Assembly (NCBI RefSeq): GCF_000002425.4
Contig: NC_037254.1
Span: forward strand, 10,191,411 to 10,255,410
Length of the DNA: 64,000 nt
Origin: Physcomitrium patens
Lineage: Eukaryota > Streptophyta > Bryopsida > Funariales > Funariaceae
Direction of reading: 5' to 3'
The position numbers were made by a program, and so were the translations under genes. Below, one piece after another: positions 1-64,000 of this stretch. The notes beneath the pieces are model-generated. The model did not search any database. It was given only the letters and a program-made list of their open reading frames with translations, and was not told the origin of the DNA. Within the stretch, counting starts at the first letter, position 1. The number at the start of each line of letters is the position of its first letter.

Positions 1-358
1 TAGAATATTTCCTAAAGATTCTCTTAGAAGGTTCTAGAATATTCTTAGAAGGTTCTAGAATATTCTTAGAAGGTTCTAGAATATTCTGATAGATTCTAGG
101 AAGTTGCTCGAGAAGTTTCCTAATTAGTAGAAGTTGTTGGAGAAGCGTCCTAGTTAGCGGAAGTAGCTCGAGAAGCTTCCTATTCAGTAGTATATATAGG
201 AGTCGAGGCTGAAGGGTTCTTCAGTCTCGACAACACATCTCTTGGAGTTCTAGCTCACCTTTCTGGTGTTGTTCTTGTACTCATCTGTTTAATCTAGTTC
301 TGCCACTTCTTCTTGAACTTCTTGTTAGATTTCAAGTCTGTATTTTGTATCCGTGACA
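1..358 (+). repeat. LTR (LTR-A family), right end of an element outside the window or a solo LTR
   Basis: This stretch is the reverse complement of the 412-bp LTRs at 14559-14970 and 20276-20687 and ends in the LTR terminus CCGTGACA. Its left end runs off the window. The TATA motif (TATATATAGG, ~189-198) and the putative RNA start CAGTCTCGAC (~221) are recognisable. Positions ~38-100 hold three copies of a 21-bp unit made of alternating GAA and TTC triplets, more than in the 14559 element. It interrupts the Copia reading frame at 359, so it inserted after the Copia element did. Confidence 0.9.
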
Positions 359-2404
359 AATAGGCTTGCAATCCTCCATGTTGAATCGTTTCAACACTTC
401 TTCAATGTACTTCTTTTGGCTCATTGTGATGGTCTTGTTAGCACGATCTCTTGCAAATTCCACTCCTAAGCAATAGTGAAGCTCTCCCAAATCACTCATC
501 TCATATTCTTTTTCTAACTTTCCTTTCAACCAATCCATCATCTTTAAAGTATTCGTTAAGATGATTAAATCATCTACATAAAGGTTAACAATCATCAAAA
601 ACTCTTTTGATTGTATCACATAACTAGAATGGTGAGTCTCACTTCTTTGGAATCCCTCATTAACAAAGAATGTGTCAATTCTTTGATACCATGCCCTTGG
701 AGATAGCTTGAGTCCATACAAGGATTTCTTCAACTTACAAACAAGATGTTGCTTGCCTTCTTCTACAAATCCTTGAGGTTGATCCATGTAGATGTCTTCT
801 TCTAACTCTCCATTCAAGAAAGCCGCTTTCACATCCATTTGATGCATCTCCAAGTCCATTGCTGCCCCAATTGCCACAATGATTCTAATGGTGGTGAACT
901 TAGCCATGGGAGCAAATGTCTCATTGAAATCAACACCAGCAACTTGTGAGTATCCTTTAGCAACTAGCCTTGCCTTATATCTCATAATATCATCCATTGC
1001 ATCCCTCTTGGTTCTAAACACCCACTTACAACCAATTGAAGATCGATTTGATGGAAGTTGAGTCAATTCCCATGTTCCATTGCTCATGAGAGATTTGTAC
1101 TCTTCTTCCATAGCCTCCTCCCACTTCAACGCATTCGTAGACTTCATAGCATCACATATATTCAATGGACCAGTAAGGAGTGCAACATTGGCATGTTCTT
1201 CACTTACTTGAGGAAAGATGTGGTCCTTCCACCATTCACCACGTTGTTTTCTTTCTCTTGTAGGATATCTCCTATCATTTGAAGAAGATTCACCTTGATG
1301 CTCTCCAACCTTCTTTTCTTTTGAACCTTGTCTCTTCTCACTCAAATGTTGGTATTCCTCATCATCATCATCATCTTCAACTTCTTCATTGTTTGTCATC
1401 CCAATTGTATACACTTCCTTCTTCTTCTTCTTCATCTTCTTTGGTTCTTCATGTTGATTCAAATCTCCACTATCTTCATTGTCTTCATCTTCTTCTTCTT
1501 CTTTTGTTGCTGAAATTGAAGATGTGTCCACAAACACACCATTACTCCCACTTGGACACATCTCCAAGTACTCACAAGCACTTTTATACTCCATAAATTC
1601 AACATCACGACTTTTGATGATCTTCTTGGTATCCAAACACATTAGCCTATATGCCTTGGTACCTTCACAATATCCAAGAAACACACATTTTGTACCTTTT
1701 GCATCAAATTTGGACCGCATACAATCTGGTATTTTTGCATAAGCAATGCATCCAAAAGTCCTCATGTGTGAAACACAAGGTTTCTTCCCACTCCAAGCTT
1801 CTTGTGGAGTCATTGATGTAAGTGCATTTGTACGACACTTATTCCTTGTATACACTGCATTCACCACAGCTTCCACCAAAAATTCATGCCCAAGGTTTTG
1901 AGCATGAATCATACTCCTTGCCATCTCCACAATAGTTCGATTTGCTCTTTCAGCAACTCCATTTTGTTGTGGAGTATAGAGAGTTGAAGTTTGTCTTGCA
2001 ATACCATAAATCTTCAAATACTCATCAAAATGCTTTGACAAATACTCACCTCCATTGTCTGTATGCAACATCTTGATCCTGCACTCACATTGCTTCTCCA
2101 CAAGTGCCTTAAATTCCTTAAACTTTGAAAAGCATTCACTCTTGGATTTAAGGATGAAAATCCACACCTTCCTTGAAAAGTCATCAATAAATGTAACAAA
2201 GTACCTTGAACCTGCCATTGATGGTATCATCATAGGTCCACAAACATCAGAATGCACAATCTCCAACAATTTGGTTGCATGTGTTGCAACTCCACTTGAA
2301 AATGAAGCTCTTTGTTGTTTGTCTTGAATAAAACCTTCACAAGTAAGATTTGTGCATGATTGACCAAGATTTAAGCCACTAACCATGGATTGGAGCTCCT
2401 TCAT
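359..2404 (-). pseudogene. Copia integrase and reverse transcriptase (3'-truncated pol)
   Basis: One open frame of about 680 codons runs from the integrase zinc-finger end through RT. Integrase catalytic motifs are visible: HSDVCGP, LHTDNGGEY and PQQNGVAERANRT (D, D, E). An Asp/Glu-rich linker with a poly-Lys patch follows. RT then shows QMDVKAAFLNGELEE and the active-site LYVDDLIIL. After SDLGELHYCLGVEF the frame is cut by the LTR at 358, so the RNase H domain is absent. The first codons join an upstream frame through a stop (FGIWH-stop-RLGH), where an Arg or Cys codon would be expected. It acted in the cytoplasmic virus-like particle and in integration. It is defective here because of the truncation and the upstream stops. 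Confidence 0.9.
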
Positions 2405-2980
2405 ACTTTTGGCATTGAAATGACCAAGGCGTCAATGCCAAATGCCAAACTTGTCTTGATCTTGTGGAAATTCAGCAAATGTCGCCACTTCAACTCCATT
2501 CACCTTCTTACAATTGATGAAGTAGAGATTGCCATCTCTAAAGCCTTTCAAAAGATTATCTACATCCATTGTCTTCACAAAGCATCCATTTATATCAAAT
2601 TGCATCTTACAACCATGAGAAACAAGTTTACTCACCGAAAGAAGGTTCTTCTTCATCTTTGGTACATGTAACACTTCTTTCAATCTGATCTTCTTCATTT
2701 GATTCTTCACAACAATCTCCACCATAATGGAGCCAATTCCAATAGCTTGCACCATGCCATTATCTCCTAACTATACTTTTGTTGTTGGAATAGTCTCATA
2801 AGTATTAAATGAACACTTATATGGAGTCATGTGCTTGGTAGCACCCGAATCAATGATCCATTTGGACATGGTAGCCATAGACGTGCCTTCACTTGCCATG
2901 AATGCATAATCATCTCCACCAACTTCATCACATGGATTGTTAGCATTTTTTCTATCTCCTTTCTTGGCCTTGTAGCAATT
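2405..2980 (-). pseudogene. Copia protease region and integrase N-terminus
   Basis: The reading frame of 2432-2755 contains the Copia pre-integrase/protease-linker motif VLHVPKMKKNLLSVSKL, which normally follows the aspartic protease, and ends in FGIWH, the start of the integrase HHCC region. Upstream, around 2760-2860, translated text resembling SKWIIDSGATKHMT gives the protease active site. A stop codon interrupts the junction with the protease near 2770, and a TGA separates it from the integrase. It belongs to the same pol as 359-2404 and is non-functional as it stands. Confidence 0.75.
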
Positions 2981-3721
2981 TCATGCAAAATGACCCGATT
3001 TTCTACAAATGAAGTAAGTTCTTGCATTGCTTCTCACATTGTCACGTTGGTTGGAATAGGTACCTTTGCCTTGTCTTGAGAAGAGAGCTAAATCTTCACT
3101 TTCATGCTCCTTCTTTTTCCTTTTAGTTACTTCATATGCAAGTCTTGATGTCACATAGTCTATTGTAAGCTCCTTCAACCTCAAAGACTCCAATGCCACA
3201 ATGAGGTAGTTGTAGGACTTGGGAAGACTCATGAGTAGAGTCATGACAATATCACCATCCTCTAAAGGCTTGTAAACAATTGCTAGTTGATTTGCAAGGG
3301 CCTTTACCTTATTAACATGTGCCATGAGGTCTTCACCTTCTTCCATCTTACAAATGAAGAATTTCCTTCTTGTGAAAAGGATGTTGGATAAGTTCTTGCT
3401 CTCATATATGTTTCAAAGTGTCTTCCATGCTTCCGCTGGTCCTTTGCAATGGATAATGTGAGAAAAGTTGGCTTCATCCAAATTGATGGCAATCATGCCA
3501 AAAGCCTTCTTTTCAAGTCTTTTGAAGTCCTTGTGGTCCTTAGGGCTTGCATCTATGCTTGGAGGGTCTTCACTCTCATCTACAATATCCCAAAGGTCCA
3601 AAGATGCCAACAAAAGCTCCATTTTGACCTTCCAATGGTAGAAATTGTTGCCTCTAAACTTCTCAATCACTCTCAAACCTTCACACTCACAAGAAGCCAT
3701 GTCTAAGGAGGAGTGCATCAA
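2981..3721 (-). pseudogene. Copia gag with zinc knuckle, frameshifted
   Basis: The frame from 3721 down to 3413 reads as a Copia gag N-terminus (IEKFRGNNFYHWKVKMELLL, the UBN2/retrotran_gag type). It is broken near 3350-3413 and resumes in another frame at 3346-2981 with the typical second half (EEGEDLMAHVNKVKALANQL). The nucleocapsid CCHC motif begins FICRKSGHFA and is interrupted by a TGA before its final Cys. Gag would form the particle shell. One frameshift and one stop make it a pseudogene. Confidence 0.82.
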
Positions 3722-4668
3722 AAAATATTGAAAAAAGGAGTCTCTAAAAGCTTAAAATCAACAAACGGAGTTTGCACTAGCAGAATCTCAGAATACCCTG
3801 TTATGAACAAAAGAGTGGTATCTCACTGAAAACACTTTCAACTCAACTTTTGAAGCTTTCTACAAGTAATTGCACCCTCATGGAACTCACAATCACTCGT
3901 CTTAATCACTTTTTCATCAAAACACTCAAGAATAATGAAGAAACTTCACCAACTCAAAAGATACTATCAAGGTCTTTCTACAAAGTCTTAACCTCACAAA
4001 GCAAAGAGATAAGAACCCACAAAGCAATGTTAGAGATGTACAAGCTTAATACCAATAGCTTCTTTATACCAACAAACCTAACATCAACAAATACCATAAG
4101 ATCTAATCCACACAAAAGCAACAAAGAGAAAATGACTTCAACTTACTTGAATAGCACAACAAAGAATGTGTGGATCCATAACCTATTGAAAAAAAAACAC
4201 TATAAGCATAACACAAGTAAGTAGAAATCAGCAAGGTTGTACATAAGAGAAGTGTGGAATGAGATGGTTCTCTCTTCCAACTCTCGTTACTTATAGGTGG
4301 TGGTTGCTGCACTAAAATGACTTCTTCCACCATTTGACTTTTACACATATGCTCCTTGGATCCTTTGGCTCATACCATGAGGATATCCAAGGATCCTAGG
4401 ATCCTGTGGCATCTTACATACCACGAGGGTATCCTATGCCATATACTAATTACTCTTACCTAGTTCTTTGAATATTCTCTAGGACACACTTTATCCTCTT
4501 GACTTTGACTCTTTGTCCTTGATCGCATCCTATGTCTATAGGATGTTTTTTCTATATGCCAAGAATCAAGCCTTTGACCATTAGTAACTTACCTAAGGTA
4601 ATATCTTTTACGAGGTAACTTATTCTACTTTAACTATTATCTATTTGTCTTTAACTTTTACCTCAACA
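3722..4668 (-). repeat. Copia 5' leader and 5' LTR
   Basis: Between gag and 4668 there is no coding capacity. The LTR probably spans about 4056-4668: its sense start is TGTTGAGG, and its inner end lies near a decayed tRNA-iMet-like primer site (plus-strand GCTTAATACCA near 4045). The inner boundary is uncertain because the terminal dinucleotide is mutated and there is no second LTR in the window to align with. Confidence 0.6.
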
Positions 4669-4670
4669 CA

Positions 4671-5346
4671 AGTTAGATTCATTAGTACGCTTCTTTCAGG
4701 TTCAATACTATCGTGGTTTTCATCTTTTATTGATCAACAAGATTTAATATTGGATAATCTAGAGGTTTCTCTGGCGGAGTTTTGATCCATGTATGGAGAA
4801 CATGATACAATTTATGTTGCAACCAATAAGATCCATACTTTACGACAAGACAATCAATCAGTAACGTTGTATGTTTCATAATTTTGACAACTTGTAATTG
4901 ATATCAAGTGGGATGATGCTGCACTTATTAGCCAATTTTTCTATGGATTACAATATGAGGTAAAAAAATTAATGCTCAACTTACCTGATCTTCAAACATT
5001 GAGTCAAGCAATTGACTTTGCTATGAAGTGCGACAATCACCTTTTTGAGTTTCAATCTAAGAACCGTAGAAGTGGACCTCAACATTACTCTAATTCAATG
5101 GCAATATCAACACCTCTTTAACACATACATTTGGAAGTAGAGGATATGCAAATTGATGCAGTATGTTTCAAACCTCTTATTGAGCAAAAAAAGACTCATC
5201 GTTGTCAAGTAGGATTATGTTTATATTGTGGAGAATCAAAGCACACTACTCAAAATTGTCCAAAGAAACGACGCAATCACAAAATGAGGAGTATGATTGT
5301 GAAAGAAGATAATATGTTAGAAAACGAGTTTATCCAGCTACAATAG
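4671..5346 (+). pseudogene. Gypsy A gag, 3' part
   Basis: Translated fragments match the second half of the intact gag at 18971-19972: the capsid part (DIKWDDAALISQFFYGL, AIDFAMKCDNHLF) and the nucleocapsid CCHC motif LCLYCGESKHTTQNC, whose spacing is C-X2-C-X4-H-X4-C. The last open stretch is 5131-5346 and ends ENEFIQLQ-TAG, directly comparable to ENDDAQPQ-TAG in the intact copy. Several stops lie upstream (4788, 4880 region). Near the end, AGAAAAC (5319-5325) sits where gag and pol overlap. Confidence 0.82.
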
Positions 5347-5383
5347 AGACCGTGCGATTGGAACCTTGCACAACATCTAGTAA

Positions 5384-8300
5384 AGGTCCTATTCTCTCCT
5401 CAGATCCCTTTCCTTGTTTTATATTAAATATTATTTAAGGACCTAAATATTACAAAGCCTCTACCTTGTTAGATTTGGGAGCCTCAGCGTATTTTTTAGA
5501 TGAAGAATTTACTAAAAGACTTACAATATCTTTAGTAAAGAAAACTAAACCTGTTCATGTAGAAGTCATAGATGGTCGTCCATTGTCTTCTGGAGATATA
5601 ACTCATAAAACCCTTCCTATAGAAGTAATAATCAATAGTCATAATAGCTTTGTAGTATTTAATATCATTAGATCTCGTTCTAATCTAGTCATTTTAGGTT
5701 TATCGTGGTTAGAAAAATACAACCCTCAAATAGATAGGATTTTCCAAACTCTTACTTTTTCTAAAAGTTTAGCTAACAGTGTAGTTAATCAAGTAAAGAG
5801 TCATAAGTCCAGTTCAATTAAACCCGTATTTATAGGTACAAAAGCTTTCTTGTATGCTATTATAAAACATTCACCATATATTATTTATGCCACATTTGTT
5901 CTTACTGGTGAAAAGACTTCAAGTGGCATTCCAAGCCAATATCAAGAATTTCAAGATATATTCAAAAAAAAAAATGTAGATACACTTCCCGAACATCGCT
6001 CCTATGATTGCTCAATTGACCTTCAAGAAAGAGTACAACGGCCATTTGGACCAATCTATAGTTTATCACAACATGAATTGACTAAACTCAAGGAGTATAT
6101 TGAAGAAAATCTAGCCAAGAATTTCATACGCCATTCTAAATCTTTGACTGGAGCTCCAATTCTATTTGTGAAGAAAAAAGATGGATCATTGCAGCTGTGT
6201 GTTGATTATCGAGGACTCAATAAGATTACCACCAAGAACAGGTATCCACTACCTTTAATATCTAGACTTCTTGATCAGCTAAATCAAGTTAAGATCTATA
6301 CAAAAATAGATCTTCGGGGAGCATACAATCTAGTATGCATCAAAGAAGGAGATGAATGGAAGACTGTGTTTCGAACAAGGTATGGACATTTTGAATACAA
6401 TGTCATGCCTTTTCAACTTACAAATACACCAGCAGCTTTTAAACATCTAATGAATGATGTTTTTTGAGAGTTTTTGGACGATTTTGTGATCTGTCATCTA
6501 GACGACATCTTGATCTATTCTAAGAATCCAGAAGAACATGAACTTCATGATCGTTGTGTGTTACAAAAATTAAGAAATGTAGGACTCTATGCCAAGATAG
6601 AAAGGTGTATATTCCACACTACTCAAGTTGATTTCTTAGGTTACATCATTTCAAATGATGGACTTATGATGGATCCTAAGAAAGTTCAAACTATTATAGA
6701 TTGAAAGATCCCAAAAATGGTAAGAGATGTTCAATGTTTTTTAGAATTTACCAACTACTATCGAATCTTCATGAAAGACTTCTCTCGAGTTGCAGCTCCA
6801 CTTACATGTTTGACTTGTAAAGACAAACTCCAATGGAATCAAGAAGCGGAAGTTGCTTTTGAATCTTTAAAGACAATGTTTGTTTGTGCACCAATCTTGT
6901 ATCGTGTTGATTTTTTCAAAGCATTCTTTATGGAAACAAATGCATCAGACTTTGCTCTCGGTGCGATTTTATCACAAATGGGAACAGATAATAAATTTCA
7001 TCCAATAGCCTTTCATTCAAGAAATTTCTCAGCAACAGAAACCAATTATGAGATCCAAAACAAAGAACTTCTTGCAATTGTGGATTCTTTTCAAGAATGG
7101 CATCATTATCTAAAAGGCGCTTCTAGTCCAGTCACCGTATATATGGATCACAAAAACCTCGAATATTTTATGTCAACACGAGTATTAAATCGTCGTCAAG
7201 CTCGTTGGAGCATGTCTTTATCAAGATTCGAGTTCATCATCACTTATCGGCCAGGAAAACAAGAAGGTTTGTCCGATGCCTTGTCTAAACATTCTTATCT
7301 TGCACCAAAAGAAGGAGATGCAGCTTTTGAGCAACAAAGAACGGTTCTCTTGAAGCCGGAGCAATTTCATCTTCGAGCAATAAAATCAACATTGACTGTT
7401 GATTTAACTTTTCTTAAGTAAGTCTAGTAAAGTATGTCTTCAGACCCTCTTATTTATGATATCAAGAATAATTCTTTTAAATCTCATGATCCCTCTAAAT
7501 TTGAATTCAAGAACAACCTACTCTATTTAGAAGGATGCCTATATGTTCCAGAAGGAGAAGCACGTTTACGTATTCTTCAAGCTCGTCACGACTTCCCAGC
7601 AACATGACATTTTGGATATAATAAGACTTTGGAGCTAATATCTAGGGATTTTTGGTGGCCTCAAATGTGGAAGGCAGTCAAAGATTTTGTACAATCATGT
7701 GATGTTTGCTCAAGATCAAAACTCCTTGTCATCCACCTTTTGGACTTATTCAGCCATTACCCATTCCAGAACAACCATGGTCTTCTGTTTCTATGGACTT
7801 CATCATGGATCTTCCAATCTCAGGTTCTTATGATTCTATTTTTGTGATAGTAGATCAATTTACCAAGATGGTACATTTTGTACCATGTACAAAATCTATC
7901 ATAGGTGAAGAAACAGCTAAGCTCTTTTTCGACAATATCTATCGCTATCATGGATTATCCAAGGATACTATATCAGATAGGGGAACTCAATTTGTATCAA
8001 GATTTTGGTGTACTCTTTCTAAGATCTAAAAGTGGATATAAAACTATCTTCAATATTCCATCCTCAAATTGATGGACAAACGAAGCGTATTAATCAAGTT
8101 TTGGAGCAATATTTAAGATATACCATTAATTACCAATAAGATGATTCGACAACTCTTTTGCCATTGGTTGAGTTTGCTTACAATAACATGGTACATTTTT
8201 CTATAAAACAAACACCTTTCTTTGCTAATTATGGTTATCATCCATGACTTGATACTTTTGACTTTTCAAAAGTTGATAATCCTACTGCGAAAGATTTGGC

Positions 8301-8838
8301 GATTCATTTATCAGAGCTACATACAACGATGAAGGCAAAGTTAAAAGAGGCTCAAGAATAACAAAATGTCAATGCAGATGTCTATCAAAAGGAACAACCA
8401 CCATTCCTCTTGGGTGATAAGGTATGGCTACTTCATCGCAATATCAAGACCACTCGTCCTTGTGATAAGTTGGACTATCGAAGGCTGGGACTATTTTCTA
8501 TTTTTGCACAAATCAATCCAATTGCATATCGTTTACATTCATTGGAGTCAATAAAAATCCATCTAGTATTCTGCGTATCTCTTCTTGAACCATACAAGAC
8601 AATGGACATACCAAAAAGACGACAAGCTCCATTTCCTCCTATAGAAGTGGACAATAATGAAGAGTTTGAAGCAGAAGAAGTCTTAGATTCAAGGCAGCGC
8701 CAAAATGAATTGAAATATCTTGTCCATTGGCACGGATATGATATTAGTGAATGCACATGGGTACGAATAAAGAATCTTGCAAATGCAGCAAAGGCGGAGG
8801 AGGCTTTTCATCGACGACATCCATCAAAATCAAGATGA
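5384..8838 (+). pseudogene. Gypsy A pol: protease, RT, RNase H, integrase, chromodomain
   Basis: Domains in order: protease ([13 protein letters not shown] near 5475; the active-site D-S-G has become D-L-G), RT (5990-6700, motif CHLDDILIY in place of YLDD, FLGYI), RNase H (6930-7300, [23 protein letters not shown]), integrase HHCC (7590-7720, CDVCSRSK), integrase core (VSMDFIMDLP, ISDRGTQFV; the third acidic site lies in a damaged stretch near 8080), and chromodomain (8650-8830, LVHWHGYDISECTW). Stops occur at 6464-6466 (TGA where the intact copy has Arg) and 6702-6704 (TGA for Trp), with more beyond 7421, and there are two frameshifts within the integrase. It is a dead copy of a chromodomain Gypsy polyprotein; the chromodomain would have steered integration to marked chromatin. 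Confidence 0.88.
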
Positions 8839-8932
8839 AAACCTTCTTTATAAAATAAACAATATCTAGGCAAGATAACATTCTACTTTCAATCCTTGTT
8901 CATAGCTTCTTTGTTGTTGTGACGTTGAGGAG

Positions 8933-9355
8933 ATGGAGAACCAACAACTAGTGGATTCGACTCAAGAGCCTTCATTTGTTGACCTGTTAGACGAGATATT
9001 ACGATTGTTACAACTTTCAAGATGACGCAATCGAGATGAAGATCTTCAAGAATGACATGTTCTTTCTCGAATAGATGGTAAGATATAACACGTTTGGTAT
9101 CACGATTTGGGAAGGGACTACCAATGTTTGGTAATTTTGCTAGAAGTAGGAACAACTCCTGATGGTGTTTCAAATGTTCTATTTGAAGGAAGTTATGAAG
9201 GCCTCAATAATGATCAAATAATAGGGTGGTCTTCCCACCCTGGTATAGGACACTACCGATGGTTGAGAGGCCCTATCAATCATCTTCGAAGAGAACAAAG
9301 ATCAGACTATGTGGCGAATACAATTCGTCACATCATAGATTTCCTCAACATATGA
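8933..9355 (+). pseudogene. Gypsy A third ORF (ORF3), family of unknown function, broken
   Basis: An ATG frame of 141 codons lies between the chromodomain stop and the 3' LTR, with three internal stops in its first half. Its C-terminal half (LVILLEVG, then GIGHYRWLRGPINHLRREQ) is recognisably homologous to the ORF3 at 15021-15368, although flanking DNA and LTRs have diverged. I do not recognise the family. Conservation of the protein rather than the DNA suggests it was once under selection as a coding sequence. Its position after pol is where some Gypsy elements carry env or other accessory ORFs, but no signal peptide or membrane segment is apparent. Confidence 0.6.
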
Positions 9356-9394
9356 TGACCACTCCTCGTGGACTTATCCCTAGAAAGGGGGTAA

Positions 9395-10007
9395 TGTCAC
9401 GGATATACTCATGTAAGCTAGTAATTACAAATACAAATAAGTAGAAGTAAGTAAAAGTAGGTAAAAGTAAGTTACTTCTATAGTATTTAATATAGAAGCT
9501 TCCTAGAAGCTTTATAGACGTTGCTTTGACTTCATAGGTGTCTTTAATTGACTTTTTGGATTAGAAACATAGTCAACAAGTTGGCCATGTACTATACATG
9601 TTGTTAGCTTGAAGATCAAGCTAACTATGTGATCCACAGGTAGAAAAATTTATCTTTAATTGACTTTTTGGATTAGAAACGTCGTCAACAAGTTGGCCAT
9701 GTGCCATACATGTTGTTAGCTTGAAGATCAAGCTAACTATGTCACCCACACGTAGAAAAATTTACCTTGTAAGTCAAGGCATGTGTCCTACAAAGTCAAC
9801 ACATATTTGAGGTCCTATAGAACGTCGCCACGAAGCCCCTAGTTAGATAGTATATATAGAGACAAGAGTGAAGCCTTCTTCACTCTTGTCAATTCTTTTC
9901 TTGCTTCCACAGTAGTTTCAAGGGTCACTAGTTTTCTTGTCTTTTGGCAATAGCCATTCTAGTTTTTCTTTCAATATACATACTTATTTATTTATATTTT
10001 GTTACCT
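9395..10007 (+). repeat. LTR-B family 3' LTR of element A, right end missing
   Basis: It starts TGTCACGGATATAC at 9395, just after a purine-rich tract (AGAAAGGGGGTAA, 9382-9394) that would prime plus-strand synthesis. A TATA box (TATATATAG near 9851) lies ~30 nt before CACTCTTGTCAA (~9881), the putative RNA start. Compared with the copy at 21896-22437, the last ~70 nt are missing. It contains a 112-bp tandem duplication at 9541-9764. Confidence 0.8.
9541..9764 (+). repeat. 112-bp tandem duplication within LTR-B
   Basis: Units 9541-9652 and 9653-9764 are nearly identical (both start TCTTTAATTGAC). Each contains a perfect 9-bp hairpin, TTAGCTTGA-AGA-TCAAGCTAA. Other LTR-B copies in the window show only one such unit. 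Confidence 0.85.
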
Positions 10008-10012
10008 TTCTT

Positions 10013-10745
10013 TCAGTGAAGGCTCACTTTTCTGGATTGTTTTTTCATCCAGTTCTTGTCATTGACACTGGATTGTTTTTTCATCAAGTTCTTGTCCTTG
10101 ACACATGAACAGGTTTGATTTTCTGTATTAATGATATTTTTGCTTCTTTGGAGAATGTTGAGTAGTGTGTTTAGATTTTCCTCAATATAAGCACAATCTT
10201 TCTTGACGTCAATGAGTCTTTTTTGCTTTGCAAGAGATTTAAAATTTACCACATCAATTTGCATATCCTTAACTTCTAAATGTATGTGTTGAAGAGATGT
10301 TGGTATTACCATCAAATTGTAGTAACATTGAGGCCCATTTGTGTGGTTCTTATATCGAAATTTAAAAAGTCAATTGTCGTATTTTACATCAAAGTTAATT
10401 ACTTCACTCAATTTTTGAGGATCATGTAAGTTGAGCATCAATTTCTTTACTTCATATTATAATCTATAGAAAAATTGGCTAATAAGTGCAACATCATCTC
10501 ACTTGATATCAATTACAAGTTATTAAAATTGTGAAGCATATAATGTTACAGATCGATTGTCTTCTTGCAAAATACGGATCTTGTAGGTTGCAACATGAAT
10601 TGCATCATGTTTTCCATACATGGATTGGAATTCTATCAAAAATGCCTCCAGATTATCCAATATTGGATCTCATCATTCAAAAAAAGATGAAAACCATAAT
10701 AGTACTGAACCTGAAAGAAGTATACTAATGAATCTAATTTGTGAT
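10013..10745 (-). pseudogene. Gypsy gag fragment, inverted relative to element A
   Basis: The minus strand encodes gag text matching 4671-5300 (for example HLEVKDMQIDVVNFKSLAKQ and DIKWDDVALISQFF), with many stops. DNA similarity to 4671-5345 also continues into the region upstream (ATTCATTAGTA...CTTCTTTCAGGTTC). It abuts the truncated LTR of element A on one side and an LTR-B scrap on the other. It is a fragment without pol. Confidence 0.72.
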
Positions 10746-10799
10746 CCTAGAGTTGGATAGCTTTGATGTTGAAATTCAATCACAAGTTGTACTTAATTG

Positions 10800-10891
10800 A
10801 TATTATAGAATTAACTTACTATTACCTATTTTTATTTACTTATATCTATTTATATAAATAATTATTGGCTTACATGCATATGTCCGTGACA
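10800..10891 (-). repeat. LTR-B fragment (U3 end)
   Basis: The plus strand ends ATGTCCGTGACA at 10891, the reverse complement of the LTR-B start at 9395, preceded by an AT-rich U3 section with the GTAGGTAAAAGTAAG-like repeats. It probably represents the 3' LTR of element B after a deletion that also removed the chromodomain and ORF3. Confidence 0.55.
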
Positions 10892-13250
10892 CCTTTTACA
10901 TTTGAAGCTACCAAAAATCTCTCAATATTAGGTCCAAAGTCTTATTATATCCAAAATGTCTGGCTATTGGAAAGTTATGATGAATTTGAAGTACACATAA
11001 TCATGCTCTACCTTCTAAAATATATAATCCTCCCTTAAAATAGAATAGATTCTTCTTGAATTTAAATGTAGAAGTATCATGAGACTTAGAAGAATTATTC
11101 TTGATATGATAGATAAGAGGATCAGAAGATATATTTGATTGAATTTTCTTCACAAATATTGAATGAACAATTAATATTGATTTTATTGCTCAAAAGTGAA
11201 AATATTTTGGCTTCAAGAAAGTCATTCTTTATTGATCAAAAGATGCATTTTTTTTAGTACAAGATAAGTATGTCTAGAAAGGGCAACTAACGAATCTTGT
11301 TGTTTTTTGGATCAATAAATGAAGTTGAAATCAAATCTTCATAAGAACATATTATAACGAGATTGTAAAAATTTAAAATATGTATTGATATAAAATATTA
11401 AAGATTCTCATGATTTATATACATGGTGATTAGACTCAAAGCGACTTCTAAATAATAACTCCATCCTTAAAATAAATCCACAATTACAAGGAATTTTTTG
11501 TTATAGATCTCATAATTAATTTTGGCTACTAAAAAATTTCTAGAATAAAAAGCAACTAGATGGAGTTTGTAATCTGATTCTATTTGTGATAATACTAAAT
11601 TCTAAACAAAGTTTGATGCATCTATTTTCATAAAAAAATGCCTTAGAGAAGTCTATACAATATAAAATTGGTGTAAAAATAAATTCTTTTTTTAAAGGAT
11701 CAAATAATGCTTTGGCTTCTTTATTCCACTCAAGTTTGTTTTTACAAGTCAAATGTATAACTGGAGCTACAACTTAAAAAAAAATCTTGATAAAGATCCA
11801 ATAGTAATTGATAAAGCTTAAGAAATATTATATATTTTTTTATTATTTTTGGAATCTTTCAATCCACGATAGTTTGGACCTTCTTTGGATCCATTATTAG
11901 CCCTTCATTATAAATGATGTATCCTAGGAAGTCAACTTGAGTAGTGTAGAATATTTACTTTTCTAACTTCACATATAATCTTATATCTCTAAATTTTTGT
12001 AATACATGACAAAGATAAACTTTATGTTCTTTTATATTCTTAAAGTATATTAAGATGTTGTTTAAATAAAAAATGAAAAAATCATCAAGAAATTCACATA
12101 GGACATCATTCATTAGACTTTAAAAAGCAGTTGGTGCATTTGTGAATCCAAAAGACATAACATTATATTCAAAATATCCATACTTGATTTAAAATGTAAT
12201 TTTTCATTCATCTCTTTTTTTAATGCGTATCAGATTATATGCTCTTTTTAGATCTATATTTATATAGATCTTTTTTTGATTGAGTTGATAAAGAATTCCT
12301 AAACTCAAAGATAAAATATACATATTCTTGATGGTGATCTTGTTGAGTCATCAATAGTCTACACACATCTGTAAAGATCCATCTTTTTTCTTCACAAATA
12401 AGATAGGAGCCCCTACTAAAGATTTAAAATGACATATAAAACTCTTACCTAAGTTTTCATCAATATACTCCTTGAGTATAATCAACTCGTTTAATGATAG
12501 GCTGTAGATTGGTCCAAATGGTAGTTGAATTCTTTTGTGAAGATCGATGGATCAATCATAAAAATGATGCTCTAGAAGAATATTTATATTCTTGTTTTCA
12601 AAAATATCCTAAAAATCTTAATATTAACTAAAAATACTACTTGACGTCTTTTTGCTATCACAAATATGCATGGCATATAAAAAAAAAGATAACCTTTCTT
12701 TTACAGTATGTATAAAAGCTCTTACACCTACTAATAAGGATTTGAATATACTAAACTTATATATTTCTATTTGAGTAATGAGAATTTGAGTGAAACTATC
12801 AAAAAAATTAAAGGTACAAGAAATTCAATCTATCTAAAGATTATACATTTCTAACTAAGATAATCCTAAAATAATCAGATTGGACGAAGATCTCATTACC
12901 TTAAATATTATTATATTATTATGATCTTTAATTGCTACATCTAAATGAACCATCTCATGCATAATATCTCTAAAAGATAGCAAACAACTATCTATGACTT
13001 CTACATGTACAGGTTTAATATTTTTAACTATCAATATTTCTTATTTTTTGACAAAATCTTTGTTTATAAAATAGACTAAAGCTCTCAAATCTAACAAAGT
13101 TAAGACTTTGTGATTTTTTGGTCCTAAATAAACTTCTATTGTAAAACAAGGTGACAAATGTAAAAAGAAAATAAGACCTTTACTATGAGTTATGTAAGAG
13201 TCCAACTTCATGGTTTCTATTATAAATAGAGAAATAGGTTTTTTCACACC
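10892..13250 (-). pseudogene. Gypsy B pol, strongly decayed
   Basis: Reading the minus strand from 13250 down gives protease (KVLTLLDLRALVYFINKDF at 13041-13247, active-site Ser-Gly lost), RT, RNase H and the integrase N-terminus next to the LTR scrap at 10891. The rest of integrase, the chromodomain and ORF3 are absent. The coding frame is broken throughout and the DNA is very AT-rich. Similarity to the intact pol at 15909-18965 shows the family. Confidence 0.75.
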
Positions 13251-13744
13251 TCATCTTCTCTAGCAAGCATGCTTCTCATTTTGTGATTGTGTTGTTTCTT
13301 TGGACAATATTGAGTACTATATTTAGCTTATCCACAATATAAGCATAAGCCTTCTTGACACCATCAAATCTTTCCTTGTCCTGTGAGAGATTTAAAATTT
13401 ATCATATCAATTTATATTAGTTCTAGTCTCAATGAACAAGTTTTTTAAAACTTCTGAGCTATCATCATTATTTGATTTTTTCCTCTCCAATCAAATCTTT
13501 ATTCTTGACCTTTTTAAAATAATTGATTATTGCATGCAATGGCTTGAGAAATAAATTGTTTCAAAGATACTGCCTTTGACATTGTCAGTAACAAATCTTT
13601 GACATTATCCTTCAATCCATATCAAAATTTATTGATAAGGACTTTGTCATTCCAATCCACATTGCAAGCAAGATTTTAGAATTCAGTAGCATATATAGTG
13701 GCTGATTGTTGTCGAAGTAGAAAGAGTTTGTCTCAAGAAAGAAT
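13251..13744 (-). pseudogene. Gypsy B gag, middle and 3' part
   Basis: The minus strand carries decayed gag: the nucleocapsid region near 13270-13400 and the capsid region 13600-13740, matching the intact gag around DINWGEEALVSQFYWG and IRSLRQGT. The frame then stops at the R1 repeat and resumes near 21100 beyond it. Confidence 0.65.
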
Positions 13745-14558
13745 TGGGCTTTTGGCTACTACTAAATACTCAATCAAATCTAAGATATTAAAGTTCTAAG
13801 TTTATATATAATATTTTCTCTTTTAGGACAATCAAATCAATACATAAGCCTAAGTATAAAAAAAAATACCCAAATATATGATAAAATATCTTAAAACCTT
13901 ATATATCCTTATGGAGATTTTTTTTCAAATTTCAATAATTCATATCTCATGATCAGACTATCCAAAAAAATTAAAATTTTACATGAAGTATTGATATACT
14001 TTCAAAAAATACCAAAACAATTTCAATTACAAATTCATTACATATCTTGAGATATTGCCAAAATCCTAACACTAGCTTCAAACCCTTATTTACATACATC
14101 CGCATGCAATTTTCTTCATATCTCACAAACTAAGTATTTAAATACTATGAAACTTTGATCTATATCTTCTTAATCTAATAAAAAACACTTATAGAATTTG
14201 AACCAAAAAATCATCTAGAAACCCAAGATATGGTTCCAACCATTACTATCAACAAAACGACTCACTTACTATCTTTGAATTATATGTGTTGTCTTTACCA
14301 CCCTATAACTCCTTCATCTAGACTTAGAATTCATCAAAAAATATATGAAAAGTATAGCTAAGAAAGTATTCTCTCTAATTTCAGTTTTTGATCCTTTATT
14401 GCTCTTTATTAGCATATGTTATGCCCCAAAGAGTGACAATAGATGCAAAATTGACACCTTAGCTTTGAGTGCCTATAACTCCTTCATACAAACTCCAAAT
14501 CACACAAAATTTTTATCCAAATTGTATCCAAAAACCTAAACTTGCTGATCCTAGCTTC
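13745..14558. repeat. Dispersed repeat R1, left part of an interrupted copy
   Basis: Together with 20693-21095 this corresponds, in opposite orientation, to the insert at 58170-59502. It contains several loose iterations of a motif like AACTCCAAATCACACAAAA. The piece at 14345-14539 and its counterpart at 58722-58904 translate to similar 60-residue peptides starting MKSIA(K/A)KVFS, but no larger frame exists. It interrupts Gypsy B gag and is itself split by the element at 14559. Confidence 0.65.
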
Positions 14559-14970
14559 TGTCACGGACACAAAATACAGACTTGAAATCTAACAAGAAGT
14601 TCAAGAAGAAGTGGCAGAACTAGATTAAACAGATGAGTACAAGAACAACACCAGAAAGGTGAGCTAGAACTCCAAGAGATGTGTTGTCGAGACTGAAGAA
14701 CCCTTCAGCCTCGACTCCTATATATACTACTGAATAGGAAGCTTCTCGAGCTACTTCCGCTAACTAGGACGCTTCTCCAACAACTTCTACTAATTAGGAA
14801 ACTTCTCGAGCAACTTCCTAGAATCTATCAGAATATTCTAGAACCTTCTAAGGGAATCTTTAGGGAATATTCTAAGAATCTTCTAGAACCTTCTAAAGGA
14901 ATCTTTAGAGAATCTTTAGAGAATATTCTAGAAGAATATTCGAAGAATCTTCCAATGTATGTCCATGACA
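14559..14970 (-). repeat. 3' LTR (LTR-A, 412 bp)
   Basis: It has TG...CA termini on the plus strand (TGTCACGG...CATGACA) and is preceded by the target duplication GCTTC. The adjoining minus-strand sequence AGAAGAGGAGGTGA (14971-14984) is the polypurine tract. It is 99% identical to 20276-20687. Confidence 0.95.
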
Positions 14971-15020
14971 TCACCTCCTCTTCTAACTTCGAGGTCTCCG
15001 AGAAGCAATGTTGTTATCAG

Positions 15021-15368
15021 TCAATACCAACGCAAAAAAATGAAAATCTGTCGCATCACATCCGCTATGAATTCCAATTGTTGTTCGCGAGGCAAATGAT
15101 TCATCGGCCCTTGGAGCCAACGGTAGTGACCAACACCTTCAACCTCTGACCAAGCGTAGACTTCTGTGTCTTCATTGTGAAACTGTCCTCCAAACACACC
15201 TTCTGGCTGACCGTCGTAGGCAGGCTCGACCTCAAATACAATTACTAGCGATCTGTTGCTCGATATCCTCCGACGTCGTCATGGTGCAGGCGGTTCTTCA
15301 TCTCGCGGTCGTCTTCGTGAGCTAGTCGCTTGAGATGACATAACAAGTGTAGTATCTTGACTATCCAT
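15021..15368 (-). CDS. ORF3: small conserved accessory ORF after pol, unknown function
   Basis: From ATG at 15368 to TGA at 15021 there are 115 codons plus stop, with one in-frame TGA after residues PPAP where an Arg codon (CGA) would fit the following Arg run. The N-terminus is Ser/Arg-rich and charged (SSRRRPRDEE, then RRRR). The C-terminal half has the conserved core LVIVFEVEP, then VGHYRWLQGPMNHLPREQ, then an aromatic end. The same ORF occurs in copies at 8933-9355, 37970-38323 and 57167-57520, always between chromodomain and 3' LTR. I do not recognise the fold; a basic tail plus compact domain would suit a nucleic-acid-binding or regulatory role, but that is speculation. A downstream ATG at 15341 is an alternative start. 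Confidence 0.65.
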
Positions 15369-15494
15369 GTCTAAAAGCTAAAATGATGAGAACAAACTAT
15401 AGTTGCTAACAAAGTTCTACACTATCGAACTATGGGTTTTGGAGGTGCCCTCCTCCCTTTTTATGCTACTTGATGAGTAAGCTTCAGCAAGAAG

Positions 15495-15908
15495 CTATCG
15501 TTGAATCGGCTTAGGTTTATGAGGATATCGTTGATGAAATTCTTGTACCTTTTTTGGTGCATTGGCAAGATTTTCGGCACGCTCCCACGTTCGTTCATTG
15601 ATGTCGTATCCACTCCAATGCACTAAATACTCCAATTTTCTCCTATTACGCCGTGAATCTAGTACCTTTTCCACCTCGTATTCCTCATGGTTTTCAATTT
15701 CGATACTTGGTGGCGGACTTTGTACTCTTTGGGGAAAAGCTGACTCTCGATAAGGTTCCAACAAAGACACATGAAAGATTGGATGTACCTTCATAGTAGC
15801 TGGTAACTCCAGACGATATGCCACCGGATTGATCTGCTTCTCGATAACAAATGGCCCTAATCTCCGATAGTCCAATTTGTCACATGGCCGCTTGGTCTTG
15901 ATATTCCG
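15495..15908 (-). CDS. pol 3' end: integrase GPY/F module and chromodomain (after in-frame TGA)
   Basis: This continues in the same frame as 15909-18965 after a single TGA at 15909-15911. It contains the GPY/F module of integrase (DYRRLGPFVIEKQINPVAY) and a chromodomain (YEVEKVLDSRRNRRKLEYLV, then HWSGYDINERTWE) ending at the stop at 15495. In chromoviruses this tail recognises histone marks and directs integration. The TGA sits where the related copy A has a His codon followed by Arg, and where a CGA would become TGA by one C-to-T change. Without readthrough this product would not be made from the copy shown. Confidence 0.85.
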   Translation of the reverse strand, partial: RNIKTKRPCDKLDYRRLGPFVIEKQINPVAYRLELPATMKVHPIFHVSLLEPYRESAFPQRVQSPPPSIEIENHEEYEVEKVLDSRRNRRKLEYLVHWSGYDINERTWERAENLANAPKKVQEFHQRYPHKPKPIQR

Positions 15909-18900
15909 TCAAAGAAGCCATACTTTACTTCCAACTTTAAAAGTAGGCGCCTCATTTCGATATTTATCTGCAGATGCCTTGTAACTCTCTTGGGCAGATT
16001 GCAATTGAAGCTTCAACGTCGCTTGAAGCTCCGATAGTTGCTTCACAAATCCTTCAGCTGTTGGGTTGTTATTTGCTGAAGAACTCAATAAATCGAGCTT
16101 GGGGTGGTATCCGTAGTTGGAGAAGAATGGTGTTTGTTGAGTTGACGCATGAAGAGTGTTGTTGTATGCGAACTCAGCAAGCGGTAGATATGCAGTCCAA
16201 TCATCTTGTTGATAGTTGATGCTGCATCGTAAATATTGCTCCAAAACTTGATTCACCCGCTCCGTTTGACCGTCAGTTTGAGGATGAAAAGCCGAAGAGA
16301 GCTTAATATCCACCTTCAATATCTCAAAGAGGGACCTCCAAAACTTGGATACAAACTGAGTACCTCGATCCGACACGATATCATCTAGTAGGCCATGATA
16401 ACGATATATGTTATCAAGAAAGAGTCTTGCGGTGTCTTCACTTGACGATGTTTTCTTGCAAGGCACGAAATGCGCCATCTTTGTAAATCGATCCACCACA
16501 ACAAAGATGCTGTCAAATGAATTCGATGGTGGTAGGTCCGTAATGAAGTCCATAGAAACTGAAGACCATGGTCGGTGCGGAATAGGCAATGGCTGGAGAA
16601 GTCCATACGGACGATGTCGAGGGATCTTGGATCTTGAACAAACATCACAAGAAAGGACAAATTCCTTCACATCCTTCCACATTTGGGGCCACCAAAAATC
16701 TCGTGAAATGAGCTCCAAAGTCTTGTTGAATCCAAAATGTCCCGCAGCTGGAAAGTCGTGGCGAGATTGAAGTACTCGGAGTCGAGTTGGTCCTTTTGGG
16801 ATATACAACCGCTCCTCAAAATACAGAAGATCTCCCTCCACCTTAAACTTGTCATTATCGACACGTTGTTTGATGTCAAGAGCTATAGAATCCTCAATGG
16901 TCGCAGTACGTACCTCGCTGAGGAAGCCGTCATCGATAGTTGCAACAGTAGCAAAAATCCTGAATTTTTCTAGTTTCAACAATGTTGTACATTGTTGATC
17001 AAACGCTGCTTCTCCAGCCTTTGGCGCAAGATACGATCTCCTCGATAATGCGTCAGATAATCCTTGCTGTTTTCCAAGGCGATAGGTGATAATAAAGTCA
17101 AATCGTGATAGAGACATATTCCATCGAGCTTGACGACGATTCAAAATTCGAGCTGCCATGAAGTACTCCAAATTCTTGTGGTCCGTATAAACAGTCACTG
17201 GATGTGCAGCTCCTTCGAGGAAGTGACGCCACTCTTGGAAGGCATCCACTATAGCAAGCAACTCTTTGTCGTGGATCTCATAGTTGATCTCAGCAGCAGA
17301 GAACTTTCGTGAATAGAACGCAACTGGATGAAGCTTCTTGTCTATGCCCATCTGTGAAAGCACAGCTCCCAAAGCAAAATCTGAAGCATCGGTCTCTAAA
17401 TAGAAAGCCTTTGCAAAGTCAGGGTGTACCAAGATTGGAGCCGTAGTGAATGCCGTCTTGAGATCTTGAAATGCTTTTGCTGCTTGTGATCTCCATTCGA
17501 GCTTGTCTTTGCTTGTTAGACGCGTGAGTGGTGCAGCAACTTGAGAATAATTCTTGATGAAGATCCGATAGAAGTTAGCAAATCCAAGAAAACACTGAAC
17601 ATCTCTAACCGTCTTCGGAACTTTCCAAGATATAATTGCTTCTACCTTTTTTGGATCCATCTTCAAGCCCTCTGTAGTCGCAATGAAGTCCAAAAATTCC
17701 ATCTCATTCTGGTGAAATTGACACTTCTCCAACTTGGCGTAGAGTCCTCGTTTGCGTAGTTTTTCAAGAACCAAACAAACGTGCTTCTCATGTTCTTCTT
17801 CATTCTTGGAAAATATCAAAATATCATCCAGATAGATGACAACAAAGTCATCGAGGTACTCCCGAAAGATGTCGTTCATCATATGCTGAAAGATCGCTGG
17901 AGCATTGGTAAGACCAAAAGGCATGACATTGTACTCAAAATGGCCATACCTTGTACGAAAGGCTGTCTTCCATTCATCTCCTTCTTTGATTCGCACAAGG
18001 TTGTAGGCTCCTCTTAAATCAATCTTTGTAAAAATCCTTGCACGTCCAAGTTGATCTAAGAGGCCGGAGATCAAAGGTAAGGGATAGCGATTTTTCTTGG
18101 TCACCTTGTTGAGTCCTCGGTAGTCCACGCACATCCGCAGTGAGCCATCCTTTTTCTTCACGAATAGGATTGGTGCTCCAGCTGGCGACTTTGAATGTTG
18201 AATAAAATTCTTGGCTAGATTCTCATCGATGTACTTCCGCAATTCTGCCAACTCCGTCTGCGATAGGTTGTATATTGGACCAAAAGGTGGTTGCGCTCCT
18301 TCCTCTAAGTCTATGGCGCAATCATATGGTCGATGTTCCGGCAGTATATCGGCGTTTTTCTTCTGAAACACGTCTTCAAAATCCCTATATTGCTCTGGTA
18401 TATTCGATGTTGAGATATTCTCGCCGCTAGTTGGAGCTGCATAAATGACAAATGGTGCGCCTTCCTTGGACGATCTTAGGAACGCTCTCGCTCCAATAAA
18501 CATGGATTTCTTCATGTAGGTTCTACCAACAGGTTTATTATTATTTTTTTCAGGAAATGTTATCCTTCGTAGCCTCCAATCAATGGACGGATTATGATCT
18601 TCTAACCAAGAAAGACCAAGGATAACAGGGCTTGATGGGGTTCTAATAATATTAAAAATAACGTGACTACTATGGTCTTTAAACACCACTTCTATAGGTT
18701 CTGATTCGTGGGTAACGTTGCCTGACAATAAGGGTCGTTCATCTATCACCTCTACGTGAACAGGTTTGGACTTCTGTACTAAACGGATCTTGTGGCATTT
18801 AGCAAACTCTTCATCTAAAAAACAAGTAGATGCCCCTGAATCCAATAAAGCTAAAGTTTTTTGTTTTTGAGGGCCTAAAAACAAAGGAATTGTAAAACAA

Positions 18901-18965
18901 CGGGCAGGTTGGACAGAGAAGGAGGAACCTGATTGTTGTTGTGATATTAGATTGTCCAGCCGCAC
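15909..18965 (-). CDS. pol: Gypsy pol polyprotein: protease, RT, RNase H, integrase
   Basis: This is an open frame of 1018 codons from the first GTG; the frame is open a further ~50 nt upstream, overlapping gag in the -1 frame. Protease active site LLDSGAS is at residues 41-46. RT lies at about residues 200-420 with [21 protein letters not shown] and the catalytic [10 protein letters not shown]. RNase H follows with [27 protein letters not shown] and YTDHKNLEYF. Integrase has the HHCC zinc finger (GHFGFNKTLELIS...CDVCSRSK) and the D, D, E core ([33 protein letters not shown]). All the catalytic residues I looked for are present. It would replicate and integrate the element; the TGA at 15909-15911 cuts off the chromodomain tail. 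Confidence 0.93.
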   Translation of the reverse strand: MRLDNLISQQQSGSSFSVQPARCFTIPLFLGPQKQKTLALLDSGASTCFLDEEFAKCHKIRLVQKSKPVHVEVIDERPLLSGNVTHESEPIEVVFKDHSSHVIFNIIRTPSSPVILGLSWLEDHNPSIDWRLRRITFPEKNNNKPVGRTYMKKSMFIGARAFLRSSKEGAPFVIYAAPTSGENISTSNIPEQYRDFEDVFQKKNADILPEHRPYDCAIDLEEGAQPPFGPIYNLSQTELAELRKYIDENLAKNFIQHSKSPAGAPILFVKKKDGSLRMCVDYRGLNKVTKKNRYPLPLISGLLDQLGRARIFTKIDLRGAYNLVRIKEGDEWKTAFRTRYGHFEYNVMPFGLTNAPAIFQHMMNDIFREYLDDFVVIYLDDILIFSKNEEEHEKHVCLVLEKLRKRGLYAKLEKCQFHQNEMEFLDFIATTEGLKMDPKKVEAIISWKVPKTVRDVQCFLGFANFYRIFIKNYSQVAAPLTRLTSKDKLEWRSQAAKAFQDLKTAFTTAPILVHPDFAKAFYLETDASDFALGAVLSQMGIDKKLHPVAFYSRKFSAAEINYEIHDKELLAIVDAFQEWRHFLEGAAHPVTVYTDHKNLEYFMAARILNRRQARWNMSLSRFDFIITYRLGKQQGLSDALSRRSYLAPKAGEAAFDQQCTTLLKLEKFRIFATVATIDDGFLSEVRTATIEDSIALDIKQRVDNDKFKVEGDLLYFEERLYIPKGPTRLRVLQSRHDFPAAGHFGFNKTLELISRDFWWPQMWKDVKEFVLSCDVCSRSKIPRHRPYGLLQPLPIPHRPWSSVSMDFITDLPPSNSFDSIFVVVDRFTKMAHFVPCKKTSSSEDTARLFLDNIYRYHGLLDDIVSDRGTQFVSKFWRSLFEILKVDIKLSSAFHPQTDGQTERVNQVLEQYLRCSINYQQDDWTAYLPLAEFAYNNTLHASTQQTPFFSNYGYHPKLDLLSSSANNNPTAEGFVKQLSELQATLKLQLQSAQESYKASADKYRNEAPTFKVGSKVWLL

Positions 18966-18970
18966 GGTTC

Positions 18971-19972
18971 CTACTGTGGCTGGGCGTCGTCGTTTTCCGG
19001 AATCATCGCACTTCTAGTCTTGACAGGGTGCCAATTTTGCTTCTTTGGGCAATTTCCAACCTTGTGACCTTCTTCTCCACAGTACAAACATAACCCTTCC
19101 TCCATACGCCGTTTCTTCTCTGTTGGAGTAAGAGATCGGACACGCACCGTGTCGATTTGCATGTCTGTTGCCTCCGAATGTGAGTTTAAGCTATTTGTAG
19201 ACATAGTCACGTCGTAACGAGTCATTTGGTGTCTTGGACGTTGGTATTGGCGACGCTGGAATAGGCGGTTGTCACACTTTACAGCTTGGCTAATAGCTTC
19301 GTTGAGCGTTTGAGGATCAGGAAGAGATAACAGCAAGTCCTTCACATCATCCTTCAAGCCCCAATAAAACTGACTCACCAACGCCTCTTCACCCCAATTA
19401 ATGTCACTTGCCAATTGTCTGAAATCCGAGGCATAGACTGATGGAGAGCGTGTTCCTTGTCGTAGCGATCGGATCTTTGTTGTAGCCCATCGAACTTTAT
19501 CATGCTCGCCAAATGCTTCTGCAAACGCCTCCAAGAACGTTTCAAAGTTGCTCAAGATTGGCGATCGCTTCTCGAACAAGGGAGTAAACCAAGACAGAGC
19601 TTGTGCTGTAAGCAAGGTTCCAACAAGCCCAACACGCGCTTCCTCCATCGGATAACGTTCGGGCTGTAAAATTGTTATCAACCTGATTTGGTTGACAAAA
19701 CCTCGAAACTTGGAACGAGTTCCATCAAACTTATCCGGAAGACTAACTCGAGGCTCCTTTCGTTGTAGGACTACTCGATCTTGTTGAAATGGAGGTAGAA
19801 CTGCTTCTTCTGGCGCAGAAGTTTGAGGCTGATATGCTTTAGATGGCGCTATCCCAGATGCTCCATTGTTATGGAGTCCTACCATGACTCCTTCGATCTC
19901 TATTGTCCTATGTGACAACGAGGCAAGAGCATTTATGATGGCGTCTAGTTTGGATTCCAAACTTTTAGCCAT
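18971..19972 (-). CDS. gag: Gypsy gag polyprotein (capsid and nucleocapsid)
   Basis: It runs from ATG at 19972 to TAG at 18971, 333 residues with no interruption. The N-terminal ~30 residues look like a helical leader (ESKLDAIINALASLSHRTIE). The central part has the Gypsy capsid pattern (FDGTRSKFRGFVNQIRL, ALSWFTPLF, FEEAFAEAFGEHDK-like, SVYASDFRQLASDINW). A single zinc knuckle LCLYCGEEGHKVGNC (C-X2-C-X4-H-X4-C) lies near residues 295-308. It assembles the cytoplasmic particle and packages RNA. Its end overlaps pol in the -1 frame at GGAAAAC, so Gag-Pol is probably made by -1 frameshifting. Confidence 0.93.
   Translation of the reverse strand: MAKSLESKLDAIINALASLSHRTIEIEGVMVGLHNNGASGIAPSKAYQPQTSAPEEAVLPPFQQDRVVLQRKEPRVSLPDKFDGTRSKFRGFVNQIRLITILQPERYPMEEARVGLVGTLLTAQALSWFTPLFEKRSPILSNFETFLEAFAEAFGEHDKVRWATTKIRSLRQGTRSPSVYASDFRQLASDINWGEEALVSQFYWGLKDDVKDLLLSLPDPQTLNEAISQAVKCDNRLFQRRQYQRPRHQMTRYDVTMSTNSLNSHSEATDMQIDTVRVRSLTPTEKKRRMEEGLCLYCGEEGHKVGNCPKKQNWHPVKTRSAMIPENDDAQPQ
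18992..18998 (-). promoter_or_regulatory. Candidate -1 frameshift site at the gag-pol overlap
   Basis: The minus strand reads G-GAA-AAC in the gag frame, 18 nt before the gag TAG. The pol frame is -1 relative to gag and is open from just upstream (a TAG in that frame lies ~30 nt before the site). GAAAAC is kept at the same place in copies A (5319-5325), D (55317-55323) and E (~61309). It is not a textbook X-XXY-YYZ heptamer with three identical first bases. Confidence 0.45.
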
Positions 19973-20042
19973 TTTAACGTCTTAACCTTCGGCTAACCTT
20001 CAGAAAGAAGAAAAAAGAATTTTGACAAGAGGACAATATTGG

Positions 20043-20225
20043 TTCAGAGGAGAGTACTCCGCAACCTCTAAAACGCCTTAAGACTCCAAGATGAGGGATA
20101 ATCCACTCTCTCCAAGAAGAATAAGGCTCCAATATTGAGAAAGAAGAGATATCAGTTTAGAGGAGGGTAATCCGCAACCTCTAAAACACTAGCACACCTT
20201 CAAGAAGAGGGGTAATCCACTCTCT
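20043..20225 (-). other. Leader with four repeated stem-loop motifs
   Basis: Four related ~22-nt motifs containing (on the plus strand) a GGGTAATCC-like core lie in the untranslated leader at about 20043-20072, 20091-20113, 20156-20185 and 20201-20222. The third is bounded by a perfect 8-bp inverted repeat, TTTAGAGG and CCTCTAAA; the first has the same with one G-U pair. Copies D and E keep the arrangement (56360-56550, 62355-62545), and a decayed form is seen at 21690-21860 and ~36150. Confidence 0.6.
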
Positions 20226-20240
20226 AACAAGAAGGAACTA

Positions 20241-20252
20241 GCTCTGATACCA
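20241..20252 (-). other. tRNA-iMet-like primer-site sequence, 23 nt from the LTR
   Basis: The minus strand reads TGGTATCAGAGC, the usual plant initiator-Met primer binding site. It begins 23 nt inside the LTR end, whereas such sites normally lie within a few nt. It may be a relic, or an alternative primer site to the self-complementary site at 20262-20273. Confidence 0.6.
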
Positions 20253-20261
20253 GTGAAAATG

Positions 20262-20273
20262 CAGTCTCGACAA
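20262..20273 (-). other. Putative self-priming primer binding site
   Basis: The minus strand reads TTGTCGAGACTG, 2 nt inside the 5' LTR. It is exactly complementary over 12 nt to CAGTCTCGACAA at 20412-20401, which lies 31 nt after the start of the TATA box, where transcription should begin. This is the arrangement by which Tf1 of fission yeast primes reverse transcription with its own RNA 5' end. Element B keeps the pairing with changed bases (21882-21893). Confidence 0.75.
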
Positions 20274-20275
20274 AC

Positions 20276-20687
20276 TGTCACGGACACAAAATACAGACTT
20301 GAAATCTAACAAGAAGTTCAAGAAGAAGTGGCAGAACTAGATTAAACAGATGAGTACAAGAACAACACCAGAAAGGTGAGCTAGAACTCCAAGAGATGTG
20401 TTGTCGAGACTGAAGAACCCTTCAGCCTCAACTCCTATATATACTACTGAATAGGAAGCTTCTCGAGCTACTTCCGCTAACTAGGACGCTTCTCTAACAA
20501 CTTCTACTAATTAGGAAACTTCTCGAGCAACTTCCTAGAATCTATCAGAATATTCTAGAACCTTCTAAGAGAATCTTTAGGGAATATTCTAAGAATCTTC
20601 TAGAACCTTCTAAAGGAATCTTTAGAGAATCTTTAGAGAATATTCTAGAAGAATATTCGAAGAATCTTCTAATGTATGTCCATGACA
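20276..20687 (-). repeat. 5' LTR (LTR-A, 412 bp)
   Basis: It is the upstream LTR for the minus-strand element, with TG...CA ends followed by the target duplication GCTTC at 20688-20692. U3 is rich in GAA/TTC triplets, and the TATA box and RNA start are at 20436-20443 and ~20412. Confidence 0.95.
20412..20660 (-). promoter_or_regulatory. LTR promoter: heat-shock-element-like arrays plus TATA box
   Basis: TATATATA on the minus strand at 20443-20436 is placed 31 nt before the putative start at 20412. Upstream, triplets alternate at exact 5-bp spacing: GAA 20548, TTC 20553, GAA 20558, TTC 20563; a second set GAA 20593, TTC 20598, GAA 20603, TTC 20608; and a third GAA 20638, TTC 20643, GAA 20648. 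Three or more alternating nGAAn units define a heat-shock element, so induction by heat-shock factors, as known for ONSEN of Arabidopsis, is plausible. Confidence 0.6.
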
Positions 20688-20692
20688 GCTTC

Positions 20693-21095
20693 CAAAGCTA
20701 AAATAATTTTGGATGAGAAACCCTAATCCCTAATAAGGCCTCAGATAGCCTCCTTGAAGCCCATTGGGTATGACATTTGACCAATAGGGATGAAGATCTT
20801 CACCCATTGCCTTCATCCAACCATACCTTACTTTCATCCTTTCCAATGAGCCTCCTAATACTTTAGACTTTCATCTTTAAACTCCAACCTTCTCTTAAGC
20901 TTTATATTAAATACCTAAATCCTACATAATATAAACACTATAATCAAAATGATTAAACTTCGAAATAAATTTTCTTATATCAACTTTCTTTAAATTTACT
21001 TACTAACCACTCTAATCTACATCAAAACTTACAAACATAATATATGTTTAAATTAATTTTAACATACTATAAGCAACTATAGTACAATACTATGA
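20693..21095. repeat. Dispersed repeat R1, right part
   Basis: This continues the R1 copy interrupted by the 14559-20687 element. It aligns in reverse complement with 58180-58700 (for example CCTAATCCCTAATA...GGCCTC and CCAATAGGGATGAAGAT). The right boundary near 21095 is set by the return of Gypsy gag-like sequence. Confidence 0.6.
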
Positions 21096-21895
21096 TCCTT
21101 GCTATAAAGATAAGAACTGGGTCTTTATTACTTTTTATTGATAATTTTTTCCAAACATGGCTGTAAACACTTTAAGGAATGAATTCAAATCATAAAGAAG
21201 TCACAAATTCTTTTTCATTAATTGTGCAAATGAAGAAAGAGTTCTTCTTGATTGAAGTACACCTATGAATCCGACTTGAATAAATCCATTGGAATATTGG
21301 AAGGGATGCAACCTTAGATAGAGCTTGACTTATTGCAGAAGTCCTCAAAATTTTGATCTTGTTCCATCAAACTTCTTAGGCATATTAATCCTTATTTCTA
21401 TCATAATTATAGAAGCAAAACTTCTTGGATTTGGTTGTGAGGTTAATCTACTTGCTTCTTTTAATTGCACAACTTCTTCCCACAGATTTTGAACTTCTTC
21501 CATGAGCGTAGGCATAGTACCTCCATTATTACACCATAGAAATATATGAGATTTCCACTCTTAGAGTATTAACAAGCTCATAAAGATCTGTAATAATTAC
21601 AAATCTATTTTCACTTCCACTAGGAGTAGCATCTATAATCTTTGCTTCCATAGACTACTCAAATAAATTCAAAAAGTTAAATTAGAAGAAGGTAATTTAC
21701 AACCTCTAATATCAAATGAAATTTTTTACAAAGAGAGATAATCTACTCTCTTTTAAGAAAAGATTAATATTAAAAAATAAGATTTTTAGTTTAAAGGTGG
21801 ATTGTCTGTAAACATCAAAATATAATAATAGAAGTGGGATAATCCATTCAATTCTAAAATAAGATTGAAATAGTAAGTTAGCACTCTTATCAAAC
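21096..21895 (-). pseudogene. Gypsy B gag 5' part, leader and decayed primer site
   Basis: The minus strand carries decayed gag N-terminal text near 21100-21660 (the FDGTRSKF-like region around 21370), then a leader with the repeated GGTAATCC-like motifs (21690-21860). At 21882-21893 lies the putative self-priming site, with plus strand CACTCTTATCAA, 2 nt from the LTR as in the intact element. Confidence 0.65.
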
Positions 21896-22437
21896 TATCA
21901 AAGACATTAATCTAGAAGAAAGAAAATCCTCAATATACTCTTGTGTTATTAAAAAGAACTATAAAATCACTCAAAGATGATATAATATTAAACTAAAATG
22001 GCTATTGCCAAAAATAAGAAGACTAGAAAGTCTTGAAATAAGAATAAAGACTAGAAAGGTGTTGACGAGAGTGAAGAAGGCTTCATTCTTACCTCCATAT
22101 ATACTTGTAACTAGGAGCTATGTGGCGATGTCCTATAGAACCTCCAAAACATGTTGACTTTACAAAACACATATCTTAACTTATAAGGTAAGTTTTTTAT
22201 ATATGTGCCACATAATTTGCGTGTTATCCAAGCTATCAATATGTGGTTAACTTGTTGATCAAGTTTCTAATCCACCAATCAACTACAAATACATGTAAAG
22301 TCAAAGTAGCATCTATGAAGCTTCTTAGAAGCTTACTTAGAAGATATTATGAAATTAATTTACTTTTATTTACTTTTCTTTACTTCTACTTAATCATATA
22401 GATATTTATTAAAATACCTATGTATATATCCATGAAA
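21896..22437 (-). repeat. LTR-B, 5' LTR of element B (542 bp)
   Basis: The plus-strand ends are TATCAAAGACA (21896) and GGATATACA-type sequence finishing CATGAAA at 22437; both are mutated from the TG...CA termini. The TATA box (plus-strand CATATATAC near 22105) lies ~30 nt before the putative start at 22073 (plus-strand TTGACGAGAGTG, 22062-22073). Confidence 0.7.
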
Positions 22438-22523
22438 TTTAGTCTCCTTTAGTATCTTATTTTTTCCCAAATTTAATAGAAAATTTGAGGTTTATATAAA
22501 TATAAGTGACTTTGCAAAAAAAA

Positions 22524-22566
<43 letters not shown>

Positions 22567-23709
22567 TAATGTGAGAATATAAATCAATAGCTTTTAAAAA
22601 TAAGAAATTAAATACAATCCAATTAAAGATGCTAATATATAAAAAAAATAAAAAAATAAAGTTATTTATTATTTTTCATTACTTTAACGTATAAAAGAAC
22701 TATTTAGAAAGTTAGAAGATAAAATTCTTTATATATAATATCTCTTAAAAATAATTCACTTCAAAAGTTGAAGCCTTTTTCAAAGAATTATAATAATATG
22801 ATGTTATTTTATTGAATATAGAGTTGATATATCCAAAACCAAAAAAAATAATCTTATATTAGATGCTTTGAATTTAAAATAAATAAATAAAAATAAAATA
22901 AAATCTCTATATTATCATAAATTTAAAAATCATAATATAAATTGATGAGTTTTTTCTTAAAAAAAGAATAAAAGAGGCATATAAATAAAATAAAGATATT
23001 TAAAATTTTATAAAAGCTTTTGCCTAAATCAAAGCTACAATAGACTAGAAAAAATTAATAAGAGTAACTTTATATCCAATACTTTATTCTAAGATTTATT
23101 AAGTTCAAATTCCAATTATTAGTTATTTCTTGTTAGAAGGCCTTAGGACGTCATTGCATAGTTTTTAGATTGGTATTGAAACTTGTAGCAAAAATAACAA
23201 TTATAATTGCCTATTCATTTACTTCTATTTGGTAAAATTTTCAAAATAATTAAAATAAAATTGAATGAAAATAAGTTGAATGTAATTAAATTAAAATTTA
23301 GATGAATTTCTATTAGATGAAAAATTTATTAAGGAATGAAATATTATTCAATGATAAAATATTATTCAATGATAAATTATTATTGATAGATAAATTTTTA
23401 TATATAAATAAAAATAATTAAATAATTAAAAATTTTATATGGATAAATTTTATTAAGTTTTGTTTTAATCAAATAAAAAAAAGAAATAATAGAATTAATA
23501 TAGTTGAATATTAAAATATAATGCAAGTAATTATTATTATAAGTTAAATTAAGTTCTTGAGTGAATTAGAATTAACCACCAATTAATAGGAGTTTATTCT
23601 ACCTTACAATATTTTAACAATAGATTTTTGTTGATGATTTTAGTTTCCTTAATTCTTATAGAATGAAAGAGATCTACATTATTTTCTATCTTTCTAAAAA
23701 TTTATCACA
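22438..23709. other. AT-rich intergenic sequence, poly(A) tract
   Basis: No reading frame or repeat of known type is evident. A run of 40 A lies at 22525-22564. Confidence 0.6.
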
Positions 23710-24244
23710 TGTTATAGACATCCATATTTATTCTAATAATTATCTAGATAATATAAATATATAGAAATAAGTAAAAATAGATAAATTTGATAATATCTTA
23801 TAGAGAAGCTTTTTAAAAGCTTTATAGATGCAGTTTCACCTTAATTTATATCTATAGGTAATTGGTAAGTTGAAAACTTGGTCAATAAGTTGGCTACGTG
23901 TTTTACATATTGATGACTTGTAGTACAAATTGGACATATGTTGCACATAAAGAAAACTTATCTTGCAAATTAAACATGTATTTTGTAAATTTGTCATGTA
24001 TTAGAGGTCCTATAGAATATTGCTATATAGTTTTTAGTTAAATAGTATATATAGAGGTAAGAGTAAGGTCTTTTTCACTCTTGTCAACTTCTTTTTTGTT
24101 TCTAGTCTAGTTTCAAGTATTTCTAGTTTTTTTGTTTTTTAACAATAATCTTTGCAGTTTCTTTTCAATATATTTTTTGATCTTCTTCTTTTAAAAAAAT
24201 ATCTTTTTTTTTATTTACATTTATATAGTTCTTATCTTTGATAT
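23710..24244 (+). repeat. LTR-B copy (decayed)
   Basis: It starts TGTTATAGACAT and ends ATCTTTGATA, corresponding to the termini of 21896-22437 in reverse. The TATA box (TATATAGAGG) and the TTTTTCACTCTTGTCAAC start region (~24070-24090) are recognisable. Confidence 0.65.
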
Positions 24245-24779
24245 TATAAATATATGAGTTGATCTACTTGAAAAGCAAGCCAAGTAGAAGCTTGCCTATA
24301 TTGTGGTAGAATCACAAGTGTCCTTATTGCCTCTAAAGAGGAAAGTGTGGGCTCCATCCAACCTCAATGTTAGAAGTTATTAAATAAAAGAAGATAAGAC
24401 GTGAGGGCAATTCCAAAGAAAGTCATCTCTTTATTGGCAATTTTCAAAGGCTGTACCTCCAAGTTTGGTGTTTTGTTGAAAGAAATTATTTTTTGTGTAA
24501 ATTTATATTTGCATGCTTAACTTAACTACTACTTCTCCTTTGAAGCAAATCTTTTGTATTACATTGGCATGATTGTTGTAAGTCTATAGATACCATGCTA
24601 TACACATGGCCATCTTGTTGGCCAAATTTCCAACCTATCAATCACTTACAAACACATATAAAGTCAAATTTGTGCCTATGAAGTTTCAAAGAAGTTTTTT
24701 TATAAGATATTATCAAATCTTTCTACTTTTATTTCCTATCTAAATCATATTATCTAAATAATTATGTATGTCTATAATA
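24245..24779. repeat. Gypsy nucleocapsid scrap and inverted LTR-B fragment
   Basis: At 24265-24340 the plus strand resembles gag text around the first two knuckle cysteines (QVEACLYCG). From about 24560 to 24779 an LTR-B U3 portion lies in minus orientation, ending plus-strand ATGTCTATAATA. Confidence 0.5.
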
Positions 24780-26100
24780 GGAATGTAAAAAAACTAATAA
24801 AATATGTAAGTTGGAGAACAAGTAAGTTGGAAATAATTTACAAGTTCAATTTATAAATATTTCTATTAAAGAAATAATTTTTTTCCTTAGTTGGGTTGCA
24901 TTCTTCATTAGACTTATGTTGAATTACATTCTATATAGAGTATAGTGAAGTTTATTCAAGGATTTGCATCTAAATTCCAAATCCTTCAATTATATATAAT
25001 ATATCTTCTAAAGTCTTTTAACAAAAATCCTTTGTAACTATTATAATTTAAAAAATAATATTTATAATTTCATATAGTTTATTTTTATTATAATTTATTT
25101 TCAAAATTATATCATTGGTAAAAAATATATATAAAAAAATAAAATATTAATTGGCTAAATTTTAGTTTATTTTATTTTTATAATAAATAGTTAATTTATA
25201 CATATTTTATTAAAAAATTATAAAATTTTATTATTATATTTCAACATAATAATTAAGAAAAAATATTTAATTAAGCTTTTTTTTAAAATACTATTTTGGT
25301 ATAAGATATTAAATAGGTTTATTTTATTTTAAATTATTTTTTTCAAAAGAGGGTGGTTGGGATACAAGGCTCGTCACTACATGTTGTAGAAATCTCTCAA
25401 CTCAATCAATTAGCTTGAGGCATCTTAACCATCAGATCTCCAGATTTAATCATGGCTGTTACATGGATTCTTGAAAACACTGAAGAGCTCAAGGGAAATA
25501 TGGGGGGGGGGGGGGGGGGGGAAGGGAGTAACTAGTCCTAAAACCATTGTTTTTTCCATCCTAAAACAAACACATATGTCAATTATTTTTTATTACTAAT
25601 GCTTGTTTCTTTGTATTAGATTTTAAAAATATTCTGCATTATTAATGTGTGGGATTAAAAAAGAATAAAAAAATACTATATAGGTAAAAATATTCAAGTG
25701 CCATTATTTTCACTAACACATGATATATAGAAGTGCATGCATGCTTATAGTTATTACAATGAAATAACTCAAATAACCTATTAACATCCTAAGTTGAAAG
25801 ATACAATGATAAAAGTACCTTTGATAGCCATTGTTCCCACCACCACTGCCAAGTGAAATCTGCTCAATCATATACAACATAGCACACAATGCTCTCTATT
25901 TATTTGTTTCTTTTTTATTTGGCCTCCTTGTCCTAATCTTGTCTCAAGAGATAAACTCTCTTCTCTAAAGTTGCATAGATTTGCAAAAATACTTTTTGAT
26001 TATATTATGAAATTTTGGGAAAACCACTTGTTGGGAATTCAACCATCACTTTTGCTTCAAAGATTTATTTATTTATTTATTTATTTTGTCGTACATAACA
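24780..26100. other. AT-rich intergenic sequence with poly(G) tract
   Basis: No gene is seen. A run of 20 G occurs at 25502-25521 and an (ATTT)n microsatellite at about 26063-26086. Composition changes sharply at ~26115, where the gene island begins. Confidence 0.6.
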
Positions 26101-26321
26101 TCACTCAATGAAGTTAATCGTTCCCAACCTGCCCGCCCCTCTGGTTCCCCTACGTTCCCACCCTCCGTTCCCAGACATTGAATCGGCGGCTAAGATTGAA
26201 TCTGAGCGGAAGCTGCGATCCGACGGCCCACGATGGTGGAGCTAATCGATTGAGGTCGGAGGTTTCTGCTACACAATTCCACGAGGCCCGCTCAAGTTGT
26301 TGTCGAAGGGTTTCGTTGGTC

Positions 26322-26780
26322 ATGGGGACCAAGAAAGGCAAAAAGGCCGTGAAGGCTGGGGATACTGCGATGGAGGTGGACGCCGCGGAGGTGCAAGTGC
26401 AGCCAGAAGTGGTGATGAAGAAGGAGGAGAGAGTGGAGACGAAGGTGAAAGCCAAGAGCGAGATTGATGATATTTTTGGGCAGAAGAAGCGGAAGAAGGT
26501 GGAGGGTGATGATATCAAAGCGGTGCAAGTGGCGGCGAAGAAGAAAGAGAAGGATAACTCCGAAGCTGTGAGACTGAATTCAAAGGGGGAGCTTGTGAAG
26601 CCGAAGAAACCGAAGTCGGCGAAGCCAGTAGTTTCTGCAAAGAGTACGCCAGGGGTTCCAGCGTCGCGGAAGAGAACAGAGGATGGGTTTGTTGTGTACA
26701 GTGAGGAAGAATTAGGGTTTAACAGGAAGAATGCGGGTGGATCTGCGCTGTGCCCCTTCGATTGTGACTGCTGCTTCTAG
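26322..26780 (+). CDS. DUF1764-family protein (152 aa), intronless
   Basis: It is a single-exon frame from ATG 26322 (MGTKKGKKAV) to TAG 26780. The protein is strongly basic and Lys-rich. It has the two hallmarks I associate with the eukaryotic DUF1764 family: an internal SEIDDIFGQKKRKK motif at residues 46-59 and a C-terminal block EDGFVVYSEEELGFN...ALCPFDCDCCF ending exactly at the stop. The function of the family is unknown to me; the Lys-rich stretches suggest a nuclear or nucleolar location (inference). The frame is open upstream to 26178, but that extension is not Lys-rich and family members start close to the MxKK motif, so 26322 is preferred. The frame is intact and higher in GC than the surrounding repeats. 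Confidence 0.85.
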   Translation: MGTKKGKKAVKAGDTAMEVDAAEVQVQPEVVMKKEERVETKVKAKSEIDDIFGQKKRKKVEGDDIKAVQVAAKKKEKDNSEAVRLNSKGELVKPKKPKSAKPVVSAKSTPGVPASRKRTEDGFVVYSEEELGFNRKNAGGSALCPFDCDCCF

Positions 26781-27321
26781 TGCTCCTAGAATTTTAGTGA
26801 TTAGTTCGTAGCGCATTGATGCTGCCTCCCGCTAGCATCAGTATTGTTAGTGAGTACTCTGCCTCCAATATTCGGACGTTGTGCTGTTCTAGTTGTTGTG
26901 TTAGTCTTAACAGATGCATTGCGTTTCATGTGGCAAATAAGTGGGACTAAACGTACAGATAACCATCAACAGAACCATGTCGTAGTCTGAATTTCAACAG
27001 CCTGTCCTACCACTTTTTGACACTCGATGAAGGTTATGTATATGCCATGGTCGAGGATGTTTGATTGAGTGCCAGAAGAGTACTTAATCCAATCTTAGAT
27101 CTTTCACGATGATATGCGTGTGTATCCTCACGAACATCGAGTCATTCTCCTCTCCCCCCTCATGCGTGTCGGTTATTTGTTGTGGGGATTGGTCTTTCTC
27201 AAACGCAGACCAAGCTCTCAAACGCACACTCGCTAATACCGGATTCGAAACACGAATTAGAGGATCACCTGCAGAAATGCTGACCGAACTAAACAATGAA
27301 CAATGATTCTCTCACCGCTAC
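26781..27321. other. Probable 3' untranslated and intergenic DNA of the gene island
   Basis: Composition stays gene-like but no convincing coding sequence is visible. A 65-codon frame at 27109-27306 has no recognisable similarity. Confidence 0.4.
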
Positions 27322-27741
27322 ATGGGAATGAACTGGCCGTTGTCAAGTTCCAAAACTTTCAAACTCTCAGATTTTGCGTTGCTTAGCAGGGATTTGAAGG
27401 GAGTGGAATTGACACTGGAGCAGCGAGATAGAGAGGATGAGGGTGAGTTTGAGAGTGAGAAGAAGGCCAGGCTGCAGAAGATGGAGTTAGTTGTCAAAGC
27501 CGCGGGGCCACCGCCGCCTCTTCAGATGACTCCCAAACCGCCTCATACCCGTTCATCAGACACAAGCATAAACGCTCTCCATCTACTTCATCCACTTGTA
27601 GATCCCTTTCATGCCCGGAACATCTGCAGTGTCTTCAGTGAAGCGTTGCATCATTCACCACAGCATGCTGATTCCCAGGAGATCATGTGTGGAATTAACC
27701 ACGTTCTGTTTCCAAGGGGGTCGAAACATGTGCTTCTTTGA
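27322..27741 (+). CDS. Hypothetical ORF (139 codons), doubtful
   Basis: An ATG frame with a charged N-terminal half (LEQRDREDEGEFESEKKARL), a Pro-rich centre (PPPPLQMTPKPP) and no domain that I recognise. It sits between the DUF1764 gene and the Misato gene in sequence of gene-like composition. It could be an exon of an unrecognised gene, a fragment of an old gene or chance. No splice structure or homology supports it from sequence alone. Confidence 0.2.
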   Translation: MGMNWPLSSSKTFKLSDFALLSRDLKGVELTLEQRDREDEGEFESEKKARLQKMELVVKAAGPPPPLQMTPKPPHTRSSDTSINALHLLHPLVDPFHARNICSVFSEALHHSPQHADSQEIMCGINHVLFPRGSKHVLL

Positions 27742-29604
27742 CGTTCACCTGGTATGGAACCTGAGGAACAAAGTTTTTACCATGTGAAATCCATCCGTCT
27801 GAAAGGGAAATGTTCCGACAGCTGCACCAATTTTTTCTCAATGGCGAGATGTTTCAGGAATCAAATTGCTCTGTTCCTCTTCTCTCCGTCCAGATTCACA
27901 ATTGCAAATGCATGGTACTGATGTGCGAAGAAATCCTGTAGAATCCATTGGCAAGGTGTCCCTTCAATCTTTCATTGGCAATCTTAGACTGCATCCACGC
28001 TAATAGTGTCAAATATCTGCAGTTACAGTTTCCACAATGGACAGTAAAAAGGGAGGTGACTCATATGGGGACACCTATGTTTGTGAACAAAAGTTACATG
28101 TCATGATTTGACATACAGTTTGGTCACTTAACAATCGCTTCTGCTTTCTGGGCACAACTTTGTGGTCTCTGAATGGCGGTTGAAGAAATTATCGCTCATT
28201 TATCGAGAATGACCAAATTCCCAATAATGCCATTTATAATGTTAGTGTGAGTTACAAAAGCAAAGGCACTATGGGTTCCAAAGTCAAATGAATGCATGAG
28301 TACCATGCTATTGGAACCAGTGGGCTGTGTGTAAATGTTAGATTAACCTTAGTAAGAGTACTACAAAAACCAAAAATCTTACCAAAGTATCACATGTGAT
28401 AAATGCTCATGTTTTATACACAACACATACATGGTATTGAAAACTTAGTACATAAAACAAGAAATCTTTCTATCCAAAAATCTTTCTCTGCACATCTATT
28501 TCCACAAAAAATGTATTGATTACTTGTGCTAAGCCAAACAAACATGCACAAGTAGTACAAGGTAAAATTATCTTAGTTGTATGTGTTAGACGTTATCTTT
28601 GCTAATGATGTAATGAAGTGGGTAAGGTGCACGGACTGCTGTGTGAGACAAACATCATGTCCTATGCTCGATCGCCACTCCAACAATTATACACCAGGTC
28701 TCAAGAATTTACACTGCCCTCCACTACAGTAGCTTCATTCCCTAGCCACGGACAACGGAAGCATAACTCAGAATCTCACCTTCCAGAGCAAATGCATTCA
28801 TCAATAACTCTCACAAACAACATAAAAAACTCTCTTCAACCAAGCCTAATAAGATTTGCAAGTCTGAAATTATTTTTGTGCACATATATATGTATGTATG
28901 TATGCATGCATGCTTGGAAAAATAAAATGAAATGAAATCATCAAAACCAACGACTTGATATAAACACGAACTGGCACATGCGCACCTTCCAAGCGTCAGG
29001 CCCTTAAGACCCTGCGAAGACTGCTTGCGCCATGGCCAAAAATTCGCCTCCGCTTATACGAAAGCGGTGATGAATGACCAGGAATGAGAAATAGGACGAA
29101 GAAGAAACGTATTAGTGCATCTCGATGAAGATAAGGTGAAAAATCGAGCTATCACAAAAGTTCGGGTGCTTTCACCACGTAGATGAATTCTCTGCACACT
29201 AAATAAACACATGGCGCTCGCTTACTCAAAAATTCCAGTGGAGCACTACTAGGACAAATTGAAGAGTAGTGATCACCGCTTGCTTGGTCGGTTCTGATTC
29301 GTGGTACTGGAAAACTATTTTCCAAAAATGTTACAGCACAAAACTAAAGAAGAGTATTAACTGGGCCAAAAATATCATGCGATTCCCATTGAGATTCAAA
29401 GTCACACTTGGCAGTTCTTCAGAAGTCGTGAGAACCGGAAATCGCATACAGTGGCTTCCCATGCTTTACCTGTTGAAAGGTACGCGTAAATACCATCATC
29501 GTTTAAGCCAGTTGTAGTCACTGCAACTTCACTGCAACTTCACTGCAACCTTAATTATATGGAGATGCCATGAGATCATTGAAGCTGGGAAAACATTGGT
29601 ATGC
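27742..29604. other. Intergenic DNA and 3' flank of the Misato gene
   Basis: No reading frame of note. The part next to 29605 is likely the 3' UTR of the minus-strand gene. A short TATG/CATG microsatellite lies near 28887-28912. Confidence 0.5.
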
Positions 29605-32600
29605 TTAATCAGAATCCGTTGAACTGGCATGCATCCTATCACTGTAGGCACCAGCTAGGTTACCCAACACTTCAGCTAAATCCTGAACCTCCTCCTTCAT
29701 AAAACCCCAGTCCTCTAGTACGCCACCCCCAATTGATGCCCGTGAAAGTCCCAGTTTGCGAAAACTCATCAGACGCCCTTTCACATACGGTAATAGAGAG
29801 TCCCTGCTTGTCAACCTTGCTGCGACTGGTATAGACAGAATATCGAGACCCCCTCTTCCTGCAACCGATGCTATCGAATTTGGCAATATGTCCCCTCTGG
29901 CACTTATGTTAGGGCCAAAAATACAAGGAAAAGGTACGGGAATTGGAACCGGGTTGGGAGAAACTGAAAGTTGACAGTAAGATATTGCTCCTCTTCGATT
30001 AGCAGGCTTTCCAGTGTAAGTGCATTCTAGCACTTGCGCCACAGACGCCGAGCCTCCTCCACCTGCACAAGGTGCCCCAATTAAATTTCTCGACGCACAT
30101 GTTGAACCATATAGAGGTTGTGCAAAAAATGATTTTTTACACGTCTTTCTTACAGTCTGAATGCACCTACCGTATTGTTGAATTGAAGGTTAAAGCAACA
30201 TAAATCCAACTTGCTGATAGAACGTCTGCTTTACGTAATACAGGAAAGAGTGATGCTCAAACTTGAAGTATCATAATTGGTTTGTGCAAAGAGCTTAATA
30301 CCCCCTCATGTCATACTGAATAGTGCAAGTCCATGAAATGATGTTATACTGAAAGCTATCTTTAAGAACATTCTAGAGAGTTCGAGCAAACTTTGAGGTC
30401 ATTCCCCCTAGAACTTATCCATGAGAAACGTGTTAACATCGCACCTGATATTCGAGCCCCTTGAATAACAAGTGCTTCTGCAGCTTGGGTACCAAAATAC
30501 GACTGGTCCACGTCCGGTGTCAGGGATGATAGTGACGTCAAGTCAAAAGCTCCTGGCGTTCCAACTACTGCAAGAAACAACCCATAAACATTTCATAAAT
30601 GTTTCATGTTTAAGTGAAAAATTCTACCTGTCTAACAAAATTACACTTGACACAGTTTGGGAAGTTCAAGGTTTGAATGGTTATTAAATCCAGCGAGGTA
30701 TCTGCACTGCATTGAACACTACTCAAGAAGAACTACGTGTTCCTTACGGTTCCATACTACCAGTCATTGAACAGTTGAATACAAGAACTAAATGTAGAAG
30801 GTAACTGACACTATACCAGGTAGGGGTGGCCCAGGAACTGCAGCTTCGAGAAGGGCAATTTTTTTCTGCTGGGAGCATGAGACAAGCCTGACTGTATTGC
30901 TCATGTCACTACTACCAACCCCTTTTTGTTGAGAGGCCTCAGTTGGCCCTGAGACTTGCATACGGAAAGGCAGGGTGATGGTGTTTAACGCTGTTGCATA
31001 GAGAGCACTTGTATGGAAAATCTTCGAGTCATTTACACAAGTATACTTTGAAAATTGACCTGCCATTTTCCAAATAGATAATAACCCAAAGATTACTTCA
31101 AATCAACTTCAGATATCGATTATACCTCAAATGTTGCCCAAAGCAAACCCAAATCCTCAAATAATCACGATTTCAATGTTGAAAATCCAAAACTTCAATA
31201 ATTTCAATAATGACTTCAATAATTCAATAATTTCAGCGTATCCAAAACTTCAATAATGAATGAAGGCAGCAAGATAGCAGGTCAAAGAGAAGAGAAAAAT
31301 GAACATTACAACTTACTTGATGCAAGCTGCTGAAGACCAACTGGTACAAGAAGGTTCGTAAGAGAGGACAGGCGAGCAAGAGAGACCGATTCATGGAGAC
31401 TAGCAATAACTGCATCTCGGTGGCTGGCTGATGGAGGTGACCAAGGAGGCCTCAAGGAAAACAGTAAATGTGGAGTTCGGTTGTATTCGTCCCCCACGGC
31501 TTCCAGAAAATCAGCTGCAACTGCAGCAAAGCCCCCTGAATTGTCAACCATGAATTGAAAACCCTGCAAAAGCAGAAGTAACGTATCAAAGCAACATACC
31601 CAGACTATCAGGGCATTTAATCATTAACCAAAACCAAGAAAATCTAGTTCATTATTTATGCGATAGATTACTCAAGTAGAACGGAACCCTAAGCAACTCA
31701 ATTAAATACAAAAGACAAGCAATAACATTCCTAGGAACCGTTAAATAGAACATAGCAACAGACGAGGTCTCAGGCTAAATAATCCAAACGAGGCATACCT
31801 GTAGATGGTCACACTCTTCAACGAAGAAACGTAAACGATTCTCCACTTCCTCAAGCTGCTCTTGCTCCTTAAAAAAGCCTTGACCACATGAGTAGTTATC
31901 AAACGGAGTGACACCGTGAAAAGTATTCGGTAGCTCATACACGCTCCGGGGGTGTAGATGCGCCTTAAGATAATCTGTCCAGAACTCAACAGAACCATCC
32001 AAAGATTTTACCAGGGACCTCTCTTTGGTTTCTTCTGAGGGAGCAATGTCCCTTGACCGGCTACTCTCAGGAACATTAGTTGATTGGAACTCGATACTAG
32101 AAAAACTAGGTTGATTGCTGTGATCTCCAGCATTCCATCCTTCCGATTCCGCATCCAAGTACTTAAGGAAATCATTCTTCGGAATAGCTTCGTGTCTATG
32201 TACAACTGTCGGTCCAGTCCTGTAATATTAAACAAAAATCACGGTGAGGCCTACACACTAACGAGATAAAATACTGCCTAAATTGCACTTGCCCTGGTTT
32301 GTAACGGGGAGAGTACCTAGTTGTTTCTACCAAATACTAATGAAGCTTTGCAGAAACATTAAAGACCGCGAAAGACTCGCGAAAAGGCTACAAGACGTAT
32401 ACAGCTTTTTTAGGAATGGACAACGCTAAACTAAACCGCAGATATAATTGGCCCTTCGTCTACATGGTTCGTAACTTTACATCAGATGCTAAGAAAAAGG
32501 ACCACATTGGTAACCGTCTACTAAAACCACAGGATCAATAATATAATAGGAGAGGAAAATTTAAAAGTCTCGAATGTACCATGTGTTAACAGAAGAGGAC

Positions 32601-33497
32601 TGAAGCTGTGGCGAATACTCATACAGAGATCCTGCAGCTCGCACTGCACCCAAACTCCCTGTACCAACAACACTGTAAAACAAAATGTATAATATAATTG
32701 CATGCTATTCAACTTGGAGCTGCAAAATGCTGCATTCCTACAAGCACCCCCCATGCATGTTTTATGAAACGTCAAAAATTTCAAACCTTGCCAACATCTA
32801 TTATAAGAGTCATCTCAAAATACTAATCATTGAGATATCACTTACCACGAAGATCAAGTGCAAGCAATCGTGGCATATATGTTGCTATACCCTGCACAAA
32901 GAGAACATGTAGGAAAAGTAATCAAGAGACATAATTGAGAGCATCTTATCACCTCAATCGGATAATATGCTTTAAGGAACCACCTACCCACAAACAAGAT
33001 TGATAAGACACCAGTGCGCAGGTATAGATTACTGAATACGAGGTGATGCTGCAAAGTTGAGGCATGGATGGATAGAAGATACTTTAACTACCTGTCGAGT
33101 TTCACCAACTCTATAAAGAACGTCCATATCCAATCCAATCTGGCCTCCATCTTCAAGTGATCCAAGAACTTCGTCCTAATAGATTCCAAGAGCCCAAAAC
33201 CATCAGAGATAGTATGCAGTTTGGAATTGAAAACCCCGAGCAAGCACCCCCAAGCATGAATGCAGTTTGACAACATGGTCATGTGGTGTCTACATGACCT
33301 TACAACAATTTTCGAACTAAAGCTCATTTTCCTCCATAACCTTGAATACCTTGAACCTCCTCCAACTAAGACAACCGCGACTACAACTAAGCAAAACTCA
33401 ATTGAAAATTCCGCAAGAATCACACCTGGAAGTTCCAGAAGTGAGCACCCACAAAGTTGGCAAAGCCGCCCAGCTGCACGGTCACCACTTCCCTCAT
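29605..33497 (-). CDS. Misato/DML1 homologue, nine exons, 590 aa
   Basis: Exons (minus): 33497-33426, 33175-33092, 32891-32846, 32658-32580, 32219-31799, 31563-31317, 31059-30817, 30567-30445, 30062-29605. Every intron is GT-AG, 187-382 bp, and phases agree throughout (1773 nt including TAA). The start MREVVTVQLGGFANFVGAHF is the classic N-terminus of the Misato segment II domain, followed by GLDMDVLYR and YMPRLLALDLRG. The tubulin-like part shows SVYELPNTFHGVTPFDNY, GFQFMVDNSGGFAAVAADFL and HLLFSLRPPW. Length fits the family (about 550-600 residues). Misato proteins are tubulin/FtsZ-related and are implicated in mitochondrial distribution, morphology and chromosome segregation in animals and yeast; the plant role is less clear. 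The gene looks intact and functional, an island among retroelements. Confidence 0.95.
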
Positions 33498-34695
33498 TCT
33501 TCAACTTCGCTTAATCCAACTCTAATATCCAAATTTCTACTTGCTAAATTGTCGACACACTCATAGAAATCTGTTAAGTGGTAGAACGTAGGAAGACTCA
33601 AACCCTGAAGAAGTAGGATACAGCAAGCTCTGCGGATTCTCAGCTCCGATAGATTTAGGGCTTCGCGGACATGAGCCAATGCGATCGACACGTGAGGCCA
33701 GGGTTTAGGCAAACCCACGATGTAAGATGGAAAAAAAAAAAAAAAAAAAAAAAAACTTTCAGATGTGGCGACTCATTGTCTGGTGCTAATTATATTCCAC
33801 AATGCATCAGAGCCACCTCCTCTCACACGGCATTTCGAAATCTGCCTTCGATTCCAAGTGTTTTCATGCAACAGGATGTGATTCGCATGTACCCACTATT
33901 CGAATACGCTCGCTGCATTGGGTCTCCTCCTCGCAGTCGGTCTGATCGATGCAAAGGGGGCTGCTCCAATCCCGGGAGATTCCCGTGCAGCTGGGTGCGG
34001 ATGCCGGTGAGCACGCACAATTGCAGGATCGTACGCCGCCGACGGATTCTTCACCATTCTGGGGCCCATACTTGTCCAGAAAAAAACACTGTTTTTGATG
34101 GTCCGTGTCAGCATTTCTGACTATTTTTGTTTGTTTGAGGTGATTTTTAGGACAGCTTCATTTGTTCCACGTCAACACATCCTTGCATGTTTGATACTGG
34201 TAGACTCTGCATGAATGAGTTTGTTTTATAAGCAAAGCTTACTTTGAAAGATTTTATAATTCTACTATATTTGTATTTAGAAGGTGCAGTAGTAACACAT
34301 ATATTTAAGGAGCAAGAGTCCTTTTTTGTTGAAGTCCGAGCTTGTGAAAGTTAATCTTTGAAGATGATGTGATTGAAGTTGAGAATGTTCCAAGGATCAC
34401 TTGTTAGACGATCAAGATTTAGATGGTAATAAAGAAGAATGTGTTATATTTATGTACATAATCAATGTATTGTTAGAATTAATGTAAAATGGATTTTTAA
34501 TATAGTAGAAATGTCTATAATTTTTTTTATTTTAGATATTTTTATTTAAATTTAAAAATATATTTATTTATTTCTATTAAAATATTTTTTTAGAATTTTA
34601 AATTGTAAAATGTTACTCTTTAATAAAATTCTATATATTATTGTTTTCAGAATCTCTTTTCAAGATTTTGAATATTTAGATTTAAATAAGTTGAC

Positions 34696-34728
<33 letters not shown>

Positions 34729-34729
34729 G

Positions 34730-34765
<36 letters not shown>

Positions 34766-35390
34766 TTACATAATATATAAAGGTGTAATTTACATAATAT
34801 GTAAAAATAAAAAAGTTATAAAAATAAAAGGGTATTCATTGCATAGTAGATAAAACTTGCATATTTTAAATAAGAATTAATCAAATTCTTAACTTTGAAG
34901 ATACTTAACAATATAAATCAATTATATAAGAATTTTATTGAAATTTCAATATAAAAAGAATAAGAAGCAAAGAAATAGCTTAATTTTTTGCTTGCAAATA
35001 TAAAAACATGATTGATTGAAAAATAAAAAAAACTACTTTTTTTGAAAGTAATTAAAAAAATATTAGTTTAATTAGAATTTAAGTAGAATATCATTTTTGA
35101 GCTTTTTTTTGTCACAAAATAAATACTTCTAAAAAGAGTTCTAAAAATTTATCATTAATTTCATATTAATTTTGTTAAACAAATATATGTTAATAAATAA
35201 ATAATTTTTAAATCACGAGCTATAATTTTTTTTGAAGTTAATAATTAAAAAAACAATAGATTTATATGATTAAAGTTTTTAGAAATTGTTAACAAATTCT
35301 TGTATTTGAAATATACATTAGAAAGTAATGTTTTTAAATATTTTTTAGATCATATTTGAAGGTGGTGCATGTTTCAAATATACATATCAA
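33498..35390. other. 5' flank of the Misato gene, then AT-rich DNA with microsatellites
   Basis: 33498-34130 has gene-like composition and probably holds the 5' UTR and promoter; it includes 25 consecutive A at 33731-33755. From 34140 the sequence becomes AT-rich, with a (TA)n(TG)n microsatellite at about 34701-34762. No coding sequence is seen. Confidence 0.55.
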
Positions 35391-35950
35391 TATTAATACT
35401 TATTAAGATAAGAAGCATCATCTAGATGTAGGTAAAAATATGCTAATTTGATAACATCTTGTAGAGTAGCTTCTTAAAAGCTTTATAGTTGTAAGTTTGA
35501 CTTCACAAATATTTGTATGTAATTAGTAGGTTGAAAACTTAGCCAACAAGTTGGCCATGTATTGCACATGTTTACCACTTATTTTACAAGTTGGCTACAT
35601 ATTTTACATAATTACTTATAATATAAGTCAATCATGTGGTGTACACGTCAGAAAATTATTTTGCAAATTAGACACATATATTGTAAGTTGGACATATATT
35701 AATTGTCTTATAAAATGCCAACATCTATCTCTTTAGTTACATAATATATATGGAGGCAAAAGTTAGATTTTTTTCACTCTTATCAATGTCTTTTTTATAT
35801 TCTTGTCTTAGTTCAAGAATCTCTAATCTCATTGTATTTAGCAATAGTTTTTCTAATTTTTATCTTTTATCTATTCTTATCTTGTTTATTTTCCTCTTTG
35901 AGTGTTATTAAATTATAATATTTCTTTAGAGTTTTTTTTTTTTATGATTT
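35391..35950 (+). repeat. LTR-B copy (decayed), approximate limits
   Basis: The stretch around 35440-35840 follows the LTR-B order: GTAGGTAAAAATA, GCTTCTTAAAAGCTTTATAG, TTGGCCATGTATTGCACATG, TATATATGGAGGCAAAAG, TTTTTCACTCTTATCAATG and AGCAATAGTTTTTC. The ends are too diverged to place exactly. Confidence 0.6.
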
Positions 35951-36129
35951 ATATGCTTAACAATTTGACAAGTATATTAATTTTTTGTATTTTTTGTTTC
36001 AAAATTAAGTAGATTGACTTTCTATTTATTATTGAATTTTAATGGTTATAAACCATCTATCTTAATATATATATATATTTAATATTAATATTAATTATTT
36101 ATAAATAAATAAATAAATAATTTATTCTT

Positions 36130-36480
36130 ATGGAAGTTTTTATTTGATATTAGAGGCTCTAGATTATCCTCCTCTAATTTAACTTATAGACTTGTTAAAG
36201 TTGTCTATTATAGAGATAGAAGGAAAATAAATATAGATGTTATATTTGATAGAAGTAATAATGAATTTGTAATTATTGTAGATCTTCATGAGTTTATCAA
36301 TACTTTTAGTATAGAAATTTTACACATTATCAATTACAACAATAGAAGTATTATTCCCACACATATAAAAGAAGTCAATAATATGGTCCAATATCTATGC
36401 TAATAAATTGTGTAGTTGAGAGAAGCAAATAGATCAACCTCACAAGTAAATCAAAAAATTAAGCAAACACTAATAATTTG
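36130..36480 (+). pseudogene. Gypsy leader and gag N-terminal scrap
   Basis: TTAGAGGCTCTAGATTATCC...CTCCTCTAA near 36149-36180 is a decayed copy of the leader stem-loop motif. Following sequence weakly matches the 5' part of Gypsy B gag on the opposite strand at 21500-21660. No open frame remains. Confidence 0.4.
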
Positions 36481-37545
36481 ATATAAATACTATTTTTATT
36501 CATTTTAAATATTGTAATTAAATAAAATATTATATATATGATTTAAAAAAATTATTATATATATTTTTTACATGTACACATGTGTGGCTTGATATATTTA
36601 TATATTTTTGTACTTTCAATAGTTTAAAAAGCTAAAATAATCTTATTTATATAAAATAAATAAAAAATTTATCATTTTTTAAAATAAAACAACTATCATG
36701 AAATATATTAAATAATATATATGAAAATAAATTATCTAGATATTAAGAGAAATAAATTATTTATAAAAAAGATGAAATTGCTAGAGCCTTCATTAAATAC
36801 AAAGTCTGCTATATAAAAAAAGTACTTAAAAAAAATCAAATTCATGAATTTTTTTGAATTTTTCATATAAATTCTGGATTTCAATAAGTTTGTTTAGAAT
36901 TTATTTTATTTTATTTATTTTATTAATATAATATTGGATTTATTGGTTTTCTTAATTCTTTTAAAAACAATTAGGAATAGATATTTGGTTAGTAGAATTG
37001 AAAAGGCTTTTTTGTACAAATGAAGATATTAATAATAATATCAAATCTTATCATAGCCTTCTTCATACTTATCAATGTCCTTCTTGTTCTTAATCATGTT
37101 TCAAGAGTCTTTGGTCTACTTATTTTTGGCAAAAACCATTCTAGTTTTTGAATGAATATTTATTCTTTTAAGTGACACAAAACTGTATTGAATTTTTTAT
37201 TCTTTGTGATTCATAATCTTGACAAATGTTCACAATTGATATAATATCTTAACTTATTTGTTATGGATGTAGTAAAATATAAATATTTATCTAGGCCTCT
37301 TCTAAGCTACTGGTAAATAAAGTTATTTTTTAACTTCTATATATACATTGAAGATTTTCAAGTAGGATGTATAAATTCCTGGCTTTATATCAACATTACA
37401 TATATAATTGACCACAAAAGACTTGCAAAACAAAAAAATGGAAACTTTTAGATCAATGTATTACTTTAAGTCTTTTATAGTGCTCTAATATTATTATTAA
37501 TACAACCAAGATTCAATAATAACAATAACAACTTCAACAACGATT
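36481..37545. other. AT-rich DNA with a short LTR-B fragment
   Basis: About 37040-37190 resembles the LTR-B R/U5 part (CTTCTTCATACTTATCAATG, then GGCAAAAACCATTCTAG). The remainder is AT-rich without recognised features. CGATT at 37541-37545 is the left target duplication of the array that follows. Confidence 0.45.
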
Positions 37546-37919
37546 TGTCACGGATACAGAAATACAGACTCGAGATCTAACAAGAAGTTCAAGAAGAACT
37601 GGCAAGAACTAGATTAATCAAATGAATACAAGAACAATACCAGAGAGGTGAGCTAGAGCTCCAAAAGATGTGTTGTCGAGACTGAAGAACTCTTCAGCCT
37701 TAATTCCAATATATACTCCTATTTAGGAAGCTTGTCAAGCAACTTCTACCAACTAGGAAGCTTCTAGAAGGTTCTAGAAACTTATCTCTAGAAGGTTCTA
37801 AGGAATATGTCCCTAACATCTTCTACTAACTAAGAAGCTTTTAGAAGGTTCCAGAGACTTGCTTCTAGAAGGTTCTAGAAACTTGTCTCTAGAAGGTTCC
37901 AAGGACTATGTTCCTAACA
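37546..37919 (-). repeat. LTR of array copy D, 3' side (374 bp)
   Basis: It begins TGTCACGGATAC at 37546 and ends CCTAACA at 37919 on the plus strand. At 37757-37779 five triplets alternate at exact 5-bp steps (GAA 37757, TTC 37762, GAA 37767, TTC 37772, GAA 37777), a long heat-shock-element pattern. Confidence 0.85.
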
Positions 37920-37969
37920 TCACCCCCTCCTTTAGCTTTGAGGTCTCTGAGAAGCAATGTCGTTGTTAA

Positions 37970-38323
37970 TTAGTACCAACACAAGAAAATGAAGATCTAT
38001 TGCATAACGTCTACTATGAACTCCAACTGTTGTTCACAAGGCAAGTGGTTCATCGGCCCTTGAAGCCAACGGAAGTAGCCCACTCCTTCAACTTCTGACC
38101 AAACATGAACTTCCGTGTCCTTATTGTGAAATTATCCTACAAACGCGCCTTTTGGCTGATCATCGTAAGCAGGCTAGGACTAAAATATAATCACCAATGA
38201 TAGGTTACTTGGTATCCTCCGTCGTTGTCATGGTTTAGCCAGTTCATCATCTCGAGGTCGCCTTTGTGAACTAGTCGATTGAGATAATCTGACTAGCATA
38301 GTATCTATCTCTTGGCTATCCAT
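37970..38323 (-). pseudogene. ORF3 of copy D, broken
   Basis: The frame runs from ATG at 38323 (MDSQEIDTM) to TAA at 37970, 118 codons, homologous throughout to 15021-15368. It keeps RRPRDDE, VEGVG, RWLQGPMNHLP and EQQLEF. Several stops interrupt it, including a TGA directly after a Pro (KP-stop) at the same place as the TGA in the intact copy. Confidence 0.65.
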
Positions 38324-38461
38324 ATCAGAAGACCAAACTATGGCTACTGAAAAAATTCTATTTTATCTTGGAGAAAATAACTACATCAACTACGAATTTT
38401 GGTGGTGCTCTCTCCCTTTCTTATATTCTTGGGTGAGCAAGCTTCAAAAAGAAGCTATCAT

Positions 38462-38717
38462 CAAACCGACTTAGGTTTATGAAGATGTTGTTGATGAAAC
38501 TCTTCTATCTTTTGTGGCGCATTGTCGAGATTTTCAGCTGGATTCCACATTCGCTCATTAATGTCGTAGCCGCACCAATGAACAAGATATTCCAACTTAC
38601 CCCACCTTTGTCATGAATCCACACCTTTTCAACCTCGTATTCCTCATGGTTCTCGATCTCAATACTACGTGGCAGACATTGCACTCTTCCAAGAAAAGAC
38701 GTCTCTTAATAAGGCTC
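38462..38717 (-). pseudogene. Chromodomain end of copy D pol
   Basis: The minus strand encodes a degraded chromodomain related to 15495-15700 (LVHWCGYDINERMW-like text) ending near 38470. It is interrupted at 38717 by the gag-only element and continues at 43403. Confidence 0.7.
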
Positions 38718-39494
38718 TGTAGAATAAGTAGTTATTTGCTGATTTGTAGATACTTAGTTTATAGTGTAAATAGGGATAGATGACTGTTAGAAAGGTAGTT
38801 CAGTAGTTAAAATGGATGAATAGTTAGGAAAAGCAGTTTTCATTAGAGATGTAGCAGTTGGTATCTTCTGGTAGGATAAGGAGGATGAGAGAGAGGAAGA
38901 AACCGCCATTACTGTGAGAGTCGTGAGCCGGGGTAAGCTTGGTGCTACCTCTTTTCTTTAGTTGTTATGTTCTTTGAAATAAGAGTATTAAGAGTTTCTG
39001 AATATTGTGAAGTGAATCATGGAATGAAAGTGTGAATGGAATTATATGTTATTGAATGAGAAGAAGAGAGATTGAATGCTGAAATCTGAATGTAGTTCAG
39101 CAGAAAGAGTGAATCTGTGGTTGTGTGAAACACTGTAATGTGAATGGTAGTTCTGTGTGAAGAATTCCAGTAATTGGAATGAGGGTAATTGTGTGCTGAA
39201 GCTGTGATGTTGAGGTATTACAGTTGGAGATTGTAAGAGTGAAGATATATTGGTGGAAATAACAGTTATTGGTATGACTGAATTGTTGTAAGGAAGAGAG
39301 TGATAAGGTGAAAGGAGAGATTATCGTTTTCCTATGTGCTTAGACAATGGAAATAGTGACGATACATTGGAGGTAATTAATTGTGTGACCCTAACGTGAA
39401 CGCTCAAGCAACTAGTCACTCCCCGTGTTCGAATTCCCCTATATGGGTTTATTCTGGGAAGTTTCTTCCGAAATAAGTGAAACGAGAAATCACA
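38718..39494 (+). repeat. 5' LTR of the gag-only element
   Basis: Its termini are TGTAGAATAAG and GAAATCACA, and it aligns along its length with 42627-43402. Confidence 0.92.
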
Positions 39495-39496
39495 TT

Positions 39497-39513
39497 TTGG
39501 CGCCGCTGCCGGG
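39497..39513 (+). other. Primer binding site, tRNA-Asp type
   Basis: TGGCGCCGCTGCCGGGG follows the LTR by 2 nt. It matches, apart from one base, the tRNA-Asp-type primer site I know from Athila-like plant Gypsy elements. Confidence 0.7.
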
Positions 39514-39606
39514 GAGTGATAATAGCTTTGAGCGTTAGGAATTAATTACAAACGTGTGAGAAAATGCGCAATGGAAGACGATTTCAGTAGTGTTTGAAGA
39601 AAGATT

Positions 39607-40248
39607 ATGGTTAATAAGAACGAGAGCATTGCATCGAGGAAAATAAATCATTTGAGAGAAAGACAGGGAAGAGCGCAAGGAAGGAACTTGCGTAGAGAGG
39701 AGCAAGAACGTAATCTTAAAGGGAAGCATCGACAGAATTGGATTAAACCATGGTTGCAAGCTTGTCGGCGCATCCGAACATATCAAGAACCGGACAGACT
39801 GTTAATTCTGCAGTCTTATGTACCGTTAGAAAAACTGCCAAGAGCACTCGCGGGAAATTTTGTCAACATTCCAGTGGAAATCTTGAGGCCGTTAACTGAA
39901 AGAGAAGGAGGCATAGAAGTATTTGGTACTCCATTGGGTAATTTTCCAATAGGGGGTACCGCTGAAACAAGCAATAGGGGCTCTGCAGATTGGCATGAAT
40001 TGGTCGCCAATAAAAGCAACTATATCGTATTTCAAAATTCGACTTTTTCACGTGCAAGTCAAGCAACAAAACTATTTGCGAAGAATAACAGTAAAGCAAG
40101 GACCGTTGAGAGCTCGGTAATTAGAATAAGGGAAAGTAGAGATTATTTTAAAATAAAATTTCAGAGGAACAAAAAATTCAATGGCGGCACGAGGACCAGC
40201 CGTTCCGATTGCAGTTCAAATGGGTACCTTGGGCGATCGTACGACTAG
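39607..40248 (+). CDS. Extra ORF upstream of gag (213 aa), unknown function
   Basis: The frame is open and starts at ATG 39607 (MVNKNESIASRKINHLRERQ). It is unbroken for 213 codons even though the adjacent gag has about six stops. The protein is basic, with an Arg/Lys-rich N-terminal third, a hydrophobic central section (LPRALAGNFVNIPVEILRPL) and a Ser/Asn-rich end. It overlaps the presumed gag ATG (40181) by 68 nt in a different frame. I do not recognise it. It could be a leader protein or an N-terminal gag extension expressed by frameshift; chance is possible but a run of this length is unusual here. Confidence 0.5.
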   Translation: MVNKNESIASRKINHLRERQGRAQGRNLRREEQERNLKGKHRQNWIKPWLQACRRIRTYQEPDRLLILQSYVPLEKLPRALAGNFVNIPVEILRPLTEREGGIEVFGTPLGNFPIGGTAETSNRGSADWHELVANKSNYIVFQNSTFSRASQATKLFAKNNSKARTVESSVIRIRESRDYFKIKFQRNKKFNGGTRTSRSDCSSNGYLGRSYD

Positions 40249-42532
40249 CGTCGCACCATTACCTACTTTTCGTGGTTTGCCAGGTGTGGACCCAGATCAA
40301 CATTTGTCTTAATTCTTGACGGTGTGTGTAGCCAATAATGGAAGGACAGAAGACATTTGGCTGAGATGGTTGCCAGCGACACTAAAAGACACAACGTTCA
40401 AGTGATATAACCGCCAACCTGTAGGTCAATTTATCAATTGGGAGGCATTGAAAACGACATTTTTAGCCCATTTCCGACCAATTGGTTTTAAAGAACGTCT
40501 TTGAGAAAGATTAATGAACAGCAGAATGGTACCAAGGGAAGCGGTACAATCATATTATGGTCGTGTAGCAGATATACTTCAGAAATGGCCAAATAACCAA
40601 ATGTCGGAATCGTTTGTGTTGTCCATATTGGTTAATGGATTACACCCACTAGAATTGAAGATGTTTGTAAAAGAGGCCCAATCAGCTACCATTGCAGCAT
40701 CTCTTGAGCGAGCAAAAGTATGGGAGGAATGTCATTACGACCAGTACTTAACCATTCGCGCCACGATGATTCCATTGCAAGGCGGTCATCAAATGACAAA
40801 TTAGAATGACGCATCGGAAAGTTATTCGAGAAGGAGTGATTATGGTATAATTCCACAGGGAATAGTGAATGCCGTTCTATTGCAGGCTATACTACCATCA
40901 TCGTCACAACCGTATGTGCCTTATTTCGCGTATCAAAAACCAATACCTACGAAGGAATTGACCAATGAATTGATATCAAGGGATCTCAATGAGTCATTGT
41001 TGTTAACATTAACGAAGAAAATGGATGAATTGGTTGTGAATCTGGCCAAGGATAAAGAGAAAAGGCATAAACCGACCAATATGCGACCCAATGTTTGGTG
41101 TAGCAATTGTAAGGGACAAGGTCATTTGGTAACCGAATGTTCTTCACCACCCCAAATGATGGTTCAATGTACCTTTTGTGGGGGTAAGCATACCACTGCC
41201 AATTGTTCGAACTTAAAGAAACAACAACAAGTCGGACAACAGACTATGAGTCAACCAACTTCGTGGGATGTAAATCAAGTACAAACGAATAATAGGTTCG
41301 GCTGGAATGGAAATCGAGCAAATAGACAAAACAAGAATTATTCTAATTTCCAAAACTCTGAATTTCACCAAGAAGGTATATCCAATACCCATGGCTTGGG
41401 GATGAATCAGCAAGGATATCATCAATATTCACCCATGCAGAAGCCAATGCCAGAATCTACAGTACCAATGGATCAACCAGGATCCTTTACTCAACCGACA
41501 TGGAATAGACCGAGCCGTTATATATCAGTAGAGACACCCAATATCCCTGAAGGAGCTGGCAGAAGACCACTTCGTTGCTATCGGTGCAAACAAATCGGAC
41601 ATTATGCGAGTGAATGTCCTAATCCAAGAGCAAGTGATGATTACGCCCCAATATGTGGAAATTGTAAGCAGTCTGGTCATACTTATCAACAGTGCAATGC
41701 GGCTTTTAATTATAATAATCGGGACCAGCAAATGCAAACAAGCTAGCAGGCGGGAGAACCAATCAGTGTTCGGGAGAGGGGTCCAATGGCTCAGCGAGAC
41801 AATAGGCCAGTGGACATTCAACATCGAACACCAGAGGAGAACAGTATGAAAGAGCAATTTTTGGTATAATTATCCCAATTGCAGCAGACGGCAAATGAAT
41901 TGGTTGATCACACGAATTTTAAGCAGCAATTGGTGGCGTGTAAGAGGGAAATGGCAGAACAACGTCAAAAACTGTTGGAACAAGATCGGGTGAATAGGGC
42001 CACCAAAGAAGCCAATTCGAGACTGGAGCATGTCCTTGGAGTAAAACAGCAAGCGTGGGAAAAGGAAAGAGAGCGCCTTCACCACAGAACGGCGCATCAG
42101 AAACAAGAACTCTCCAATTCTCTCAATCAATCGAAACTGGAAGTTGAGAAAATGAAGCAACAATTGGAATTGAACCAAACGAAGATGGCGACTATGGAAC
42201 AGGAAAAGAAGACGATGAGTGACCAATTCAGAGTGAAAACAGAGGAAATGCAAGGGGAGATCAACACTCTGAAGGAGGTTGCAAAAAAATTGGAGGAAGA
42301 ATTGGTCAGCGTTCGACGGCCACAAGGGTCAATTGAAGGTTCAATTGGTGAATTGGAACAGAAGGTGAAGCAACAACAATACCAATTGAAGGCGAAAGAC
42401 ACCCGAATTTTGCTATTAGAAAGTAAAGTCCATGAATTGGGAGCACTTAATGAAGATTTAATGGCCAGATTGAACATAGTCCCAATAAATGTATCAGACG
42501 GGGAAGACGAAGAAGTGACTTTAGAATTGTAA
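40181..42532 (+). pseudogene. gag: Gag of the gag-only element: capsid, four zinc knuckles, coiled coil
   Basis: All pieces from ATG 40181 to TAA 42532 are in one frame, 783 codons. The capsid domain (WEALKTTFLAHFRPIGF, VQSYYGRVADILQKW) is of the Gypsy retrotrans_gag type. Four CCHC-like knuckles follow: CSNCKGQGHLVTEC, CTFCGGKHTTANC (one residue shorter), CYRCKQIGHYASEC and CGNCKQSGHTYQQC. The last ~210 codons (41879-42532) form a Gln/Lys/Glu-rich coiled coil. About six stops (near 40310, 40402, 40501, 40802, 41744, 41868) interrupt the frame. Each can be explained by one C-to-T or G-to-A change from Gln, Arg or Trp. Four knuckles and a long coiled coil are unusual for Gag. Confidence 0.82.
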
Positions 42533-42626
42533 TCAGTAGCTATGAGTATGGACAATGCTAAGGAGTCACCAGTTCAATTTTGAACTAGGTGTTTGCGAGG
42601 ACGCTGCACAGTTAGGAGTGGGGCTA

Positions 42627-43402
42627 TGTAGAATAAGTAGTTATTTGCTGATTTGTAGATACTTAGTTTATAGTGTAAACAGGGATAGATGACTATTGGA
42701 AAGGTAGTTCACTAGTTAAAATGGATGAATAGTTAGGAAAAGTAGTTTTCATTAGAGATGTAGCAGTTGGTATCTCGTGGTAGGATAAGGAGGATGAGAG
42801 AGAGGAAAAAAGGGCCATTACTGTGATAGTGTGAGCCGGGGTAAGCTTGGTGCTACCTCTTTTCTTTTGTTGTTATGTTCTTGGAAATAAGAGTATTGAG
42901 AGTTTCTGAATATTGTGAAGTGAATCATGGAATAAAAGTGTGATTGGAATTATATGTTATTAAATGGGAAGAAGAAAGATTGAATGCTGAAATCTGAATG
43001 TAGTTCAGCAGAAAGAGTGAATCTGTGGTTGTATGAAACACTGTAATGTGAATGGTAGTTATGAGTGAAGAATTCCAGTAATTGGAATGAGGGTAATTGT
43101 GTGCTGAAGCTGAGATGTTGAGGTATTACAGTTGGAGATTGTAAGAGTGAAGATATATTGGTGGAAATAACAATTATTGATATGACTGAATTGTTGTAAG
43201 GAAGAGAGTGATAAGGTGAAAGGAGAGATTATTGTTTTCCTATGTGCTTAGACAATGGAAATAGTGACGATACATTGGAGGTAATTAATTGTGTGACCCT
43301 AACGTGAACACTCAAGCAACTAGTCACTCCCAGTGTTCGAATTCTCCTATATGGGTTTATTCTGGGAAGTTTCTTCCGGAATAAGTAAAACGAAAAATCA
43401 CA
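42627..43402 (+). repeat. 3' LTR of the gag-only element
   Basis: It is preceded by the purine-rich tract AGGAGTGGGGCTA and ends AAAAATCACA, matching the 5' LTR. Confidence 0.92.
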
Positions 43403-45989
43403 TGCTCCAACAGAGAAATATGAAAGACTGGATATACCTTCATACAAGCTGGTAATTCCAGATGGTACGCCACTGAATTGATTTGCTTTTGGATGATAAA
43501 TGGTCTCAAACTTCGATAGTCCAATTTATGACATGATCGCTTGGTCGTGATATTCTATCAAAGAAGCCATGCTTTATCTCCAATTTTGAAAGTGGGTGCT
43601 TGATTCTGAAATCTATCTGCAAACCTCTTGTAGGATTCTTGAGCGGATTGTAATTGAAGCTTCAACGTATTTTGAAGCTTTGATAGTTGTTTCACAAATC
43701 CTTTAGTTGCTGGATTGTTATTTGTTGACGGACTGAATAAATCAAGCTTCAGATGATATCCATAGTTGGAAAGTATGGTGTGTATTAAATCGACGTATGG
43801 AGGCAGTTGTTATATGTAAACTCGGTTAGCGGCAGATATGTGGTTCAATCATCTTACTCATAGTTGATGGTGCATGGAAAGTATTGTTCCAAGACTTGGT
43901 TCATCCATTCCGTTTGGCCATCAGTTTGAGGGTGAAAAGTAGAAGAAAGCTTGACATCCACCTTCAGTATCTCAAAGAGAGATCTCCAAAACTTTGATAC
44001 AAACTGGATTCCTCAATCTGATACGATATCATTTGGTAGTCCATGATAACGATACACATTATCTAAAAAGAGCCTTGCTGTGACTTCATTAGACGATGTC
44101 TTCTTGCAAGGGACAAAGTGCGCCATCTTTGTAAGCCGATCTACCACGACAAAGATGCTGTCAAATGAGTTCGATGATGGCAGGTCCGTGATGAAGTCCA
44201 TAGAAATTGAAGACCATGGTCGACATGGAATCGACAATGGCTATAAGAGTCCATAAGGGCGATGTTGAGGATTCTTGGATCTTAAACAAATGTCGCACGA
44301 GAGGATAAAATCTTTCACATCCTTCCACATTTCGGGCCACCAAAAATCTTGAGAAATAAGCTCCAAGGTATTGTTGAATCCAAAATGTCCCACAACTGGA
44401 AAATTGTGGCGAGATTAAAGAACTCGGAGTCGTGCAAGTCCTTTTGGGATATATAACCACTCCTCAAAGTATAAAAGATCTCTCTCCACCTTGAACTTGT
44501 CGTCATAGGTACACTACTTAATATCAATGGCTACTAAAACTTTAATGGACACGACACGTATCTAATTCAAGAAGTCAGTATCAATTGGCACAATAGTAGC
44601 GCATAGTTGAAATTGCTCTGGCTTCAATACTGTCATACATTGTTGATCAAACGTTGCTTCTTCAGCCTTTGGTACAAGATATAATCTCCTCGATAAGGCA
44701 TCAGATAGTCCTTGCTGCTTTCCAGATAGATAAGTGATAACAAAATCAAACCTATATAGCAACATATTCCACCGACTTTGACGTCGATTTAAAACTCGAG
44801 CTGACATGAAATATTTCAAATTCTTATGATTTGTGTATACAGTCATTGGATGTGCAGCTCCTTCAAGAAAGTGACGCCATTCTTAGAAAGAATCCACTAT
44901 AGCAAGAAGTTCCTTATTATGGATCTCATAATTGATTTCAGCAACAAAGAACTTTTGATAATAGAATGCAACGTGCTGGAGCTTCTTGTCTTCTCCCATT
45001 TGTGAAAGTACAGCTCCCAAAGCAAAATCCGAAGCATCAATTTCTAAATAAAAGGCCTTTGTAAACTATAGATGTACCAAGATTAGAGCCATAGTAAATG
45101 CGGTCTTAAGGTCTTGAAATGCCTTCTCCGATAGAGGTCCCGATTCTAGCTTATCCTTGCATATCAACTAAGTGAGAGGAGCAGCAACTTGAGAATAATT
45201 CTTGATGAAGATCCGAGAGAAGTTGATAAAACCAAGAAAACAGTGTACATTTTTAACCGTCTTCAGAACCTCTCAGGACACATTTGCTTCCACCTTCTTA
45301 AAGTCCATCTTCAAACCTTCCATAGTCGCAATGAATCCCAAAAATTCCATCTTTATTTGGTGAAATAAATACTTCTCCAACTTGGCATATAGTCCTCACT
45401 TGCGTAGTTTCTCTAAGACCAAACAAACGTGCTTTTCATGCTCTTCCTCATTTTTGGAGAATATCAAAATATCATCCAAATAGATGACAACAAAATCGTC
45501 AAGGTGCTCTCGGAAAATATCATTCATCATATATTGAAAGACCACTGGAGCATTAGTAAGACCAAAGGGCATGACATTATACTCAAAATGGCCATACCTT
45601 GTATGGAATGTTGTCTTCCACTCATCTCCTTCCTTGATTCATACGAGATTGTAAGCTTCCCATAGATCAATTTTTGTAAAGATCCTTACACGTCCAAGTT
45701 ATTCTAAGAGACCAAAAATCAAGGGTAACGGATAACGATTCTTCTTTGTTACCTTGTTGAGGCCTCGATAGTCCACACGCATCCGCAATGAGCCATCTTT
45801 CTTCTTCACAAATACGATGGGTGCTCCGGTTGACGATTTTGAATGACGGATGAAGTTCTTGGCTAGATTCTCCTCGATGTACTTCTGCAACTCCGCCAAC
45901 TCCATCTGCGATAGATTGTAGATTGGGCCAAAAGGTAATTGTGCTTCTTCCTGCAAGTCTATGGCGCAATCATATGGTTGGTATTTCAG
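43403..45989 (-). pseudogene. Copy D pol: integrase, RNase H, RT (decayed)
   Basis: Minus-strand similarity to the intact pol runs from RT (45989 down to about 45250; [23 protein letters not shown] region near 45480) through RNase H (about 45130-44650; HKNLKYFMSARVLNRRQS) and integrase (44530-43900; [16 protein letters not shown]) to the GPY/F region at 43500. There are many stops and frameshifts. At 43557-43562 the codons equivalent to the pol/chromodomain TGA of the intact copy read TGA-TAG. The RT is interrupted at its upstream end by element C. Confidence 0.85.
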
Positions 45990-47332
45990 TGTCGTATTAC
46001 GTGCTTTCCTGCTCAAGAACGCGCCAGGCGTCTGGCTGTAGAAGGTAGTATGGAGATCCGCCGATAGTCAAGCAGTCTATCAGTTTTTACTGCCGGAATA
46101 TAAACGACTGCAAGAATATACCGTAAATCTTTACTGATGCCCTTCGACTGCTTGTTGAAGTCCTTTTTTTGCCCCAGCCGGTAGGTCTCTAGACGTTACA
46201 GAGAACCCCGAACAACCCAAACTGTTAATCTTCAATATCCCTTTGTACTTACGATCTTGTATCCACTGACTGTCCTGTTAGATTAACCCAATAAATTTCA
46301 TTCACTCCGCATACTCAATCCTATAGACATCCCTTTAATCTTTCAATCACAGACGTAACTCGATTTTATAAAACAGTCAAGAGTATTCAAACCCACTTCA
46401 TTTAAAAATCCCGATTCACCATTACAACACTGACTTCAGCAGCGATTGCCTCAGTCGTCCCCAAAACTCTACGAAGAAGAAAAATCCAAATTCTATGTCT
46501 TTCCTTCCCCGACCCGAAGCATGAAGCTCCTCTCTCTAATTCCCTTGATCTTCTAAAAACCTCCAATGAAAACCGAACTAGTAACCTTGAAAAGAGCTTG
46601 AAGCTAGCTCCTTGATCCAAAAAAAAACCCCCTGAAAAAAAAACCTCCCCCCTCAAAACTATATCCCCCCCTAACCTTATCTTTTGAATTTCTTCAATCT
46701 TCCGTCTTAGATCCGGAATTGGCTCCCACCTCAAGCTTGGATCCGAAATTGGCTCTCGCCGTCAAGCTTTCTCCTCCGTTTTTACCTTTAAGAAATCCAT
46801 TTACCGAAAACAACGTTCCCTGAAACGGCACAGAGATCAGGACAGCCTGAAACAGAATCGAACCCCGTAATCGGGACCACATTGAGTCGCCCGACCAATT
46901 CAGGTCCTATATTGGGAAAGATGTCCGTAGTAACCTGGATGTTCCCGTAATTGGGTCAAATTGGTCCTCGCGTCAGATTGGCTAACATCCGTAGTAAGAC
47001 CTAGATTTCCCGTAATTAGACTGCATTGAGTTGACCGACCAATTCAGGTCTCATATTGGATAAGAGGACCCGGATTGGATTATCGAAATTGGATCCAATT
47101 GGCTCCTCGAACCCGTCGTGTGAATTGGTCCTTCTCTTCCTGCTGACTCCCGTTATTGGAATGGAACGGAGCATTTCAGTATGCCTCGGCTGACTGTAAC
47201 GGAGTCACTGAACCTGACCACTCAGTATTTGTACTGGAGTTGGTTGATGCTCCCAATATTCGAGGTAACTGAATATTATTAAAATTCCCCTTTCTTTTTA
47301 TTTTCAGTGTATACTCGTGTTACAACACGACA
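45990..47332 (-). repeat. 3' LTR of element C (1343 bp)
   Basis: It is nearly identical to 53314-54659. It contains duplicated small frames (for example 46402-46734) that also occur in the other LTR and are not regarded as genes. Confidence 0.93.
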
Positions 47333-47466
47333 TCCACCCCCTCTGAACCTGTGCATCCTCCGGTATGCACCAATTTACCCAATTGCTGTTTGATTCAGAA
47401 TATATCCCCTACGTCTTTGTCCACTTCGTCTTCGTCACCTTCATTATCCATATCACTTTCATCTTC

Positions 47467-48630
47467 TTACTGCAGAATCTCTGTACCTTCATTAAGGTCT
47501 TCCATATTCATCTCTGTGTGTCTTCGTTTAAGTATTTTTACTCGCTTCTTTGCAATTGGTATTTTCAATTTTGTACCATCTAACTCCCGTAATGAGTAAG
47601 TCGCATTATCATGAACAGTTGTTATAACATATGGTCGAAACCAACGTTTTGAAAATTTCTGCAAAGTACTATGTTGATTATCCAGACTATTGTCATAAAC
47701 AAGTACCCAGTCACCGTCCTCGATTGCTTTTGGTCTCAATCGATGTTGCTTATCTAATCGCGCCTTGTTTTGTAACCTTGCTCTTTTTAACCTTTCCAAT
47801 GCTATCTGGACATCTTCCGTTCTTTGCTCCAATTGTCGAATCCTAATAGCCAGAAGTTCTTCTCTTGTCAATCCATCTTCCCATGGTAGCATACTCCAAG
47901 TAAGTACCTTTTCTTCAATCGGCATAATTGGTTTTTGACCTGTCATAAGTTCTACTGGTATATATCCTGTCACCGAACTATGTGTTGTTTGATCAGCCCA
48001 TAATACAAATGACAAAAGCCGTGGCCACTCTTTAACTTTCCCATTACAAGCTTTAACCAATACTTTCACAATCGGCGGGTGACCGCATTCGCTTTTTGCA
48101 TTCCCTTCCGGATTATGAGCAGTAGTCAGTGATAGTTTAACTCCACATTTTTCAAAGAACTTACGAGCTTCTTGTGCATTTAATTCTCCACGATCTGCAG
48201 TGATTTTTCCTACGCACCCGTAACGGCAAATGACATCTTCAAGCAAAAACCTACAAATCCCCTCTGTAGATTTTGTCCTCAATGCTCTTCCTTCTACTTG
48301 ATTTGATAAATATTCACGAGCTAAAACCAAATATCTCATCTGCCATAACCCAACCGGCATAATAATCAAATCAACAACCCATTTAAAATGAATAGCCAGA
48401 GGATACGTAGGATGAAGACCATCTCGATGTCGGATATTAGAATACGATTGACAGATTTCACATGACTCTACAAATGAGAGCACATCTCGATACATATTTT
48501 TCCACCAATATCGTTCCTTGAGTTTAGCAAAAGTAGCCCAGATTCCTCTATGCCCTGCCCATAAACTATCATGAAACTCCTTTAATAATTTTAGTTTTTC
48601 TTCCCTTTTGCCTATCACTCGTTGTGGCAT
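47467..48630 (-). pseudogene. Element C integrase
   Basis: The frame holds 387 codons. The zinc-finger part has HDSLWAGHRGIWATF...CEICQ. The catalytic core is VVDLIIMPVG, KITADRGELNA and HNPEGNAKSE, giving D, D and E with 34 residues between the last two. A C-terminal module with KRWFRPYVITTVHDNATYSL follows, but no chromodomain. The frame is open but separated from RNase H at 48733 by stops, so the polyprotein is broken. Confidence 0.85.
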
Positions 48631-50869
48631 CCCAATTCCTTTCTTCGGTCTCTTCCATAAGAATCCATCTCGAAGTAAAAATCCATATGCTTTTTTTCTT
48701 ATTTGTTTGAATTTTTCTGTAGACCAATTCCCCTACTTAGACAAGGTATTCAAATAATGACCAATATCCAATAATTCTCCTTCATAAGCTTCTTCAAGAA
48801 ATAGCTTGTCTTCTGTGTTGAGATTCGATATTGAATAGAATTTCAATCTGACATCATCAATGTCTTCAACCATTTCGTCCTCCCTCTCGTATCTTGCTCG
48901 AGATAGCATGTCTGCTACTAAATTGTTCTTTCCAGTGATATGCTTAAATTCTGGATTTAGTGACTTAATATAAGCAATCCATCTCAACATTGCAATATCT
49001 GGCGTTGAACAGTTAATAATCATTCCAAGCAATGGCAAGCAATTTGTTTCAATTACTACTACTGCCCCAATCAAATAGTCCTTTTCAGCTTTCATAGCCG
49101 AAACGACTCCCCAAAGTTCTCTTTTGACTTGCAAATATGCACGCTGACGAATACTTAAAACTTTAGCCCCAAATCGAACTGCAAATCTACTCCCATTCGA
49201 ATCATCTTGACCCACCGCCCATCCAACGGCAATTGGACTAGCGTCTACAGTAAGAATCACTGGTCTATTGAACTTATAATCAACCTTCCTCAATATTGGA
49301 GGTGACATCAATAATTTCTTCAATCTTTGCATTGCCTGAATATGCCTTTCTTTCCATTCAAATCGGTAACCCTTGCGTAACAGTTCATATAATGGATCTG
49401 CTATGTGAACAAAATGAGGGATCCAGATTCGATAAAATACACATGCACCCAAAAACCTGCGAACCTCTGTTAAAGAACCACAATCCTCTTTCATCCTTCC
49501 AATTGCATCAACTTTAGTCGGATCTGGTTTTCTTCCGTAAGATCCGCATAAATATCCAACAATTACAACCTCTCGCACTCCAAATACGGACTTCATACCC
49601 GATAATGTAAGATGAACTTCTCCAAGCCGAGTTAAAATCTTTTCACAATCTTATATATGATCAACAACATATCTGCGACACCCCCTCGTATCAAAAGTTT
49701 CATCCTTGTCTCCTTCTCTGCACCCTTTTATAGGAACATCATCCAAAAAAGCCATAGTCTTTTCCGAATAAAATCTCTCAATACCTTATTCATCCCATTC
49801 ATCATATGCGCAACTGAGTTGGTCGCGCCTTGAGGAAGAGTGCACATTCTAACCAATCCAAGCGGTGTCCTCATCATTGTCATATCTCTACTTCCTTCGG
49901 CAAGTTGAAATTAATCATAACCTGAATACAAATCACCCATTGAATAGATTGCCCTTCCAGCAAACGCCTCAGCAAATTCATCCACAATAGGTCCAATTCC
50001 TGCATTCCTGACAGTTACAGCATTCACCGGCTGCATATCTTGAATAAACCGTAGTGACCCATTCTTCTTAGGTACCGTAAACCATCGACTAGAATACGGC
50101 GCAAATGAAGGTTCTAATATTTTCATCTTTATCTTTTCTTTTAATAGCTCAACTAATTTAGATAAATGTGCCCTCGGTACTGGAATCGGTCTTAGATTCC
50201 AAGGTACATGTGGTACAGTGAAGATAACCATAGGTGTTACAATATTTGGATCCACACACCCAATTTCATGAGATTCGAAGGCAAACGATCTACCTTGTTT
50301 AGCCAACATCTTTTTGAAGCAAGTAATTTCCTCCGGCAATAAAGAACCATCAGAACCAATCTTCAATTCTTCAAAAGTCTCTTCAGTAAACTGATGTCCA
50401 ATACTCATTGGATCTCTTAAACTTGCTTCTTTTGATGCTTCTTCCATTTGTTCTTTAGAATCCTCTGGTAATGGTCCGGCAACAGGCTTAACCTTCTTAT
50501 CTACCGTTTTATATCTCGTCTCTACTGTGACTTCTGGTGCTTGAAAAGATTCAAGCATGGTATAAACCTCTCTCGAATGAATCTCAACAATCTTATCATT
50601 ATTTCCTAACCCAATAGATGTAATCAATTCCAATGAATCTTCCAACCCATTTTCTTCATAAACACCTAAAATCCTCTCATCATCTTGCAATGTACCTATC
50701 TAGCGTAACTGTCCTTCAATATCATATAATCTTTTTCTTTCTTTTCTTTTAAAATCATCAACTTTCTTATACATAATATTTCCATTCTCCAATATACCAA
50801 TAAAACTCGCATCAAAGGCACCTTCATCTCGCGAGAGTACCTCCTCTTTTGTACCTCCATAATCTCGCT
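48631..50869 (-). pseudogene. Element C reverse transcriptase and RNase H
   Basis: RT begins in the frame 50690-49911 (WNLRPIPVPRAHLSKLVELL, VPKKNGSLRFIQDMQPVNAV, IYSMGDLYSGYD). It is broken between 49910 and 49597, where the active-site region reads AFLDDVPIKG (F-L-D-D rather than Y-x-D-D). It resumes at 49596-48733 with the connection and RNase H (LTVDASPIAVGWAVGQ, TGKNNLVADMLSRA). It is the core of a Gypsy pol, defective through stops and a frameshift. Confidence 0.85.
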
Positions 50870-53266
50870 TTACAGTGGTACCTCCCCAAAATCCTTAAAT
50901 CCTTCAACAATCTTTGGCAATGGTTTCTCCCTCAACCTATCTCGATTCCGTTCATGGTTAGGAGGTACTGTTAGAAATTGTACAGCTTTCCTCCCATCTT
51001 CGCTACGTATCCTTGCATAAGCAGAACCATCGTCAAGTACCTTTGTTTCCATCCGTGTTGCCGTGATATAAGGTTGTCCTAAAATCAACGGATAAGACGT
51101 TGTATCTTGAACAAAGAAATGTTGCTCCGTCGCAACATCCCCAATCCGAATTTTGACATCTGGACAAGCTCCATATAATTCGCCTCGTGTGTTATTAGCT
51201 ACTCGTATTGCCCATCCATATTCCATATCAATTAGCCATTTTTGCTTCTTATAAAGATCTTTAGACATGAGATTTATTTCAGAACCATGGTCCACCAAGG
51301 CAACTATTGGTTCTTCTATATCTCCTACCTTCACCAATACCTCAGTAGTTGCCCTTGCCCAATGCTTTCGAGTATAATGGCTCAAAGTTTCTATTCCCTT
51401 GTCACTAGAATCTTCGAAACGTACTTGCTGATTATACCCATTCTTTTCATTTGTTGGTTGCTTGTAACCAATATCAACCTCTTCTTCATCTCTACATATT
51501 CTTGCATCAATAGCATGACTCATTCCAGTTTCGCTCATTAATTGCCTCTTTCGCTTAATGCTGTCAATGATAACATCATGAAACTCCTTCTTTGCAATTC
51601 TCAAGACTTCTTTCAATGTGAATTCCACCTTAGCGTTTAATATACGTTCTTCCAACACCCCTTTCAAATTTGTTGCCGCTTCAATATCAGAAAGTAGCGT
51701 ATAAGCAATTGATTTGCCCTCATCTTTTGTCTTTGTTGTTTTTTCTCCCAATGATGCTAAGGTATCCTTTACAGGCAATTCTTGTGAAGCTGCCTCTCGA
51801 GCCTTGTCTCCTCGAGTTTGCCTCTTAAAAGAATTTCCTTCTCTAGTATCATCAAAATTTCCTCGTCTTTTTTCTTCCATCAAAGCTTCATGTTGGCTCT
51901 TAGCAATATATGCATGAACTGAAAGAGACTCAACAGGATCCTCCCAACCTGTTCTTCCTCGTATTGTAGCTGCAGTTCTCAATAACGCTTCTCGAGGTAA
52001 TTTCCCTTCTTGCATTGTAGAAACGGCAGAAACCCAAAACTCACTAGTTTCCGTACTTCCACCAATTTCATCATCTACTCTAGCACCATAACTTGCACTT
52101 TCTCGTACTATTGTTTCATGCTCTTTTAAGTAATCTTGAACCAATGCTCTCATTCCTCCCTTGCCAAAATTGGTTTGAAGAAGATCCTCCCTATCTTTCA
52201 ATGCTATCTTCTCATCTTTCCAGCAAATAATTCCCTGCCGTATCATATTATTAAATTCATTGCAATCTTTTCTAGTGTGTGAAGCATCATCACACCAAAT
52301 GCATCTTTGTACATATCCTTGTTTTGAAACATTCTTCGAATTGTTTATAGAAGTATTCTCTTCAAGTCTTCCTAATTTGATTTAAAGATCTTGCATTCCT
52401 CGTATAATTTCTTCCATACCCATATCTGCTTTCTTTGACAAGGATGTCGAAGGTTGAACTGTAGGCATTGTCGGTGGTGTTGTACGTACTGGAGCTTTGG
52501 GTGCTTGTACTGTTTTCGGAATATTACTCCTATCCTTCCTCCTTTCTTTTTTTGTAAGCAACTCCACCGCATCTTCAACGTTCTTCCACTTCGTTGTCAA
52601 TCCTTCATCTTCTTCTTTGTCTTCAAGAAGGGGTTCTAATTTCTCTTGCAATTCTCCATCAGCAGCTTGAAGAAATAGATCAACTTTGTTCGGCTCCAAT
52701 GTCAATTTTTCTACCTTCGATAATTGAGAGTACTGCCTCTCAAATTCCCTTAGTAGCTCTGTTGCTTGCAAATTCTTATTGGGCCGTTCAATCCATCCCA
52801 GAAACAGCTTCTTAGTAATGTGATCAGCATCTTCCAAGAAATATTCGTCTTTCAATGCATGTGAAAAATCCTCCCATGAATTCCCACAACGATCCGTAAT
52901 CGATGTAATGTGGTCCCTTATCTCCGGTATCGTGGCAAGTCCAAATAGTGCAACCATTTTCTTCTCAGAAACCCGATTTAATTCTATTTCACGAACATAA
53001 CATCTTAAATACCTTGAAATATTCCTCCCATCAAATTGATCAATTTTACTGACCACTGCTTGCAATGCTTTGGTTGCCAAAGCTTCCTTTCGATCATTAC
53101 TTTGTTGTTGCTGCATTGACAATGAGAAGGCTTGAAACAAACTAGCAATAGATGGATCCATGTGCATACCTTGTCCTTTAGAAGACTCCTCACCAGAAAC
53201 TTCTCCCAAAAATCCTTCAAAATTTTTATTTTCGTTTTCCATAAAAATAAAGATAAAATCAACCAA
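50870..53266 (-). pseudogene. Element C gag and protease
   Basis: The parts 53266-52382 and 52246-50870 are in the same frame, with stops at 52382-52384 and in between. Gag probably starts at MENENKNFEG; it has a Gln-rich segment and helical capsid text, then a zinc knuckle CIWCDDASHTRKDC near 52300. A long charged linker leads to the protease, whose active site reads LVDHGSEINLM, i.e. D-H-G instead of D-S/T-G. pol continues in another frame after 50870. The D-H-G variant could be a real lineage feature or a mutation; similar DHG motifs are, I believe, seen in some fungal Gypsy elements, but I cannot verify this here. Confidence 0.78.
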
Positions 53267-53292
53267 AATCCAATACCTTCTACCTCAAGCTT

Positions 53293-53309
53293 TCACGTCG
53301 GGTTCACCA
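53293..53309 (-). other. Element C putative primer binding site
   Basis: The minus strand reads TGGTGAACCCGACGTGA four nt after the 5' LTR, with the TGG start typical of tRNA-primed elements. I cannot name the tRNA. Confidence 0.6.
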
Positions 53310-53313
53310 CTTA

Positions 53314-54659
53314 TGTCGTATTACGTGCTTTCCTGCTCGAGAACGCGTCGGGCGTCTGGCTGTAGAAGGTAGTATGGAGATCCGCCGATAGTCAAGCAAT
53401 CTATCAGTTTTTACTGCTGGAATATAAACGACTGCAAGAATACACCGTAAATCTTTACTGGTGCCCTTCGACTGCTTGTCGAAGTCCTTTTTTTTTTGCC
53501 CCAACCGGTAGGTCTCTAGACGTTACAGAGAACCCCGAACAACCCAAACTGTTAATCTTCAATACCCCTTTGTACTTACGATCTTGTATCCACTGACTGT
53601 CCTGTTAGATTAACCCAATAAATTTCATTCACTCCGCATACTCAATCCTATAGACATCCCTTTAATCTTTCAATCACAGACGTAACTCGATTTTACAAAA
53701 CAGTTAAGAGTATTCAAACCCACTTCATTTAAAAATCCCGATTCACCATTACAACACTGACTTCAGCAGCGATTACCTCAGTCGTCCCCAAAACTCTACG
53801 AAGAAGAAAAATCCAAATTCTATGTCTTTCCTTCCCCGACCCGAAGCATGAAGCTCCTCTCTCTAATTCCCTTGATCTTCTAAAAACCTCCAATGAAAAC
53901 CGAACTAGTAACCTTGAAAAGAGCTTGAAGCTAGCTCCTTGATCCAAAAAAAAACCCCCTGAAAAAAAAACCTCCCCCCTCAAAACTATATCCCCCCCTA
54001 ACCTTATCCTTTGAATTTCTTCAATCTTCCGTCTTAGATCCGGAATTGGCTCCCACCTCAAGCTTGGATCCGAAATTGGCTCTCGCCGTCAAGCTTTCTC
54101 CTCCGTTTTTACCTTTAAGAAATCCATTTACCAAAAACAACGTTCCCTGAAACGGCACAGAGATCAGGACAGCCTGAAACAGAATCGAACCCCGTAATCG
54201 GGACCACATTGAGTCGCCCGACCAATTCAGGTCCTATATTGGGAAAGATGTCCGTAGTAACCTGGATGTTCCCGTAATTGGGTCAAATTGGTCCTCGCGT
54301 CAGATTGGCTAACATCCGTAGTAAGACCTAGATTTCCCGTAATTAGACTGCATTGGGTTGACCGACCAATTCAGGTCTCATATTGGATAAGAGGACCTGG
54401 ACTGGATTATCGAAATTGGATCCAATTGGCTCCTCGAATCCGTCGTGTGAATTGGTCCTTCTCTTCTTGCTGACTCCTATTATTAGAATTGAACCGAGCA
54501 TTTCAATATGCCTCGGCTGACTGTAACGGAGTAACTGAACCTGACCACTCAGTATTTGTACTGGAGTTGGTCGAAGCTCCCAATATTCGAGTTAACTGAA
54601 TATTAATAAAATTTTCCTTTCTTTTTATTTTCACTGTATACTCGTATTACAACACAACA
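53314..54659 (-). repeat. 5' LTR of element C (1346 bp)
   Basis: It is the upstream LTR for the minus-strand element, starting on the plus strand with TGTCGTATTACG at 53314. Confidence 0.93.
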
Positions 54660-55295
54660 CCGGTAGCATGTCGACATTCTTCTTTTAAAATACATCTTTA
54701 AAATCATTATATTGCTCAGGTATACTTGTTGTCGAGATCTTCTCCCCGGTAGTTGGAGCTGCATAAATGACAAACGGTGTGCCTTCCTCGGACGATCTTA
54801 TAAACGCTCTTGCTCCAATGAATAAGGATTTCTTTATTCGGGGTTTTCTACTAGGCTTATTCTTGGGTGGTTTTGTGGGAAAGGTCATCTTCTGTAACCT
54901 CCAATCTATGCATGGGTTATGCTTTTTCAACTAGGAAAGACCAAGAATAACATGATTTGATGGGGTTCTAATAATATTGAAAATAGTATAACTACTATGG
55001 CCCTTAAACGTCAGTTCTATAGGTTCTGATTCATGGATGACACTACCAGACAATAAAGGTCGCCCATCTATGACCTCAATGTGAATAGGTTTGGATTTTT
55101 GTACTAAAGGGATCTTATGACACTTCGCAAATTCTTCATTTAAGAAACAAGCACATGCTCCTGAATCTAATAATACTAAGGTTTTCAGTTTCTAAGGGCC
55201 AATAAGCAAAGGGATTGTAAAGCAAAGGACAGGTTGAGCGGAAAGAAAGGAACCTAGTTGTTGTTGCGATATTTCACTGTCCAGCCATACGATTC
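54660..55295 (-). pseudogene. Copy D protease and start of pol
   Basis: It continues copy D upstream of element C. Text such as IDWRLQKMTFP and SLFIGARAFIRSSEEGTPFV corresponds to the region after the protease in the intact pol, and the protease active-site area lies near 55150 (LLDSGACACFLNEE-like). It is interrupted by stops that copy E shares. Confidence 0.8.
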
Positions 55296-56297
55296 CTATT
55301 GTGGCAGGGCATCCTCGTTTTCCTAAATAAGTGCACCCCTAGTCCTGACAATAGGTCAATTTTGCTTCTTGGGGCAATTTCCAACTTTGTGGCCTTCTTC
55401 TCCACAATACAAGCATAGACCTTCCTCCATATGCCACTTTTTTTCTTCTAGGATAAGGGATTTGACATGTACTGCATCAATTTGCATGTCTTCTACCTCT
55501 GAATGTGAATTCACACTGCTTGTCGACATAGATGGGGCATGGCAAATCGTATGTTGTCTTGAATGTTGGTCTTGGCGGCATTGAAAGAGGCGATTATCGC
55601 ACTTCACTACTTGACTATTAGCTTCGTTGAGCGTTTATGGACCAAGAAGAGTTAACAACAAATCCTTCACATCATCCTTTAAATTCCAATAGAATTGACT
55701 CATCAATGCTTCTTCGTCCCAATTGATATCGCATGCTAATTGCCTGAAGTCTGATGCATAGACTGATGTAGAGCGCATTCCTTGTCGTAGTGACTAGATC
55801 TGTGTTGTAGCCCATTGAACCTTGTCGTATTCACCAAATACTTTTGTAAACGCCTCCAAAAAGGTTTCAAAGTTGTTTAGTATGGACAATCGTTTCTCAA
55901 ACAAAGGAGTAAACCATGATAGAGCTTGCCTTGTAAATAAGGTTCTAACAAGCCTAACACGTGACTCCTCCGTTGGATAGCGTTCAGGTTGTAAAACTAT
56001 TATCAACCTGATTTGATTGACGAATCCTCAAAACTTAGAACGCTTACCATCGAACTTGTCCGAAAGGCTAACTCGGGGCTCCTTATGTTGTAGAATCAAC
56101 TGTGCTTGTTAAACCTGAGGCAAAGTTGCTTCTCCAAGTGTAGAAGTTTGAGGCTAGTGCAACTTAGATTATGCCATCCTAGATGCTCCATCATCATGAA
56201 GCCTTGCCATCACTCCTTCAATCTCTGCACTTCTTTGCGATAACGTAGCGAGGGCATTCATGATAGCATCCAACTTGGACTCCAAACTTTCTGTCAT
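55296..56297 (-). pseudogene. Copy D gag
   Basis: From the ATG equivalent at 56297 to TAG at 55296, it has exactly the length of the intact gag frame (334 codons including stop) but several nonsense changes. It keeps the zinc knuckle LCLYCGEEGHKVGNC (55356-55440) and the GAAAAC motif at the pol overlap. Confidence 0.82.
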
Positions 56298-56601
56298 ACC
56301 TATGTCTTGGCCTCCAGCCATTCTAAGAAAAGGACAGAAATGACTCTACAAGAAGACAATATTGGTTTAGAGGAGGGTACTCCGCAACCTCTAAAATGCC
56401 TTAAGAGCTTCTAGAAAAGGGATAATCCATTCTCTCCAGGAAGAATAAGACTCCAATATTATAACAAAAGAAGTATCAGTTTAGAGGAGGGTAATCCGCA
56501 ATCTCTAAAATGCTAGTACATTTCCAAGCAGAGGGATAATCCACACTCTAACGAGGATGAAATTAGCTCTGATATGTGAGATGAGTGAAGTCTCAACATA
56601 C
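56298..56601 (-). other. Copy D leader and primer-site region
   Basis: It contains four leader motifs (56360-56550), a decayed TGGTATCAGAGC-like site (ATATCAGAGC on the minus strand near 56570) and, 2-3 nt from the LTR, GTTGAGACT. The latter pairs only partly with the RNA start in the LTR, with a 3-nt bulge. Confidence 0.55.
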
Positions 56602-57116
56602 TATCACGGACACAGAAATACAGACTTAAGATCTAACAAGAAGTTCAAGAAGAATTGGCAAGAACTAGATTAATCAGATGAATATAAGAACAACACTAGA
56701 GAGGTGAGCTAGAGCTCCAAGAGATGTGTTGACGAGACTGAAGAACTCTTGAGCCTCGATTCTAATATAAACTCCTATTTAAAAAGCTTCACAAGAAACT
56801 TCTATCAACTAAGAAGCTTCTAGAAGGTTCTAGAGACTTGCTTCTAGAAGGTTCTAGAGACTTGCTTCTAAAAGGTTCTAGAAACTTATCTCTTGAAGGT
56901 TCTAAGGACTATGTCCCTAAAATATTCTACCAACTAAGAAGCTTCAAGAAGGTTCCAAAGACCTGCTTCTAGAAGGTTCTAGAAACTTGTCTCTAGAAAG
57001 TTCTAAGAACTATGTCCATAACACAACTAAGAAGCTTCTAGAAGGTTCCAGAGACTTGCTTCTAGAGGGTTCTAGAAACTTGTCTCTAGAAAGTTCTAAG
57101 GACTATGTTACTAACA
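56602..57116 (-). repeat. Central LTR shared by copies D and E (515 bp)
   Basis: The plus strand begins TATCACGG and ends CTAACA. It is longer than the outer LTRs because the U3 block with CTTCTAGAAGGTTCTAGA and GACTATGTCC units is repeated more often. Confidence 0.88.
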
Positions 57117-58169
57117 TCACTCTTTCCTTTAGCTTTAAGGTCTCTAAGAAGCAATGTTGTTGTTAATCAATACCAATGCAAGAAAATAAAGATTTTTTGC
57201 ATAACGTCTACTATGAACTCCAACTGTTGTTCACGAGGCAAGTGGTTTATCGACCCTTGAAGTCAATGGTAGTGGCCCTCTCCTTCCACTTGTGACCAAG
57301 CATAAACTTTCGTGTCCTCATTGTGAAATTGTCTTGCAAACATGCCTTCTGGCTGACCATCGTAAGCAGGCTGGGACTAAAATACAATCACCAGTGATCG
57401 GGTACTCAGTATCCCTTGTCGTCATCGTGGTGTAGCTAGTTCTTCATCTCGGAGACGCCTTCGTGAGCTAGTTGGTTGAGATAATTTGACTGACATAGTA
57501 TCTATCTCTTGGCTATCAATATCAGAAGACCAAACTATGGCTATTGAAAAAATTCTATTTTATCTTGGAGAAAATAACTACATCAACTACGAATTTTGGT
57601 GGTGCTCTCCTCCTTTCTTATATTCTTGGGTGAGCAAGCTTCAGAAGGAAGCTATCATCGAACCAGTTTAGGTTTATGAGGATGTTGTTGATGAAACTCT
57701 TGTATCTTTTGTGGCGTATTGGCAAGATTTTCAGCTGACTCTCATTGAGGAACTCGGAGTCGTACTGGCCTTTTTGGAATATACAACCGCTCCTCAAAGT
57801 ATAAAAAATCTTCCTCCACCTTGAACTTGTCGTCATTGGCACGCTACTTGATATCAATGGCTACTAAATCTTCAATGGTCACAGCACGTACCTGATTCAA
57901 GAAGTCAGCATCAATTGGCACAATAGTAGCGCAAAGTCAAAATTGCTCTGGCTTCAATAACGTCATACATTGTTGATCAAACGCTACTTTTCCAGCCTTT
58001 GGTACAAGATACCATCTCCTCCATAAGGCATCAGATAGTCCTTGTTGCTTTCCAGATCGATAAGTGATAATAAAATTGAACCTAGATAGCGACATACTCT
58101 ATCGAGCTTCACGTCGATTTAGAACTCAGGCCAATATGAAATACTCCAAATTCTTGTGATCTGTATATA
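57117..58169 (-). pseudogene. Copy E 3' part: ORF3, chromodomain scrap, integrase and RNase H fragments
   Basis: ORF3 is at 57167-57520, with its start codon mutated to ATT and internal stops. A chromodomain scrap lies at ~57640-57735. It then jumps directly to the integrase N-terminus (~57735-57860), so the integrase core and GPY/F module have been deleted. RNase H follows to 58169, where R1 is inserted. Confidence 0.72.
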
Positions 58170-59502
58170 TGGTATGGTGTTGTGCTTTGGCTACTATATG
58201 AAAATAATGTAATTATGTACTTCATATATAATTTATTAAGTAACATGGTGAGAGCCATGTTAGTAGATTTTAGTTGGTTGTAGAATATAATTTGACTATT
58301 ACTTTGAGAAGAGGTTGTTTAAAAAGATTACTATAAAATTTGTATAACTTTAATTTCTTTTTGATAGTGGTTTTTAAGATTGGTTTTGGTTGATAGTAAC
58401 TTCTAAATATTTAGAGTCACCTTTGTTAGACATTGGTGACATTTGAAAACTTATTTTGGTTCTTTTATTTAGTGTTTAGAGCATACATTATATAAATCTT
58501 ATAAGAAAAAGGATTGAAGAAGGATTTTGGTAGCAAAGGGAGGAATAAGGGCACTAATATGGATGAATGGAGATAAAAAATAAAAATCTCCATTCCTATT
58601 GATCAAAAATCATGACCAATGGACTTTGAGGAGGCTGCCCGAGGCCATATTAGGGATTAGGATTTGTTTTTCGAATCCATTCGAACATTGAAGGCTAGGA
58701 TCAGAACATTTAGGTTTTTGGTTAAGGTTTTGGTATAAGTTTTGTGTCATTTGGGATTTTTATGAAGAAGTTATTGGCGCTCAAAGTTAAGGTATTAGTT
58801 TTGGACCTACTGTCACTCTTTTGGGCATAACGCACCCGTACGGATGGTAATTGAGGATCGGCAACCGTGATTGGAGAGAACACTTTTGCGGCTATACTTT
58901 TCACATACTGCTTATTGGATTCTAAGTTGGAGTGGAGTTATTGGAGTTTTCAGTCAGCACATGCAATCTAAGGGTAGTAACTAAACCAATTTACTAGTGT
59001 TTGTCTCTTATGCTATATTTTGAGCAATTTGAGAAGGTTTTGGCTCAAAATTTCAAGAGATGTGTAATTTCATATAAGAAAACTTTGTGCAAAAGTTTTA
59101 TGACATTTGGAGTTCGGATTATTGAGATATAAGGAAAATAGTTTTTCAGGTGCTTGTAAATTAGGATTTGGAGTGTTTGCTAGGGTTTCTTAGATGTCAA
59201 AAGATCGGAAGTGAATCTGTCATTGGTTTTTTATGTGGTAAAAGTTAAGGGTAAATTCTATCTATTTTGTAAATATGAAACAAACTGAACAGTGAGATCA
59301 ATAGTTATAATTTTTTAAAGTTCAGAGGCGTGAAAATCTTTCGTAGGAAAAATATGTTTTGAAGGGATTTTATTATATTTGGAGATTTATACAAAAATTA
59401 AAGAGTTTTGGAAGCTAAGAAAAGAATCTTATAAAGGTTTAAGGTACACTCTCTATAGCTAGATACTCAGTGTATTCCTAAATAGTAAATCACACCATAC
59501 CA
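58170..59502 (-). mobile_element. Dispersed repeat R1, complete-looking copy (1.33 kb)
   Basis: It interrupts the RNase H region of copy E. The ends carry an 11-bp inverted repeat, TGGTATGGTGT (58170-58180) and ACACCATACCA (59492-59502). It aligns with 13745-14558 plus 20693-21095 in reverse. It has no transposase frame, so a non-autonomous DNA transposon is the best guess. The target duplication is not clear. Confidence 0.6.
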
Positions 59503-61287
59503 CAATGGTCACTGGGTGTACAGCTTCTTCAAGAATGTGACGCCATTCTTGAAAAGAATCCACTATAGCAAGAAGTTCCTTATCGTGGATCTCATAATTG
59601 ATTTCAGCAACAAAGAACTTTCGAGAATAGAATGCAACCAGATGGAGCTTCTTGTCTTCTCCCATTTGTGAAAGTACAGCTCCCAAAGGAAAATCCGAAG
59701 CATCAGTTTCTAAATAAAAGGCCTTTATAAACTATAGATGTACCAAGATTAGAGCCATAGTAAATGCGGTCTTAAGGTCTTGAAATGCCTTCTCCGATAG
59801 AGGTCCCGATTCTAGCTTATCCTTGCATATCAACGAAGTGAGAGGAGTAGCAACTTGAGAATAATTCTTGATGAAGATCCGAGAGAAGTTGATAAAACCA
59901 AGAAAACAGTGTACATTTTTAACCGTCTTCAGAACCTCTCAGGACACATTTGCTTCCACCTTCTTAAAGTCCATCTTCAAACCTTCCATAGTCGCAATGA
60001 ATCCCAAAAATTCCATCTTTATTTGGTGAAATAAATACTTCTCCAACTTGGCATATAGTCCTCACTTGCGTAGTTTCTCTAAGACCAAACAAACGTGCTT
60101 TTCATGCTCTTCCTCATTTTTGGAGAATATCAAAATATCATCCAAATAGATGACAACAAAATCGTCAAGGTGCTCTCGGAAAATATCATTCATCATATAT
60201 TGAAAGACCACTGGAGCATTAGTAAGACCAAAGGGCATGACATTATACTCAAAATGGCCATACCTTGTATGGAATGTTGTCTTCCACTCATCTCCTTCCT
60301 TGATTCATACGAGATTGTAAGCTTCCCATAGATCAATTTTTGTAAAGATCCTTACACGTCCAAGTTATTCTAAGAGACCAAAAATCAAGGGTAACGGATA
60401 ACGATTCTTCTTTGTTACCTTGTTGAGGCCTCGATAGTCCACACGCATCCGCAATGAGCCATCTTTCTTCTTCACAAATACGATGGGTGCTCCGGTTGAC
60501 GATTTTGAATGACGGATGAAGTTCTTGGCTAGATTCTCCTCGATGTACTTTCACAACTCCGCGAACTCCATCTGCGATAGATTGTAGATTGGGCCAAAAG
60601 GTAATTAAATTCCTTCCTGCAAGTCTATGGCACAATCATATGGTTGGTGTTCCGGTAGCATGTCGACATTCTTCTTTTAAAATACATCTTTAAAATCATT
60701 ATATTGCTCAGGTATACTTGTTGTCGAGATCTTCTCCCCGGTAGTTGGAGCTGCATAAATGACAAACGGTGTGCCTTCCTTGGACGATCTTATAAACGCT
60801 CTTGCTCCAATGAATAAAGATTTCTTTATTCGGGGTTTTCTACTAGGCTTGCTCTTGGGTGGTTTTGTGGGAAAGGTCATCTTCTGCAACCTCCAATCTA
60901 TGCATGGGTTATGCTTTTTCAACTAGGAAAGACCAAGAATAACATGATTTGATGGGGTTCTAATAATATTGAAAATAGTATAACTACTATGGCCCTTAAA
61001 TGTCAGTTCTATAGGTTCTGATTCATGGATGACACTACCAGACAATAAAGGTCGCTCATCTATGACCTCAATGTGAATAGGTTTGGATTTTTGTACTAAA
61101 GGGATCTTATGACACTTCGCAAATTCTTCATCTAAGAAACAAGCACATGCTCCTGAATGTAATAATACTAAGGTTTTCAGTTTCTAAGGGCCAATAAGCA
61201 AAGGGATTGTAAAGCAAAGGACAGGTTGAGCGGAAAGAAAGGAACCTAGTTGTTGTTGCGATATTTCACTGTCCAGCCATACGATTC
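59503..61287 (-). pseudogene. Copy E pol: RNase H, RT, protease
   Basis: It is co-linear with copy D (45989 corresponds to 60655). RNase H has [20 protein letters not shown] at 59600. RT covers ~59900-60650 and the protease region ~60652-61287. It carries the same stop codons as copy D at many places, for example around 60063 and 45398. Confidence 0.82.
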
Positions 61288-62289
61288 CTATTGTGGCAGG
61301 GCATCCTCGTTTTTCTAAATAAGTGCACCCCTAGTCCTGACAATAGGTCAATTTTGCTTCTTGGGGCAATTTCCAACTTTGTGGCCTTCTTCTCCACAAT
61401 ACAAGCATAGACCTTCCTCCATATGCCACTTTTTTTCTTCTAGGATAAGGGATTTGACATGTACTGCATCAATTTGCATGTCTTCTACCTCTGAATGTGA
61501 ATTCACACTGCTTGTCGACATAGTTGGGGCATGGCAAATCGTATGTTGTCTTGAATGTTGGTCTTGGCGGCATTGAAAGAGGCGATTATCGCACTTCACA
61601 ACTTGACTATTAGCTTCGTTGAGCGTTTATGGACCAAGAAGAGTTAACAACAAATCCTTCACATCATCCTTTAAACTCCAATAGAATTGACTCATCAATG
61701 CTTCTTCGTCCCAATTGATATCGCATGCTAATTGCCTGAAGTCTGATGCATAGACTGATGTAGAGCGCATTCCTTGTCGTAGTGACTAGATCTGTGTTGT
61801 AGCCCATTGAACCTTGTCGTATTCACCAAATACTTTTGTAAACGCCTCCAAAAAGGTTTCAAAGTTATTTAGTATGGACAATCGTTTCTCAAACAAAGGG
61901 GTAAACCATGATAGAGCTTGCCTTGTAAATAAGGTTCTAACAAGCCTAACACGTGACTCCTCCGTTGGATAGCGTTCAGGTTGTAAAACTATTATCAACC
62001 TGATTTGATTGACGAATCCTCAAAACTTAGAACGCGTACCATCGAACTTGTCCGAAAGGCTAACTCGGGGCTCCTTATGTTGTAGAATCAACTGTGCTTG
62101 TTAAACCTGAGGCAAAGTTGCTTCTCCAAGTGTAGAAGTTTGAGGCTAGTGCAACTTAGATTATGCCATCCTAGATGCTCCATCATCATGAAGCCTTGCC
62201 ATCACTCCTTCAATCTCTGCACTTCTTTGCGATAACGTAGCGAGGGCATTCATGATAGCATCCAACTTGGACTCCAAACTTTCCGTCAT
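61288..62289 (-). pseudogene. Copy E gag
   Basis: It has the same length and the same interruptions as copy D gag (55296-56297), differing at only a few bases. It keeps the CCHC knuckle (61348-61432). Confidence 0.82.
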
Positions 62290-62593
62290 ACTAATGTCTT
62301 GGCCTCCAGCCATTCTAAGAAAAGGACAGAAATGACTCTACAAGAAGACAATATTGGTTTAGAGGAGGGTACTCCGCAACCTCTAAAATACCTTAAGAGC
62401 TTCAAGAAAAGGGGTAATCCACTCTCTCCAAGAAGAATAAGACTCCAATATTGTAACAAAAGAAGTATCAGTTTAGAGGAGGGTAATCCACAACCTCTAA
62501 AATGCTAGTACATTTCCAAGCAGAGGGATAATCCACACTCTAACGAGGATGAAATTAGCTCTGATATGTGAGATGAGTGAAGTCTCAACAAAC
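62290..62593 (-). other. Copy E leader and primer-site region
   Basis: Same layout as 56298-56601: four leader motifs (62355-62545) and plus-strand GAAGTCTCAACAAAC next to the LTR. Confidence 0.55.
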
Positions 62594-63027
62594 TATCACG
62601 GACACAGAAATACAGACTTAAGATCTAACAAGAAGTTCAAGAAGAATTGGCAAGAACTAGATTAATCAGATGAATATAAGAACAACACTAGAGAGGTGAG
62701 CTAGAGCTCCAAGAGATGTGTTGACAAGACTGAAGAACTCTTCAGCCTCGATTCTAATATAAACTCCTATTTAAGAAGCTTCTCAAGCAACTTCTACCAA
62801 CTAAGAAGCTTCCCATGCAATTTCTATCAACTAAGAAGCTTCTAGAAGGTTCCAAAGACTTGCTTTTAGAAGGTTCTAGAAACTTGTCTCTAGAAGGTTC
62901 TAACGACTATGTCCCTAATATCTTCTACCAACTAGGAAGCTTTCCAAGCAATTTTTATCAACTAAGAAGCTTCTAGAGGGTTCTAGAAACTTGTCTCTAG
63001 AAGGTTCTAAGGACTATGTCCCTAACA
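62594..63027 (-). repeat. LTR of copy E, 5' side (434 bp)
   Basis: The plus strand begins TATCACGG and ends CCTAACA at 63027, followed by TGATT, the right target duplication of the array. At about 62837-62855 it carries GAA/TTC alternations (AAGAAGCTTCTAGAAGGTTC). Confidence 0.85.
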
Positions 63028-63032
63028 TGATT

Positions 63033-64000
63033 CTAATGGCCATTAATCTAACTTCATTATTAACAAAAATTTCAAACATTACAATAAGCAACTTCCACAA
63101 AAAATGATAATTTCATTCAAAGGTAATGATTAAAAAAATTGGTATCTATTTAAGGTATTTTTTACTCTTATTGAATTACAAGAGGATAGATTGGATTCAA
63201 ATATTATTAAAGATAGCAAACTTGGTTGTTCTTATTTCTATTCTCTAAATTAAATTACTTATAAGAAAAGCTAAAATAAGTTCTTACTTTAATAGAAATT
63301 AAATTTTTTCTTTATTTTTCTTTATTCTCAATTCAAAGCCATGCTAAAAAATAAAGTTGAAAAATTATTTTAAACAACAAACTTACTCATGTTTCTTTCA
63401 ATCAATAAAATTAAACTTCTTAGAATGAAAGATAAAGTAAGTTTTTTTACTTGAATAAATGTTATAATTTGATTTGAACCTCTTTATTCTAAGGTCTAAA
63501 AAATATTTTTAAAAAGTTACTTCTTAACTATAATCTTTTGCTCTAAGCTTCAAGCAATGTTTATTTAAAGTTCTACACTAATAATATAAAACTTAGAATT
63601 TCCTCTCAATCAAGATTAGAACTATTTGATTTTTAAAAATTATACTAAAATATAAGAAAAATAATTGCATCCAAATTAAATATCTTAAAATCCTATGTAA
63701 AAATTAATAACAAATAATTAACTTACTTAAATAAATTAATATACATTTGTAGTCAAACCTAAGTTTATTGTAATATTGACTATCTAAGTTTTACATTCAT
63801 TATAATATATAATTGATGGCATCATAATTTTTTATCTATATAGATATATTACATTCAAATTATTGACTTCATCTAATATTATATATATTCAATTATTTCA
63901 TCTATTGATTTAATTATTCATCTAAATTAAAAGCCTATGCCTTTTTTAACCTTCTATCTAAAATTTATCTATAATAACTAACTAATGGATCTACAGAATT
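63033..64000. other. AT-rich intergenic DNA
   Basis: No coding sequence, LTR or known repeat is recognised. Confidence 0.5.

Follow-up and report, generated by a model that had tools for sequence, protein, structure and literature searches.

A perfect complement of the predicted RNA 5' end adjoins the 5' LTR of a Physcomitrium patens chromodomain retrotransposon and points to self-primed reverse transcription

Element A and its neighbours in the window

The window analysed here, a stretch of 64,000 nt of the Physcomitrium patens genome, carries on its minus strand, from 20687 to 14559, a 6.1-kb retrotransposon that we refer to as element A. Its LTRs (5' LTR, 20276-20687; 3' LTR, 14559-14970) are 412 nt each, read TGTCA...TGACA and are 99% identical, and the target-site duplication GAAGC is present on either side of the element, at 20688-20692 on the 5' side and at 14554-14558 on the 3' side (all minus strand). 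The internal region holds, likewise on the minus strand, a gag ORF (18971-19981; Pfam Retrotrans_gag / Ty3_capsid), a pol ORF for protease, reverse transcriptase, RNase H and integrase (15909-19013; Pfam domains and a match to Ty3 Gag-Pol), an ORF for a chromodomain and the integrase C-terminal SH3 domain (15495-15908; Pfam Chromo and SH3_Tf2-1) and a polypurine tract recognised from its sequence, AGAAGAGGAGG (14974-14984), which three bases, TGA, separate from the 3' LTR. The gag, pol and SH3/chromodomain ORFs, together with the LTRs and the polypurine tract, identify element A as a chromodomain Ty3/gypsy element. From 40 listed copies of element A, 28 were fetched (L001-L028, picked by similarity to A and including A itself), and over 182 nt these show no more than a single-nucleotide difference, indicating a recent burst; because the query used to pick them contained both of the 12-mers described below, their identity at these 12-mers in 28 of 28 cases is biased.

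Several other elements share the window. Another gypsy element, on the minus strand at 45990-54659, has LTRs of about 1.35 kb that are 97% identical and carries TGGTGAACCCGACG about 4 nt past its 5' LTR, and TTTGGCGCCGCTGCC follows a repeat pair at 38713-39495 and 42622-43403, the ends of which are approximate; from their appearance we take both motifs to be tRNA-type primer sites. Between 54660 and 63027 (minus strand), two elements termed D1 and D2 resemble a tandem array. Upstream of the LTR that spans about 57116 to 56604 lie a purine tract and internal sequence (57117 on), and downstream of it lies a primer-site leader; the D1 LTR, which starts at 63027, is preceded by different sequence.

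Complementary 12-mers at the 5' ends of elements A, B, D1 and D2

A sequence-only reading of the window had claimed that in element A 12 nt, 2 nt inward from the 5' LTR, are complementary to a 12-mer located 31 nt after the start of the TATA box, and this was confirmed by the sequence, the target-site duplication and shuffling. Since GAAGC is found at both ends of the element, the predicted self-primer binding site, TTGTCGAGACTG (20273-20262, minus strand), begins exactly 2 nt (GT) past the LTR. Over all 12 nt it is a perfect complement of CAGTCTCGACAA (20412-20401, minus strand), the predicted RNA 5' end and self-primer, the start of which at 20412 lies 31 nt after the start at 20443 of the TATA box TATATATA (20436-20443, minus strand, recognised from its sequence); in our numbering, position i of this RNA-start 12-mer pairs with position 13-i of the site. 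The longest exact complement that the element A LTR offers to the 14 nt past the LTR end (GT plus the site) was 12 nt, a length reached in 0 of 5000 dinucleotide shuffles of this LTR, in which the maximum was 11 nt (2 of 5000). Folding of the leader RNA yielded a structure closed by a 12-bp stem (z -1.97, with 6 of 200 shuffles equally good). No TGG, which would be needed for any CCA-ended tRNA, occurs in element A before 23 nt past the LTR. Element A therefore agrees with Tf1-type self-priming in that its site adjoins the 5' LTR, 2 nt past an LTR end fixed by the target-site duplication, in that this site is the complement of the RNA 5' end predicted for the element from the TATA box, and in that, judged by TGG, a tRNA site is absent at the LTR boundary.

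For element B, the same reading had also located the site and the RNA-start correctly: TTGATAAGAGTG is found at 21893-21882 and CACTCTCGTCAA at 22073-22062 (both minus strand), and the two pair throughout except for a C.A mismatch at position 7, with a G-U pair at position 8. The LTR 12-mer that it had placed at 9395 is actually at 9881-9892 on the plus strand, the LTR match itself starting near 9393. By itself element B is unremarkable, as its longest exact run is 6 nt and runs of 6 or more were obtained in 1860 of 2000 shuffles of the 600-nt stretch used as its LTR, and the stem in its predicted fold is weak (z -0.71, 46 of 200 shuffles equally good). The case for element B hence rests on the position of its site and on better-preserved B-type copies elsewhere. 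In the leader of D1, the RNA-start 12-mer CAGTCTTGTCAA (62732-62721) and the site TTGTTGAGACTT (62591-62580) mispair at RNA-start positions 9 and 1, and in that of D2, CAGTCTCGTCAA (56740-56729) and ATGTTGAGACTT (56599-56588) mispair at positions 9, 1 and 12 (all minus strand); the sequence-only reading had made no mention of these two leaders.

Recurrence and covariation of the two 12-mers across the genome

A pattern spanning the LTR end, GT and the site, GTCNNTGAYAGTTTGNNNNNNNTG, matched 932 places genome-wide and its reversed control none; a few of the matches, for example L129, L131 and L133, are not elements. Among the first 100 places listed, 40 had the exact A site and 60 did not, and our sampled set comprised all 60, which include element B (L104), plus the first 16 of the 40, leaving out 24 exact-A places, one of which is A itself. 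We located the RNA-start 12-mer through its upstream flank, independently of its own letters, in 74 of the 76 copies. Counting Watson-Crick pairs, we found 12 in 21 copies, 11 in 29, 10 in 12 and fewer in 12, the badly paired ones including L101, the anchor of which reads one base out of register; when G-U pairs were counted as well, 63 of the 74 copies had 11-12 pairs. At 52 of the 60 places lacking the exact A site, no other segment of the scanned upstream stretch complemented the site better than the RNA-start located by its flank. The copies fall into two large families, A-type with CAGTCTCGACAA and TTGTCGAGACTG and B-type with CACTCTTGTCAA and TTGACAAGAGTG.

A-type and B-type differ by transversions at RNA-start positions 3 and 9 with pairing kept, as had been noted from elements A and B, and these paired differences hold in many copies. 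In a cross-shuffling test on 58 of the 60 rows (L053 and L106 were omitted because their flank anchors had more than 2 mismatches), pairing with the real partner was 0.862 compared to 0.784 for shuffled partners and exceeded all 5000 shuffles. This signal is mostly the single contrast of A versus B. Within families, pairing was not above shuffling, with 711 of 5000 shuffles as good for the 17 A-type copies and 1989 of 5000 for the 41 B-type copies, a result that independent decay of inserted copies would be expected to give. A third subfamily, CAGCCTCGACAA/TTGTCGAGGCTG (CAGCC/GGCTG), is represented by two copies, L061 and L130, in which position 4 has changed on both sides with pairing kept; the 3' LTR of L061 likewise reads CAGCC, so that this change is older than the L061 insertion.

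Position 3 behaves differently in one group of A-type copies. We found 38 A-type LTRs with C at RNA-start position 3 (C3) and read the stretch behind all of them: 26 are 5' copies and 12 are not, and 25 of the 26 keep C10 in the site, leaving a C.C mismatch and position 3 uncompensated. Two A-type elements, at G000 C12:10039107/10044824 and C17:7472191/7477908 (pairs 5717 nt apart), carry C3 in both LTRs together with an unchanged primer site, which indicates that a change in the RNA-start region can be inherited and spread although the site does not follow it. Under self-priming, a site copied from the primer would be present in plus-strand DNA and the old site in the minus strand, and either could survive.

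Changes in the site were seldom matched either. Nine sites read T4 and G10; L111 alone is compensated, six are uncompensated and two are without a locatable RNA-start. As an independent compensated change at position 3, L111 carries little weight, because its 3' LTR is decayed there and the 25 other C3 copies are uncompensated. Of two copies with A4 and C10 in the site, one (L143) mispairs and the other (L142) lacks a locatable RNA-start. At position 9 of the site, 14 sites have another letter in place of A, L061 being one; among the 13 others, L130 is compensated, L132, L134, L138 and L139 mispair, and L135, L136 and L141 form a G-U pair there, the remainder being a barely recognisable site (L137), a copy with no locatable RNA-start (L140) and places not recognisable as elements (L129, L131 and L133). 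Single site changes are accordingly uncompensated in L132, L134, L138, L139 and L143. L078 and L079 (G000 C1:22081331 and 22106691) represent a divergent A-type subfamily, CAATCTCAACAA/TTGTAAAGATTG, that is A-T paired at position 3 and mispaired at positions 7 and 8. A consensus fold of 18 A-type leaders (A, D1 and 16 of the shuffle test's 17 A-type copies, L079 being omitted as a near-copy of L078) kept the stem with two changes on both sides and a covariation term of about zero (-0.02), and in that of 24 B-type leaders, chosen from the 41 by omitting more decayed ones, only positions 6-12 were in the stem.

The expectation of the sequence-only reading that the two 12-mers covary genome-wide is therefore borne out between subfamilies, where they are paired at positions 3, 9 and 4, but not within families, and the 25 of 26 unmatched C3 copies display, in part, the independent variation of the 12-mers that this reading had named as speaking against it. 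Covariation is genuine between subfamilies, comprises few events and is at odds with position 3 in one set of copies.

The copies also bear on the length of the putative primer. Site position 12, which faces C1, was not free to vary in the 60 plus 16 set because the first pattern fixed site positions 11-12 as TG; among the 26 C3 copies it is T in 12, G in 8, A in 5 and C in 1. It also reads T in the D copies of the window, and both L044 and the B-type copy L035 have A there. Since this position varies, no more than about 11 nt can be counted as a firm match. These few copies suggest that the RNA may start at A2 with a primer of about 11 nt, and the firm part of the self-primer is probably AGTCTCGACAA. 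The primer site of Tf1 is about 11 nt long and adjoins the LTR. In 25 of the 26 C3 copies the match is shorter, with uninterrupted pairing over no more than 9 positions.

Self-priming, its alternatives and related elements

We consider it very probable that the minus-strand DNA of element A is started by the 5' end of its own mRNA in the manner of Tf1. Transcription would begin about 31 nt after the TATA box, and the leading 11-12 nt or so of the RNA would loop back to pair with their complement 2 nt past the 5' LTR. The RNA would then be cut after the duplex, and the freed 3' OH would be extended through GT into U5. The 11-12-nt self-RNA would be joined at ...ACTGTCACGG, and the resulting cDNA end, ...CAGT, would be trimmed by integrase to the observed ...CA. 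In favour of self-priming are the perfect 12-nt complement, which lies at the usual place of a primer site and goes beyond what 5000 shuffles produced, the recurrence of this architecture across the genome, the pairs kept between subfamilies, the stem in the fold of the A leader, the lack of TGG near the LTR, the presence in the same window of another gypsy element with a tRNA-type-looking site about 4 nt past its 5' LTR, and the prediction of self-priming for the probable clade of element A, Tcn1 (see below). Against it we count the lack of a signal within families, the uncompensated C3 copies, the unmatched T4/G10 and single site changes, the mispairs in D1 and D2 and the weak stem of element B. 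The self-priming proposed by the sequence-only reading is thus still the best explanation, with the A/B pairs upheld, but A versus B is essentially one contrast, and nearly all C3 copies (25 of 26) lack compensation.

The main competitor for the role of primer site is a motif further in. At 20252-20241 (minus strand), 23 nt past the LTR, element A carries TGGTATCAGAGC, which we take to be the primer-site motif of initiator tRNA-Met. If this tRNA primed there, the 12-nt complementarity would merely shape the leader RNA, and such an arrangement could draw on the exactness of the 12-nt motif and on the occurrence of a 35-nt string uniting the self-site and the motif in 151 copies. Set against this, TGGTATC was found in only 10 of the 76 fetched copies (AGATATC in 16, TAGTATC in 3, TAATATC in 1 and no such motif in 46, 43 of these being B-type or other), the motif is altered in 4 of the 28 A-similar copies, and integrase would need to remove 23 nt. 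The published tRNA-Met sites of chromoviruses lie 0-3 nt from the LTR in Beta (PMC3605345) and 1-2 nt in Selaginella (PMC3350952), compared to 23 nt from an LTR end that is fixed by the target-site duplication in element A. Given this distance and the neighbouring gypsy element with its site at about 4 nt, the inner motif is unlikely to serve as a primer site, and we regard priming by initiator tRNA-Met as very improbable.

Two other explanations dispense with priming at the complementary site or with selection on it. The stem might act in packaging, dimerisation or translation as a structure of the leader RNA, or be a promoter feature, and it is true that the fold reaches beyond the 12-mer into R and U5 and that any RNA structure could keep its pairing; since this would leave unexplained why the complement lies exactly 2 nt past the LTR and at TATA+31, and why no tRNA-type TGG is present there, we judge it very improbable. 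That the pairing is not selected at all and reflects chance, or common ancestry and decay, would fit the small number of independent compensated changes, the uncoupled position 3 of the A-type C3 copies and the absent within-family signal. It is hard to reconcile with 12 nt being reached in 0 of 5000 shuffles, with pairing that recurs with changed letters in divergent subfamilies and with the compensated position-4 subfamily, in which both LTRs of L061 are changed, and we give it hardly any credence.

With respect to its affinities, element A has a gypsy pol with a chromodomain, as Tcn1-clade elements do, and probably belongs to this clade with its fungal-type ancestry, a placement judged from pairwise pol identities to the proteins named below. 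Among the best 120 of 278 gag matches, the only organism named was Physcomitrium patens, with 74% identity across 56% of the query. The closest of the best 120 of 7998 pol matches were metagenome proteins (up to 93%), and the named ones included Powellomyces (60%), Cunninghamella (58%), a frog contig (50%), the alga Closterium (44-49%) and the angiosperm Tarenaya (40%); a search for pol relatives among viral contigs gave no match. From its abundance and its chromodomain, element A is probably a member of RLG1, described in PMC7466625 as a chromodomain gypsy family that is the most abundant in P. patens and is transcribed in protonema.

Priming by the 5' end of an element's own RNA is rare but known. 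In the fungal and vertebrate Tf1/sushi group, which includes Tf1 and Tj1, the primer site is complementary to the mRNA 5' end as in element A (for Tj1 of fission yeast, see PMC4600332); in element A, by contrast, RNA start, RNase H cut and cDNA are predictions. For plants, Neumann 2019 (PMC6317226) predicts self-priming for 12% of LTR elements, for the TAR copia lineage (Houba, Osr-1), which differs from element A in being Ty1/copia, and for most Tcn1 chromoviruses of moss and clubmoss, unlike other plant chromovirus clades. Like these Tcn1 elements, element A is a chromodomain gypsy element of a moss host and is without a tRNA-type site at the LTR. A 2013 LTR survey (PMC3601003) likewise mentions hairpin priming in some chromoviruses. 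SM-Tcn1 of Selaginella differs, since Novikova 2010 (PMC2864245) reports evidence of neither tRNA- nor self-priming for it, in contrast to the complement in element A. The tRNA-Met-primed chromoviruses (the Beta families; SM-Fogey, SM-Diluvium and another Selaginella family) share the tRNA-Met-like motif with young A copies and have it next to the LTR, at the distances given above.

Self-priming in element A is thus probably not new in kind and rather an instance of the behaviour predicted for its probable clade. In the openly readable literature covered, self-priming of plant chromoviruses has so far been a prediction, and a search of this literature returned no publication on the primer site of RLG1. 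The present data provide an element-level case for self-priming from a model moss, in the retrotransposon that is probably its most abundant one. If element A is RLG1, its reported transcription in protonema would make RNA and cDNA ends directly readable. It also becomes testable whether the site is renewed from the primer in each cycle, as the compensated subfamilies would have it, or inherited, as the uncompensated C3 copies would suggest.

A second helix, CTAGCTC/GAGCTAG, had been considered for the tRNA-like region and was dropped, as it is absent from the consensus fold of the 18 A-type leaders. A comparison of subfamilies by eye suggests that the tRNA-like motif changed from AGA to TGG. 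The youngest, recently amplified subfamily might possess a self-primer site in tandem with an initiator-tRNA-Met site 9 nt further in, newly completed from AGATATCAGAGC, and may be in the course of switching, or free to choose, between the two, which strikes us as a very improbable scenario. The inner tRNA-Met-like motif is complete in the youngest subfamily, and many older A-type copies read AGATATCAGAGC.
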